Notes under the pieces: model-generated
What the model saw: only the letters and a program-made list of their open reading frames with translations
Databases searched by the model: none
Told to the model about the DNA's origin: nothing
Shown here: positions 1-64,000 of the stretch, piece after piece
How positions within the stretch are numbered: position 1 is the stretch's first letter
Layout of the letters: every line of letters starts with the position of its first letter
Assembly: GCF_905475395.1 (NCBI RefSeq)
Contig: NC_058338.1
Coordinates: 94,659,435-94,723,434, forward strand
DNA: 64,000 bases
From: Chrysoperla carnea
Taxonomy: Eukaryota; Arthropoda; Insecta; Neuroptera; Chrysopidae
Direction: 5' to 3'
Program-made: the position numbers and the translations under genes

Positions 1-2265
1 GTATCTTGAGGTTGCACTTGATTGACAGTTCATGGCCCAAAACTAGATATGCATTTAGCATAATAGAATGGGTCACAGCACCAAAAATCTTTCTTGACGA
101 GGTTTTTGCTCAACCGAAACGTGGCATAATTCCTTGCAGTTTCATGGCTGCCTTCTCCGCCTCTATTGCGCATGCTTGGATCAGACTCTTCATACGACAA
201 CCTCTTTCAAATATAACTGCTAGGTATTTTATTTGCTCTTTTGTGGCAATCTGTCCCATCCGTATTAAGATGAACCATTGTAAGTCTCCTGATGCAATTT
301 TTATCTTTTTTCTCTTTACCGCTTGAATAACATTAGCGATAGCAGTAGGTTTTTCATAGAGTTTTTATTGTTAAAAATGCGTAATTTTTGAGTTACAGGC
401 TCTACTCGACCTATATTTTCATAAAATATTATCAAAAAGCATTTCTGTATTTCATGAAAAAGGTCTATACTGACCTTGACACCTCAGTATCCAGCACACT
501 ATGGTAGGCCACGTTCCACAGTATTGGACCAAGCACGGAGCCTTGCGGAACACCCGACGTTATGTTAATAGTTTTTTCGCCCACTATTAACGTTCTATCA
601 GCAAGATAGTTGTCCAGAATCTTTACCAAGTAAAGAGGTCCTCGCTTTCTTCGCAGTTCAGACATAATTACCATCCGTGGTACCGAGTCAAAAGCATTCT
701 TAATGTCTAGTGTAACTAATAAACAAAATTCCCCGTTGTTAAAGGCTTTCTTCCTAATGGCTTGAACTATAGAGACTACGTGGTCAAGCGCTTTAACCGT
801 CTTTTAAGGTAGTCCGTTAATCTACTTGAAATTAGATGTTCAGTCTTTCCAAATACACTTAACGGGGAAAGGGGTCTATACTTTGTTTCCTGTAGGCCCT
901 TGATTTCTTTTGAGATCAGAACAAGTTTTGCTCTCTTCCAAATTTGGGGAAACAGTCCCTCCTTAAGCAGCTGGTTAAATATACTCAACAAAATTTTCTT
1001 ATGTGCTAGAGCAGTAGCTTTTACTATCTCCGGAGCAAACAAGTCTGGACCAGGGGCTTTTCCAGATTTAAGTTTCTTTATTCCCTCAGTTAATTCTTCG
1101 CCTGTGAGTTCCTGCAATTCTTCAACTATTTCCAGATTAATATTTTCTTTTGGAAGCCCTTGTGGGAACAGGGCTTCTGCTATCTTGAGTAGATTTTCTT
1201 GCGTGAGGTGCAATTCGGGTTGGTGAAATTTACCCATTACAATCCGGTATCCTGTTCCCCACACATCTTTGTCTACTTATATCACTTTCCATGCTTCTTT
1301 TTTCGGCTTTGACGATGAATGTTTTGAACACTTTTCTTGCGTCATTGTACCGCCCTTGAATATCCACCTTTTTTTGAGACAAATTTTCCGCAGTTCAGCA
1401 AGACCTTGATTCCACCAGTAGTTTGGTTATCGGTTACCACGTGACGTTTTCATAGATAGGCTATATTCTTTTGCAGGTTGTGATGCACATATCAACAAAA
1501 TTTTCTGCAGACCAGGAGTGATGTTAGCGCTCTTTAGTTCTAATTTTATCAGCCATTACTTCCGAGTATATGGAAAGATCTCCGGTTTTCCAACCCAACA
1601 ATCTTTCCGTCGGAGCTGACATGTGATCTACTTTTTTCGTGCAGCTCGTATAGAATGTATTGATGCTCACTCAAGGTTTCATCCGCTAATACGCAGGAGT
1701 TTTTAACGTATTTTGCTATTCGCTCCGCACTTAAAGTTATATCAATTCTTGAGTCATAATCCCCGCAGATAAAAGTAGGTTCTTCGCCTGTATTATGGAC
1801 TATCTAGTTCAGAAACGCAATCCAGTCGGTAAGTATTTTTCCTCTGTTGTCAGATACCTCCTCGCCCCATAGTTCTGCTTTAGAATTAAAATCTCCAGCA
1901 ATAATACAATCTTTAACTTGCTTTCTGATAGATTGTTCCAGATCATCTAGAAATTCGACAAACTCTGGTATACTCGAATTGGGGTAGATATAGCATCCAT
2001 AGATCATGGCAATTTGCAACTCTACGATCACAAAACCATCAAAGCTGTTATCTACTTGCACTACCTTCGACTTTCTTGTTATTATCTTGATACCAACACA
2101 TTGGTTTTTGTTCATCCTCCAGATGAGAGAGTTACACAATTTTGTATTTGGTTCGGCCACAATTAGGAGATCTATTCCTATTCTTTTAACCGAGTCATCC
2201 AAAAGTGCCATGGCCGCTCTACGCCTATATGCATTACATTGAAGAATTCTGATGTTACTACTCAT
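1..2265 (-). pseudogene. LINE ORF2 (endonuclease and reverse transcriptase), broken and truncated by the window edge
   Basis: The endonuclease starts at the ATG at 2265 and shows Ala-Glu-Pro-Asn-Thr and Ile-Ala-Gly-Asp-Phe-Asn-Ser-Lys. A TAG at about 1804-1806 interrupts it, but the same frame continues through Pro-Thr-Phe and Ser-Arg-Ile-Asp-Ile-Thr-Leu, a typical endonuclease end. The RT begins at 1264 with Lys-Ala-Pro-Gly-Pro-Asp and Tyr-Arg-Pro-Leu. It changes frame at about 780 and then shows Leu-Val-Thr-Leu-Asp-Ile-Lys-Asn-Ala-Phe-Asp (first catalytic Asp) and Ser-Gly-Val-Pro-Gln-Gly-Ser-Val-Leu-Gly-Pro. No Tyr-Ala-Asp-Asp box is legible at 330-465. The thumb-like region at 1-345 carries a TGA near 114 and continues past the window edge. 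Confidence 0.85.
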
Positions 2266-4364
2266 TAACTTTTGTGTGCTTCTGCCCCTCTCTCCTAAAT
2301 ACCTCCACCATTTTGCGGTAAAATGGTGCGGTAAAATTGTTCCTCATTAACACATGCCGAGCCCTGTGGTCTAGTTCCCCACATTTCCAGCACACATTTT
2401 TCTTTGATACATTCTTGCATTCCTTTGCAGTGTATCCATATTTACAGTAGTTACAGCAACGCAGTGGCGATACTTTCCTTTCAATACGGCAGCTACTCCA
2501 TCCAGCTCTAATTCTCCTATATTTCAGCAATTTGCTTACTGCGTAAATATAAATGAAAAGGTATGCATGATTATAAATGGTACCACTCTTTCTTTTCATT
2601 ATTTTCAATTCATACGGGACATTTACACCGATCTTTTCTTCAATTGCTGTTTTTAAGTCGTCCTCGGTAACAGTGTCATCAATGTCTCTAATAACGATTA
2701 TTTCTAATTGTGTCTGAAATGCCGCTTTTGCCACGTTGTCGACTTTTTCTCCCAATTGTTTGCTAAAGGTTTCCAGCCCATCCTTGGCTATTTCAGTAAC
2801 TTTAATAGCCACTTCGCCTTTCTTTGTATTTACTACACGCCGTATCTGCACTCCACACCTTTGTGGGTCTATTTCCTTTTTCATGTTTTGTAGGATGTCA
2901 GCATAGGCTGTTCCATCATTCGGTGTAATTAATACAGTGTTTACTTTTCTCTTTCTGCTTTTTCCCCCTACTCTTTTCCATTCGCCTGTATCCTCGGTAT
3001 TATTTCCAGCAGCCGCTTGACTTTCGTCACCTTTTGGGCCATTTATCTTTACGCTCTGAGCTTTTGCATGTATCTTGGCACTTGTGTACCTACAGGATGA
3101 AGTGCATGTCTTCTCTATGTCCAAGGTACTCCAGAATTTTTCTGAGAAGTGTCTCCAACTTCGTGCTCGTTGCCCCAAAGTAAAATTTACAGGTTTTATC
3201 ATCGGTTTTATTCTCCCCAATCTTCGCCTGTAGCTTTTTTAAGCAATTTAGTATATCCAACGTGATTTTCTCTTTCTCAGGGCTTGAGTTTACTGCAGCT
3301 ATGTAAGTATTTACCTCTGGCTCTGCTTCGGTTTTTTCTTCAGTAAACACAGTCGCTTTTGACGTGATGTTGACTATCTCCCCTGCTTCAATGACTCGAT
3401 TTTTCAAGATACGTTGTACTTCAGGTTGTATTTTTCCGCGCCCATTTTCCCTCTCAGCATCGTTGAGTATATTTGGGACTTCTGTCAGGATGATCATATC
3501 CTTTTGTTTCATAGTTTCAGGGTACATTCCTTCTTTTATTGTGGTTGTTCTAGTAAATGCTGCTCCTGGTCAGTTACTTGCCATCTCCAGGATTAATTTA
3601 TTTTGGTCTAGCCCTTTCATAAGTGCTTTCAACTCTTATAGCACTTTGTCTTTCTCGTCCCCCAGTCTATGTACTGACATCGCACGTAGTCTTGGACGTC
3701 ACGTTGAGTTCACATTTGAATTTTAGAATTATAGATTTCTGTTTGCGTGCTTACGTTGATTTACTGACTTCTTCAGATATCTCTTCTATCGATCCAAATC
3801 TGTGCCGAGCTTACCTAATTAGCTCTTTCAAATGTCCGTGCTATCACTTACACTCTTGCACAGTCTCTCCACCATCTTAACCATTTTGCTTAGAGTGTCA
3901 TTGCCCCGATAGATACTTTTTGCTGGATGTTTTTGGCGCTATACTCATCAACATATCTTTTCCTTTTTTATCCATATTCGCTAATTTCTCCTGTTTGTGG
4001 TGTGTTCAATGTATCTTCAGTATCCGGTGAATTCCTAGGGGATGTTTTAGTTAAGGTACTTCTTTTGAATGGGTTCGCTTTTGGTGTATTAGTATCTACT
4101 AAAGTGCGCGGCGTCAAAGACAAAATTATTCAATTCACCACTAAAATTTATAGAATTTCTTCCACATATCTTGGAGAATACTCCAGCCTGGTTGCCAGCC
4201 AACGGTGTACAGATGTCGCATGATGACGAGCCCAATGCCCTCTCCTCTTTTTTATTATTATTACTTCCTTCTAATTTTGGATCATCTTCATCTAGTACAA
4301 ATTTGACTACTCTCATCTCGCATGTACTGCTGGATGGTGGCCAGCCATCAACAAACTGGGCCAA
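2258..4364 (-). pseudogene. LINE ORF1 (gag-like), broken
   Basis: Gag-like coding is seen in three pieces on the minus strand: about 4364-4089, about 3620-3090, and 3220-2258. An in-frame stop lies at about 3570, just upstream of the Met at 3527. A frameshift near 3090-3115 joins the second piece to the third. The C-terminus has two zinc-knuckle-like motifs: Cys-Asn-Tyr-Cys...Cys, and Cys-Trp-Lys-Cys-Gly-Glu-Leu-Asp-His in which the last Cys is replaced. ORF1 proteins of this type bind the element's RNA. The last codons overlap the ATG of the endonuclease ORF by 8 bases, a usual ORF1/ORF2 arrangement. Confidence 0.75.
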
Positions 4365-4383
4365 TTTGACCCCGCGTACGGTG

Positions 4384-4650
4384 CTTTCAGGAAACGATAT
4401 CGTAGTTCACATGATGTCGATTAAAACTGATTCGCTGTAATCTAAATTGTGAATATTTTTCTTTACGGTCTAGTTTTAGGGACGGCTTATCCGTCCAACT
4501 TACGGCCTTTTTCAAGAATTTTTATTTCGAAAACTAAGTCTACATAAAAATATGTTACGTGATTAATATGTAACGTATGTTGCTTTTCAGGCAACGATAT
4601 CGTTTGTCAAATGATGTCGATTACAACTGATTCGGTGTAATCTATATTAA
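4384..4650. repeat. Two ~65-bp direct repeats 200 bp apart
   Basis: About 65 bp at 4384-4450 recurs at 4584-4650 at an offset of exactly 200 bp. Both contain AACGATATCGT and ATGATGTCGATTA, with roughly ten mismatches. They lie upstream of the LINE ORF1, so they may be remnants of repeated 5' UTR monomers. The 130 bp between them does not repeat. Confidence 0.6.
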
Positions 4651-5078
4651 ATATAGTAGAAGTAAAAGATTCTTTATTTCATATTATAAATAATAAATTA
4701 CAGAATTACAAAATTACATATACCTACCTTATATTTCAACATACCTACCATTAGCGAGAGGAGTAAAAACTTGTATCTATGCTGCATTAACTTTGAATAA
4801 CTCTTCTGGAAGAGTCCGAAATCTTGGAATTACTTTTTACGTCAAATTAAAATTTATTACGAGTTTATAAGGCTTTTTCAAACTTTTTAAGAAAAAGTAA
4901 TCATTTAAGAACTGTTATTCGAACTTATTTTCAATTTTGATAGAGATTTTTTCCACATGGGAAATCTCGTTTTCCCTAATATTAATAAAAAAATTTTTCC
5001 AAATTATAACCGTTAATTAATTCATAAATAAGAAATATTTTTACATTAAAATTTTTGTTCTATCCTAAAGATATAATT
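4651..5078. other. AT-rich spacer, nothing recognised
   Basis: No ORF, RNA gene or clear inverted repeat was seen here. Confidence 0.5.
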
Positions 5079-5585
5079 ACATGATGACGCTTGACGCTGG
5101 CTTTGAGGGTCAAATTAGGAATCCATCTAACTGAAAAGAAAAGAACTATATCCAGCGTCAAATTGTGACGACAAAAGGGGCGACAAAAAACAAAAAAAAT
5201 TTATTAATCCATAAACTCATTTTTAATAAGACATGATAATGATTAACACCTATATTCATAACGAGTGGTGAATATGATTATCAATTGTTCAAAAGAAATT
5301 CTTTGGAAATGGCAATCTTTATTTATCCAATACTCTCAAAATTAATCCTGATTAAAAAAATATGATATACTTTTCTATAATACAAAGTCAGTTCTGGCCG
5401 TTCTGTCACCATTATGAAAAAAAAAATCTTCAGCAGTGCCAAATCGTAAAAAGCTAAACATGATTAGCTTTTTACGATTTGCCGCTGCTGAAGTTTTTTT
5501 CCCCCATCCAGATGGCAGCACAATCTAAATTGGTCACGTGGCCTAATTTGACGCTCAAATTCAGCGTCAAGCGTCATCATGAAAA
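5079..5585. mobile_element. MITE with TGATGACGCTTGACGCTG ends (copy 1)
   Basis: The ends are inverted repeats: CATGATGACGCTTGACGCTG at 5082 and its reverse complement ending near 5582. They continue inward through a GTCAAATTAGG motif. Inside at 5429-5494 is a long hairpin (TCAGCAG...AAATCGTAAAAAGCTAA and its complement). A second copy is at 25878-26620. No coding sequence is present. Target duplication was not resolved. Confidence 0.75.
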
Positions 5586-6144
5586 TACACATTTACGGTT
5601 AACAAGATGGGTTCCAATTTTTCACTTTTTATAAAACTTAGGCACACTATAAAAATTTCAACTCAATATCTCTTTTCCAAAAATTTCTAGGGGCTTTTCA
5701 TTTTAACTTAACGAATTTATTCACCAAAGATTTGTCATAACTTATGATACACTCTGGATATAGTGAGTTGATTTATATGGTTGTACGTGTAAGTATGTAT
5801 GTATGTATGCAGAGCTATACTCCGTAACGGTTATAGTATAGTAGTATTAGTGGTGACATGAATCCAGGGACACATGTATAGTAGGGACATTGTATCACAT
5901 GAGATGAGATGAGATCGAATCGGTACAAGTCGAGAGGAAATCACGACTATTCCATAACAAATGTTGTATTGTTTAGGTTCAAAAGAGTATGCAGCAGTGT
6001 TAGGTACTAACTATCTGGTGGTACTTGTCTATTCTGTTCTGTGTTCTGTGTTATTCAATAATACAACAAAACAATATACATATATATGTTGCAGATGGAT
6101 TGCTGAATCAGTTTTTTTATAAAACAGTTCTAGTCTAGTCGACA
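5586..6144. other. Spacer with short microsatellites
   Basis: Only a TATG tetranucleotide run near 5794-5811 and a GAGAT run near 5902-5915 stand out. No gene was seen. Confidence 0.5.
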
Positions 6145-7660
6145 AGTTGAAAATAGGGTATTATCGTTAGTCAAAAATAAATCATGAAATTTGAAAAAAG
6201 TTAAAATTTATGTAAAAATATACTTAATTATTCTGATTTCGAGTCATAAAAGTACATTTTTCTTGTATAATATTAAAATTAAAAATCGTAATTTTTAAAC
6301 TTTATATATGACGTGACCTAAAACGCGGGCAAGCCCTGATGTGATGTCATATCGGTATGAACCATAGACCATCAGTTAGTTTAGTGTAGACAGCTGGGTA
6401 TAATACATCCATTGATAATAAATATTTATATTTATTATAATTAGTTGTCTATGGATATATCTGTCAAACTGTGTTATTTCGTATAATGCTACAGATATTA
6501 CATCACCAAATTGGATTCCCGCGTTTTTGACAGTTTAAAAAAGGTTTAAAATTTAATTTAATTTTTTGGTAAGAAAGCGTGTGTATTTTTCCGAAATAAA
6601 TTTTTGATGGCTTTTTATTAGCAAAATCAACATTTTGAAATACTTTTTCAAAAATAGTGAAATACCCTATTGTGAAAAATAGAGATAATTCTCGTAAAAA
6701 TATGTGCGATAGCTCGTTAGATAGGGCTTTTCATTTTAAAATCACGATTCACATTTGTTTCGTACAAAATGATTTATAAAAAATGTGATAAAATGTCAAA
6801 ACAAATATCTTCTATCTTAGTCCTACTTATTGCTGTCAGTGCGAAAAAATAAACTCTGCACTTGCGCTCATGACATGATGAAAAAGCCTATTCGGAATGA
6901 TATATAGAAAAATGTACCGTAGACGTTTTTTAGCACATAAAAAAAAAGCAAAAATTATAAACTATTAAAAAAAATGTATTTAATTTTTCGCCAATATTTC
7001 ATAAACTATTGTTTAAATAAGTAATTGGCCTAAAATTTATTGTTTTCGTAGATCCCATTCTTATATTATATACTTTACAACATCACGTCAAAAGATTTAA
7101 AAAAATTCTAATACTTTATTTATAATAACTTTTTAAGTAAACAAAAAGTTCATAAAAAATGTTAAATCATACGCCCAATATATAAATATTTTTTTTTAGT
7201 TTACCCTATTAGGGTATTCTATTATATTTGAAAAAGTACCTCAAAATCTTGATTTTGCTAATAAAAAGCCACCGAAAATTTATTTCGGAAAAATACACAC
7301 GCTTTCTTGCCAAAAAATTAAATTAAATTTTAAACCATTATTAAACTGTCAAAAACGGGGACAGGTATATCCGTAGACAACTAATTATAATAAATATAAT
7401 TAATTATATTATCAATGGATATAATATACCCAACTGTCGACACTGAACTAACTGATGGTCTATGTTTCATACCGATATGACATTACATCAGGGCTTGCCC
7501 GCGTTTTAGGTCACGTCATATATAAAGTTTAAAAATTACGATTTTTAATTTTAATATTATAAAAGAAAAATGTACTTGTATGACTCGAAATCAGAATATT
7601 TAAGTATATTTTTACATAAATTTTAACTTTTTTCAAATACCCTAATAACGGTAATAAATT
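6145..7660. mobile_element. Long inverted-repeat (fold-back) element
   Basis: The arms 6150-6675 and 7200-7655 are imperfect reverse complements over about 450-500 bp. Matching landmarks are the TGACGTGACCTAAAACGCGGG / CCCGCGTTTTAGGTCACGTCA block, the ACCATAGACCATCAGTTAG block and the GTGTGTATTTTTCCGAAATAA block. Both outer and inner ends carry a GGGTATT motif. The 520-bp centre has no ORF. The arms have diverged, so this is older than the fold-back elements at 36.6 and 50.3 kb. Confidence 0.75.
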
Positions 7661-8926
7661 CTTTAACGTATTCAGAATACACAATAATTTTTACAAATTT
7701 TTAAATTAATGTTGAATACCTAAAAAAATTATTTAGTGTGAGATATTAGTTTTTGACGCTAATCTAAAAATGCAAAAAGGCGTATTTTCTGTGTTAAAAT
7801 TAAAATTATAAAGAATAGAGATAGACTTCCGGGACAGGGAGTTTTTATTGGAAATTTTCTCCTCATTAAGCTTTTTTTTAATTTTCATAAATATTAATTG
7901 TTTATGAAATATTGGCGAAAAACTATACAGTGTCATTTATGATTGCAGTATTTAAATACTACATTTATACTGATATATATTCTTAGTATTCTTGTATTTT
8001 TATCTTAAATAATAAAATAAATATTCATTTTTAATAAATTATTTAATTTATTACACATCAACAGGATTTGATCAATTAGGACCAAACTTGTTTACCTACC
8101 GCTGTTATTCTGTATTCTTTGTTTAATATATAGAGTGCCATCTATGAAAAGCAAGTAAAACTATGGATAATTTAAAAATAATATTTTAGCTTTTTTTTTT
8201 TTTTGTTTGCTTAGAATGTTTTTCCAAATAACATCGATGAAAATTTTTTGGGAAATTCGAAAAATTTCCAATATAGGATGTTTTTTTTCATTTTATTGTT
8301 TTTATTGGGAATTAGCACGAAAAAATTTACAGACCAATAAATTTCTCATTACAAATACCGACTTGTGTTTTCGGGTGAAAACACTTACTTACTCCCAAAT
8401 TCGATTTTGTTACGGGCCCCTTTTAAGTTATAGTTTCGACCCTGAAGGAAGATAAGGTATGGACAGGAAAAAAAAAATGCTGAAGAAATAATACATAAAT
8501 TTTGTGATTAAATATGTTTATTAAAAACTTTACATAAAAATGGTTTTTATCCAGTGCGAATAGAATATTTTTTTTTGTCACAAATTGATATATAAATAAA
8601 AGAATATTTCATCTAAACTATTTTTAACCGTTAAGTAATTTTTTTTTAAATTAATAATTCCATTTGTTTATTAATTATTAGTAAAAAAAATTATATATTT
8701 TTGAATAAAAAAAACGGTATTGCTGTATTTAGACCCGTTGAGGTAGTGAGGCAATCGAAATCACGCTAAATACACATTTTTCAGCTTGTTTCTATGAAAA
8801 ATTACGTTATAATATATTGAAAGCAAGTTTAGAAACAAACCATTTATCATTCTACATGTTATTTTATCACTCCTCCTTGTTGTATCGTTGCTAAAATCGA
8901 TGTGTTTACGTCACTGGCGTATGAAT
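7661..8926. other. Spacer downstream of ZF-A, no gene seen
   Basis: Small ORFs at 7733-7936 (minus) and 8207-8455 (plus) have low-complexity composition and no recognisable domain, so they are not called. The sequence just below 8927 is the probable 3' UTR of ZF-A; a minus-strand AATAAA-like signal sits near 8515. Confidence 0.5.
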
Positions 8927-10060
8927 TTATAGTTTAGAAAAACCAGTATGATTTCGATTGTGCACTGTTAAATTACCTTGCGTGGTAAATGTTTTATTAC
9001 AAATCTCGCAAGAAAAAGGCCTTTCCCCATCATGAATTCGTTTATGCCGAATTAAATCACATTTCTGCGTAAATTTTTTATCACAAACTTCACATGAAAA
9101 AGGCCTCTCTCCATCGTGGATGCGTTTATGCTTAATTAAATCACCTTTTTGAATAAATGTTTTATTACAAACATCGCATGAAAAAGGCCTTTCTCCAGTA
9201 TGAATTCGATTGTGAATTCTTAAATGACCTTGTGTCGTAAATGTTTTATTACAAATTTCGCATGAAAATGGCTTTTCTCCAGTATGAATTCGTTTGTGTA
9301 CAATTAACTGATTTTTTTGCGTAAATGTTTTATTACAAATCTCGCATGAAAAATGCCGTTCGTCCGTATGAGTTCGTTTGTGTACAATTAAATTATTTTT
9401 TTGTGCGAATGTTTTATTACAAATTTCACATGAAAATGGCTTTTCTCTAGTATGGACATATTTATGTTTAATCAAACTAGATATCTGTTTAAATACTTTT
9501 TCACAAATATCACATGAGTAAGGATTTTCTCCAGTATGAATTCGATTGTGAACTGTTAAATGACTTTGCATGGAAAATGTTTTATTACAAACCTCGCACG
9601 AAAAACGCCTTTCTCCCGTGTGAATTCGTTTCTGTACAATTAATTTACTTTGACGAATAAATGTTTTATTACAATCACTGCGTGAAAAACGTTTGTCTTC
9701 ATTGTCATCCCGTTGCTGTTTTAAATCATTTTCATCTTTAATTATGTGTTCAGTATGTAATGGCGGCTGTTCAAGTTTAATATCTTCATAATTATCGTTG
9801 AACAATTGTTCTTCTTTTTTAACACTTTCTTCCACTATTTCTTTTTTAACTTCCTCTTGTTCTATCAGTATATGGTCTTTAAGTTCATTTCCATGTTCCA
9901 TTTGACTTTCCTCACTTTCTTCTAAAACTTCATCTTTTATTTTAATTTCCTTATTTAATTCTTCTTCAAATTTAATGTTTTTTACATCGACAAACAAGTA
10001 ATTATTTACATCATTAATATTTTCTATTTTTGTAGATTCTGTCCAAATTTTCGTGTTCAT
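8927..10060 (-). CDS. ZF-A: C2H2 zinc-finger protein, 8 intact fingers
   Basis: Single-exon ORF of 377 residues, a probable sequence-specific DNA-binding nuclear protein. The start is the ATG at 10060; the frame is open further upstream only through non-ATG codons. Residues 1-125 are acidic, rich in Glu and Lys. A degenerate finger follows (Phe-Ser-Arg-Ser-Asp-Cys, first Cys lost, and His replaced by Gln). Then eight complete C-x2-C-x12-H-x3-H fingers run to the end, joined by Thr-Gly-Glu-Lys-Pro-type linkers, two of them altered to Asp-Gly-Glu-Arg-Pro. The last finger ends Asn-Arg-Asn-His, only a few residues before the stop. Related to ZF-B, ZF-C and ZF-D. DNA target unknown. Confidence 0.9.
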   Translation of the reverse strand: MNTKIWTESTKIENINDVNNYLFVDVKNIKFEEELNKEIKIKDEVLEESEESQMEHGNELKDHILIEQEEVKKEIVEESVKKEEQLFNDNYEDIKLEQPPLHTEHIIKDENDLKQQRDDNEDKRFSRSDCNKTFIRQSKLIVQKRIHTGERRFSCEVCNKTFSMQSHLTVHNRIHTGENPYSCDICEKVFKQISSLIKHKYVHTREKPFSCEICNKTFAQKNNLIVHKRTHTDERHFSCEICNKTFTQKNQLIVHKRIHTGEKPFSCEICNKTFTTQGHLRIHNRIHTGERPFSCDVCNKTFIQKGDLIKHKRIHDGERPFSCEVCDKKFTQKCDLIRHKRIHDGERPFSCEICNKTFTTQGNLTVHNRNHTGFSKL

Positions 10061-10108
10061 ATTTTGTAACCTTTGTCGCAATAAACCATAAACATAAGAT
10101 AATACAAA

Positions 10109-10818
10109 AGGATGGTATTCTAATCCTGCAAAGCATGTGTCCAGCGTTTGACATATTAACTGTCAACTAAAGTACTTTCATACGGAAGCCTGAATGGCTC
10201 CCAATCAATTTATGAGAAAGTGGCGCTACACTAGTTTTTAAAGGTGTACTACCCACAAGTATAAAACCAACTTTTAAAAAGCAACTAGTTCACTTTCAAC
10301 AAATGCACTTGTGACTTGTGGTATTATGGAAACGAATCTTTAATTAGACGCTACTGAAACTGTCTGTAATTATTAATAATTATTTGTCTGGATTTAATAA
10401 TAATATGATAATGTTTATAATTTGTCTTATGTAGTTAGTTCAAAATTTTCTTTAGTATTATTTAAAAAATATAATATATGCTTTAATTGTTTATGTTGTT
10501 CTTGGATCTACACATTTCTAATTTCTATCCTTTAAAAGTATTATTAAAAGTGTTTATTATGACATTTAAGTAGAAATCGGCATATGACAAAATACCGACA
10601 TCTTCAAAAAGGTTCGTTTCCATAACGCCACAAGTCACAAGTGCTCTTGTTGAACAAGTGAACTTGAAGTGAACAAGTGACTTTTTAAAAGTTGACTTTA
10701 TACTTGTGGGTAGTACACATTTAAAAAAATAAGCTAGTGTAGCGCCACTTTCTCATAAATTGATTGTGAGCCATTCAGGCTTCCGTACTTTCATGCTAAC
10801 TCCCATAATAATAATAAA
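10109..10818. repeat. Dispersed repeat family U, interrupted
   Basis: The block GGTATTCTAATC...GTGTCCAGCG...TTGACATATTAACTGTCAACTAAAGTACTTTCAT...ACTAACTCCCATAATAATAATAAAT recurs at 19664-19723 plus 22318-22345, at 22370-22510 (reverse) and at 24851-25040. Here it is split by the 605-bp MITE at 10182-10786, then by the Helitron inserted at 10819, after which it resumes near 12350. Confidence 0.65.
10182..10786. mobile_element. hAT/P-type MITE with 8-bp target duplication
   Basis: The ends are ACGGAAGCCTGAATGGCTC and its exact reverse complement. The flanking 8 bp are identical: ACTTTCAT at 10174-10181 and again at 10787-10794. Subterminal arms of about 160 bp are inverted copies, sharing AGAAAGTGGCGCTACACTAG and CACAAGTCACAAGTG motifs. 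No ORF. An 8-bp duplication fits the hAT or P superfamily. A short relative is at 35342-35449. Confidence 0.88.
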
Positions 10819-10952
10819 TCTATATATATAAAACAAAGTCGTGTTATTTAGCTGAAAATTGGCAGGGAGGTAGTTTAGAGCCAGGAGAAGGACATAGGAT
10901 ACTTTTTATCCCGTTCGACAGCATTCCCGTGGGACTTGATAACTGGGTTGGG

Positions 10953-11180
10953 TTTCGGTGGTGGTGCCATCTATAGTAAACATATTGAACTAACATTTAT
11001 TTCGATGGTGGCGCGATCTATGGTAAACTTATCGAACTAACATTTATTTCGATGGTGGTGCCATCTATGGTAAACATATTGAACTAACATTTATTTCGAT
11101 GGTGCCGCAATCTATGGTAAACTTATCGAACTAACATTTATTTCGGCGGTGGTGCCATCTATGATGAACTTATTGGCCAC
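10953..11180 (+). repeat. 47-bp tandem repeat, about 4.8 units, inside the Helitron
   Basis: Units start at 10953, 11000, 11047, 11094 and 11141, each beginning TTTCG and ending GAACTAACATTTA. Units alternate between a GGTGCCATCTAT...CATATTGAA form and a (G/C)CGC(G/A)ATCTAT...CTTATCGAA form, so the real period is a 94-bp dimer. Confidence 0.9.
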
Positions 11181-11216
11181 CATCTGCGTTGTTTGTTTTT
11201 GCGCCTGATAATAAAA

Positions 11217-12175
11217 CAAACAAGTGAAAACAAACAATTGACTGAATTAATTGTTGAAATACCATGCATAGTCAGTGTTGATTTCTTTATCACATTACAC
11301 ATACATACATGTGACACATACATACCTGATATTCAAGTATGGTACATACTATAAAATTTCCGCCTAATTGGCGCCCTCACGGGTAAACAGTGATGTTTAC
11401 GAAAAAATTTCAAGTTTCAAGCAAAAGTTGTTTATTTTTTGATAAGGAACATTTTTTACATTTAAACTTTTGTTCTATCTCTAACGGTTTACAAGATGGA
11501 TCTACGGAACCAAGACCCAATTGACCTATGATGCTCATTTACGAACTCGACCTCACTTTTTACGTCCTGAGTACGCTGTAAAAATTTCAGCTCGTTTTTT
11601 TTTTTTCGTTTTTGAGTTATCGTGTCCACAGACGGATATACAAACAAATAATACAATCTTATAAGTGACGTATATGTTTGAAATAAACAATGTTGTTGCT
11701 ATGCAAATAATTGATACTATGTGTTATATATATATAACATATCAATTATGTTCTGAACTAATTTGCGCTGTCACGAGTAAACAATAATCTTTACAAAAAA
11801 ATGTTTCAAACAAAAGTTGTTTATTTTTTTGTAAGGAACATTTTTTACATTTAAACTTTTATTCTATCTCTAACGGTTTACAAGATGGTTACTACGGACC
11901 CATGACCCAATTGACCCATGTTGCTCATTTACGAACTTGACCTCACTTTTTACGTCCTAAGCACGCTGTAAATTTCAGCTTGATATCTCTTTTCGTTTTT
12001 GAGTAATCGTGACCACAGACGGACGGACGGACGGACAACCGGAAATGGATTAATTAGGTGATTTTATGAACACCTATACCAATTTTTTTTTGTAGCATCA
12101 ATATTTTTAGGCGTTACAAACTTGGGACTAAACTTATAATGCTATGTATATTTCATATATACATGGTATAAAAAT
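11217..12175 (+). repeat. Two truncated copies of dispersed repeat family R
   Basis: 11217-11640 starts with the family's left end (GTGAAAACAAACAATTGACTG) and stops after a CCACAGACGGA motif. About 11735-12175 lacks the left end but reaches the right end (CATATATACATGGTATAA). Both carry the family's conserved core: CTCTAACGGTTTACAAGATGG, CTCACTTTTTACGTCCT, and GGAC tetranucleotides. Confidence 0.8.
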
Positions 12176-12399
12176 GTCGTGTATAACAAGGTACTTAAAT
12201 GAAGAGCAACCTATGTACTAAAATACAGAAATAATTATGAATGATTAATGTATTCTTTTATTTTTTTTTTTGTATTTTTTCAAATAAAAAAAAAAAAAAC
12301 TGCTTATTTATTGCCATTAAGGCGGAACAAAGTTCGCCGGGTCAGCTAGTATTTCTATATTTTATGGATATATAAATTATTCTTAATACCGAGAACAAA

Positions 12400-12760
12400 T
12401 AGAAATTAGTATTGTAATTTTAAAAACCAGATTGTTTGCAGAAGTAATTACGCTTATATGCACTTCGAGAACTAAAAATAACTTTTGGTTCTTTGGTTGT
12501 ACCGTTATATCTTTAACAAAAATTTATCGCGCATTTTGTGGCATTCAGGATAAATAATTGAGTGTTTAACTGCAGTTGAAATAATGCTTTTCCTTAGCTA
12601 GTGCAAACTTCTTTGGCTTTTTCAGAAGTTGATATACTGCCTCACTAGGATGTTTTAAGCAACCACGATTTATTGCATCTGTGCAGTCAGAGCTTGCATT
12701 TGAGAAAAGTACTGGAGGACGAAACAAATACTGCCCAACCACAAAGATAATATCGAATAT
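12400..12760 (-). pseudogene. Fragment of a transposase C-terminal domain (copy 1)
   Basis: Homologous, in reverse orientation, to the coding fragment at 25150-25560 and colinear with 54490-55020. Shared stretches include the complements of ACTTCGAGAAC, TTGCATCTGTGCAGTC and TTTTCAGAAGTTGATAT. The frame is broken here. It is identified only through the better-preserved copy at 25 kb. Confidence 0.6.
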
Positions 12761-12761
12761 A

Positions 12762-13200
12762 GATCATATACCATGTATATGAAATATACATAGTATATTA
12801 AGTTTGGTCCCAAGTTTGTAACGCTTAAAAATATTGATGCTACGAAAAAAATTTTGGTTTAGGTGTTCATAGAATCACCTAATTAGTCCATTTCCGTATG
12901 TCTGTCTATCGTCTGTCCGTCTGTCATCTCGATTACTCAAAAACGAAAAAAGATATCAAGCTGAAATTTTTATAGTGTGCTTAAGACGTAAAAAGTGAGG
13001 TCGAGTTCGTAAATGAGCAACATAGTTCAATTGGGTCTTGGGTCCGTAGGACCTATCTTCTAAGCCGTTAAAGATAGAACAAAAGTTTATATGTAAAAAA
13101 TTTTCTTTATAAAAAAATAAACAACTTTTGTTTAAAACATATTTTCGTAAACATCACAGCTGTCTACCCGTTAAGACGCAAATTCGTTTCGAAGATTATA
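12762..13200 (-). repeat. Repeat family R, truncated copy
   Basis: Begins ATACCATGTATATGAAATATACATAG and runs through the GTCTGTCCGTCTGTC, AAAGTGAGGTCGAG and CATCACAGCTGTCTACCCG regions in minus orientation. The left-end segment of the family is missing. Confidence 0.8.
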
Positions 13201-13880
13201 TATACTTTATAAACATTAACACCCTGTCTTTCATAGACATACAATGGATTATAAAGGAATTACAGTTTTATTGTCACTCATGTAGCTAAATAATTAAGAA
13301 TCTCAAACAAATATAATTTTTTAATTTTATTATCAAAAATAAATTATGTAACAATAAATTCTAACATATAATAAATTAATATCACACAGTAGCAGTCATA
13401 AATTATAAATGAGACATTCCCACTTAGATCGACCTATACTCCAATGAAATTTTCTAATGAAATCAGTTAGAGCTACCCAAACTTTTTTATTCCGTATGGT
13501 GACTGAAATTATTCTGAATCAAACCTTATTATATAATTTTTGATTTTTACTCACTTTAAATTACGTAGAATATGAAAATAACTAAAATAAATCATTTTTA
13601 TTCATTTTAGTAAAATATTTTAACATAAATTATTCTGGTTTCTTATGCAATTATTCCATCTGACAGCCCTGAATGAAATGAATATAATTTTTAAGAGAAT
13701 AATTTTTTTTAAATATGGCATATAACCTGCTATCGGTTGCCATCCCGCATCTCAGCAAAGCTTTGCGTAATTAATAATTGTTAGAATTAAATTTCATTCG
13801 ACTTTTAACGAGTTTTCACAGTATGAGCATTGGCCATAGAAAAGAAACCCCGAAAGTTAAGTATGATGATTTTGACGGTT
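13201..13880. other. AT-rich spacer, nothing recognised
   Basis: No supported ORF or repeat structure. Confidence 0.45.
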
Positions 13881-13894
13881 AAAACTCTAAAAGG

Positions 13895-14225
13895 TTAGTT
13901 TTCGAAGTCTCTTTTCATTTGAAACAATATGATACTAGAATCGTCCCTATAGACCCAATAGTTTCCAAAATAAAGCTGTTCAAACTTCTTCGCAATTTTT
14001 TGCAATATTTCAGATGTCACTCAAACTACTCTAGCGAGAGGTAGTTCCACTTACCTCCGAAGCAGTGTGCTAGTGTTGCTCGGTGCTAAAATTCATTGAA
14101 AACGACAGAATATTGCAAAAAATTGCAAAGTTCGAACAAAAGATAAATTTGAATTTATCGCAGAAACTAATAGATCTACGGGGACGATTCTAATCGCATA
14201 TTGTAGCAAGGTTTTATCGCCAAAA
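13895..14225. repeat. Imperfect inverted repeat
   Basis: 13895-14028 is an imperfect reverse complement of 14105-14225. Shared blocks are GGGACGATTCTA, AATATTGCAAAAAATTGC, and the run between them with small indels. It lies just 3' of the unknown two-exon gene. Probably a degraded MITE; the minus ORF at 14093-14311 is derived from it. Confidence 0.6.
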
Positions 14226-14331
14226 TCCGAAATTTTCATGGTTTTTTTTCGATTTTTGACAAAGTTGCGTTCGGCGCCCGAGATCACAAACTTCGATTGG
14301 GCCAACATCATAAAAACTGTAATGTATAAAG

Positions 14332-17300
14332 TTACTGTAACAAATTTGTAACTCTAGAAATTGAATCTAATTGATTTTCAGGATTAAATCTTATCAAATT
14401 TCTGCATCCACAAGAGCAGACAACTATATGCTTGGATTTTCCGATACGTTTTTTGATCTTGTGTAAGCACAAATGTCGACAATTTAAACATTTAAATTTT
14501 ACACGTCGATATTCAAATTCGTTGGGATTTTTTCCACTTCGGCCTGGTATTACATTATTATCGAAATTATTCAATTGATTTTCGATATTGTTAAAAGCCT
14601 TTTCGATTTGGATCAAATTAAAGTCATTATTTAATGTACTCGCTGAAGCTTCTTCTGTCAGTGGTTGAACTTCGATAACATCGCCCTTGTTTAAATTATA
14701 ATGAATTTCCTTTACACCACTTTCTGATTCCGGATTAAGTTTTATAATAATCTTCGAATTTCCTGATATTTCTTTCTTAAAGCTAGACCCACATAAATTT
14801 TCAGTTTGTTCAAAATTTCTCTTTCTATCTTCAGTTTGTTTCAATTTCGTCGCTTGAATATTATTTGATAATTTTTTATCTTTTGTTTGTCCTTTTGTCT
14901 TATGAGTGTTTTCCGATAGATTTCCACCGAAATTTTTGGCATTTTTACTCTCTTTTCGGGCTAATGTTATATTACTCGATTGTATTTCTTGTAAATTTAC
15001 TACAATTTCTTCTTTAAGGACTTTATTTGTTGTTGATTTTTTATTTTTTGGCTGATTTCGATCCAAATTGTTCAAATTTGTGCTTTCATTTAACACCTTT
15101 TTTTCTCCAATAACTTCACTAGTTTTTCTATCTTTATTTTTCTTCGGTGTATTTGGTTTTCGCCCTCTAATTGGAACATCATTTAAATCATCTCCAAAGG
15201 CTATGTTCGTTTTTGCTTCTTTATTTTTCGGCTGATTTCGATTCAAATTGTTCGAATTAGTATTTTCTTCTCGAATTAATTTTGTATTTTTCGATTGCGT
15301 TTTTTCTAAATTTATAACATTTTTTTCACCAATATGTTCAGATGTTTTTGCATCTTTATTTTTCTCCGATGTATTTGGTTTTCGACGTTTAATTGAGAAA
15401 TAATTTATTAAATCTTCTCCTTCGACGTCTTGTAAAGATGAAGTATCGAAAATATTTTCTTTATCAGCATTTTTATCTTCAAAATTTTTCTTTTGTTGAT
15501 TTTCCTGTGAAATTTTTTACGGTTAGTTGAGGAAATAAGGAATTTGAGGTCGGAATTTAAAAGTACAAATCCGAATTTTATGGAACCGACCGAACAACTG
15601 AGAGTGTAGAAAAGGTCAATTTAATCAGAAAGTGTGAAAGTTTAAAAGTTCGCAATAGTCAATCGTGTTGAAAAAACATGAAAATAGAATAAAAAATTAT
15701 ACTAACCGTTTTACAGATATAAGCGTTCAAAAAAAAAGGTTTTTTTTTATGAAAATTTGATATTGACAAATTTAACGATTATTGTGTGGTTTTGATAAAA
15801 TATTTGATACAAACTTAGATCAAATATTTTAAATAGATAAGCCCATCGATACCAAGTACAGTAGAACTCCAATTATCCGAATTAATGGGGACCGGGACCC
15901 ATTCGGATAATCAAATATTCGAATAATCGGAGTTTTTTTAAAAAAATTGCCATTGGAGAGAAAAAAAGCTACGTTTTGATATTGCACTATTTTTTTATTG
16001 AATTAAATGAAAGAAACATGATATTTTCACATGTTTTAAATATAAATAAAATGTACTTATGTACAAGTTTAGAAATAAAAATCATTGTTTTTTAAACATC
16101 TCCGTCAATGTAAGCTGTTTTGCGGTCTTCATCCGTTTTCGGGCAGGTCACGCATTCGCTTGACGGTGAGCAGTTGCAAGTGGTCACACTCGGGCTGACG
16201 CTCCATCCACTTCAAAGCAGTCTCGAGGCCGGCAAATGCTTCACTAGCTGATGGTCCAGCGTCTACTTCAACATCAGCAGAAAGTTCCACTTCCACTTCA
16301 ACATCTTCTCTCACACTTTCAACAATTTCATCGTCATTGAGAATTTGAAAACCAGGGTCAGACGTGTCACAAGCCTTCGCGGAGGGAAGAATAATAGCGC
16401 ACTTAGACTTTTTTTGGACAAATTTTTTTCTGAAAGTGATTCGGATAATCGGCGATTCTTATAGTCGGAGTTCGGATAATTGGAGTTCTACTGTATGTAT
16501 ATTTTGGCTTCACAGAGTAGAATTAACAAAGACAAAAATACAATATTCAAACAGCTGACGGGGAAACACGTAATACCGAAGCATGGTATTCAATGTGCAT
16601 GATCGTATGACCGGAATCAGCTACATCAATTATCTGTTTATATTTCACATTCACAACTGCACATACAAATTTATTTTGTTTTAACGTTCAAACGAGTAAT
16701 ATTGTTAGATAATTTTGTGTTAATTCTATAAAAAAAAATTTTTTTAATGGTAAAATGGTAATTTGTACAAAATATACTGTTTTAACTTTATTTAAAATGG
16801 TATAATCTTATTTTAAACACGCGCCAGGATATTATGTTGTATATTAAGACATGCGTATTATGACCATGCTTCGGCATTTATTATCCTTGTCAATCTACTT
16901 TGAGACGTGGTTTTCACTCTGTTAACAATTCCAGTAGTGAATTTTCAAAGGATAAAAAACTAATTGGCTCTTGTATTTTAAACATTTTGAAACAATTTTT
17001 GTCTTATGGCTTTTTTCACCTAACCTCGCCGTTTTCAAGTTCGATGATTATCGAGGGATTTTGATCAAATATTTGATTTGAAAACCAACTGATTTTTGAC
17101 TCTTTTAAATACTTTTTTTGTGTCTTGACATTTTTTACTCAGCCTGACGGTTTTCGAGATATATTTGTTTCAAAAAATTAAATCGATTTCGATGAAAATG
17201 TCGATTTTTTAGCTTCTTGATTAATTAGTGCTTAATCTTCTAGAAGTGTTAAAAATAGTCAAAAATCAAAAATCAGTTGGTTTTCAATGCAAATATTTGA

Positions 17301-18785
17301 TTAAAATCACTGGATAATCGTCAAACTTGTTGATAACAAAATTTTAGACTACAAAAACGTTTTTTTTTTAAAACGTCGACATCTCGAATACGGTTAGATT
17401 AAGTGGAAAAAATCATAAAACAAAAATTGTTTAGAAATGTCAAAAATATAAGATCCAATTGGTTTCGAATAAAATATTTGATTATAACCACACAATAATC
17501 GTTAATTTTATCAATATGAAATTTTCATCAAAATAACGAATTTGTTTTGGAGACGTTTTTATTTCAAAATCGGCGAGGATTGAGAAAAAATGCTAAAGAA
17601 CAAAAAACGCTTAGAATAGTTCAAAATATAAAATTCATTAGTTTTTGGAGTTTACTCCTTAAAAATCGATCTTTATATAAGGCGTCCGGTATGAAAAAAT
17701 GTGAGGAATAAAATCTAGTGATCGAAAATCACGCCATCGTTATTTTTTTAGTACGCAACCTATCGTACGCACCTTTCACTTGTTAGTAATGTGTGTGTAT
17801 AACTTGTATACTTGTGTGCTGCCCACAATGCATCTATTGTTTGAAACTGACAATAACTTGACGGGCACAGCACACAGTGTAGTTGTTACCCACCGATATA
17901 GAATGACTGCATAGCTACTCACCCAACGTACATTTGGGTTTTTTCGGATGACCATATATAAATTATACTACATAGTACGTATTACAGGCAAAGCATCGAT
18001 TGTTTGAAACTGAGAATAGCATGACGGACACAGCACACTATACAACACTTAAGGAGAAAACACCAGTCTCCTGGTTTAGCTGACTTTTCTCTATTTTCAT
18101 AATTTTTTTGCACGTGGTTATTACGAACTTGTAAGTGCGCGTAAATTTAAAGGGGTACTTTTAAATTCTTTTGGTGTTTTTACGGTTTTATTACCTCGAT
18201 TAAGTTATTAATTTCAAATGCTGGTGTATTAAAGTTGACAAATAAACTCCCAAAACATTTACTTGGCTCCAAATATGGTGTTTCAGTTTGAGTACCTTCG
18301 ACAGCTCCTATATTTTGGGTGCTCGTTAATAACGGCACAAATAATACTTTTCCATCCTGTGCAATGGGGCACTTTCTAGGGGTATTTATTAATACCATCG
18401 GATCTTCAAATGTTTTTTGTACTTCGGTTTCTTTTGGTGATGAACTCGAATAGAAGGTTTCTTCCGAATCAGGTAATTCGAGAAAATTAAACGACCTCTC
18501 ATCATTAACTTGCTGTGACTCGTCAGTTGAATTTTTTGTATTTAATATCATTTTAGTTTCATCCTGAAGTTTTTTAGATTTTATAGATTTTAATACCAAA
18601 AAATTTGAACTATTCTTATCAGCTTCATCTTGACTTAATTTTGTTGAATTTTTTGACTTTTCATTAGATTCATCTTCTGGTGTTTTTGATTCTCTTTTGT
18701 CAGTCGGCAAGAATACAACGTCCTGCAGTGATTCGTCTTCAGATATTACGATTTGATTAGGCTCATCTACAATATTAATCGACAT
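14332..18785 (-). CDS. Two-exon gene for an unrecognised Lys/Asn-rich protein
   Basis: Exon 1 is 18785-18195 (ATG to GAG|GTAATA), exon 2 is 15504-14332 (TTTCACAG|GAA to TAA). Both junctions are phase 0 and the joined frame is 1764 nt, 587 residues, though the join is an inference. Exon 1 encodes an acidic Ser/Asp/Glu-rich segment. Exon 2 encodes a basic low-complexity region with two tandem copies of about 75 residues (Arg-Lys-Pro-Asn-Thr...Lys-Asn-Lys-Asp...Gly-Glu-Lys...Asn-Arg-Asn-Gln-Pro-Lys-Asn-Lys). It ends in a compact Cys cluster, Cys-Leu-Asn-Cys-x3-Cys and, 21 residues on, Cys-Ser-Cys-Gly-Cys, which could bind a metal. I do not recognise the family. Probably a disordered nuclear-type protein, but function is unknown. 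Each exon could also belong to a separate gene. Confidence 0.6.
15518..15835. repeat. Dispersed repeat family S, copy 1
   Basis: GTTAGTTGAGGAAATAAG...TTGAGGTC and later AACGATTATTGTGTGGTTTTG recur at 28868-29720. Related sequence in inverted form is at 16960-17660, and a weaker match is at 47355-47520. It abuts the exon 2 acceptor of the two-exon gene. Confidence 0.6.
15859..16493 (-). mobile_element. Tigger/pogo-like DNA transposon remnant
   Basis: The ends are CAGTAGAACTCCAATTATCC and its reverse complement, flanked by TA on both sides (15857-15858 and 16494-16495), as for Tc1/mariner-pogo elements. The minus ORF 16314-16129 reads Leu-Glu-Thr-Ala-Leu-Lys-Trp-Met-Glu-Arg-Gln...Leu-Thr-Val-Lys-Arg-Met-Arg-Asp, matching the C-terminus of Tigger/jerky transposases as I know them. 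The DDE core is deleted. It sits in the intron of the two-exon gene, same strand. Confidence 0.88.
16577..16881. mobile_element. Possible short MITE
   Basis: CCGAAGCATGGTAT near 16577 and the inverse ACCATGCTTCGGC ending near 16875 form 12-13-bp inverted ends around 300 bp of AT-rich sequence. No clear target duplication was found. Confidence 0.35.
16960..17660. repeat. Inverted-repeat copy of family S
   Basis: 16960-17110 and 17235-17465 are imperfect reverse complements, built around AACCAACTGATTTTTGACT and TCAAATATTTGA. 17572-17645 is the reverse complement of 29087-29160. It has no ORF and lies within the same intron. Confidence 0.6.
17815..18085. repeat. Dispersed repeat family T, tandem copies
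   Basis: GCATCTATTGTTTGAAACTGACAATA...GACGGGCACAGCACAC at 17828-17875 recurs at 17994-18045. The second copy continues as ACAACACTTAAGGAGAAAAC, which recurs at 49050-49150 inside ALKBH1 intron 4. Confidence 0.65.
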
Positions 18786-19055
18786 TATAGATGCACCTTA
18801 TTAGGTGTTCCTCGTTTTTCGGCGTTTTGTCTTCAGATATTAACATTTGTTTATTAATCTCACATTTTGTTTACGTAAAATATCTTGAATATTAATTAAT
18901 GCCATTCACTGTTATGCTTTTTTTTTTTTTGTTATTATTAAATTAACACTCAATTTAAGTTTACTATTAAATATTTTTACTCTTTTTATGAAAAACGAAA
19001 ATAACTTTGCAATTTTAATCAAGTTTCAAAAAGTGAGGGAATCATTCGTATAAAA
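18786..19055. other. Upstream region of the two-exon gene
   Basis: AT-rich with no repeat recognised. It should contain the 5' UTR and promoter, but no motif was identified. Confidence 0.35.
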
Positions 19056-19058
19056 GAC

Positions 19059-19652
19059 AAGTGAAAACAAACAATTGACTGAGTTAATTGTTGAAATACC
19101 ATGTATAGACAGTGTTGATGCGCAATCGTTTGTTTTTTTGACGTCACGTAAATAATAAAAGATATTCACTTTTAAATAGACACAACAAACACACAACTGA
19201 TATTCCTATATTAATACATACTAAAAAATTTGCACCTATTTAACGCCCTCGTGGGTAAACAGTGATGTTTTCGAAAAAATGTTTCAAACAAAAGTTTTTT
19301 ATTTTTTTATAAGGAACATTTTTTACATTTAAACTTTTGTTCTATCTCTAACGGTTTACAAGATGGGTCCTACGGACCCAAGACCCAATTGACCTATGAT
19401 GCTCATTTACGAACTTGACCTCACTTTTTACGTCCTGAGTACGCTGTAAAAATTTCAGCTCGATATCTTTTTTCGTTTTTGAGTTATCATGTCCACAGAC
19501 GGACGGACGGACGCACAACCGGAAATGGATTAATTAGGTGATTCTATGACCACCTATACCAAAATTTTTTTCGTAGCATCAATATTTTTAAGCGTTACAA
19601 ACTTGGGACGAAACTTAATATACTATGTATATTTCATATATACATGGTATAA
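19059..19652 (+). repeat. Repeat family R, near full-length copy
   Basis: Starts AAGTGAAAACAAACAATTGAC and ends CATATATACATGGTATAA. The segment with the CACATTACACATACA motif seen in other copies is replaced here by a short different stretch (about 19115-19200). A GGACGGACGGACG run is present. Confidence 0.85.
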
Positions 19653-19723
19653 TAATATAAAAGAATGGTATTCTAATCATGCAATGCATGATGGGAAATG
19701 TGTCCAGCGGTTGACATATTAAC

Positions 19724-19974
19724 CATGAAGGTTATAAAGAAGGAGAACGATCGCTATGTACTAAAGCATTAGCGCACCTGTCCCTGAAAATTTGTAGAAT
19801 TTATAGTTCATTTTCAGCCACCAGTCGCGCTGTCGTCGGTAAGTAGTATATTAGCGCACAACAGCTATAGTTTAATTGATACAACTTAGCGATCTCAGCG
19901 CCTCACTTATTTTTTCAAAATATTGGGTACAATATTTTCTATTGCGATCGTTCTCCTTCTTTATAACCTTCATG
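19724..19974. mobile_element. 251-bp MITE, left copy
   Basis: It has perfect 31-bp inverted ends beginning CATGAAGGTTATAAAGAAGG. The sequence appears identical to 22067-22317. Ends starting CATG and 8-bp duplications resemble the P superfamily, with hAT as the alternative. It lies 168 bp before the ZF-B ATG and so may include or displace promoter sequence. Confidence 0.92.
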
Positions 19975-20141
19975 CATCAACCTTAAAATCATTCAAATCA
20001 TTGAAATAACTTTTAGGTTATAACATGTTTACATAAATTGTTAAAAATATTTTATATAATCAAAAATTTATTTAATATTTGACCTTGCAATAAAATTTAC
20101 TTTAAATAATCAATTTCTGGAAGACAGTGAAACAAATTACA

Positions 20142-21746
20142 ATGGACCGTGTACGAATTACATATGAAAAACCAGATACAAGCATTGATATGAAATCTGA
20201 ACACATTCATGAAAATGATAAAAATTCAATTACAATCAACTGTGAAAATAATATTAAAATGGAAAAACAATTAAATACAGAATTTATAATAAAAGAGGAA
20301 ATATTAGAAGACATCGATGTCAACATGGAAAGTGGACAAATTGAAGAAGGTCTGGAAGATAGTTTTACAATGGAACATGGCGGCAGAATTAAGGATGAGG
20401 TTCTAAACGATTGTTATTCATTGGAATGTATACCAATTAAAAATGAAAAACTGGAAAATTCAACTACTTTAATTAACTACGAAAATATTAAACTTGAAAA
20501 ACAATTAAATACAGAGCTCATAATTAAAGATGAAACAAATTATGAACCAGTACCAGATAATTATGAAAAAAAATCATTTTCATGTGATATTTGTAATAAA
20601 ACATTTACTCAGAATTATTCGCTAGTTATACATAAACGAATTCACACCGGAGAAAAATCATTTTCATGTGATATTTGTAATAAAACATTTACTCAGCAAG
20701 GTTATTTAGCTAAACATAAACGAATTCACACCGGAGAAAAACGATTTTCATGTGATGTTTGTAATAAAATATTTACTTATCATCATAACTTAGTTTCACA
20801 TAAACGTATTCACACCGGAGAAAAATCATTTTCATGTGATATTTGTAATAAAACATTTACTCAGCAAGGTTATTTAGCTAAACATAAACGAATTCACACC
20901 GGAGAAAAACGATTTTCATGTGATGTTTGTAATAAAATATTTACTTATCATCATAACTTAGTTTCACATAAACGTATTCACACCGGAGAAAAATCATTTT
21001 CATGTGATGTTTGTAATAAAACATTTACTCACCATTATAGCTTAGTTTTACATAAACGTATTCACACCGGAGAAAAACCATTTTCATGTGATGTTTGTAA
21101 TAAAACATTTACTCAGAATTATTCGCTAGTAATACATAAACGAATTCACACCGGAGAAAAATCATTTTCATGTGATATTTGTAATAAAACATTTACTCAG
21201 CAAGATTATTTAGCTAGACATAAACGAATTCACACCGGAGAAAAACGATTTTCATGTGATATTTGTAATAAAACATTTACTGCATCATCTTCTTTAGTTT
21301 CACATAAACTAATTCACAGCGGAGAAAAACCATTTTCATGTGATGTTTGTAATAAATCATTTACTCAGAAAGGCTATTTAGCTATACATAAACGAATTCA
21401 CACCGGAGAAAAACGATTTTCATGTGATGTTTGTAATAAAACATTTACTTATCAACATAATTTAGTTTCACATAAACTAATTCACACCGGAGAAAAACCA
21501 TTTTCATGTGATATTTGTAATAAAACATTTACTCAGCAAGGTTATTTAGCTAAACATAAACGAATTCACACCGGAGAAAAATCATTTTCATGTGATATTT
21601 GTAATAAATCATTTACTCAGAAAGGTTCACTAGTTTCACATATACGAATTCACACCGGAGAAAAACCATTTTCATGTAATATTTGCAATAAAACATTTCG
21701 ACATAAAATTTCTTTAATTGGTCATAAACGTATTCATACTAAATAA
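20142..21746 (+). CDS. ZF-B: C2H2 zinc-finger protein, 14 fingers
   Basis: Single-exon ORF of 534 residues starting at the ATG at 20142; an upstream in-frame GTG at 20127 is not a credible start. Residues 1-143 are acidic and contain two copies of a Glu-Lys-Gln-Leu-Asn-Thr-Glu motif followed by Ile-Ile-Lys-(Asp/Glu)-Glu. Fourteen complete C2H2 fingers fill residues about 144-532, joined by Thr-Gly-Glu-Lys linkers. Most begin Phe-Ser-Cys-Asp-(Ile/Val)-Cys-Asn-Lys-Thr-Phe-Thr. Fingers 2-3 and 4-5 are identical at the protein level through a 168-bp tandem duplication. Variation is concentrated at helix positions that contact DNA. It is probably a DNA-binding regulator of unknown target. It is carried inside the composite element above. 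Confidence 0.93.
   Translation: MDRVRITYEKPDTSIDMKSEHIHENDKNSITINCENNIKMEKQLNTEFIIKEEILEDIDVNMESGQIEEGLEDSFTMEHGGRIKDEVLNDCYSLECIPIKNEKLENSTTLINYENIKLEKQLNTELIIKDETNYEPVPDNYEKKSFSCDICNKTFTQNYSLVIHKRIHTGEKSFSCDICNKTFTQQGYLAKHKRIHTGEKRFSCDVCNKIFTYHHNLVSHKRIHTGEKSFSCDICNKTFTQQGYLAKHKRIHTGEKRFSCDVCNKIFTYHHNLVSHKRIHTGEKSFSCDVCNKTFTHHYSLVLHKRIHTGEKPFSCDVCNKTFTQNYSLVIHKRIHTGEKSFSCDICNKTFTQQDYLARHKRIHTGEKRFSCDICNKTFTASSSLVSHKLIHSGEKPFSCDVCNKSFTQKGYLAIHKRIHTGEKRFSCDVCNKTFTYQHNLVSHKLIHTGEKPFSCDICNKTFTQQGYLAKHKRIHTGEKSFSCDICNKSFTQKGSLVSHIRIHTGEKPFSCNICNKTFRHKISLIGHKRIHTK
20657..20992 (+). repeat. 168-bp tandem duplication of two fingers
   Basis: 20657-20824 and 20825-20992 appear identical and each encodes one Gln-Gln-Gly-Tyr-Leu-Ala-Lys finger plus one Tyr-His-His-Asn-Leu-Val-Ser finger. 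The absence of visible differences implies a recent duplication. Confidence 0.9.
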
Positions 21747-21852
21747 AAATCATTTTAATGTAATATTTAGATAATTTTTCCTTAAAATATATTTGTTTAT
21801 TTTTTGTTGATAATTTTTGTAAATAACGTTTTTTTGGTTTAAAAATAAATAA

Positions 21853-21935
21853 AAAAATCAAAAACCCGATTGTGTTAAATAAAATCTGAAAAGAAAGAAA
21901 CAAGTCCAGTAGTTTACATATGCAATAGCAATTTT
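21853..21935. repeat. Half of MITE family W downstream of ZF-B
   Basis: AAAAACCCGATTGTGTTAAATAAAATCTGAAAAGAAAGAAACAAGTC-type sequence matches one arm of the inverted repeat at 35505-35745. Only one arm is present here. Confidence 0.6.
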
Positions 21936-22066
21936 AATCGATTATTAATCAATTAATAGATTTAGCTTGGTTTCATTTTTATCCGTGTTTTCAGAAAAAA
22001 CTTCCCTTGCAAAATATGACTCTTCCTGACATCTATTTTCGAAGAAAAAAAGTACATTACTGGGAC

Positions 22067-22317
22067 CATGAAGGTTATAAAGAAGGAGAACGATCGCTAT
22101 GTACTAAAGCATTAGCGCACCTGTCCCTGAAAATTTGTAGAATTTATAGTTCATTTTCAGCCACCAGTCGCGCTGTCGTCGGTAAGTAGTATATTAGCGC
22201 ACAACAGCTATAGTTTAATTGATACAACTTAGCGATCTCAGCGCCTCACTTATTTTTTCAAAATATTGGGTACAATATTTTCTATTGCGATCGTTCTCCT
22301 TCTTTATAACCTTCATG
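22067..22317. mobile_element. 251-bp MITE, right copy
   Basis: Same length, orientation and sequence as the copy at 19724-19974. Its right flank is ATATTAAC, which matches the left flank of the other copy and not its own left flank. Confidence 0.92.
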
Positions 22318-22325
22318 ATATTAAC

Positions 22326-22510
22326 TGTCAACTAAAAGTTAGGGTTCATGGATTTATTTTTACGTGCCATATCGTAGAATATACGTTTATCAATCTAATG
22401 TTAATTTTTTTAGTCTCTTAAAAAATTATTTAAAAATATTTATTATTATTATGGGAGTTAGAATGGAAGTACTTTAGTTGACAGTTAGTATGCCGGACAC
22501 ATCCGTGGTC
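22326..22510. repeat. Family U inverted arms
   Basis: ACTGTCAACTAAAAGT at the left and ACTTTAGTTGACAGT at the right are inverted. The right arm (22370-22510) is the reverse complement of 24915-25040. Confidence 0.6.
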
Positions 22511-22728
22511 ACTGAAATATAAAGAGGCTTTCAGTGTCCGTGGTAGCGCAACCGCTTGAAAGATGGAAATACCTTCTCTTTTCATTCGCAGGCGCAGCAC
22601 GTGAATATTTAAGGGGTTATAGTCATATGAAGATTATCGACATTTTTTTAAACTAAGTATTTTCTATGTTGCCCTCAATAAAATGACCTGAAAATTTGCA
22701 TGCATGTTCAAAATGATGTTACAAAGGG

Positions 22729-22872
22729 CTAAAGACTTAAATTTTGTAAATTTTAATAAAAAAAAAAAATTTACAAATCTATGTACCAATCCTATGTGAG
22801 GTTATTATTTTTGTTAATATTTTAAATTCGTGTTTATAAAATGTGAAAACCAAAGTCTTTAGCCCTTCTAAA
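22729..22872. mobile_element. Small MITE-like inverted repeat
   Basis: AAGGGCTAAAGACTT near 22735 and its reverse complement near 22855 bound about 110 bp of AT-rich DNA. No target duplication is clear. Confidence 0.4.
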
Positions 22873-23086
22873 TACAATTTGTAATATGAATAATAATTTT
22901 TTGATTAAAAATTTCTCGAAAATTCGATAGGAACTTAATATAAGATTAAAAATTAATAAACTTTGGTTCGTGTATTATGACTATTATGTACTATTAAGAA
23001 ATTCGTGTATAAACCATTAAAATATTTTTGGTGACAAGAGATGGCATGGCAGTCAAAAAAATTTACATTAGGTACAGATATAGGTA

Positions 23087-23382
23087 CCAAGTGTTTTTGT
23101 ACCATCTAGGCATATACATATCTGTAGTATGACAGAATACATCCGTTTAGTAATGCATCTAAGCGAGAGAAGCTTGGAGAGTGGAAGTTTTTTAGTTAAT
23201 TAATAATATTTGTATGCAACAAAACTCCCACTCTCTGCATGCATACAACAAAAGTCTTGTGTATCGTATCTGTAGCCTTACAATATATGTATATAATACC
23301 TCTCGCTTAGATGCATTACTAAACGGATGTATTCTGTCATACTACAGATATGTATATGCCTAGATGGTACAAAAACACTTGG
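23087..23382. mobile_element. TA-flanked MITE with ~85-bp inverted ends
   Basis: CCAAGTGTTTTTGTACCATC... at 23087 is matched by its reverse complement ending at 23382, with near-perfect identity over about 85 bp. TA flanks both ends (23085-23086, 23383-23384). This pattern fits a Tc1/mariner-type MITE. Confidence 0.85.
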
Positions 23383-23384
23383 TA

Positions 23385-24850
23385 TGTAATACTCCACATA
23401 TATGGTAAACAGTCAATTTCCGAAATAAAATAGGTTATAATTATATTTTATATTAATAATTGTATAAATGTACTCGTAAATTTTAACGAGTTTATTTTTA
23501 TGTAAGTTAAGTTTGCTTAAAATTATTTTTAATTCTATATTAAACTAGGCCAGACCTTAGTTACACATAAATTTTTTATAAAAAATATTGATCGGATACC
23601 GACTTACATTTTTATATGATATGTAAGTTATAATTTGAGTCAATTTTTACTCAAATTGGGCAGATCTGTAATTTTTAATTGATTTCCAATTGATCATATA
23701 AAATTGCATACTTGAAAACGCTAACTGATTTATTTTTCCTAATGTAGGTAGTAGGTTTCCCTAATGGGGTTTTAATTTATGTAGAAATTTATTATTTATA
23801 TATTTAATTTTATATGTAAGAGTATTTTAAATCAGACCAGATAAAAATTTTGCATTTTGCACAAAATTCTTTCAAAAAGGTTCGTTTCCATAATGTCAAA
23901 ATGTAGGTAGTTTTATATACATGTTTTCTTCTCGACGCCAGATGTCAGCAATAGGAAAAAAACATGGCCGCGCCCATATGAACAAGAAAGATCGTTACGC
24001 CTTAATGCGAGAATTTTAAATTTAATATAAACGCTTAAATTATTTATGCAGATACAATTTATTTTTTTAATATATATAAATTATTCTTGAAAATTTGACA
24101 AACATATATTTAAAAAAAAATTTAATTTTATTTATTTTTTGCAAAAATATACACGTTTGTTATTTCTTATTTCTATTATACTATAATTAATTGTCTGTGA
24201 TTGGGAGCTGTAACCCAATTATTTTTCCTTTTAGAATTTAAATTAACTGTTAAAGCAACACGGAGAGCTAGGTTCAATCTGACATCAGAACATGATGTCC
24301 CAAATCAAACTCTGAACTTTTGTTTAAGTTATTTTTTGAATATATAATTTGTCAGGCGCGGATACGGGTTCCAAAAAATACTTAAAAATTTTTTGAAACG
24401 TACAACTTTACATTGAGGAATTGCTAGTTTTAGAATTTAACCAAATGTCTAATTTACTTGGACTATATGTAGGGGAAAGTGGTCTATAATGATCCCTCGT
24501 TGTTTTAAGTAAACCATTAAAGCCATTTAGTATTTTTATCGATAGATATGGCTTCCGCGCGATCAAATTAATCGTTCAACAAAGACTTATGGTAAAAGCT
24601 AATTTGTGTTTCGTAGCAAAAATATAAATTTTACTGCTTATGGTTTATGGTAAGACAAATTTCAACGTAAAATTTCTTTTTTTGTGGTAGTTTTTGCCAG
24701 TTGGGTGTTTTACTCTTGACTTTTATTGACTTTTAATAATGTACTATTGAATTTACATCAAATTTATTATACGCCTTATTTTACTAATGTACTATATGTC
24801 ATTACTTCTATGGAAATATATCATTAGAATATGATATAATAGAAAGACAG
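23385..24850. other. AT-rich spacer, no gene seen
   Basis: No ORF with a domain and no long inverted repeat. A short match to the 10.2-kb MITE (AAAAAGGTTCGTTTCCATAA) occurs at 23875-23896. Confidence 0.45.
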
Positions 24851-25040
24851 GTGGTATTCTAACTATTATAATCATTCATGCGGTTGCATCGCCACGAGTT
24901 TGTCCACTAAACTAACTTCAACTAAAGTATTTTCATACTAACTCCCATCTGATGGGACCCATCATAATAAATATATTTGTTAATAATTAATTAGCGACTA
25001 AAAAATTAACATTAGATTGATAAACGTATATTCTAATATT
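24851..25040. repeat. Family U copy
   Basis: GGTATTCTAA near 24852, then CAACTAAAGTATTTTCATACTAACTCCCAT and AATTAACATTAGATTGATAAACG match the family consensus. It lies directly upstream of the transposase fragment at 25150. Confidence 0.6.
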
Positions 25041-25149
25041 CGAATATATATAATACATTCGAATTTCTGCTTCAAAAAATTAAAGAGTTTTATTGTTTAG
25101 TTGATGAAACACAATATATCATTGAAATATATCTGATAATTGTGAATTA

Positions 25150-25560
25150 ACAGAAATTCAAAAATACAGACTGTATTATCTTTGTGGTTGTGCAGTATTT
25201 GTTTTGTCCTCTGATTGCCAAGTATGTGAAAGAGCAATTAATTCTCCAATACCTTTCTCAAATGGAAGTGCTGACTGTACAGACGCAATAAATCGTGGCC
25301 ACTTAAAACATCCTAGTAAGGCAGTACATCAACTTCTGAAAAAAGCAGTTTTCACTAGCTATGAAAAATCATTATTGCATCTGCAGTTAAACACACACTA
25401 TTTTTGAATGCCACAAAATACGTTTGGAGAAATTCATTTCCTTACGGCTTCACATTTTTGCTAAAAATTTAACGGTGCAACCAGAAAACCAAAATTTTGT
25501 TGTTTTTAGTTCTCGAAGTGCATATATGCGTACGTACTTCTACAAAGACTGTTGGCAAAT
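25150..25560 (+). pseudogene. Fragment of a THAP/P-type transposase C-terminal domain (copy 2)
   Basis: The frame reads Tyr-Arg-Leu-Tyr-Tyr-Leu-Cys-Gly-Cys-Ala-Val, then Cys-Gln-Val-Cys-Glu, then His-Leu-Lys-His-Pro-Ser-Lys-Ala-Val. This resembles the C-terminal Tyr-x-x-Gly...Cys-x2-Cys...Leu-x-x-Pro-Ser region of THAP9/P-type transposases, from recall of the family. No catalytic domain is attached. Copies at 12400-12760 and 54490-55020 show that this piece has been amplified as a repeat. Confidence 0.5.
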
Positions 25561-25794
25561 AAATTATTTAAATTTTTGCAACAATATTAATATTATGACA
25601 ACCTGTTTTTTAAATGATATTACTAATTTACTTATTGTCAGTATAGACCTTTTCATCGATTTGCTTTTTTTCAGTCATTTGTCAAAAAACTATTCAACCA
25701 AAGCAAATTAAATATATTTTATCTTTGTCAAACAGCGCTTTTTGACTAGGATAGAAGATATATAATATTTCTTTGCTTTATTGACATCTGTCTG

Positions 25795-26620
25795 ATGCTG
25801 GTCTTGAGCGACCAATTAGGATTTCAGCTAGCAGGATAAAATATAACTATATGCAGCGTCAAATTTAAAAGATGTAACTTCATGATGACGCTTGACGCCA
25901 GTGTTGCCAGAATAGGTTTTCTAAAACTCGCCAATTAGCAGTGCGCTGAAGTATCCCAAAAGTAACCCAATTACGGATGGTAATAAATAGATGAGAATTT
26001 CTATATATAATTTCTGTATGACACACAAGTATGATATTTACGCATGTGCATCTTAGCGCGCCAGTCATAAAATATTTCTGATAGCGATAATCGACTGTCA
26101 TAAATACAAATTATGTAAATTGATCACTTTTCATAATATAATTTTTTAATACACGAGAAGACTATTACAAAATAAAATTCATATTTCTGAAAATTAAAAA
26201 TAGCCCTAATGGCTATTAGTCGGCGACAGAAAAATTTAACCGCCAATCGATAATTGAAATAGCCCAATCTGGCAACAGTGCTTGACACTGAAAATATCCA
26301 TAATGGGTGGTGAATATAATTATCAATTGTTTAAAAAAATTCTTTGGAAATGGCAATCAATTGAAAATAAAGTTTTTTTTTTTTTTAAATTAAACCTTTA
26401 TTCTCGTTTTATTAAAACATTAAAAAAATATATATTATAAATTTATATTTATTTATAAATAATATATACTTTTCTATGATAAAAAGTCTAAACAATATGT
26501 TTAGTTTTTTACGATTTGACGCTGTGGAAGTTTTTTTTTCATCCAGATTGCAGAACGGCCTAAACTGACCACGTGACCTAATATGACGCTCAAACTCAGC
26601 GCCAAGCGTCATCATGAAAA
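25795..26620. mobile_element. MITE with TGATGACGCTTGAC ends (copy 2), rearranged
   Basis: The ends CATGATGACGCTTGAC (25881) and GCGCCAAGCGTCATCATG (ending about 26616) match copy 1 at 5079-5585, as do the internal GGTGGTGAATAT and TTCTTTGGAAATGGCAATC blocks. 25795-25870 repeats a piece of the left subterminal region. It is interrupted by the hAT-like MITE at 25899-26280. Confidence 0.75.
25899..26280. mobile_element. Nested hAT-like MITE with 8-bp target duplication
   Basis: The ends are CAGTGTTGCCAGA and TCTGGCAACAGTG (one mismatch as inverted repeats). Flanks are CTTGACGC (25891-25898) and CTTGACAC (26281-26288), 7 of 8 identical. The CAGTG terminus and 8-bp duplication fit hAT. Confidence 0.85.
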
Positions 26621-27295
26621 TACACCTTAATTGTCAAAGCGATGGAATAATGTTGGTATTTAGGTGGCGGAAATAAGTGAGATTAAGGGAAGTAAAGTCC
26701 CAAAGACATAAACGGAACAATACACGCACTAAATTGACCGTTCTGTAGAAAGAGAAAAAGCGACTCTACGGCCAATACTTGTCTCTTTTCTATAGGTCTG
26801 TAGAAATTCTAGAAAGAGACAACTACTTACGCTACATTCGCTTTATCTCTATTATAGTTTCTTGCCCGTAGTTACTAAACATTTTCTATGCCTTTGAACG
26901 CGATGATCTTTGTTTTTACAGTTGAAATTTCCCAGTGAAGCGGGCGGATAAATACTATAAATATCAAAAGGCATAAATAAATTAATGATTATATTTTATT
27001 AAGAGTGAATCTTTTATATATTCTTTTATTTACAAATAAAAATAAAATATATTTACAACTAGATTTTCACTAAAAACTTAATTTAAAATCTAAACTTTAA
27101 CATCTTTAACAAGGATTATAAATATAGACCGGTCTTTACATCGAAAAATGAATTGGGTCTCTGATCCAGCCTTCTCATCATTTATTATTCTCATCATATC
27201 CCCTAAAACACTTCTAGCCTACTCCGATAATTCTCATTCACGTTTATTTCGAAAAATAACGATCGTTCTCACGGATTCGTAAAAAATGGTGTTTT
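26621..27295. other. Spacer, nothing recognised
   Basis: No ORF or inverted repeat of note. Confidence 0.45.
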
Positions 27296-28362
27296 TATAC
27301 CATGTATATATGAAATATACATAATATATTAAGTTTAGTACCAAGTTTGTAACGCTTAAAAATAAAGATGCTACGCACAAAATTTTGCTATAGGTGTTTA
27401 TAGAATCACCTAATTAGTCCATTTCCGTTTTCCCGTCCGTCCGTCCGTCTGTGGACACGATAACTCAAAAACGAAAAAAGATATCGAGCTGAAATTTTTA
27501 CAGCGTACTCAGGACGTAAAAAGTGAGGTCAAGTTCGTAAATGAACATCATAGGTCAATTGGGTCTTGGGTCCGTAGGACCCATCTTGTAAACCGTTAGA
27601 GATAGAACAAAAGTTTAAATGTAAAAAATGTTCCTTATCAAAAATTAAACATCTTTTGTTTGAAACATTTTTTCGTAAACATCACTGTTTACCCGTGAGG
27701 GCGCCAATTAGGCGGAAATTTTATAATATGTACTATACTTGATTATCAGTTAAGCATGTGTCACATGTTTGTATGTGTTATGTGATAAAGAAATCAACAC
27801 TGACTATGCATGGTATTTCAACAATTAAGGTAGTACCAGCATGAAATCACTTTTCGACAGATTTGGCCGAATTTTATTTCTCGGGTTTATAATAGCTTTA
27901 TTTATGAATTCCTAAAATTTCATAATTTTTGACCGTTTAGATCGCGAGATATTTAAAGACAAAGTTCGCGATTTATAGGGTCATGTCCCATTTAAAGCAT
28001 GTAAAATGTCCGGTCTCTCCAACTATTTTTTATGATATTATTATATATTGAAGAAAAAGTAGAAAAAAATGTTTATACAATACAATTCTAAAAAAAAAAT
28101 TTAGAAATTAATTTTCACTTTCGAGATATTAATTTTGACGTAAATTGATCGAAATTGGGACGTTGTCATAATTATTTCCCATTTTAAACGGTCAAAATTT
28201 CTGAAACTTTGGGAATTAATAGTAAGCATTATTAAATTCTTAAATTTAATTTTTCGTTAAATTCTGTCGAAAAAAAAATTGTACCATTGCTTTAACATAG
28301 AAACTGCAAATACCATGCTGGTACTACCTTAACTCAGTCAATTGTTTGTTTTCACTTGTTTT
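27296..28362 (-). repeat. Repeat family R, full-length copy split by a MITE
   Basis: Runs from TTATACCATGTATATATGAAA to the left end CAATTGTTTGTTTTCACTTG in minus orientation. The family sequence CAACAATTAACTCAG is interrupted after TTAA by the 500-bp MITE at 27829-28328. Confidence 0.88.
27829..28328. mobile_element. MITE with TTAA target duplication
   Basis: The ends GGTAGTACCAGCATG and its exact reverse complement are flanked by TTAA on both sides (27825-27828, 28329-28332). The empty site in other R copies has one TTAA. This fits a piggyBac-type MITE; a TA duplication with one extra terminal base pair cannot be excluded. Confidence 0.85.
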
Positions 28363-28363
28363 T

Positions 28364-28860
28364 AAGTTGACATATGCTTGAAATTCGAAAAATAACTTTT
28401 ATCGATAACAATGCTTCAAGCGAAAAATATTGGGTGTGTAGACGCACATCTTACGCAAACATTTAAACTTGACCTACGTTTTTAAGCTCCATGAAAAGCT
28501 CACTCTACTCCATAACTGGTAATCGATATAGATGAACACTTTAAATTAGAAAGTTGTTATTGATTAAAACAGTAAAATTTTTTGTTCGAAACATTTTTTC
28601 GCAAGCCGTACAGTTTAGACAAAAAAGGACTGACTGAAGTTACACCCAAAATTTTTATTTCGTATAATTGTTTCTGTGAAATCTAGGCATTCTTATTAAA
28701 AAAAAAACCAATAAATCTTGACAAAATATGGTATTAAACAAAAGTGGTAGAAAAAAGATTTTCGATCCTTTGAAAAAATCTGTTTCAAATTTAAAGTGGT
28801 TAAAAACCATACGCCATTTATCAGAGCACTTTAAACGAAAATGATCGGAGTAGGCAATAA
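28364..28860. repeat. Single-ended relative of the 47.5-kb inverted-repeat element
   Basis: AAGTTGACATATGCTTGAAATTCG and the CTCCATGAAAAGCTCACTCTA block match the arms at 47548-48188. Only one arm is present. Confidence 0.55.
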
Positions 28861-28867
28861 ATCTTTT

Positions 28868-29720
28868 TTGAAGGAATGCTAAAAGTTAGTTGAGGAAATA
28901 AGACTTTTGAGGTCAGAATTTAATAGTAAAACTCCGGTTTTTACGGAACCGAACGCAAAATGTTCGTATAGAGGGCGAGGAAAAAGTCAGTTTGGTCAGA
29001 AAGTGTAGTCTTTAAATTTACACGTCTGAGCACGCTTACAAGTTCGTAATAACCAATCATGCTGAAAAATCATGAAAATGGGAAAAAAAACTAATAGATG
29101 TTATATTTTGAACTATTTTGAGCGTTTTTTGTTCTTTAACATTTTTTTTCTAAACCACGCCGTTTTTTAGATACAACCCTTGTGGAAATAAATCTGTTCT
29201 GGAAATGTCGGAAAAAGTCTAAAAATATCAAATAAATTATTAATCAATCATTTAATGACAGAAAATGGTAATAGATTGAGACTCTTTCGGAAGAAATATT
29301 CTGAGTTCTCCTAGAAGACTTTTTCAGAATTCATCAGAGATTTCATGTAAATTTAGTTAGCGAAATAAAGTAAGAATAGGACTTTTTCAGAGATAGTTTT
29401 CTTCACATATTCTTTTTCTGAATTTTAAATCAAATATTATGAGTTCCAAAACAGATTTATTTTCACAAGAGAAACGTTTTTGAGCTAGTCTAATTCAGAG
29501 TTCCAAAGACTTTCAGAGTTTTCTAAGACTTATTCTTCCTCAAATATTTTTTCCACCAGGAAGTGTTAAAAAAAATTCGTTATTTTGATGAAAATTTGAT
29601 CTGACAAAATTAACGATTATTGTGTGGTTTTGATCAAATATTTGATTCAAAATCAATTGGATCCTATGTTTTGGACATTCTTAAACAATTTTTGTACTAC
29701 GTTTATAAATGAAATGAGTA
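28868..29720. repeat. Dispersed repeat family S, copy 3
   Basis: GTTAGTTGAGGAAATAAG at 28877 parallels 15524, and AACGATTATTGTGTGGTTTTGATC near 29610 parallels 15776. A short unrelated stretch lies between. Confidence 0.6.
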
Positions 29721-32240
29721 GCGTCAGAATCCCGACTCAATTTTCGAACTGGAGATCGGTCTATAACAGTACCTACTGAATGGATATATTAGTGCAAAAT
29801 CAGAGAGAATTGAACTGCAGAGCGGAAGAACTTAACGCAACGTTAAGAAAAAAGGCTTCTGTTTGTTTGAAGAAAATGAGTTTACATATATATCAACTCT
29901 TATCTATTCTCTCTGGCATCTATTTTCTATAAACTAGTTTTTAATGTAGCAATTTATTAAGAAATTTATGTAAATTACAATTTTTACATTACACGATTTG
30001 TAAATTATCTAAAGAAAATGTGTCCGTTCCTACTGAAGGAAATTGTTCCAAATAGATGTACTTACGGTTATTCATTCTTTCTTTTTTTTAAACTAACCGA
30101 ATTTCGTTCGCACTAAATCTGAAGATTCTTAGTGTGTGGACAAGAAGTTTACGAAATTCAGTAAAGGCTTTTTTGATAATTAGCACTGATTGTTTTGAAA
30201 TTACGTATTGACATGTAAAGTCAAAATATGTAAAAGCAGAGGTGGATCTACCTTAGGGCTTTTTGCGCTAGAATCTAGGGTCCCGTGAATACAAAAGGCT
30301 CCCAATATATTTTATTGTCCCTTTTTTCCCGATACCTACATCACTATACAATAGGATTTTTTCACAAAATGACAATTAGCTGAGTAATTAGGCAGGCAAT
30401 TGTCCCAAGCATAACGCTTAATAATACAAGCTGATAATTTTCATTTAAAAAAAATACACATCCGGTTTTTAAACAGTTAGGAGAAAAATAGTAGTTTAAA
30501 CAAAAAATACTTTGAAAAAAACCTTTCCTTTTTTTTATATGAATCATCTAGTGCGTCAGGTCAGACCGACTGTTGCCACGGGGACGCTTTCGCCACTTAT
30601 GAAAATTGTTTTATAGACAAATATAGATCAACGTTTGCTATAATGTCAATGTTACTAAGGTTTTTTTTAACTTAATGTGGTTTATAATATTTTCAAAAAA
30701 CAATTCTAATTATTCTTCTCATAAGAAGTATGTTTATAATTCGAAAATCTGAAACTACATTTAATCCTTAAAAATTACTATTTTTCTCTTAATTATCGCT
30801 TTGAAAAACCAGACGGGATTATTTTTTTTAATACTGAAGTATTTTTCGCCCCAAATTATTTGATTTATTACACTTTGATTGCACAATATCTTTGTTCTCA
30901 GCTTGAAGGTAGTTCCTAGCATGAAGAATGAACACAACTATGGATTTTCGATATCTGTAAAGTACATACGATCAGTATTTTGTTTAAACCAGGATCGAAC
31001 TCTTGAACGGAATGTTAAATTATTTTGTATATATGCATTAGCTACGAACACACTTTCTTTTTTTATTCAAATAAAAATTATTATATTAATCATTTAAATA
31101 TTATAAGAAAAATGAACCCCTCTAAAAAAAATGTACCCTACAACGAAAATAAAGATTAATCCAAAAGTTTAGGAAGCTGATGATCGAAATTTGCATTTTA
31201 TATAATGCCTAAAAAATTATCAGATCCCTAATCAAAACATATTTTGAATATTTGTTTTTACATAACGAGTTTATTTACGACAATACTGATCCATCATTAC
31301 ACAAGACAACAATCAAAATTTATATTCCATAATATCAGCAATTTTTTTGTTTATACAAATTTTTAGGATGGCGATCGAATTGTGCTTGTGAAATATTAAA
31401 ACAAAAATTTCTTGAAATTTTTTTTAAAGTGTAATACATAATTCTTTTATTCGAAAAATATCTGAATCTGATTAAAAAAAAGCAGGCAAAGGAGGATTAT
31501 CTATAAGGCAAAGTAGACATGTGCCTACATGGGTGAGGTTATAAAGGTCAGGGCGCACGCTTGGAAGTTTTTAAACAAAAATTAAATTAATTGTGTAAGT
31601 ATGCAAAAAATTACAATCCGTTGATATTGACTCTGCCTAAGATATTACTTCTTCATAATTTGGTCGGAAAATATTCAGAGTGACAGTATATCTAATGGGT
31701 CTTTCAACAAAAAGTGTCGTTTTAAAGTTCCATCTTTTTTCAGGTGTCAACATACAACTGTGATTCGATGAACGTTTGACAAAGAAAAACTCTACAAGAA
31801 GGAACAAGAAGCCTTAGAACTCTCAATAGTTCCAAGAATATGAAAAGGGCACATACAAGATACGGAAGATAAAGCTCACAAAGAACTAGAAAAATGGTCT
31901 TTATTGAGAAACTTTTTTTGTTACCGGGGGAACGTTAATTTTTGAAACTACCTACGGACGCTATTCAGAATTCATATAAATTTCGAAATATCGATGAAAA
32001 ATCAGGTTTTGATAATTCAATTCTAGAAAACTCAAATGTTTTATTTTGTTTTTCTATCCATTTTCCCTAACTTTTCCAGATCGATTACCATCCATGATTT
32101 TAAAATAATGTGCTTTAAAATATATTTCTATGATAACAAAAATTCCAAAAATAAAAATGTTGTTGATTAATTTAAAAATTATCAAAAACGATGAAATTTG
32201 AATATGGAGGAATAGAAAATGAAAATCGATTTGTTTTCAT
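29721..32240. other. AT-rich spacer, no gene seen
   Basis: ORFs at 30362-30547 and 30879-31097 are low-complexity and unsupported. The last 200 bp are the likely 3' UTR of the V-ATPase gene. Confidence 0.45.
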
Positions 32241-34956
32241 TTAAAATAATAAATCGTCATCAGTATCATCTAACATGTTTGCAGCCTCCTCATCACGATC
32301 ACCTCCAGCTTTTAAAGCTGTCAAAGCTTTTAAAGCTCTTGCCTCCTTCTTTTTATCTTGGATTTTCTTTAAACGATAGAAATCTTCACGTTCCATTTCA
32401 TCCAATTCGGATATGATGTACGCTAATGTGCGTTCAATTCGTGGAATAATTACTGTACATAGAAAAAATTATTATTAGAATTCTTGGGCCCTGTAATATT
32501 TTTCTAAGTGGTATGGAGGGATTACTTGGTATTTTAATATTTGGAAGTCGTTAAAAAATGGCTAGAAATTTTTGACGCTGTTTTCAAAGCCAAACCTAAC
32601 GTGTTTACATCTAAGAAAATTTTCAACCGTGGCCTTCTCTTTCAGGAGGTTTAGAAAATGTTATATTTACAACAAAGTGGACAAGAACCTCTCTGTCAGG
32701 GCCAGAAAAAAATTGAACCACCTACTCAGAGTTGTATGCCTTAATGCACTGGATCTATACGAACAATATGCACCGCTGCGTTGGGCGTGCATCTAAGTAT
32801 TTCGCAAATTTTCAGATCTATGCGGAAGCCATGACAGTGGTACTGCAGGACAAACACAGGACATACGGGTAAAATGAACAGACCAGAGACTGTGACCCCA
32901 CTTATGGAAATGGTACAAGATTCAATGATATTAAATTTTAGGTAATCATTCCTTCTAGTAAAGAATTGAATCGTGATTCGAAATGTACCTTACTTTTCAC
33001 CCCCTCCCCCGTTCATGTCTTTATATGGATGGGTGAGGGGCCGGTGATCGATCCGATTTGGAGGTTTAAGGTATTAGAATAAAGGAATCGAAAATCATCG
33101 GCATCCGGAGAGGAGCCCGGATCTGTGACACGAAAGATTACACTGAGGCACATATCAGCATCTTCGAAGATAATCTATGAATACTTAGAGGAATTGAATC
33201 GCCTGGCACTGACTAATATAGTCAGGCTGATCTGAATATCTGACCACTCTGGCGTTAAAGAGAATGAAACAGCGAAATCGTTTTCATGAGCGAGGTCTTC
33301 TCAAACGCTCCTTTCACCAGAACCTGTCATTCCAATAGCAAGACGCTCCGTAATCCAATTGTAAGATGTTGCGCAAGGAATGGCTACGACAAGCCCATCT
33401 TGATTACTGGGACTTTGCGCAGGATATGCGACAGACCACACTGCGTAAAACCACAGTTTGGCCTTTCCACTGAAACTCGACATAACACTAACGATTGAAC
33501 TGCCATCTTTATAACATGAGGATCTCTGATGATCCCATTTGTAGGGCCTGTATGGAGCCTATTATTTGAACCTGCAGAAATCTGCAGGACGTCAGGTTTA
33601 AAATATTTGGATCCGAAACTTTGAAATCAACAATCCTGATGAAATCCCGGCAGCGGATTGGCCTCTCATCCGAATACGCCTCATCTTCAGGTGACAGATT
33701 ATAAAAATTATTGTAGAGGAAAAAATTGGCCACATTTTGAAAACAGCCTCTCAAATTTCTAGTCGCTTTGAAATGCCTGACAAATACTTACTATGCCTGA
33801 CTCTGGATTGAATATTATGGCCCTTAAAACCTTTATTTTTTTCTGGCTAGATAAATGAACTTACCATGTTCAATAGCATTGACACGTCGATTCGTTAGCT
33901 TAATAACATCATCCAAGGTAACGAAAGATGTTTGTAAGGACGCTAATTCAACTAATAATTTCACAGCAGCTTGAAAGTTCTTCTTTAATTTAGCTAATTG
34001 TTGTCCACCACGAGCTAAACCAGCCAGCTCATATGTATCGGTACCATCTTGGTATGCTTCAAATACTGGTAATGTTACACCGGCCACGTTATCTTTCTTG
34101 GTACGGATTTTTATTTGTGCCTTTGTAACATTTTGTAAGACCACTTGATTAAAATCACCAGTGGTAAATTTCGCTTCAGCTAATGAAAATGCTGCTTCTT
34201 TCATTACATCACCCATTAAAGTTTTGGTCTAGAAAAGAAAAACTCATGAGTTATTGCCGTTCGCAGAAAACATTCATTGGTTAAGGGGGGGTAGGGGGGT
34301 AAAACTTTTGTTCATCAAAGTAAATCATAAAGTAAACATGTGAAATTTATAAAATTTAAAAAACCCCGACAAATTTTTCGGGTAAGGAACCCTAAGCTGG
34401 AACTTGAAACATATCTAAAGCACACTCTATTCAATTACCTTTTTCTTTAAAGCCTTTTCCAAAATTAAACTCGCACTTGAAACATTCACTTGACAGACAG
34501 ACAGGCAGACACACACAGGCATAGCGGTCAAACTTATAGCACCTCTTATTTTAGTTTTGAGGTTAAAAACAACCTTTAAATTGGGTCATTAATTTTTATT
34601 TCAAAAACCTCAGATCTCTCAAATATTTCCACATTCAAAGTTATTTGTTTAAAAAACGAATTGAAAAAGAACCCCTACATTTTTTTTTTGTATAATAATA
34701 GTTTTTTATACACACCTCAATAATTTTCCCTAAAATAATTCTGAAACGTAATTGTAATGCATCTGCTTTCTTTTTTAATAAACTATGTCCTTTTTGTGCA
34801 CCCTTTAAACGTGCCTTCATTAACATTTGTGCTCTGTAACATAAAAATTTTAAAAACATCAAACGACACTCCCTTGAAAAATTTTCAAATTGAGAAAAAA
34901 TAAATAAATATTCACCCTCGAGATGGAAAAATAGGGAGACGATCTTTTCCAGACAT
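32241..34956 (-). CDS. ATP6V1D: V-type proton ATPase subunit D
   Basis: Four exons: 34956-34916, 34833-34716, 34228-33865, 32452-32241 (stop TAA at 32241). The joined frame is 735 nt, 244 residues, the usual length. Subunit D is the central rotor shaft of the V1 sector and couples ATP hydrolysis to proton pumping into endomembrane compartments. The start [13 protein letters not shown], the Lys-Ala-Arg-Leu-Lys-Gly-Ala-Gln block, Arg-Arg-Val-Asn-Ala-Ile-Glu-His and Ile-Ile-Pro-Arg-Ile-Glu-Arg-Thr-Leu match the family closely. The acidic tail ends Asp-Asp-Asp-Leu-Leu-Phe. Exon 1 is only 41 nt; its splice restores Arg-Gly-Ala-Gln as in fly orthologues. All junctions are GT/AG with matching phases. 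Intron 3 (1.4 kb) holds an antisense LINE remnant. Confidence 0.97.
32570..33610 (+). pseudogene. Decayed LINE 3' end (RNase H and tail) in V-ATPase D intron 3
   Basis: At 33191-33290 the frame reads Leu-Asn-Arg-Leu-Ala...Val-Arg-Leu-Ile-stop-Ile-Ser-Asp-His-Ser-Gly-Val-Lys-Glu-Asn-Glu-Thr-Ala, matching a LINE RNase H (usual Trp-Val-Pro-Gly-His-Ser-Gly...Gly-Asn-Glu) with the Trp codon turned to TGA. Near 33510-33560 the [17 protein letters not shown] segment resembles the conserved Cys motif after RNase H. Many stops. Opposite strand to the host gene. Confidence 0.65.
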
Positions 34957-35330
34957 TTTTTTATTATATTACTTCACTTAATTTATAAATTAATTTAATT
35001 TATTTGTTTTTTTTTAATTTAATTAGAAATTTTTACCCTAATAATATATTTCAATATTAAACTACTTCAATCAGAATGACTTTAGTCAGCTGACCATTTA
35101 ATAACTCATGATACGGAGTTCTCTATGACGTTTTAGAGTCAAATCATTAACTATTTGACGAAAATTTTATTATAATTTATGAATTTCTATAATTAAAAGT
35201 ATTGGGCAATAATTAGAATTTTAATTTCCAGATTAAACTAAAAATTTTATTTAAAATTTCATTAAAAAAAATTAAATTTTTAATATAAAATTTGACATTT
35301 AATATTTCTATAATGTGCGTTCAGAAATTA
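34957..35330. promoter_or_regulatory. Upstream region of V-ATPase subunit D
   Basis: AT-rich sequence upstream of the ATG at 34956. No promoter element could be defined, so this is called by position only. Confidence 0.3.
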
Positions 35331-35341
35331 TACTCAAATTT

Positions 35342-35449
35342 ACGGAAGCCTTTTCAAAAAGGTTTATTTCCATAATGTCCCACAAGTCACAAGTGCACTA
35401 GTTGAAAGTGAACTAGTTGGTTTTGCTATTGACACATTCAGGCTTCCGT
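35342..35449. mobile_element. 108-bp relative of the 10.2-kb MITE
   Basis: The ends ACGGAAGCC and GGCTTCCGT match the larger element, as does the internal CATAATGTCCCACAAGTCACAAGTGC block. Flanks TCAAATTT and ACAAATTA agree at 6 of 8 positions, as expected for an aged 8-bp duplication. Confidence 0.75.
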
Positions 35450-35504
35450 ACAAATTAGAAAGAGCGACCAAATCGAAATTATTTTGATCATGATCATATA
35501 AATA

Positions 35505-35745
35505 AAATAAATAATTTAAAATATAAAAACCCAACTGCGTTAATTAAAATCTGAAAAAAAAGAAACAAGTCTTAGCGACTTTATAACATTCCATTATTGG
35601 GAAGATTTGAGCGGGTTTAGATTTTGATGGGCCCCGACTGTTTAAAGTCGCTATGTAAACTAATGGGCTTGTTTCTTTCCTTTCAGATGTTATTTAACGC
35701 AATTGGGTTTTTGATTTATAAAATTATTTATTTTATTTTAGACTT
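35505..35745. mobile_element. MITE family W, complete inverted repeat
   Basis: ATAAATAATTTAAAATATAAAAACCCAACTGCGTTAA-like left arm and its reverse complement on the right share about 70-100 bp, including CTGAAA...AAGAAACAAG and AGTCGCTAAG/GACTTTATA pieces. The core is about 40 bp. Confidence 0.7.
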
Positions 35746-35954
35746 TTTAGCGAACGGCACTTAAAAAACCAACTCTTTTTATTTATTTATTCTAATTTAT
35801 TATTTCTTAATAAATTAGAAACATATTATAACTTATATATATTTTTGTAATCCTCTTTTGATTTCCTTTATTTTGATACCCTACTCGATAGATTTTCGAA
35901 AGGTTAGGTTAAATTTTTTATTATTTAATTAAAAATTTAATTCTAATATTTCAA

Positions 35955-36612
35955 CTTGTATACTATGTATATATGAAATATACCAAGTTATATTAAGTTT
36001 AGTCCCAAGTTTGTAACGCCTAAAAATATTGATGCTACGAACAAATTTTTAGCATAGAGGTGCTCATAAAATCACCTAATTAGTCCATTTCCGGTTGTCC
36101 GTCTATCTGTGGACACGATAACTCAAAATCGAAATGAGATATCAAACTGAAATTGTAGCGTGTTCAAGACGTAGAAAGTGAGGCTAAGTTCGTAAATGAG
36201 AAACATAGGCCAATTTGGTCTTGGGTCCTTAGAGATCTTGTAAACCGTTAGAGATAGAACAAAAGTTTTAATGTAAAAAATATTTCTTATAAAAAAATTA
36301 ACAACTTTTGTTTGAAACATTTTTACAAAACGTCACTATTTGCCGCAGAGGCACGAATTAGGACAAAATTTTGGTGTCCGTTTTCTACAAAACTATAAAA
36401 GAAAGAAATATTTTCGAAAAACGAAAAAACATCTAGAAAATCCTTTCGAAAATTTTCAAACATGTTGAAAATCAAATAAATGGTGGCCAATCATAATTGT
36501 ATTGGTTTTTTAAACGCTTCTAATTTATAAAAAAATAATGGAAGCACTAATATTCAACACTTTATATACAGGTTATTCCAACAGTTAATTCAGTCAATTG
36601 TTTGTTTTCACT
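35955..36612 (-). repeat. Repeat family R copy with divergent left third
   Basis: The right end and core are recognisable (35960-36378). The stretch 36379-36576 is replaced by sequence shared, inverted, with 54245-54430. The left end CAGTCAATTGTTTGTTTTCACTTG follows at 36585-36612. Confidence 0.7.
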
Positions 36613-36624
36613 TGTTTCATTGTA

Positions 36625-38002
36625 GCGTGATCAAATTAACTTTTTGAACAATTTAATTCTGAGTTCGGAGAAAAAAATTGAATTTAGTAGATCATTATGA
36701 TACAAATTGAGGAAACTAAAATCCAACATTTTTTGATGGTCGGAAGGGGTCCAAAAAAAATGGTAAAGTGGCCTAATCCGGTCTTTCGCGTCAGACACCG
36801 TCGGATTGAGTTAAAAATAAAAAAGTGTTTAATAAGCTTAGGCGCCGTAAAAAGGCGAAAAGAATGAGCTGCGAATGAACCCGATTGGTCCATCGATGTC
36901 CCCACAAATTGCAAAAAACCATCGATTTTGCTCGAAAGTTCAAAACTTCATAGCTCTTGTTGTTTTAAAGATTCAAAGCTGAGATTTAAATGGATTGTAG
37001 CTTTTGTACCCATGAAGTATCACACACAATTTCAGCAAGATCGAATGTATACTTTTTGCAAACCGCAGCTGAATGCAAAAAACAGGACTTTTGTAAAATG
37101 GCCCTAAAAAAGTTGTGGTGCGGTAACGCGCTATTTTTTTTACGCGAGCATATGCTTCAATAGTTAAAGTAATACCTACTAAAGTGCCAACCTCTCATCT
37201 TTAGTAAAAGTTACTAAAATATTAATTTTAAATTACTATTATTTTAAATTATAACATTAAAAATAGGATGGAAGTAATGGGAGCAATTATTAAGAGACAG
37301 AAGTTATGTGACATTATAGTCTTAATAATTGCTCCCATTACTTCCATCCTATTTTTAATGTTATAATTTAAAATAATAGTAATTTAAAATTAATATTTTA
37401 GTAACTTTTACTAAAGATGAGAGGTTGGCACTTTAGTAGGTATTACTTTAACTATTGAAGCATATGCTCGCGTAAAAAAAATAGCGCGTTACCGCACCAC
37501 AACTTTTTTAGGGCCATTTTACAAAAGTCCTGTTTTTTGCATTCAGCTGCGGTTTGCAAAAAGTATACATTCGATCTTGCTGAAATTGTGTGTGATACTT
37601 CATGGGTACAAAAGCTACAATCCATTTAAATCTCAGCTTTGAATCTTTAAAACAACAAGAGCTATGAAGTTTTGAACTTTCGAGCAAAATCGATGGTTTT
37701 TTGCAATTTGTGGGGACATCGATGGACCAATCGGGTTCATTCGCAGCTCATTCTTTTCGCCTTTTTACGGCGCCTAAGCTTATTAAACACTTTTTTATTT
37801 TTAACTCAATCCGACGGTGTCTGACGCGAAAGACCGGATTAGGCCACTTTACCATTTTTTTTGGACCCCTTCCGACCATCAAAAAATGTTGGATTTTAGT
37901 TTCCTCAATTTGTATCATAATGATCTACTAAATTCTATTTTTTTCTCCGAACTCAGAATTATCTAAAAATTGACGCCATTTTTTTTTAATTTGATCACAC
38001 TA
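36625..38002. mobile_element. Fold-back element P1 with ~670-bp arms and 3-bp target duplication
   Basis: The element is almost wholly palindromic. The left arm 36625-37296 and right arm 37319-38002 are near-perfect reverse complements around a loop of about 22 bp. The ends are TAGCGTGATCAAATTAA and TTAATTTGATCACACTA, flanked by TTG on both sides (36622-36624, 38003-38005). The outer ~50 bp of the arms differ from each other. A 76-codon ORF occurs once on each arm. No transposase domain is recognised. Confidence 0.9.
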
Positions 38003-38090
38003 TTGACGCATTACTATTTGGCACCAAAAATTCGCCATTTTTTTCAAACATTTTATCTAAAAACACTTGGGTTTTTAAGACAAATATAAT

Positions 38091-38737
38091 CAGGGCCGGA
38101 TTTAAACTTCTGCCGCCCTTGGGCACTGAAAAAATGCCGCCTCATCATTGAAATATCACTAAAAGTTATGTAGTTTTGATATTTTATTTAAAAAAAATTA
38201 AAATATCTAATGTATTGCAAATAATTTATTATATATTTATTATATATTTATTACTTTGATATGACATAAAAAAATATTATAATAATTTTTTTCACAGGCA
38301 AACACGCCTGACTTTTTTAATTGCGAATTGGTCGATTAAATCTTCACAATCTAAACGTTGAAGCACGTCCGAGTCGATGCATAGAATAGCTAAGCTATTG
38401 GTCTATTTGCAAAAATAATTCAAAAACGTTCTTAATTTTTCCAAAAAAAAAAAAAAAAAAAAAAAACAAATTTAAATTTTATGATTCCAGCAAATTAAAA
38501 AATCAAAAATTACCATTTCAAATCTTCTTAGAAATGAATTAATTAAATTATTTCGATTTGACAAATATTGTATGAGTCGAATTTCTTGAATTATCTATTA
38601 AATGATGTATGATTAATTAAAAGAATAAAAATTTCAATTGAGAAATTTTGATGACAATAAACAAATTTTCTTCCACATTTCAAATTTGGCCGCCCTGGGC
38701 ACTAGCCCCCACTGCCCCTAGTGTAAATACATCGCTG
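38091..38737. mobile_element. hAT-like non-autonomous element with perfect 8-bp duplication
   Basis: It begins CAGGGCCGGATTTAAAC and ends GTAAATACATCGCTG, flanked on both sides by AATATAAT (38083-38090, 38738-38745). Subterminal GCCGCCCTTGGGCACT and GCCGCCCTGGGCACTAGC repeats are direct. There is no ORF and a poly-A run near 38443-38465. Confidence 0.88.
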
Positions 38738-38745
38738 AATATAAT

Positions 38746-39592
38746 GATAACTTAACTGTCGAAATCCATCGAGCCCTTTGGAAGATAGGAGCATAGAATA
38801 TATAACCTTACGGATAGAATGTAATCTCAACTAATTTATCAAATTGTGCGCTACAGACGTCTAAAGGTTGAACTAAAATTAATTTAGCAAGGAACTCCAC
38901 CACATATTATTTCCTTTTAAATTGTTTATATTAATATTATTTAAATGTTATATGTAAACAAAAACAAATACCAATTTAAATAAAATAATTTTATTATATA
39001 CATTAAAAATACATAACAATAAATAAATAAATACATTAAAAAAAAAAACAAAAAACAAAAAAATACATTACAATACATTTTGTTAAAATATATCCCCTTA
39101 AGGACCCACAATAAAAATATTTAGCTAGATTATAAAATTATTAATTAGCTAGACCGGTTTCGATTGCTTTGGCAATCCTCTTCAGTAGCATTAAACCTCT
39201 TAAAATTAAAAAATCTTAAAATTAGAAAAATTAAAAAATATTTAAAAAACCGAAGGAGACCGCATCACACTGAAACAAATAATAATAAAATATTACCCTT
39301 AAAATTAAAATAAATTAAAATACACCCTCTAAAACAATGTAACTGCCTGCTTTCACCTAAAACACAATAAAATATTAAGTTTTAATCCTAAGATAGGATT
39401 ATCGTTATAAATATGTCAAAAAACCAAGGGATTAAACCTGAAAATAAAATATAAGATAAAACATTACAATAAATAAATTTACATTAATTTTCTAACAAAA
39501 TATTTTAACAAAATTCAATGGGACGATTTTAGGACATCCTCACTATATCTAACAACCGAAAAATACCCAAACATAAAAGATTTGTTAATTAT
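38746..39592. other. AT-rich region 3' of the transposase gene
   Basis: Low-complexity A-rich sequence. The motif ACCGGTTTCGATTGCTTTGGCAATCCTCTTCAGTAGC-type at 39153-39190 resembles a block common in insect repeats, but no element boundary was found. Confidence 0.4.
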
Positions 39593-42500
39593 TTACTTTT
39601 TAGCATGTTTGTACTGGTCATGCAACTTCTTCGCGATTTTATACAAGCTACTACTATTGAAAGGCAAAGATCTTAAATCTTTACCGGCCAATATACTATT
39701 AAATCCGTTAAAATAAGTGAACACAATCATCTTGCAAAAATTATGCACAATATTAAATTTCAACTCCGTAGAATGCTCGCATTCTACGAAGTTGAAATTT
39801 ACGTTCTGAAAAACCGTTTTCCTAATCACTTTTAACAAATGTTTTTTGTTTGGGTCATTTTTCAAAATAAATTTGGCAATATTATACGCCTTAGTCATAT
39901 TTAATAAAAATCTACTATTTATATAATTAAGCCTAGTAGCAACGGCCCCCCCAAACTCTTTTTCGCGCACAAAATTTAAAAATTCATTTTCCTCCTCCTG
40001 CTGCAAAAACACATTATACTTACACTTCTCACACTTTTTTATTTTAATGTTTTTTAAGATGTACCCGCCTACATATGCAATAGCATTTTTTTCTAAATCA
40101 TTGAAAATATTACTCAAAACTTCACTCTAATAAGAAAAAAAAAAAAACATTAGTAACAAATAAAAGTAATTTTTTGTAACTGTTTTCAGAAAATTTTAAA
40201 ATCGATAAAAATAACTATTCTAACTATAATTTTTTAGAAACGTAGAAACATAATCAAGTTCTTAAATAAATTTAACAAAAGTTATCAATAATTGTTAATA
40301 ATCAAAAGTTATTATTTACCTGTAGGATAAATGTTTGCAATGGAATCAGCAAATCCGACCCATCATCTTCACAATTCCCTCCCACAGAATGTTTACTAAC
40401 TAAGTTAGTGACCAGAAGAGATTTGTAAAACGGTCCAAAAGCATGGCACGATGGATTCGACCACCGACTTCCTCGTTGACGAACTTTACCGAAAAAATTC
40501 TCTAAAGGATCTTGGTTCAAAAACCTGGGAACCAACGTCTTTATTCCAAGATCCTTTAATTTATTCGTCAGTAAAATTAAATTTGTCAACGTAAACACCC
40601 AATTTTTGAAAGTCGGTGGGCGTGTCATTCGTCTTCCACTCGAGTCGTGGCATTCCATACTTTTGAAAATGGGGATAGCCTCTCTCCAAAACTTTACTTG
40701 TAAGCTATCCCCTTCCTTAAGATCAATCTGAGTTTTGAGTTTTTTTCCTCCTTCGTTGAAAGGTCCGCAACCATTGACGCTATCGAACACATCATCCATA
40801 AATTTTAAAAAAACTGCCGTTTCTGTAGCGCGCCTCTCCATTTTCGTTTCACCAATAGTGAATTCTGAAAAATAAACCTCATTTAAGCTTTGTTTTATAT
40901 TTACATTTAATTGGCAATAAAAGTTTTACGCAAACACTTACACACTTTGCTAGTGATGAAATGTAGAAAATCAAATTTTAAAAATTATTGTCCATTTACT
41001 GAAGAATTAAGAATATTTGTAAAAATGTGAATCTTTAATAAAATAAACTTTAACTTACCACTTTTGGCCATTAAATTGATTCCTGCCGCAACTGAACGAC
41101 TAAAAATTTGGGCACAAACAGAAACTTTCATTTTTTTTAAAATTTTTGGATTGACATGATGCTCCGTCAACTTGTGCATGACTCTAAGATCGCCACTTGG
41201 AGAGTCCAATGTCCATGCCTTCAGGATATCGTTCCACTTCGCCACTTTTTTTTCACCGTCGATCTGGAATGAAATATTTTTTGTTAACAAATTATTTCTT
41301 ATACCTTTTAAGAGATGGGGAGTGTCAAAGAGAGGAATTATTGTTGAATCTCCAATTTCAAAAACTTGATGCCTGAGTTCCTCACCTCGGGCCAAATATT
41401 TTCCCCGCGTATCCTCTAGTAAACGATGGATCGCGTTGATATTATTTCACCCTTGGTCACAAATAGTACCGACAACATTAAATCCAGCATTTTGAGCAGC
41501 CAAAATAATTTCTTTAATGGCCTTTACTATTTGTGGCCCTTTTGCGGCTCCATTCACGAACTGATATAGCACCGGCTGTTTCCAATTTTGGACAATTCCT
41601 CTTAACATAAAAACCTGTAATAATGAAAAAAAAGTTTGAGTTAAAATAGATATCATAAAAAAAATTATAATATAAGATTTTTAGAATAAATGAAGAGTTA
41701 TGGGTACAATGATTAAATCAAATATAAATCGGCATTTTTGTCAACAAATTCGATCTATAAATATATTTTATTATATGAGTGAGTAATAAAAGAGATTAAA
41801 ATGTGTTACAACATAACCAACCCTTTGTAATTCTAAACAATTCGGTATTATTTGTACTACCAAAAGCAATAAATATTTAATTACGATTCTTTGCTTTTAA
41901 GTTTTATTTTTACAAAATATTTTGTTATTACAGTTACCTTTCAAGTAGGCATAATTTTATTACTAAAAGTGATGACGATTTGTTTAGAATTATAATCAAG
42001 GGACAATTTATGGTTTACTTAAGTTTATCTGTCCTTCAATTTGTTAAATTCCACACCCATTTAAAAAAAATTATGTTATTATACTTTCCAAAACATAGTT
42101 TTTGTAAATTTTGTTATTGTTCCGCAAAAATTTTTATTATATTGTAAAAAAGTGGGCGGGTGATATGAAAGATATTAAAATACGGGTAAATTGTTATCAT
42201 GATTCTAATTTAAATATTATAACATATTTTATTTTGAAAAACAATAATTTATAATAAAAATGTGTGTTAAAAATTTGTATAACGCGAAAAGTTAAATGTA
42301 ATGTAAACTGTAATTTTAAATAGCAACTTACTTGTACATGATCCGCAATCTTATCGGTTTGGTGATCCCCAAAATCTTCAAAACCTTCAACGCAATCTTT
42401 ATGGACATTATACGTCAAATTACGTGATAGACTCATTTCGTCAAAAAGTAAGACGCATGTCCGGTTTGAAGGATCGAGTCTATTCACCATTCGACTAAGT

Positions 42501-44987
42501 CCATTAAAGATTTCCAAATTAAGTCCTGGTGACACGGGTAAGCGGTTTAAAAATTTCATCAGGGTGACTCTTGACGGAAGCGCAAATATCTTGGATAGCA
42601 ATCTGTATCCACTTGGGCTCTGTTTAAACAAAGCCAGAGACATAACCTTGTCGTCTGTGGAAAATCGACGCCCCTTCATTTTCTTTTTTGAGCAACTAAT
42701 CTGACTCAAAAAAAACTTTCTGCAATTCTCGTTCAGAGTTTCTGTAAGTTTGTTGAAACTTGCTTGCGACGAGAATTGTTCTGCTTTTTTTAAGCGAGCT
42801 TGAAAATTTAACGACTTGCGAAGCTGGTATGATGCCCGCCGTTGAAATTTTCGTGCTGTAATATACAATCGCTTTTTCTGAGGCGACAATCTAACTTTTG
42901 TTAATGAGTCCAAATACTCTGCACCTTAAAAATGAGAATGATCAAATTATTACTATACATATATTTAAATTTAAGTGGCATATGGAAGATTGTATCAAAA
43001 AAGAATTATTATCATATAGCCACGACAAATTATTTTAATGGCATAATCTTTTAGTATACCTACTTATAAATTAAATGCGTGTCGAAACGGCATTCATAAT
43101 AAAGCGATTAATTTTCAAGGTATTTAAATTTTGTTTTATTTATTCATTTCAAAATTTATAGAACTAGAATTTGAGGTTACTATTAAAAAAAATTGTTTGA
43201 ACTGAAAAAATGCTTACCATGTAGAGACACAGGTGTTCTAGGAGGTGATTTTTCTTGAACCAAACGACTCGGACCAGGAACAGCTAATTCTTTCAAACTA
43301 CCAGGTTCTTGAACCAATTCATTTGGCCTTGAAACATTCACCTCCAAAGAAGAATACGCCTCTTCCACATCTGCATTTCTCTGGACTTCTGGAAGAGTAA
43401 AAATAAATATGATATAAAAAACCATTTTTCGAACACGAAACGTCTCCTTGAATCATAGTTTACTTGATTCGAGTGAAAAAGTCACCTATTTTTTGATTAT
43501 AAATATAGCTTTACAAATTGAATTCCTTTAAATTTCGTATTCTAATAGTATTTATTCTTCGATTATTTGATAATCAAAAGTTTCATAAATATTTGCAAAA
43601 AATAAAAATGGTATTTTATTGAAAATAAAATTTTTAATAACACTCTCGATCTTCTAGATCTAGAGTAAAAAAAAAAATTTTAATAATGAAATTATAAACA
43701 GACTGTGTTCTTAAAAACAATTGTCAATTTAAACAAAAATTGAAATAATTGTTTTATTTTAGAAATACCGTTTTGTAATTTACACAAAAATGAATTTAAA
43801 AGCTACATATCGAACATATTTAAGTGACGTATAATATTTATTTTTTTTAATGGTACGATCAACTACTTATTATCGATTATTTATTAACAATCAACTATCC
43901 TACAAAATAGAACTCGTGTATCAGAAATTGGCATAAAATTAAAATAATTAGATTCAAAAAAATTCAATTTGAGTTTATTTACATTGAGTTGATAGGTATT
44001 AGTAAACTTATACAGTTATAAGATTACTTTCAAAATTAAAAAGCGTTCATATAAAGAAAACGTTTTTGTAAAAAATTATATTCTTTTGATCACGATTTAT
44101 GTTATTTTATATAACTTCATTTGATTATAACTATTTATCTTACCTTTATTAACCGGCAAAGCAGTCTTTTTAAGATTTGTAACATTGTGAAATGTAGCAT
44201 ATTTCATTTCTTCCGGAAAGTGTTTATCGCAAATACGGTAAGATTTTCGTTTTGAAATATCCAAGTCCGGACGTCCAATGAATGTAGCCCAAATCTTAAA
44301 TCGCTGTGGACAAAAATAATAGTTATCTTTTGCGTTTGTATTGAAACTTCTTAAAAACTACACGTCTTAAAATTATAAGGAACTATGCATTCGACCACTT
44401 AATTTAGTGAAATATATTCATACCATTTATAAAAATTTTTGTCATTAAATGATGTACACATTTATTAACAATATTCCAATAATTCACACATTAGATTTTT
44501 TAGGTTGGAATTTTGTGTTTTTTTTATTTAATTTATAAAAAAAAACTAAACAATTGTAAGAAATGACATACTTGTTGACTTAATTTAGTAAATATACTCA
44601 ACTCATGCCATCATTGGAATTTATTATTTAAATAAACATTTATTAACAGTAACATGATACGTCCACATGAGATTTTTAGGTTAGGTTACAATTTTTTGTA
44701 TTAAATTTATAAAAAACCAAACATTTTAAAATTGTAAGAAATTATGTATTCGTTAAACTTAATTTATAATGAAATATACTCATTTCATGATTGGATATCT
44801 TTTTAAAATTCAATAATGTACACATTTAATAACAATAATCTAATATTTCCATATGAGTTTATTAAGTTAAAAATTCAATAAATAATAATTTGAATATGTA
44901 GGTACTTACATTATCGCCAGGTAACACATGCATTTTTGTTTCACTCACTTTACTTTCGCATCCAGGTACACCACAATTGACTCCCAT
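39593..44987 (-). pseudogene. THAP-domain P-element-type transposase (THAP9-like), seven exons, one in-frame stop
   Basis: Exons: 44987-44910, 44303-44144, 43388-43218, 42924-42332, 41614-41059, 40864-40320, 40126-39593. All junctions are GT/AG with matching phases, giving 879 codons, close to THAP9. Exons 1-2 encode a complete THAP zinc-binding DNA-recognition domain: Cys-Gly-Val-Pro-Gly-Cys, His-Val-Leu-Pro, Trp, Cys-Asp-Lys-His-Phe, Ala-Leu-Pro. Exons 4-6 encode the RNase H-like catalytic domain with its insertion: Leu-Leu-Phe-Asp-Glu-Met, Ile-Cys-Asp-Gln-Gly and Leu-Asn-Gln-Asp-Pro-Leu-Glu-Asn-Phe-Phe-Gly. Exon 7 encodes the C-terminal Tyr-Val-Gly-Gly-Tyr-Ile domain. A TGA at about 41447-41449 replaces the residue after Cys-Asp-Gln-Gly, otherwise usually Ser or Thr; everything else is open. 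No P-like terminal repeats were found flanking it, so it may be an immobile or domesticated copy recently inactivated, or the stop may be an allele or sequencing error. Confidence 0.9.
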
Positions 44988-45539
44988 TTTTATTTATTAA
45001 ATATTTTAATAATTCACAAATAATAAATTTAAATGTATCTATCAGTATCTATACAAAAATTATTTTGTAAATAAACATAATGACAGTAGACAAAACTATT
45101 TATAGTCGATAACATAGAGTACAACATATATTTTTTCTTTGTTTTTGTTTAAATCAGCGCTACAGGTAGCAGAATCGGAACTAAATTTATCTAAAAAGTT
45201 CCCATAATGTAACAAGGATACGAGATTTCAGCGTATGGATAGGAGATAATTAAGTAATTTACAAATAAATATACATTCATACATACAAAATATGCGCGAA
45301 AATCATAACCACTACTTGACAATTGGATAAAAATATTTTCAAAAAAATTTGTTTTTCTCTTTAGAGGAAGATTATGATATTGGAAGAAAAATCGCCCAAA
45401 TTCCCTCTCAATTTTGCCGCTTCTTACTTTACATATCGTGCTTATAACTAATTTGTCCTGCTGAACGCATCCTGACAAGTTAGTAAAAGTGAAGGTATTA
45501 CGATTTTTAAATGAAAAACAACAGTATTATTTAATAAAA
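44988..45539. promoter_or_regulatory. Divergent intergenic region between the transposase gene and ALKBH1
   Basis: The two ATGs (44987 minus, 45540 plus) are 552 bp apart and point away from each other, so this stretch must hold both promoters. No TATA or initiator was assigned. The minus ORF at 45191-45478 is not supported. Confidence 0.5.
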
Positions 45540-48500
45540 ATGTTTAAAGAAGTATTTAAACAATTAAAATCAAAGAAAAATCCACCAAATTTGTGTGGAG
45601 TTTATAATTTTAATTCAGAACGAAGTATTTTTAACAAGGTAAAAATGAATAACACATTTTTATTTCAACAAATTGTTTAAATTATAATTATTTGAAGGTT
45701 AGACCATATGCAGTAAAACCAAATTTATTAAATACGAAAAATAATAAATTTAAATATTTTGGATTAAAACCTCCAGAAACATGGAATGTTTATGAAATTA
45801 TTGAAAAACCAGGTACTAATAATATCACATACTATATTTAGAGACAACAATTCCAGTAAGAATGAACCTTAAGGTATTTCGGATGATAATTTACCACCAA
45901 AAAATTACATTTTAACATTTTTAACCTAATAGAGGCTCGCTTCGCTCGCCTGAATATAAAAAGTTACATGAATATTCCCTATTCTCAATATTAATAAACT
46001 TGAAAAATTTCAATTTTTTTTTTCATTTGTCTCAAGTCTTTTTAAGCGAGCGTACGTGTTTGAAAATTTGATGAGACCCTCGCGGATTTCTCGAGACAAT
46101 TGAGAAATTGGATATGTGGCTCGCAGGTTGTAATTCTTGTCATGAGAATAAAGAATTGATGTCTGTCGGCACAAGAGTTATTTGCAAACCAGAACATTAA
46201 TTATCGTGCATACGAAATTGGTCGCGAAATGATGACTAGATTCATACGAGCGGATCCTTGTCATTTAAACGGAAGGATAAAGTGCTCTCTTTATCGGCAG
46301 TAAATATCAGCATTATAATCAACGAGTCACCAGTTCGGATCAATCCATTGTTGCTTTACCAAAGAATGTACAAAGCGAAAAATTCCGAGACTGACCTGAA
46401 ACATTTTCTGTCATACGAGCTCGCTCCGTTCCCATTGTCTTGGTTGACCGAAGAAGGAATGCGAAAAGGAACAAAGCCGCTGTTACACAATGCCTTAGAA
46501 CCTTTGACAGAAAATTTACAACCTGCGAGCCACATGTCCAATTTCTCAATGTCGCAATTGTCTCGAGAAATCCGCGAGGTTCTAATCAATTTTTCAAACA
46601 CTTACGCTCGCTTAAAAAGACTCGAGACAAGTGAAAAAATAATAAATTTTTTCGAAGTTTTTTCGATTGATATCTCAATAACGATGGACGATAGGTCAAA
46701 AATGTAAAGGATCTTTATTGTAGATCGTGAAAAAAAACAAAAAAAAAAGCATTGCATAAAAATTTTCGTATCTCAACGAAGAACCGAATTATGAAAAAAC
46801 TAAATTTAACCCTTTTTTCAAGATGGCGGAAAATCCACAAAGAAATTTCGGTCGACAATTCGAAGTTAAGCTTTTCTACGCCTTCTCCACGTAATATCAA
46901 AAATTTAGCTTGTTAGGTTCATATGCTTATCTACACCGTTTTTTCCGACGTAATGACTGGATGTATTTTCGATTGGATTTTGAATTAATTAATTATTTTC
47001 TTATTCCAGCTAAGTTCATTTTTGCTGGAATTAATTATTCTATTTAGTATAAAATTATATACTAAGAGAAAATTGTTTTTTAGGTTTAATATTTGTGAAA
47101 AATCCATTTACAAGTTTAGGACAACGTTATTGGATTTGTAGATGTATGACGGATTATACAAAGAAACCACAAAAATCAAATTTGGATTCTATAATTGAAA
47201 ATGATGATGAATTCAATAACATATTCGAATCCGATTTATTACAAAAATTACGTTGGATTACCTTGGGATATCATCATAATTGGGATACAAAAGTTGGTAA
47301 ATAAAATTGGAATAAATATAATGTGTGTAATCGAGGTATTAAAACAGAAAAATTACCAAAAGTTCGGCAAATTTAAAAGTACACCTCTGATTTTTATGAG
47401 GCCGTATGCAAAAAGTGTTTTTAAATTTACGCGTGTAAAGCGCTTACAAGTTCATAATAGCCAATCGTGCGAAAAATTAAGGAAATCGAAAAATTGGGAA
47501 AATTTCGTCTTTTTTCAGATTTTGGCGATTATAATCCAAAAGGATTAGGGTGTCTTTTTTAAGTTGACATATACTTGAAACTCGATAAATAAATTTAATC
47601 AAGGGAAATGTTTCAAACGAATAATGTTAGTTATAAAGGCACACGTCTTATACCGGCATCGAATTCTATCTAAGTTTTCAGGTTCAATTAAAACTTAATC
47701 TGATTCATAACTGACAAACATTAGATGAACGCTTTAAATTTTAAAGAGGTTCTTTTTAAATACGCAAACATTTTTTTGTAAACCGAATAGTTTTGACAGA
47801 AATTGATAGAAAAAAATCTAGCTGTTTGCGTGTTCGCTCGTATTTGAAAATTTATTGTATATATTGGAAAATTTTGTTTAAAAAGTGTCTAGATTTCGCA
47901 GAAATAATTATACAAAATAACAATTTTGATACGAAAAACAATTTTGGGTAAAACTTTTCAATCCTAAACTGTAGGGTTTGCGGAAAAATGTTTAGAACAA
48001 AAAATGTTACTTTTTTAATTAATAACAACTTTCAGTAGATTGGAGATACGATGGAATAGAGTGAGCTTTTCATGGAGCTTGAAAAGCTAGATTAAGTTTA
48101 ATGCCTGCGTAAGATGTTTGAAGAATTTTTATCGATAAAAATGTTTTTTCGAATTTCAAGCATATGTCAACTTAAAAAAGAGACACCTTGTATATCAATT
48201 AAATTTAAATAAGCTAAATTTAAATAAGTAAAAAGCTAAATTAAATTTTAATTTTTGATAGATTTACGATGATAAAAATAAAGATGTATTTCCAAGCGAT
48301 TTAAGTGAAATGTGTGAATATGTAGCAGATATGTTAAATTTTGATAATTTTAAATCAGAAGCAGCGATTATTAATTATTATCATATGGATTCTACATTAT
48401 CAGGGCATACGGATCATTCTGAACATAATTTAAATGCACCATTATTTTCATTTAGGTACGTAAATAGAGTTTTATTGATTCATAGATGTTTATACATTAC

Positions 48501-51500
48501 ATCTAGATTGCTTTTAAAAGTTTACGGTCTTTGTGATAAAAAGAACTGTATTCGTTGTGTGCGTAGTCATGGTAGGGACAATAAAATCGATGCCAGCGCT
48601 TTAAGTGAAAAATTTTGGAGTTAAAGGGGGCTGTTATGACTAATTTGCAATTCTTTACATGTTAATATAATAGAAATGTCAAATTAAAATTATTGAAAAA
48701 CACTAAGTAATTAAACTTAATGCATTAAAAATTGTGAAAATAAGAAATCAAATTGAACAAATATTATTTTTCAAATGTAAATTATCATAATTATTTATTT
48801 AAATTTGTGAGACAAGAATATTAAATTTTAAATGTAAGTAATTTTAGTCACAAGTTTGTAATTAAATCTTAAAAATATTGATTAGTCCAGCCAACAAGTT
48901 CAAATTTGTGAAATATAAAGACAAGGGTCGTAAAAATACGCGTGTATCCGAATCCAACGAGCTATCACAGGTATTTTTACAAGCCTTATCTCTACATTTC
49001 AACAAATTGAACTTGTTGACTAGACTAATATAAATTATACTACATAATTCGTATAACAAACAAAGCATCTATTGTCTGCAACTGACAATGACATAACGTT
49101 CACAGCACTCTTTACAACACTTAAGGAGTAAACTCCAGTCGTGCTTCGGAGCTGATACACGCAATTTTTTTTCTCTTAACTTAGGGAACTATAAGATCCT
49201 TTGAATAAAGTTTAAAAAAAATAGATGTTAACCTGTGATCCTCGATACATTTATACTTCCTTAGTTCATAGTTTTTATACCTTGATATATTTCATACTAA
49301 GTTTAGTCCCAAGTTTGTAACGCTTAAAAATATTAATGCTACGAACAAAATTTTAATATAGGTGTTCATAAATTTACTTAAAGAGTCCATTTTCGATTGT
49401 CTGTCCGTCTGTCTATTAACACGAGAATTCAAAAACAAAAAGAGATATCAGGGATATAAAAAGTGAGTTCGAGTTCGTAAATGAGCAACATAGATCAATT
49501 GGGTTTTGGGTCTGTAGGACCCATATTTTAAACCGTTAGAGATAAAAACAAAAGTTTAAATGTATAAAATGTTCCTTATAAAAAAATAAACAACTTTTTT
49601 TTGAAACATCTTTTCGTAAACATCACTGTTTACCCGTGAGGGCGTAAATTGGTAAGAAATATTATACAGTGTGTTCATTTCAAAAGTATCCATCCTTAAT
49701 AATTCTTGACCTGGCGTGATTATTGTTTTGTGTGAAAAATGGTACCTAGAGAATTTTAGGTTTTACCCCTTCGCTCCTTACCAGCCCAACTTTGAAATTT
49801 CAAAAAGCACTCCCTACCTTGTGATATTTCATTAGAATGGGTATAAAATTCTCTATTGAACCATGTTAAAGAAAATGTACTCGATCGATTAGTTCTTAAG
49901 GTAGAAGGTATGAATTCCATCTTCTGTGTAGTCTATCTTAAGGTACAATCGATCGATTTCATTTTTCATCATGGTTGAATAGAGAATTTTATGCCCTTTC
50001 AAATGATATATAACTAGGTAAGGGATACCATAAGTTGGGGTAAATGAGCAACATAGGTCAATTGGATCTTGGGCTCGTAGGACCCCTCTTCTAAACCGTT
50101 AGAAACAGAACAAAAGTTACAGTGTACAAAATATTCCTTATAAAAAAGTAAACAACTTTTGTTTGAAACATTTTTTTTATAAACATCACTGTTTAGCCGT
50201 TAGGGCGCAAATTGTATAGTATGTATTATATGGGAATATCAGTTATGTATGTGTGACATGTATAGGTATATGTGTAATGTGATAGAGTAATCTCAATACT
50301 GTCTATACTAGTGTGATCAAATTAACTTTTTGAATAATTTAATTCTGAGTTCGGAGAAAAAAATTGAATTTAGTAGATCATTATGATACAAATTGAGGAA
50401 ACTAAAATCTAACATTTTTTGATGGTCGGAAGGGGTAAAAAAAAAATGGTAAAGTGGCCTAATCCGGTCTTTCGCGTCAGACACCGTCGGATTGAGTTAA
50501 AAATAAAAAAGTGTTTAATAAGCTTAGGCGCCGTAAAAAGGCGAAAAGAATGAGCTGCGAATGAACCCGATTGGTCCATCGATGTCCCCACAAATTGCAA
50601 AAAACCATCGATTTTGCTCGAAATTTCAAAACTTCATAGCTCTTGTTGTTTTAAAGATTCAAAGCTGAGATTTAAATGGATTGTAGCTTTTGTACCCATG
50701 AAGTATCACACACAATTTCAGCAAGATCGAATGTATACTTTTTGCAAACCGCAGCTGAATGCAAAAAACAGGACTTTTGTAAAATGGCCCTAAAAAAGTT
50801 GTGGTGCAATAACGCGCTATTTTTTTTACGCGAGCATATGCTTCAATAGTTAAAGTAATACCTACTAAAGTGCCAACCTCTTATCTTTAGTAAAAGTTAC
50901 TAAAATATTAATTTTAAATTACTATTATTTTAAATTATGACATTAAAAATAGGATGGGAGTAATGTGAGCAATTATTAAGAGACAGAAGTTATGTGACAT
51001 TGTAGTATGATGCATATGCATTAAAAATTGTGATGCACTTCAAACGATGCACTTACTATATTGAACAAAAGTTCAATATAGTAAGTGTATCACAATATTA
51101 AATGCATATGCATCATACTATAATGTCACATATAATAATTGCTCACATTACTCCCATCCTATTTTTAATGTCATAATTTAAAATAATAGTAATTTAAAAT
51201 TAATATTTTAGTAACTTTTACTAAAGATAAGAGGTTGGCACTTTAGTAGGTATTACTTTAACTATTGAAGCATATGCTCGCGTAAAAAAAATAGCGCGTT
51301 ATTGCACCACAACTTTTTTAGGGCCATTTTACAAAAGTCCTGTTTTTTGCATTCAGCTGCGGTTTGCAAAAAGTATACATTCGATCTTGCTGAAATTGTG
51401 TGTGATACTTCATGGGTACAAAAGCTACAATCCATTTAAATCTCAGCTTTGAATCTTTAAAACAACAAGAGCTATGAAGTTTTGAAATTTCGAGCAAAAT

Positions 51501-52223
51501 CGATGGTTTTTTGCAATTTGTGGGGACATCGATGGACCAATCGGGTTCATTCGCAGCTCATTCTTTTCGCCTTTTTACGGCGCCTAAGCTTATTAAACAC
51601 TTTTTTATTTTTAACTCAATCCGACGGTGTCTGACGCGAAAGACCGGATTAGGCCACTTTACCATTTTTTTTGGACCCCTTCCGACCATCAAAAAATGTT
51701 AGATTTTAGTTTCCTCAATTTGTATCATAATGATCTACTAAATTCAATTTTTTTCTCCGAACTCAGAATTATCTAAAAATTGACGCCATTTTTTTTTTAT
51801 TTGATCACACTATACATGATATTTCAACAATTAACTCAGTCAATTGTTTGTTTTCACTTTTTGTTTTGTTACAGTTTTGGTCAAACAGCAGTATTTATGG
51901 TTGGTGGTTTAACAAAAGATGATGAACCGTTAGCGATTTTTTTAAATAGTGGTGATATTGTTATTATGACAAATGAAACAAGATTATGTTATCATGCGGT
52001 ACCATGCATCCTAAAAACAACAAATGAAACATGGAATTGTATTGACGATGAAGAGGAAGCGGCGGCGAACAAAGAAGAGGCGAACGAAGAAGAATTCGAT
52101 CAAATTCAAAGAAATTCAAATATCGATTTAATAAATAAATGTAAAAATGCAACATTTTTTAAACCATTTCATAAATATTTACAAACATCACGAATTAATA
52201 TCAATATTCGACAAGTTTATTAA
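45540..52223 (+). CDS. ALKBH1: Alkylated DNA/RNA repair-type dioxygenase ALKBH1
   Basis: Five exons: 45540-45638, 45698-45812, 47084-47292, 48262-48455, 51875-52223. The joined frame is 966 nt, 321 residues. ALKBH1 is an Fe(II)/2-oxoglutarate dioxygenase acting on methylated nucleic acids, including tRNA, in nucleus and mitochondria. Matches to the family include Val-Tyr-Asn-Phe, Phe-Val-Lys-Asn-Pro-Phe, Lys-Leu-Arg-Trp-Ile-Thr-Leu-Gly-Tyr-His and Phe-Pro-Ser-Asp-Leu. The iron ligands are seen as His-Thr-Asp in exon 4 and the distal His in Cys-Tyr-His-Ala-Val-Pro; the oxoglutarate Arg pair is in Arg-Ile-Asn-Ile-Asn-Ile-Arg-Gln-Val. The ATG at 45540 fits the family start; open frame upstream has no ATG. 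The exon 3 donor (AAAA|GTTGGT) is weak; the stronger-looking GTAAAT four bases later would break the frame. A Glu-rich insert (Glu-Glu-Glu-Ala-Ala-Ala-Asn) precedes the C-terminus. Introns 2, 3 and 4 are filled with repeats. Confidence 0.95.
46036..46707 (+). mobile_element. Repeat with inverted arms and a 149-codon ORF, in ALKBH1 intron 2
   Basis: 46036-46140 is an imperfect reverse complement of 46505-46635; shared blocks are GCGGATTTCTCGAGACAATTG and TGGCTCGCAGGTTGTAA. The ORF 46258-46707 reads Glu-Leu-Ala-Pro-Phe-Pro-Leu-Ser-Trp and Glu-Gly-Met-Arg-Lys-Gly-Thr-Lys-Pro-Leu-Leu. From memory this resembles a recurrent repeat-encoded protein fragment in arthropod genomes, but I cannot name its family. 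It is on the same strand as ALKBH1. Confidence 0.45.
47548..48188. mobile_element. Inverted-repeat element in ALKBH1 intron 3
   Basis: The ends AGGGTGTCTTTTTTAAGTTG and CAACTTAAAAAAGAGACACC are inverted. The homology continues inward through TGACATAT(A/G)CTTGAAA with looser matches beyond. A single-armed relative is at 28364-28860. Confidence 0.7.
48882..49160. repeat. Small inverted repeat joined to a family T copy, ALKBH1 intron 4
   Basis: AGTCCAGCCAACAAGTTCAA at 48885 and TTGAACTTGTTGACTAGACT ending at 49026 are inverted. The sequence after it, from ATAAATTATACTACATA to ACACTTAAGGAGTAAAC, matches 17954-18057. Confidence 0.6.
49272..51865 (-). repeat. Repeat family R copy, duplicated and interrupted by fold-back element P2
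   Basis: Family R sequence runs 49275-49675. About 360 bp of other sequence follows, then R resumes at 50035-50308. P2 interrupts it, and the last part (CATGATATTTCAACAATTAACTCAG...TTGTTTTCACTTTTTG) continues at 51816-51865, ending just upstream of the ALKBH1 exon 5 acceptor. Confidence 0.8.
50309..51812. mobile_element. Fold-back element P2 with ~670-bp arms and 3-bp target duplication
   Basis: Close relative of P1 at 36625-38002, with ends TAGTGTGATCAAATTAA and its inverse, flanked by TAC (50306-50308, 51813-51815). Joining the flanks restores the uninterrupted R sequence TCTATACATG. The centre (about 51000-51125) carries an extra palindrome absent from P1, built on ATGATGCATATGCATT. It lies in ALKBH1 intron 4. 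Confidence 0.9.
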
Positions 52224-53368
52224 TTGTTAATTGTTGGTCTAGGGCCAGATGTTGTATTTGACAATTATTCCAGCATGGCTGTTGACTGTTGTCGAGGTTG
52301 TGTTAAAGAAATTTTTCTCTACTCAAATTTTCGTAGGATTTCGCTTTAACGAGACTCAAGAAATTTTATATTGAACGGTTAATTTAAAATTAGTGGGAAA
52401 AAGACGATAATTGAATGAAAAATATACCAAAAAAAACATTTTGTCCGATAGCTTCCGTCGGAAATTAGCAACAAAAGATGTCGAATAAATAGGCGCTTCG
52501 TTCTTTTTGAATGTCGGATAATAATAATACATAAGAGGGGTATCGTAAGTGAATCTCTAGCGCCTAGACTAAGGAGGGTCGTTTATGCTCTCCTTGAGAA
52601 CAATTTGTCCCCGAAGGTGAGACATCTACGGGAGAGAGATGATATTTAAAGATAATTTCGTGGAAGGGAAAGTAAATTAACATAACCTTAGCACAATACT
52701 GTCTCAAATTTCCAGTTTTTGTGAATAGGGAATATTCATGAAATTTAAATTTGGTTCAAATATTTTTCTTCCGCAACTTTAATGACTGGACATTTCAACT
52801 AAACCATTATTTTAGTAATTAATATCTTTTTAATTACTTAAAATTAATTAATAAAAGTACAAATTCAGTGAGGGCATTTAAAAATTTCTATAACGGAAAT
52901 TCAAATCTGTATACGGACGTGACATCATAGTACGGGCTTGTCAAATTTGTTGATATTTCATTGAGTTATATCATTATACGGCTTTTTATTAGAAAACTTA
53001 ATACATAATAACGAGTATAAATTCTGTGTTGTAGATTCATGTTTTAAAAGTGTAAATTATACAATTAATAGATACGTCATCAACAGAGAACGCCAAAAAA
53101 CTGCGTTTATATATCTCAAAATTATAATGTATTTTAAATATTTGTTTACACTTAAATACAGCATTTTTAAGCAGTATTTATATTTTTTACTTTGTTATAA
53201 CGGTGTAAACAATGAATTAAAAATGTAAAAAAAAATACATGAATATTCCCTATTATATGTCAAATTCTATGCATGGTCCTAGAGATGTTATTGATCAAAG
53301 AATGTTTTATAATCAATCATGAATCAAAATTTAATACTTCAGTAAACGAGGAGAAAAAAAGACGAAAT
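52224..53368. other. ALKBH1 3' region and spacer
   Basis: Presumably the 3' UTR followed by unannotated AT-rich DNA. No other gene was seen. Confidence 0.4.
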
Positions 53369-53562
53369 CTCGAAAACTTTCCGAGTTATTGGCGATTGAA
53401 ATTCGGAGTATTCAAATAACTAGATATTTTTTGAAAAGTATATCGTACACTTTTTTAAGTACTATCACTCGTTAAAAAAACGTCAATTTTTTTTAGTTAT
53501 TTGACGTTAAATACTCCGAATTTCAATCGCCAATAACTCGGAAAATATTGACTCTTCGAAAT
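53369..53562. mobile_element. MITE-like inverted repeat
   Basis: TTTCCGAGTTATTGGCGATTGAAATTCGGAGTA at its left is mirrored exactly by the right arm (53512-53545), about 34 bp, around a 90-bp core. Confidence 0.7.
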
Positions 53563-54217
53563 ATGCTTAAATTGACACTTTTTGCTAAGAACTCACCATT
53601 TGCTTAGAAAGTTTGATTACCACCCCCTAGGCATAAGCACCTTTCGGCATCATATAACTTTTGCTTCTTTGGGTCTTATCTACTTACCGTCAAATTTTCA
53701 AGTCGATTGGAGTTATAGGAAAATTGTCTAGTCTGGATCATCTACAATTCATTTGAAAGCTTGTACTTTTTATTTTTTTTGTATACAAAGGTCGAACATT
53801 TTTTATTACCCCACAACGTTTTTTGTCGAGAGTTGGGCGGAAGACAGAAAATATCTTTTATTAAGAATTTTGAAAGCGTACACTTGGCGCAAAAATTATT
53901 TTCTAAGAAATCCAAAATATATTTTTACACAAATTCTCGTAAGATCTTTTTTTGACCAAGTTGACTCTATATTCGATAAAGTAATGCATGTACGCTTTGA
54001 AAGTTCTTAGTAAATGATAAGGTAATCACTTTTTCGAAATCAAATGATTGAGAGAAAGTTCTTTTTTTCTAACCAAGAATCGGTCGTTTTCGCTTTTAAT
54101 TTGGTTATAATATTCTTTGAAATTTATTTTATTTATTGTTTTTAAATAATAATTTTAATATATTTAATATTTTGTTTTTTATTTCTTTCCTAGTAAATAA
54201 TAAAAATACATAAAAAC
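53563..54217. other. Spacer, no gene supported
   Basis: Two overlapping ORFs at 53753-54010 show no domain and are not called. Confidence 0.4.
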
Positions 54218-54430
54218 AAGTGAAAACAAACAATTGACTGAGTTAATTGTTGAAATACCCTGCATAGAAAATGTTGAATGACAGTGCTTGCATTGTTTCT
54301 TTATAAATTAGAAGAGTTTAAAAAACCAAAACAATTATAGCGGCCGGAAGGCAACAATTTATTTGGTTTTTGAAAATTTTCGAAATTATTTTCTAAAATT
54401 TTTTGTTTTTGTTTTACAAGACCAGTAAAG
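54218..54430 (+). repeat. Repeat family R left end with variant third
   Basis: CAAGTGAAAACAAACAATTGACTGAGTTAATTG starts the family; after about 54260 the sequence follows the variant also present, inverted, at 36379-36576. Confidence 0.65.
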
Positions 54431-54489
54431 CTACCTGCAAATTTTCAACTCTATGTTATAATATTATTGCAAAAATCTAAACAATTTAT

Positions 54490-55020
54490 TTGCGAACTGT
54501 GTTTGTAAAAATACGGAAATATGTACTTCGAGAATTAAAAACAACAAGATTTTGATTCTCTGGTTGCACCGTTATATCTTTTATAGCAAGAATGTGAAGC
54601 CGTAAGGAAATGAGTTTCCCCAAAACATTATCGCATATTTTGTGGCATTCAGAAAAATAAGTGAGTGTTTAATAGCTTCCTAAATACATCTTGTTAAAAG
54701 CTCATTAACATTCTGCAGATGCAATAATGATTTTCCATAGCTAGTGGAAACTTCTTCGCCTTTTTTCAGAAGTTGATATTTACTGCCTCACCAGGATGTT
54801 TTAAGTGACCTCGATTTATTGCATCTGTGTATTCAAAGCTTGCATTTGATAAAGGTATTGGAGAATTAACTGCTCTTTCACATACTTCGCAATCAAGGAG
54901 GACGAAAAAATACAGCCCAACCACAAAGATAATACAGTCCGTATTTTTTAATTTCTGTTAATTCACAATTATCAGATATTTCGATGATATATTGGGTTTC
55001 ATTAACTAAACAATGAAACT
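54490..55020 (-). pseudogene. Fragment of a transposase C-terminal domain (copy 3)
   Basis: Reverse-complement homologue of 25080-25560. It shares the complements of TGTGGTTG, CAGTATTT, CTTGATTGCGAAGTATGTGA and AAATCATTATTGCATCTGCAG. In reverse it preserves the Cys-x2-Cys and Pro-Ser-type codons but carries frame breaks. Confidence 0.55.
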
Positions 55021-55064
55021 ATTTAATTTTTGACGCAGAAATTTGAATATATTATTATCCTCTA

Positions 55065-56415
55065 CTAGGTTAAAATGTAACTTTTTGGTGGTAAACTTTA
55101 CAAAAAAAATACAAAAGATTTAGACATGATATGAAATGTGATGTAGTTCCACATTTATGACTAGATATCAATCATTATTTTTAGAAAAAATTATATGAAC
55201 AATATTTTTTATTTATTACATGTATGTATATATCTAAATATATGCAGAGACAGTGGCACCATCTGTGAGCTACATCTAATACTAATATATAATTGGCTAC
55301 TTTTAATATTAATTTTAATTGAGATTCTGTAGATTCTTTCAAGTATTAAAAAAAGTCATAATGAAAATACAAAAAACGTGATAACAAAATATAAACAATT
55401 AATTTTTGAAGTTCTATAGTAGAATAACTAAAAAAAATTAAGTGATATTAATAGAAGTAATGAAAAAAATTTAATTATAGTTATTACTAGATAAAAGTAT
55501 AACTTTGTAATGGCTCGCGAATGGTATCATATAAAATAGATATTTCTAAAATAAAATTATACTTCAATTATTGACAAATATTTTTAATTTAATTGTTCCT
55601 CAACAAACGTTAATTTCTTTAAAACATCAGGTTGTAAACCAGGATTCATGTTATTATCCGCTGTGAAAATATTCAATTCATTTTTTATTTTAATCTTTAA
55701 TTAATTTGATTTGTAAATCAAACCAACGACGATGACATACATTACATACTTCAAAATTCAAATTCTTTTGGGCAATCTCAAAATTTTCTGCATACATTTT
55801 AAAATTAATATCATCTCGATAAAGATATGATTCTCCTTGATCTTGTTTTCGTCGTTTCCGATCATCACCCATTAATGATCGATTACGATCACCCTCTTTA
55901 CGACCCGTCAACGTACGACGTCGTGTCATTTTATTGCTTTAATAGCAATTAATAAATAACTTTAAAATTATAATAACTATAATTAAAATTTTTTCATTAC
56001 TTGTATTAATATCACTTAGACTTTTAAGTTATTCTACTGTAGAACTGCAAAAATTAATTGTTTATGTTTTGTTATCACGTTTTTTGTATTTTTCATTATG
56101 AAGTTTTTAATACTTGAAAGAATCTACAGATGGCCACTCAATAAAAATTAATATTAAATGGAGTCAATTATATATTAGTATTAGATGTAGCTCATAGATG
56201 GTGCCACGGTCTCTGCATATATATTGAGATATACATTGTAATAAATAAAAAATACTGTTGTTTTTTATTATTTATTATTCATATAATTTTTTCTAAAAAT
56301 AATGATTGATAACACATCTAGACATAAATATCGAACTACAACATTTCATTTCTTGTCTAAATTTTTTGTATTTTTTTTGTAAAGTTTACCATTAAAAAGT
56401 TACATTTTAATCTAG
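55065..56415. mobile_element. 1.35-kb inverted-repeat element upstream of ZF-C
   Basis: Arms 55065-55440 and 56030-56415 are imperfect reverse complements. Shared blocks include CTAG(G/A)TTAAAATGTAACTTTTT at the tips, AATAATGATTGAT, GGTGCCAC and AAAACGTGATAACAAAA. The 590-bp centre holds a minus-strand ORF. The right tip is 178 bp before the ZF-C ATG. Confidence 0.75.
55690..55929 (-). CDS. 79-residue basic protein with a Cys-x2-Cys motif, inside the inverted-repeat element
   Basis: Starts at an ATG (Met-Thr-Arg-Arg-Arg-Thr-Leu-Thr-Gly-Arg), is Arg/Lys-rich for 35 residues, then reads Val-Cys-Asn-Val-Cys-His-Arg-Arg-Trp-Phe-Asp-Leu. The Cys-x2-Cys-His...Trp pattern after an amphipathic stretch is reminiscent of the N-terminal Cys motif in some Helitron-encoded proteins, but the similarity is weak. 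It may be a fragment of a transposon gene rather than a functional gene. Confidence 0.4.
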   Translation of the reverse strand: MTRRRTLTGRKEGDRNRSLMGDDRKRRKQDQGESYLYRDDINFKMYAENFEIAQKNLNFEVCNVCHRRWFDLQIKLIKD

Positions 56416-56592
56416 TTTTTAATCCAATTATCTTAATTTATAGTATCTCTGAATGCAACCAATATTGACCATAAAAAAATAATCTAAAAATAAAAATGGT
56501 ATCTCTCTTACGTCAAATTTATTGTAAACACAACAGTTGTAAAATTGTGTAAATAAAATTTATTTGTCGATTTATTTACCAAGAAAGAAAAC

Positions 56593-57498
56593 ATGGAACG
56601 TGAAAAACAATTAAACACAGAATTTATTATTAAAGATGAAATATTTGAAGTTAAAGAAGAAATATTAGAAGAACCTGTTGAAATTAAACAAGAAGAAATT
56701 CATTACAATGACCAAATCACAGAAAATGAAAATATTAAATTTGAACAAAATTTAAAAACAGAACTAATAATTCAAAACGAAATTTTTAATGAAAATGATT
56801 TTGAACAAAAACATTTTTCATGTCAAATTTGTGAGGAAAAGTTTACTCTTCAACAAAATTTAATTAAGCATGAGCTCATTCACACTGGAAAAAAAACTTT
56901 TTCATGTAAAATTTGTGATAAAACTTTTGTTAGAAAGTTTGGTTTACTTCAACATAAACGAATCCATACCGGAGAAAAACCATTTACATGTGAAGTTTGT
57001 GATAAGAATTTTACCCAGAAAAACGATTTAATTATACATAAACGAATTCATACGGGAGAAAAATCATTCACATGTGAAATTTGCAACAAAAAATTTGGTC
57101 ATCCTAGCAATGTAGTTGTTCATAAACGAATTCATACCGGAGAAAAACCGTATTCATGTGAAGCTTGCGAAAAAACATTTACTCAGAAAAGTAGTTTAAC
57201 TAGACATCAACGATTTCATATTGGAGAAAAACCATTTACATGTGAAATTTGTGATAAGAATTTTACACAGAAAAGTGATTTAATTACACATAAACGGACG
57301 CATACTGGTGAAAAACCTTTTCCATGTGATTTTTGTGAGAAAACATTTAATTTACAAGGTGATTTAAATCGGCATAAACGAATTCATACCGGAGAAAGAC
57401 CTTTCACATGTGAAATTTGTAATAAAACATTTTCGAGGCAAAGTCATTTAAATAATCATAGACTTATTCATTCCAGAGTAAAATCGAAACAAAAGTAG
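56593..57498 (+). CDS. ZF-C: C2H2 zinc-finger protein, 8 fingers
   Basis: Single-exon ORF of 301 residues, with ATG at 56593 directly followed by Glu-Arg-Glu-Lys-Gln-Leu-Asn-Thr-Glu, the same N-terminal motif as ZF-B. Residues 1-73 are acidic with alternating Glu-Glu-Ile and Lys-x-Glu segments. Eight intact C2H2 fingers span residues about 74-295. Linkers are mostly Thr-Gly-Glu-Lys-Pro; finger 1 is followed by Thr-Gly-Lys-Lys and finger 5 by Ile-Gly-Glu-Lys. It ends in a short basic tail. Probable DNA-binding nuclear protein, target unknown. Confidence 0.93.
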   Translation: MEREKQLNTEFIIKDEIFEVKEEILEEPVEIKQEEIHYNDQITENENIKFEQNLKTELIIQNEIFNENDFEQKHFSCQICEEKFTLQQNLIKHELIHTGKKTFSCKICDKTFVRKFGLLQHKRIHTGEKPFTCEVCDKNFTQKNDLIIHKRIHTGEKSFTCEICNKKFGHPSNVVVHKRIHTGEKPYSCEACEKTFTQKSSLTRHQRFHIGEKPFTCEICDKNFTQKSDLITHKRTHTGEKPFPCDFCEKTFNLQGDLNRHKRIHTGERPFTCEICNKTFSRQSHLNNHRLIHSRVKSKQK

Positions 57499-58064
57499 AA
57501 AAACGAAATTTCTTAAAACGTGGCTTACCATTGTGAGCTAACTGAAGCTAACTGAACATGAAGTGTGTGTATGCGTTCGACATTCAGTTCACCTACAAGC
57601 GAGTGTTCTGTCTCTATAAAACCATATTATTAGTTTTTAATTTAAAAGATCTTTTATTACTCTAGCAAGTTTTTTTTTCTGTCCTACCCTTATCTTCTTT
57701 ATTCCATTATCAAATTCCATGATTCACCCCCTCATTTTCAAGCTTATTATGTCTAGGTTTGACGAAAAATATACTCCTGGTCTAAAAATGTACCGCTTAG
57801 GTAAAAACACGCTAGACAAATATTTTGAACGAAAAAATATCATCAATTTAAATAATTAGTTAATTAGGCAAACATATTAGTTTTTACAGATGCTCTCCTA
57901 ATACTCTAGACATATAATTACTATTTTTAATACATGTTCTCCTAATATTAATTTAAGGATTTTTGACTTTTATCACCAGCACTTTTCTTTGAAATTTGTT
58001 GTTTGTTGTTTTTAGTCACGGGTTACAGTAAATACGGGAATGAATTCCCCACGGGGCGAGCTAG
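57499..58064. other. ZF-C 3' region ending in a Helitron-like 3' terminus
   Basis: The end CCCCACGGGG hairpin, then CGAG, CTAG and a T (58047-58065) has the form of a Helitron 3' end. The matching 5' end (TC after an A) was not located, so the extent is unknown. Confidence 0.5.
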
Positions 58065-58333
58065 TATAACAATATTAGTATAGATTAAATCTATGTAGGG
58101 TGTTTCCGGGGTCGTTGATTACAAATCCAAGCTCTAAAAAAAGGAAAAATGCAATATGGAGGCCGGAAAATGCGGTTTTTTTCTGAAAATAGCCATTCTT
58201 AAAAATAACTCTCTTTTCTTAAAATCGAATATTGCATTTTTAGTTTTCCAAGAACTTTTATTTCGAAAACTAAGCGCCTAGAGAAAAAATTACAACAAAG
58301 TATTCTTGTAATAGACAATAAGCTTACTATTCA

Positions 58334-58385
58334 AGATAAGAACCTTATTATATAAGATAATAAGGTTCTTATCTTGAATATTTCA
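58334..58385. repeat. Perfect 22-bp hairpin
   Basis: ATTCAAGATAAGAACCTTAT at the left is fully complementary to the right half around a 7-base loop. Confidence 0.8.
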
Positions 58386-58419
58386 GAAAAATCTTAATAA
58401 AAGATCAAGTATTGGAGAA

Positions 58420-59161
58420 ATGGTATTAGAATGGGGATTTATAAAATTATTTAACGAAGCTGAAGAAAAGCAAAACTTGAGGTATTTTAATCAGTTGGCT
58501 CATTATAAGCAAGGAGCAAAATACTTGCCTCATATGGAGCTTGAATGGAGGAGAGAATTGGCTGGGTTCCGGTTAGGCAGCTGGAAATATAAACATAGGT
58601 GGGATAGAGATGGCAACAGAATTAGTGTAATATGTGAGGTGTGTGTGGAGAGTGAAGAGCATTAATTGTATGAATGTATTGGGCTAAGTGAAACAAAGGT
58701 GAAATTATGTATATGTGAGTGTGAAAGTGATATGCCGAATGAGAAGAAAAAGCAAATAGAGTTAGCTAAATATTTAAGAAAAATTAGACTACTGTGGAAT
58801 GAGAAGGTGTAAAATACCAGATTTACGTTGAATTATATTATAATTTGTTTATTTATTTATTTTTTTGCTCTTTTTTGTATTTCAATGTCAAAAAAATGCT
58901 CGGTTTAAAACATTCTAAGTGTTACTATTATAACATAACATATGATGAGTACGCTTAGAATGTTCTGTGGCATTTTTTTTTGACAGTGAGTATACGTACA
59001 GTCTGAGAATTTTTATTGTTAAGTTTTTCTTTATTGTTAGGATTAGTTTTGTTTTTGTTTTTGTAATGTTACATTCAAAATGTTTATAGAATTGATAAGT
59101 GAATTTGTGTAGATTTAATAACCCAAAGGGTACATCAATTAATAAATTAATAATAATAATG
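58420..59161 (+). pseudogene. LINE 3' end: ORF2 tail and 3' UTR
   Basis: The frame reads Phe-Arg-Leu-Gly-Ser-Trp...Trp-Asp-Arg-Asp-Gly...Cys-Glu-Val-Cys-Val-Glu-Ser-Glu-Glu-His, then a TAA at 58663-58665. The same frame continues as Leu-Tyr-Glu-Cys-Ile-Gly-Leu to a second stop near 58812. This is the Arg-Leu-Gly...Cys-x2-Cys...Glu-His...Glu-Cys motif at the end of LINE ORF2 proteins. A 350-bp 3' UTR ends in TAA-type repeats, as in I/R1-like LINE tails. A 5'-truncated copy. Confidence 0.7.
58886..58987. mobile_element. ~100-bp MITE inside the LINE 3' UTR
   Basis: TGTCAAAAAAATGC and GCATTTTTTTTTGACA are inverted ends, with CATTCTAAG and CTTAGAATG as a second matched pair inside. Confidence 0.65.
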
Positions 59162-59179
59162 AGATCTATTTTGACGATT

Positions 59180-59545
59180 ATACTCGGGGGTTTTTGGGGT
59201 CTCTGATCACTATTCCGAAATCAGAATTTCGATATAATTTCCCCCTCTTGGGTTAATTTACCTCGCTGGTCGAAAATTGCAATATTCTGTAAACATTCAA
59301 CAATTAAATGGATAAAAAAAGAATACTCAGGAATTTTTCGGGTCACTTATCACGATTCCGAAGTTAGAATGGGGATAAACTTCAGCTTTCTTGAGATTTT
59401 TCGCCTTTCGTTGACCTAACACTGTACTTTTCTGTAAATATTCAATTTGGACTAGCGGGGTGGATTACCCCAGAAGGGGGGAGTATATCGAAATTCTGAC
59501 TTCAGAATAGTGATCAGCGGCCCCGAAAACCACTCAAGTGTACGT
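59180..59545. mobile_element. Inverted-repeat element
   Basis: 59190-59265 (ACTCGGGGGTTTTTGGGG...TGATCACTATTC...AATTTCGATATA) is mirrored by 59465-59540. Between them are direct partial copies of the same GTCACTTATCACGATTCCG theme. Confidence 0.65.
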
Positions 59546-59987
59546 TTCTGGCTCATTTTGTTGCATATTTTCATTGTTTTGAAATTTTCAAAAATCACTT
59601 CAAAAATGGATTATAATAATGGGCTTTTTTGGCTCTTAGCAGTGGCCAAACTTTCTAGCGGCAAGAAGTTAGATGTAGATTTTGATATATATGGACCTTC
59701 CTGAACATTTAAAAAAAAAAACTGGCCCGATAGGTTAAGGTACATAAAAATTCTTCATTTTATCCTTTTTTTTATCTAAAATGATTCGTCTAAACAGAGA
59801 CTGTATTAAAATTAAAATCGATGGAGATTGCTGGTGCACGCATGTTTCGTTCTACTCCCTACTCGTTTTATTTGAATTCTTATATACGAACACAATAAAT
59901 AAAATAATGGATGGTAAGAATTATTTTTAAAATAATAATTGTTTATTTAAATAATCTTTATTTTAATGATAGTAAAGATATTTGAAG
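59546..59987. other. Upstream region of ZF-D; probable 5' exon not resolved
   Basis: ZF-D's open frame has no ATG before its finger region, so an upstream exon or alternative start should lie here. ATG GAT G|GTAAG at 59907-59915 looks like a tiny coding exon, but its phase does not fit the acceptor at 59986-59987. Confidence 0.35.
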
Positions 59988-62014
59988 GTGACAAATGAAA
60001 AATTACTTTTAGAATTGTGGATCAAAGAAGAGGTCAATGATGAAATATTATTTGAGGTGGATTCAAAAAATGATGGAATTAAAATTGAACAAGAATTACA
60101 ATCAGAATTAGTAATAAAAAATGAGAGTTATGATGGAATGCTTGAAGAAACTTTAACTGATTCAAATCATCAAGAAAAACATAAACGAACACGGGAAAAA
60201 GTATTTTCATGCGATGTTTGCGAGAAAAAATTTATTTGTGAACAAAGTTTAGTTGCACATAAACGATATCATACGGGACAACAATTTTCATGTGATGTTT
60301 GTGATAAAAAATATAACTATGAACACACTTTAGATGCCCATAAACGATTTCATACGGGAGAAAAACTATTTTCATGTGATGTTTGTGAGAAAAAATTTAA
60401 CTACCAACAGCGTTTAGTTACACATAAACGATTACATACTGGAGAAAAACCATTTTCATGTGATATTTGTAATAACAAGTTTAATCGAAAAGATGGTTTA
60501 GTTCAACATAAACGAACACATACGGGAGAAAAATCATTTTCATGTGATATGTGTGAGAAAAAATTTAATAGAAAAAATGATTTAGTTCAACATAATCGAA
60601 CACATACAGGGGAAAAACCATTTTCATGCGATGTTTGTGATAAAAATTTTAGGTAATAGTTCAGTTTAGGCACTTTTCTTAAAAAATCATCCTAGAACAT
60701 CGGGAAAAAAAAAATTTCAAGCAATTTTTTACGTAGATTACGAATAAGTTGGTGGAGATAGTGAAAAACTTACAGGTTTTCTTTAATTAAGTAAAATATG
60801 CTCAATTTTCTTGGTCAGTACAAGTTATATTTTGAGCCTGAAACCCTAAAAATACTATTAATCCACGATACTCATTCTAAGATTAACATCAAATCATAGA
60901 GTGAACGCAAAGACAAAAAAAGCGTGCTAACTCGACCCCATTAAAGGCATGGCCAACCCGTAGTTCGTAGGGTAAATTCAATCACAGGGTGAACGCAAGG
61001 GTCAAAAAAGGGGCAAATTGTTGCGTTCACCCTGTCAGCCACAGGTTGGCCATGCCTTTAAAGGGGTCCAGTTGGCATGAGCCCGCGAGTTTTTTGGCCC
61101 TTGCGTTCACCCTGTGATCTGCGAGTTAGCCATGTCTTTATTGGGGTAGATTTAGCACGGGCCTGCAGGTTTTTTAGTCCTTCCGTGCACTCTGTGATTT
61201 ACGGGTTGGCCAAGTCTTTAATGGGGTCGAGTTAGCACGGGTCTGTGAGTTTTTTGATCCTTGAGTTCACCCTGTAATTGAATTCTCCCTGTGACCTACG
61301 AGTTGGCCATTCCTTTAATGGGGTTGACGTAGCATGAGTTTACAGAGCTTTTGAGTTCACTCTATGATTTGATGTTAATCATGCTCTTAACCAGATTGAT
61401 TTTTATAAAAAGTGCCTAAACTGAACATTTTATTTTTTATTTTTAGTGTCCAACATGCTTTAGTTCGACATAAACGATTACATACCGGAGAAAAACCATT
61501 TTCATGTGGTGTTTGTGGGAAAAAATTTAGCATTCAACATAATTTAGTTGTACATACACGATTACATAGTGGAGAAAAATCATTTATATGTGAAGTTTGT
61601 GAAAAAAATTTTGCCACTAAACGCGAATTATTTGTACATAAACGAACACATACAGGGGAAAAACCATTTTCATGTGATGTTTGTGAAAAAAAATTTAGTG
61701 CCCAACAAAATTTGATTGTTCATAAACGATTACATAGTGGAGAAAAACCATTCGCTTGTGATATTTGTGAAAAAAAATATACTAATAAAAGCGAATTATT
61801 TATACACAAACGAACACATACTGGTAAGGAACCATTTTCATGTGATATTTGTGAGAAAAAATTTAACTACCAACAAAGTTTAGTTCGACATAAACGAACA
61901 CATACGGGAGAAAAACCATTTTCATGTGATGTTTGTGAGGAAAAATTTCGATACCAACATATTTTAGTTAAACATAAACGATTACATGTTGGGGTAGAAA
62001 CCATTTTCATGTAA
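59988..62014 (+). CDS. ZF-D: C2H2 zinc-finger protein, 12 fingers, split by a transposon-filled intron
   Basis: Two exons: about 59988-60652 and 61447-62014. The start is not resolved; TTTGAAG|GTG is a plausible acceptor. The joined frame is 1233 nt, 410 residues. An acidic N-terminus (Ile-Lys-Ile-Glu-Gln-Glu-Leu-Gln-Ser-Glu) resembles the other ZF genes. Five fingers lie in the first exon. The sixth is cut between its Cys pair and His pair, and the splice AG|T rebuilds Asn-Phe-Ser-Val-Gln-His with correct C-x2-C-x12-H spacing. Six more fingers follow. The linker before finger 2 is one residue short (Thr-Gly-Gln-Gln-Phe). After finger 12 the frame shifts and stops at 62014, although a thirteenth finger's Cys half (Phe-Ser-Cys-Lys-Val-Cys) is still legible to about 62055. 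Without splicing, translation would stop at a TAG three codons after the donor side. Probable DNA-binding protein, target unknown. Confidence 0.88.
60659..61426. mobile_element. Inverted-repeat transposon occupying the ZF-D intron
   Basis: The ends GTTCAGTTTAGGCACTTTT and its reverse complement lie 6 bp after the donor and 20 bp before the acceptor. A second inner inverted pair (TTAACATCAAATCATAGAGTG / CACTCTATGATTTGATGTTAA) lies inside. The core is a tandem array. No ORF. Confidence 0.85.
60895..61375. repeat. ~100-bp minisatellite with one inverted unit
   Basis: Units carry GCGTTCACCCTGTGAT, GAGTTGGCCATGCCTTTAAT, GGGGTCGAGTTAGCACGGG and GAGTTTTTTGG. About four run forward (61030-61375) and one lies inverted at 60895-61000. 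The units have diverged from each other. Confidence 0.8.
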
Positions 62015-62106
62015 AGTTTGTGAGGAAGAATTTAACTACAAACATATTTTATGATTATAAACATAAATATATTGTTATTTTAATAAACAAATAAATATTT
62101 TCTTTG

Positions 62107-62243
62107 TGTTTAACGAACTTAGTTTTTTTTTTCAACAGTTATTTCGATTATTCAACCATCCCCAGGCAACAAGTGGGATGAAATTTATAAATAAGTGCCT
62201 TATAGGTGACTCACAATGGAAAAAAATCATTTTCAATGTAATA
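62107..62243. other. Spacer downstream of ZF-D
   Basis: No gene supported; the ORF at 62106-62288 runs across a Helitron terminus. Confidence 0.4.
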
Positions 62244-62423
62244 CTAGCTTTTACCCGCGACTACGCCCGCGTTTTTCTCCGTAAATAACTGGCAAGATTA
62301 AAAAGTGAATAAAATAATATGGAATTTTATTGTTTTGCCTTAATGGTGACATAAAAATGGAAGAGGCCATAAATTGTATCTTTCATACCAAATAAATAAT
62401 CAGTTTTCAATTTTTTTTAATAC
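62243..62423 (-). mobile_element. Helitron-like 3' terminus (minus orientation)
   Basis: Read on the minus strand, a GC-rich hairpin (CGCGGGCGTAGTCGCGGG) is followed by TAAAAG, CTAG and a T at 62243-62242, as at Helitron 3' ends. The element should extend to higher coordinates, but its 5' end was not found; the given right limit is arbitrary. Confidence 0.5.
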
Positions 62424-62515
62424 CGCATGTATGTATGAAATATACAAAGTATATTAAGTTTAGTCCCAAGTTTGTAACGCTTAAAAATAATGATGCTAGG
62501 AAAAAAATATTAGTT
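62424..62515 (-). repeat. Repeat family R, right-end fragment
   Basis: ATACCGCATGTATGTATGAAATATACAAAG through AACGCTTAAAAATAATGATGCTA matches the family's right end; the rest is missing. Confidence 0.7.
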
Positions 62516-62914
62516 AAAAAATATAATAATAATTATCTATTTACACCACGCCTTCTGTGATAGTTGTTTCAAAAATCATTTATATTATATTGTCATGTTA
62601 TTTAAGCTAAATTATGAAGAAAAATAAAACCAAACAAAAATATTTCTCTCTAAAACAAAGAAATTTAGGTGAGGGAAAAGTGTCCCATCAAAAATAAAAA
62701 TAAAAACTTTCTCATGTTTCATTGTTTTAAAATTTATTAAATTCTCTCAAACTATTATCATATAGAAACAAAAAATTGTAATTGTGTTTCATTTTTAGAT
62801 TCTTTAATTCCTTTGTATTCGTCGTCACAGTTGTCTTTTTTATGTTCAATTTATCCCATTTTGGATTATTAAACAATATTCAAACAATAATTTATTTCGT
62901 TGAACTGCGAAATT

Positions 62915-63473
62915 TTTTATGAAAACAAACAATTGACTGAGTTAATTGTTGAAATACCATGCATAGTCAGTGTTGATTTCTTTATCACATTACACATACA
63001 AACATGTGACACATACATAACTGATAATCAAGTATAGTACATATTATAAAGTTTCCGCCTAATTGGCGCCCTCACGGGTAAACAGTGATATTTACAAGAA
63101 AATGTTTCATACAAAAGTTGTTTAATTTTTGATAAGGAACATTTTTTACATTTGAACTTTTGTTCTATCTCTAACGGTTTACAAGATGGGTCCTTCGGAC
63201 CCAAAACCCAATTGACCTATGATGCTCATTTACGAACTTGACCTCACTTTTTACGTCCTGAGTACGCTGTAAGAATTTCAGCTCGATATCTTTTTTCGTT
63301 TTTGAGTTATCGTGTCCACAGACGGACGGACGGACGGACAACCGGAAATAGACTAATTAGGTGGTTTTATGAACACCTATGACAAAATTTTTTTCCCAGC
63401 ATCATTATTTTTAAGCGTTACAAACTTTTGACTAAACTTAATATACTATGTATATTTCATATATACATGGTAT
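62915..63473 (+). repeat. Repeat family R, full-length copy
   Basis: About 559 bp from GAAAACAAACAATTGACTG to CATATATACATGGTATAA, containing all family landmarks and a GGACGGACGGACGGAC run. It is the best single-piece copy in the window and a good reference for the others. Confidence 0.9.
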
Positions 63474-63885
63474 AATTATTGTTATTTGATTGGATGGTGT
63501 CCAAAAACGGGGTGACAGTATATATTGAACTGTATTCCGTTTTAACCAGTAACTATTATTGATAACTGGGAGTTGCAACTCGCCAAATGGTGATAATATT
63601 TCGTACTAGTTAATATCAGAAGAAGACCCGAATTCAGTAGTTATAATTTGTACTTGTACTTACTATTTTTTAAGGCCAATAAAAATATTCAAATTCAAAT
63701 CAGATAAATCCCGCCAACTGGCAATAAAATTCATGGGCCGTTTTTTCAGTAGTTCCAATTTAGACCACCTGATTATTTAACATTTGTCAACAGCTGGCAA
63801 TAAAAGTATACTGAATAAACGCCATCTTTCACAGTAATCGCAGTGTATATCGGAACGCACCCTTTATTATAATATAGTCATCAGG
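63474..63885. other. Spacer, nothing recognised
   Basis: No ORF or repeat identified. It lies upstream of the presumed next ZF gene. Confidence 0.4.
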
Positions 63886-63887
63886 GA

Positions 63888-64000
63888 TCATCAACCTTAA
63901 AATAATTCAAATCATTGAAATAACTTTGAGGTTATAACATGTTTACATAAATTGTTAAAAATATTTTTTATAATCAAAAAATTATTTAATATTTGACCTT
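63888..64000 (+). promoter_or_regulatory. Homologue of the ZF-B 5' region at the window end
   Basis: CATCAACCTTAAAAT...ATTCAAATCATTGAAATAACTTT...GAGGTTATAACATGTTTACATAAATTG...TTTGACCTT matches 19975-20091 with only a few differences. In ZF-B the equivalent point is about 50 bp before the ATG. Confidence 0.85.

Follow-up and report, generated by a model that had tools for sequence, protein, structure and literature searches.

The junctions around a zinc-finger gene of Chrysoperla carnea suggest that this gene and the two identical MITEs between which it lies arrived at their present location together. The 2594-bp block composed of the gene and the two MITEs behaves as a single insertion, because only its outermost 8-mers match and its outer flanks, when joined, align to a related repeat elsewhere in the window (that is, the whole stretch of 64,000 nucleotides analyzed here). 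We consider it likely that the block was displaced by a P-type macrotransposition in which the two outward-facing termini of the MITE pair, the left end of one element and the right end of its partner, were used.

The MITE pair and its target site

Sequence comparison shows that the left MITE (19724-19974) and the right MITE (22067-22317), both on the plus strand and 251 bp long, do not differ at any position (0/251) and flank the zinc-finger gene in direct orientation, in agreement with the original prediction. Each MITE possesses inverted ends that start with CATGAAGG and carry a CATGA tip; they are perfect over 31 bp and extend to 34 bp if one mismatch is allowed. No coding sequence could be recognized within the element. 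Three different 8-mers are found at the junctions: the same 8-bp target duplication, ATATTAAC, is present at both outer sides (19716-19723 and 22318-22325), whereas inside the block CATCAACC adjoins the left MITE (19975-19982) and ACTGGGAC adjoins the right one (22059-22066), so that the predicted combination of equal outer and unequal inner flanks is indeed observed. The inner 8-mers are presumed to represent the two target duplications of the donor locus. Neither MITE taken singly is surrounded by an 8-bp repeat; the duplication frames only the block as a whole. The probability of one given 8-mer match arising by chance is 1.5e-5, or 4.8e-5 when the base composition of the window is used. 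The single other occurrence of ACTGGGAC in the window (33406) was dismissed as a relative given that its context appears unrelated by eye.

The window was scanned for exact 8-bp repeats around inverted ends that agreed at 16/20 or more positions, or at 15/20 with 10/12, and that were located 60 to 12,000 bp apart; 8-mers with fewer than three letters or more than 60 occurrences were skipped. Among the 12 pairs obtained, 10 are nested in two large palindromes, one belongs to an unrelated 605-bp element, and the remaining one is the MITE-gene-MITE block, the sole structure of its kind in this set. No further copies of the MITE were found in the window, the best other ungapped matches to the 31-bp end having 11 and 10 mismatches on the two strands. 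Searches of bacterial, archaeal, and viral sequences, which say little about insects, detected neither the terminal 24 bases of the MITE (0 loci in genome_contigs) nor 22 bases of its interior (0 in each of genome_contigs and viral_contigs). The first 20 bases of the end do match in 10 viral contigs; these matches are taken for chance, since none of the 10 continues along the 31-bp end, the next 11 bases agreeing at only 0 to 5 positions.

The plus-strand segment 10099-10171 represents an empty paralogue of the target site, in which ATATTAAC occurs just once (10153-10160). When the outer flanks of the block are joined with one copy of ATATTAAC, the resulting sequence aligns to this site through the junction, around which 23/23 bases are identical; a gap of 10 bases interrupts the match further to the left, and on the right side the alignment stops 11 bases after ATATTAAC. 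Taken by itself, the right flank agrees with the 10.1 kb site at 19/19 bases (E = 8e-4). The uninterrupted identity across the junction implies that the left and right outer flanks were contiguous before the insertion. Thus, the block interrupts a repeat sequence that is present elsewhere without it, and the empty site that had been predicted near 10150-10165 is borne out, the pre-insertion state being represented by a paralogous site rather than by an allele.

Several other repetitive structures were noticed in the window. The region 36654-37961 consists of 642-bp inverted arms separated by a 24-bp spacer; the arms were first scored as 100% complementary, and direct comparison indicates that they are not strictly identical. 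Nested inverted pairs at 50527-51584 suggest a second large palindrome, which has several stretches in common with the palindrome at 36.8-37.8 kb. The 605-bp element (10182-10786), with inverted ends that match at 19/20 positions and an 8-bp duplication, ACTTTCAT, is separated from the empty site by about 20 bp. In the right flank of the block, at approximately 23085-23384, the inverted arms of another foldback-like element were recognized by eye.

The zinc-finger cargo and its MITE-free paralogue

The cargo is a single open frame on the plus strand (20142-21746) that encodes a protein of 534 amino acids with 14 C2H2 fingers spaced 28 amino acids apart. Between this gene and the MITE-proximal 8-mers lie a 5′ flank (19983-20141) and a 3′ flank (21747-22058), both given on the plus strand, and a portion of the latter (21842-21920) resembles a repeat at 35.5-35.7 kb. 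A MITE-free paralogue of the 5′ flank, cut by the end of the window, is found at 63889-64000 (plus strand). Its similarity to the cargo (108/112 identical bases between 19975-20086 and 63889-64000) begins with the very first base after the left MITE, which is the first base of CATCAACC; accordingly, the 63889 locus contains CATCAACC without a MITE.

The original prediction had pointed to this MITE-free stretch, which is indeed there, and had regarded it as the donor locus; the latter identification appears doubtful. Divergence accumulated since the move should have marked the MITEs in the same way, yet 4/112 differences separate the 63889 locus from the cargo against 0/251 between the MITEs (Fisher P = 0.009). 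At the point-estimate divergence of the 63889 locus, the chance of observing no differences between the MITEs is 1e-4; the rejection of this locus as the immediate donor is not a strict one, however, because that chance rises to 0.08 at the lower 95% bound of the divergence (1.0%). Gene conversion between the MITEs could also hide differences and thereby weaken the argument. Judging from these sequence differences, the 63889 locus is more likely an older empty paralogue than the immediate donor. No donor locus bearing both of the predicted target duplications is present in the window.

Affinities of the MITE and the neighboring transposase gene

With respect to the superfamily of the MITE, an assignment to the P superfamily is plausible but modest, the fit resting on the 31-bp ends, the 8-bp duplication, and the CATGA tip. 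The inverted ends in this superfamily are about 27-31 bp long (PMC1562414, PMC7776569), with 13 bp given for a zebrafish element (PMC7776569), as far as the accessible portions of these sources describe them, and the Drosophila P element combines 31-bp inverted ends, an 8-bp duplication, and a CATGA tip in the same manner (PMC7776569, PMC9682801, in the parts available). The MITE shows the perfect inverted ends of this length, and the 8-bp duplication is present around the whole block, not around a single MITE. The first 20 bases of the MITE share 12/20 positions with the Drosophila P end as given in the available text of PMC9682801 (shuffle P = 0.008); this level of similarity is reached by 111/7132 of the 20-mers in the window that start with CA and by 24/412 of those that start with CATG, and without the first four bases the agreement falls to 8/16 (P = 0.19), which is within chance. 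Against the complete 31-bp P end, the MITE matches at 14/31 positions (P = 0.02, and 0.19 without the first four bases). The CATG terminus and the 8-bp duplication that the original prediction likened to the P superfamily are present, and past the first four bases the MITE end is no closer to the P end than shuffled sequences. The tip of a hobo MITE shares only 7/20 positions (P = 0.33), and a hAT origin of the MITE is weakly rejected on these grounds.

A P-type (THAP9-like) transposase gene, apparently with introns, was recognized by its domains on the minus strand at 39593-44988. It encodes an N-terminal RNase H domain, a GTP-binding domain, and a C-terminal RNase H domain, and a THAP domain emerges once two predicted exons are joined. 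The gene contains an in-frame stop after the residues CDQG (41447-41449), for which a sequencing error might conceivably be responsible. No inverted repeats like the MITE ends were found near this gene in the window. When terminal repeats belonging to the gene itself were sought at a permissive threshold (agreement of at least 15/20), 667 pairs were returned; the top of the list near the gene holds AT-rich candidates only, and the best pair by its flanks (38983 and 45065; 16/20, flanks 7/8), likewise AT-rich, is unlike the MITE end and may be due to chance. The transposase gene that had been noted 20 kb away is therefore of the P type, as its RNase H, GTP-binding, and THAP domains attest, and its predicted relevance to the block does not stand: given the in-frame stop and the lack of MITE-like ends nearby, it was rejected as the autonomous partner of the MITE and provides no evidence on the enzyme that moved it. 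It does demonstrate that P-type genes exist in this genome; among other insects, P elements have been reported in one aphid genome (PMC9783078, according to its accessible part).

Origin of the block

We propose the following course of events. The zinc-finger gene would first have been flanked by two insertions of one P-type MITE, at CATCAACC and at ACTGGGAC, both in the same direction. A transposase provided in trans would then have brought together the two ends farthest apart, namely the left end of the left MITE and the right end of the right MITE, which, by virtue of the direct orientation, are arranged as in a single element. The whole 2594 bp would have been cut out and inserted at ATATTAAC inside another repeat, the insertion duplicating those 8 bp once. 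In this scheme, we infer the donor structure, the one-step character of the move, and the P-type enzyme along with its source. The identity and direct orientation of the MITEs, the single outer duplication, the related empty target, and the MITE-free gene flank at 63889 all speak for macrotransposition, and the length of the block (2.6 kb) is near that of the P element (2.9 kb according to the available text of PMC7776569). On the opposite side of the ledger, the block is seen in a single copy, the window lacks the predicted donor locus, its P-type gene combines an in-frame stop with a lack of MITE-like ends, the MITE end resembles the P end no better than shuffles do past the first four bases, and the empty-site match extends just 11 bases rightward of the 8-mer.

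A substantially less probable, though by no means negligible, explanation starts from a solo MITE at ATATTAAC, into which a MITE-bearing zinc-finger circle recombined, or at which a break, caused for instance by excision, was gap-repaired from a MITE-gene-MITE template located elsewhere. Such events would yield identical junctions (one outer duplication and two direct MITEs), the identity of the MITEs would likewise be expected, and ectopic recombination in the P superfamily has been documented for Galileo inversions (PMC2775673, as far as its available text goes). The inner 8-mers are unlike each other, and this scenario therefore requires, no less than macrotransposition does, a donor in which two direct MITEs occupied separate target sites; in addition, an exchange within 251 bp of homology has to be postulated, so that more steps are involved. 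The original prediction of a single 2.6-kb composite insertion thus accounts for all of the junctions better than any other explanation considered, even as recombination or gap repair at a solo MITE leaves the same end product and a single copy does not tell the two apart; macrotransposition is preferred because it takes fewer steps and because the block is close to an ordinary P element in size.

The other scenarios account for the junctions far less readily. Zinc-finger genes and repeats are plentiful in the window, and two MITEs could in principle have inserted independently around a resident zinc-finger gene, with the match of the outer 8-mers being coincidental; each MITE would then be expected to have its own 8-bp duplication, which is found for neither, the related repeat at 10.1 kb shows the outer flanks joined without interruption, and a coincidence at a chance of 1.5e-5 to 4.8e-5 would have to be accepted, all of which renders this possibility exceedingly improbable. 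Derivation from a segmental duplication in common with the 63 kb region is very improbable as well. At both places, a copy of the same repeat lies in the same orientation upstream of the gene flank (19062-19656 and 62920-63479), but this is poor evidence of a shared duplication, since there are several other copies of the 19062-19656 repeat in the window, its 396-base core is closer, by a small margin, to the copy at 27.5 kb (374/396) than to that at 62.9 kb (369/396), and the 409 bp between the repeat and the gene flank at 63 kb are unmatched elsewhere in the window; furthermore, at the empty site the left flank up to ATATTAAC is followed directly by the right flank. Finally, the 100% identity of the MITEs might hint at a duplication introduced in assembly, which we hold to be most improbable given that an error would be expected to produce neither a single outer duplication with different inner flanks nor an empty paralogue.

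Macrotransposition of the kind proposed here has parallels in several known systems. In Drosophila, foldback-flanked large transposing elements carried the white gene between two copies of a DNA transposon, a precedent in an insect that differs from the MITE block in the much larger size and the other type of element. In maize, macrotransposons of Ac were reportedly described by Huang and Dooner in 2008; the ends of Ac and fractured-Ac are those of the hAT superfamily. According to the accessible part of PMC9910405, these macrotransposons, in which a linked pair of transposons and the intervening DNA move jointly, are excised and inserted again, 8-bp duplications marking the endpoints, and a composite insertion arising through re-replication is a variant of alternative transposition. 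The block resembles them in these respects and differs in its ends, which are P-like MITEs of 251 bp instead of Ac and fractured-Ac termini, and in its cargo, a single compact gene. The P-MITEs of Anopheles gambiae are likewise non-autonomous and flanked by 8-bp duplications, their P masters having ends of 27-31 bp, and en-bloc transposition of two neighboring P copies has been proposed as one origin of such an element; as outlined in the available portion of that source (PMC1562414), the proposal includes a deletion between the copies, whereas here an open gene is kept between whole MITEs. Galileo offers a further comparison, with P-superfamily copies in rearrangements that are read via target duplications; it differs in its 7-bp duplications and long, internally repetitive ends, and the inversion was explained by ectopic recombination, not transposition, the recombined copies being chimeric (PMC2775673, in the text accessible). 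That chimerism gives no test in the present case, the MITE copies having no differences that could reveal a chimera. Among the literature matches listed, with thin coverage of subscription journals, we recognized no gene-carrying P-type macrotransposon in an insect, nor any P-type elements tied to zinc-finger genes in aphids.

Maize Ac provides reported cases of macrotransposition and an Anopheles P-MITE a proposed one; the block described here is probably one clean example. The decay of its footprint should make the natural en-bloc move of an entire animal gene flanked by a MITE pair difficult to observe. The junctions of this block are still exact, and the event is therefore open to test via empty alleles, solo-MITE alleles, and further block alleles. 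Rather unlikely, in our estimation, is the broader scenario in which the block is a member of a dispersing family and pairs of P-type MITEs have repeatedly captured entire zinc-finger genes and spread them, aiding the C2H2 expansion in this genome. If recurrent, however, such moves would provide a simple cut-and-paste route to the duplication of zinc-finger genes.
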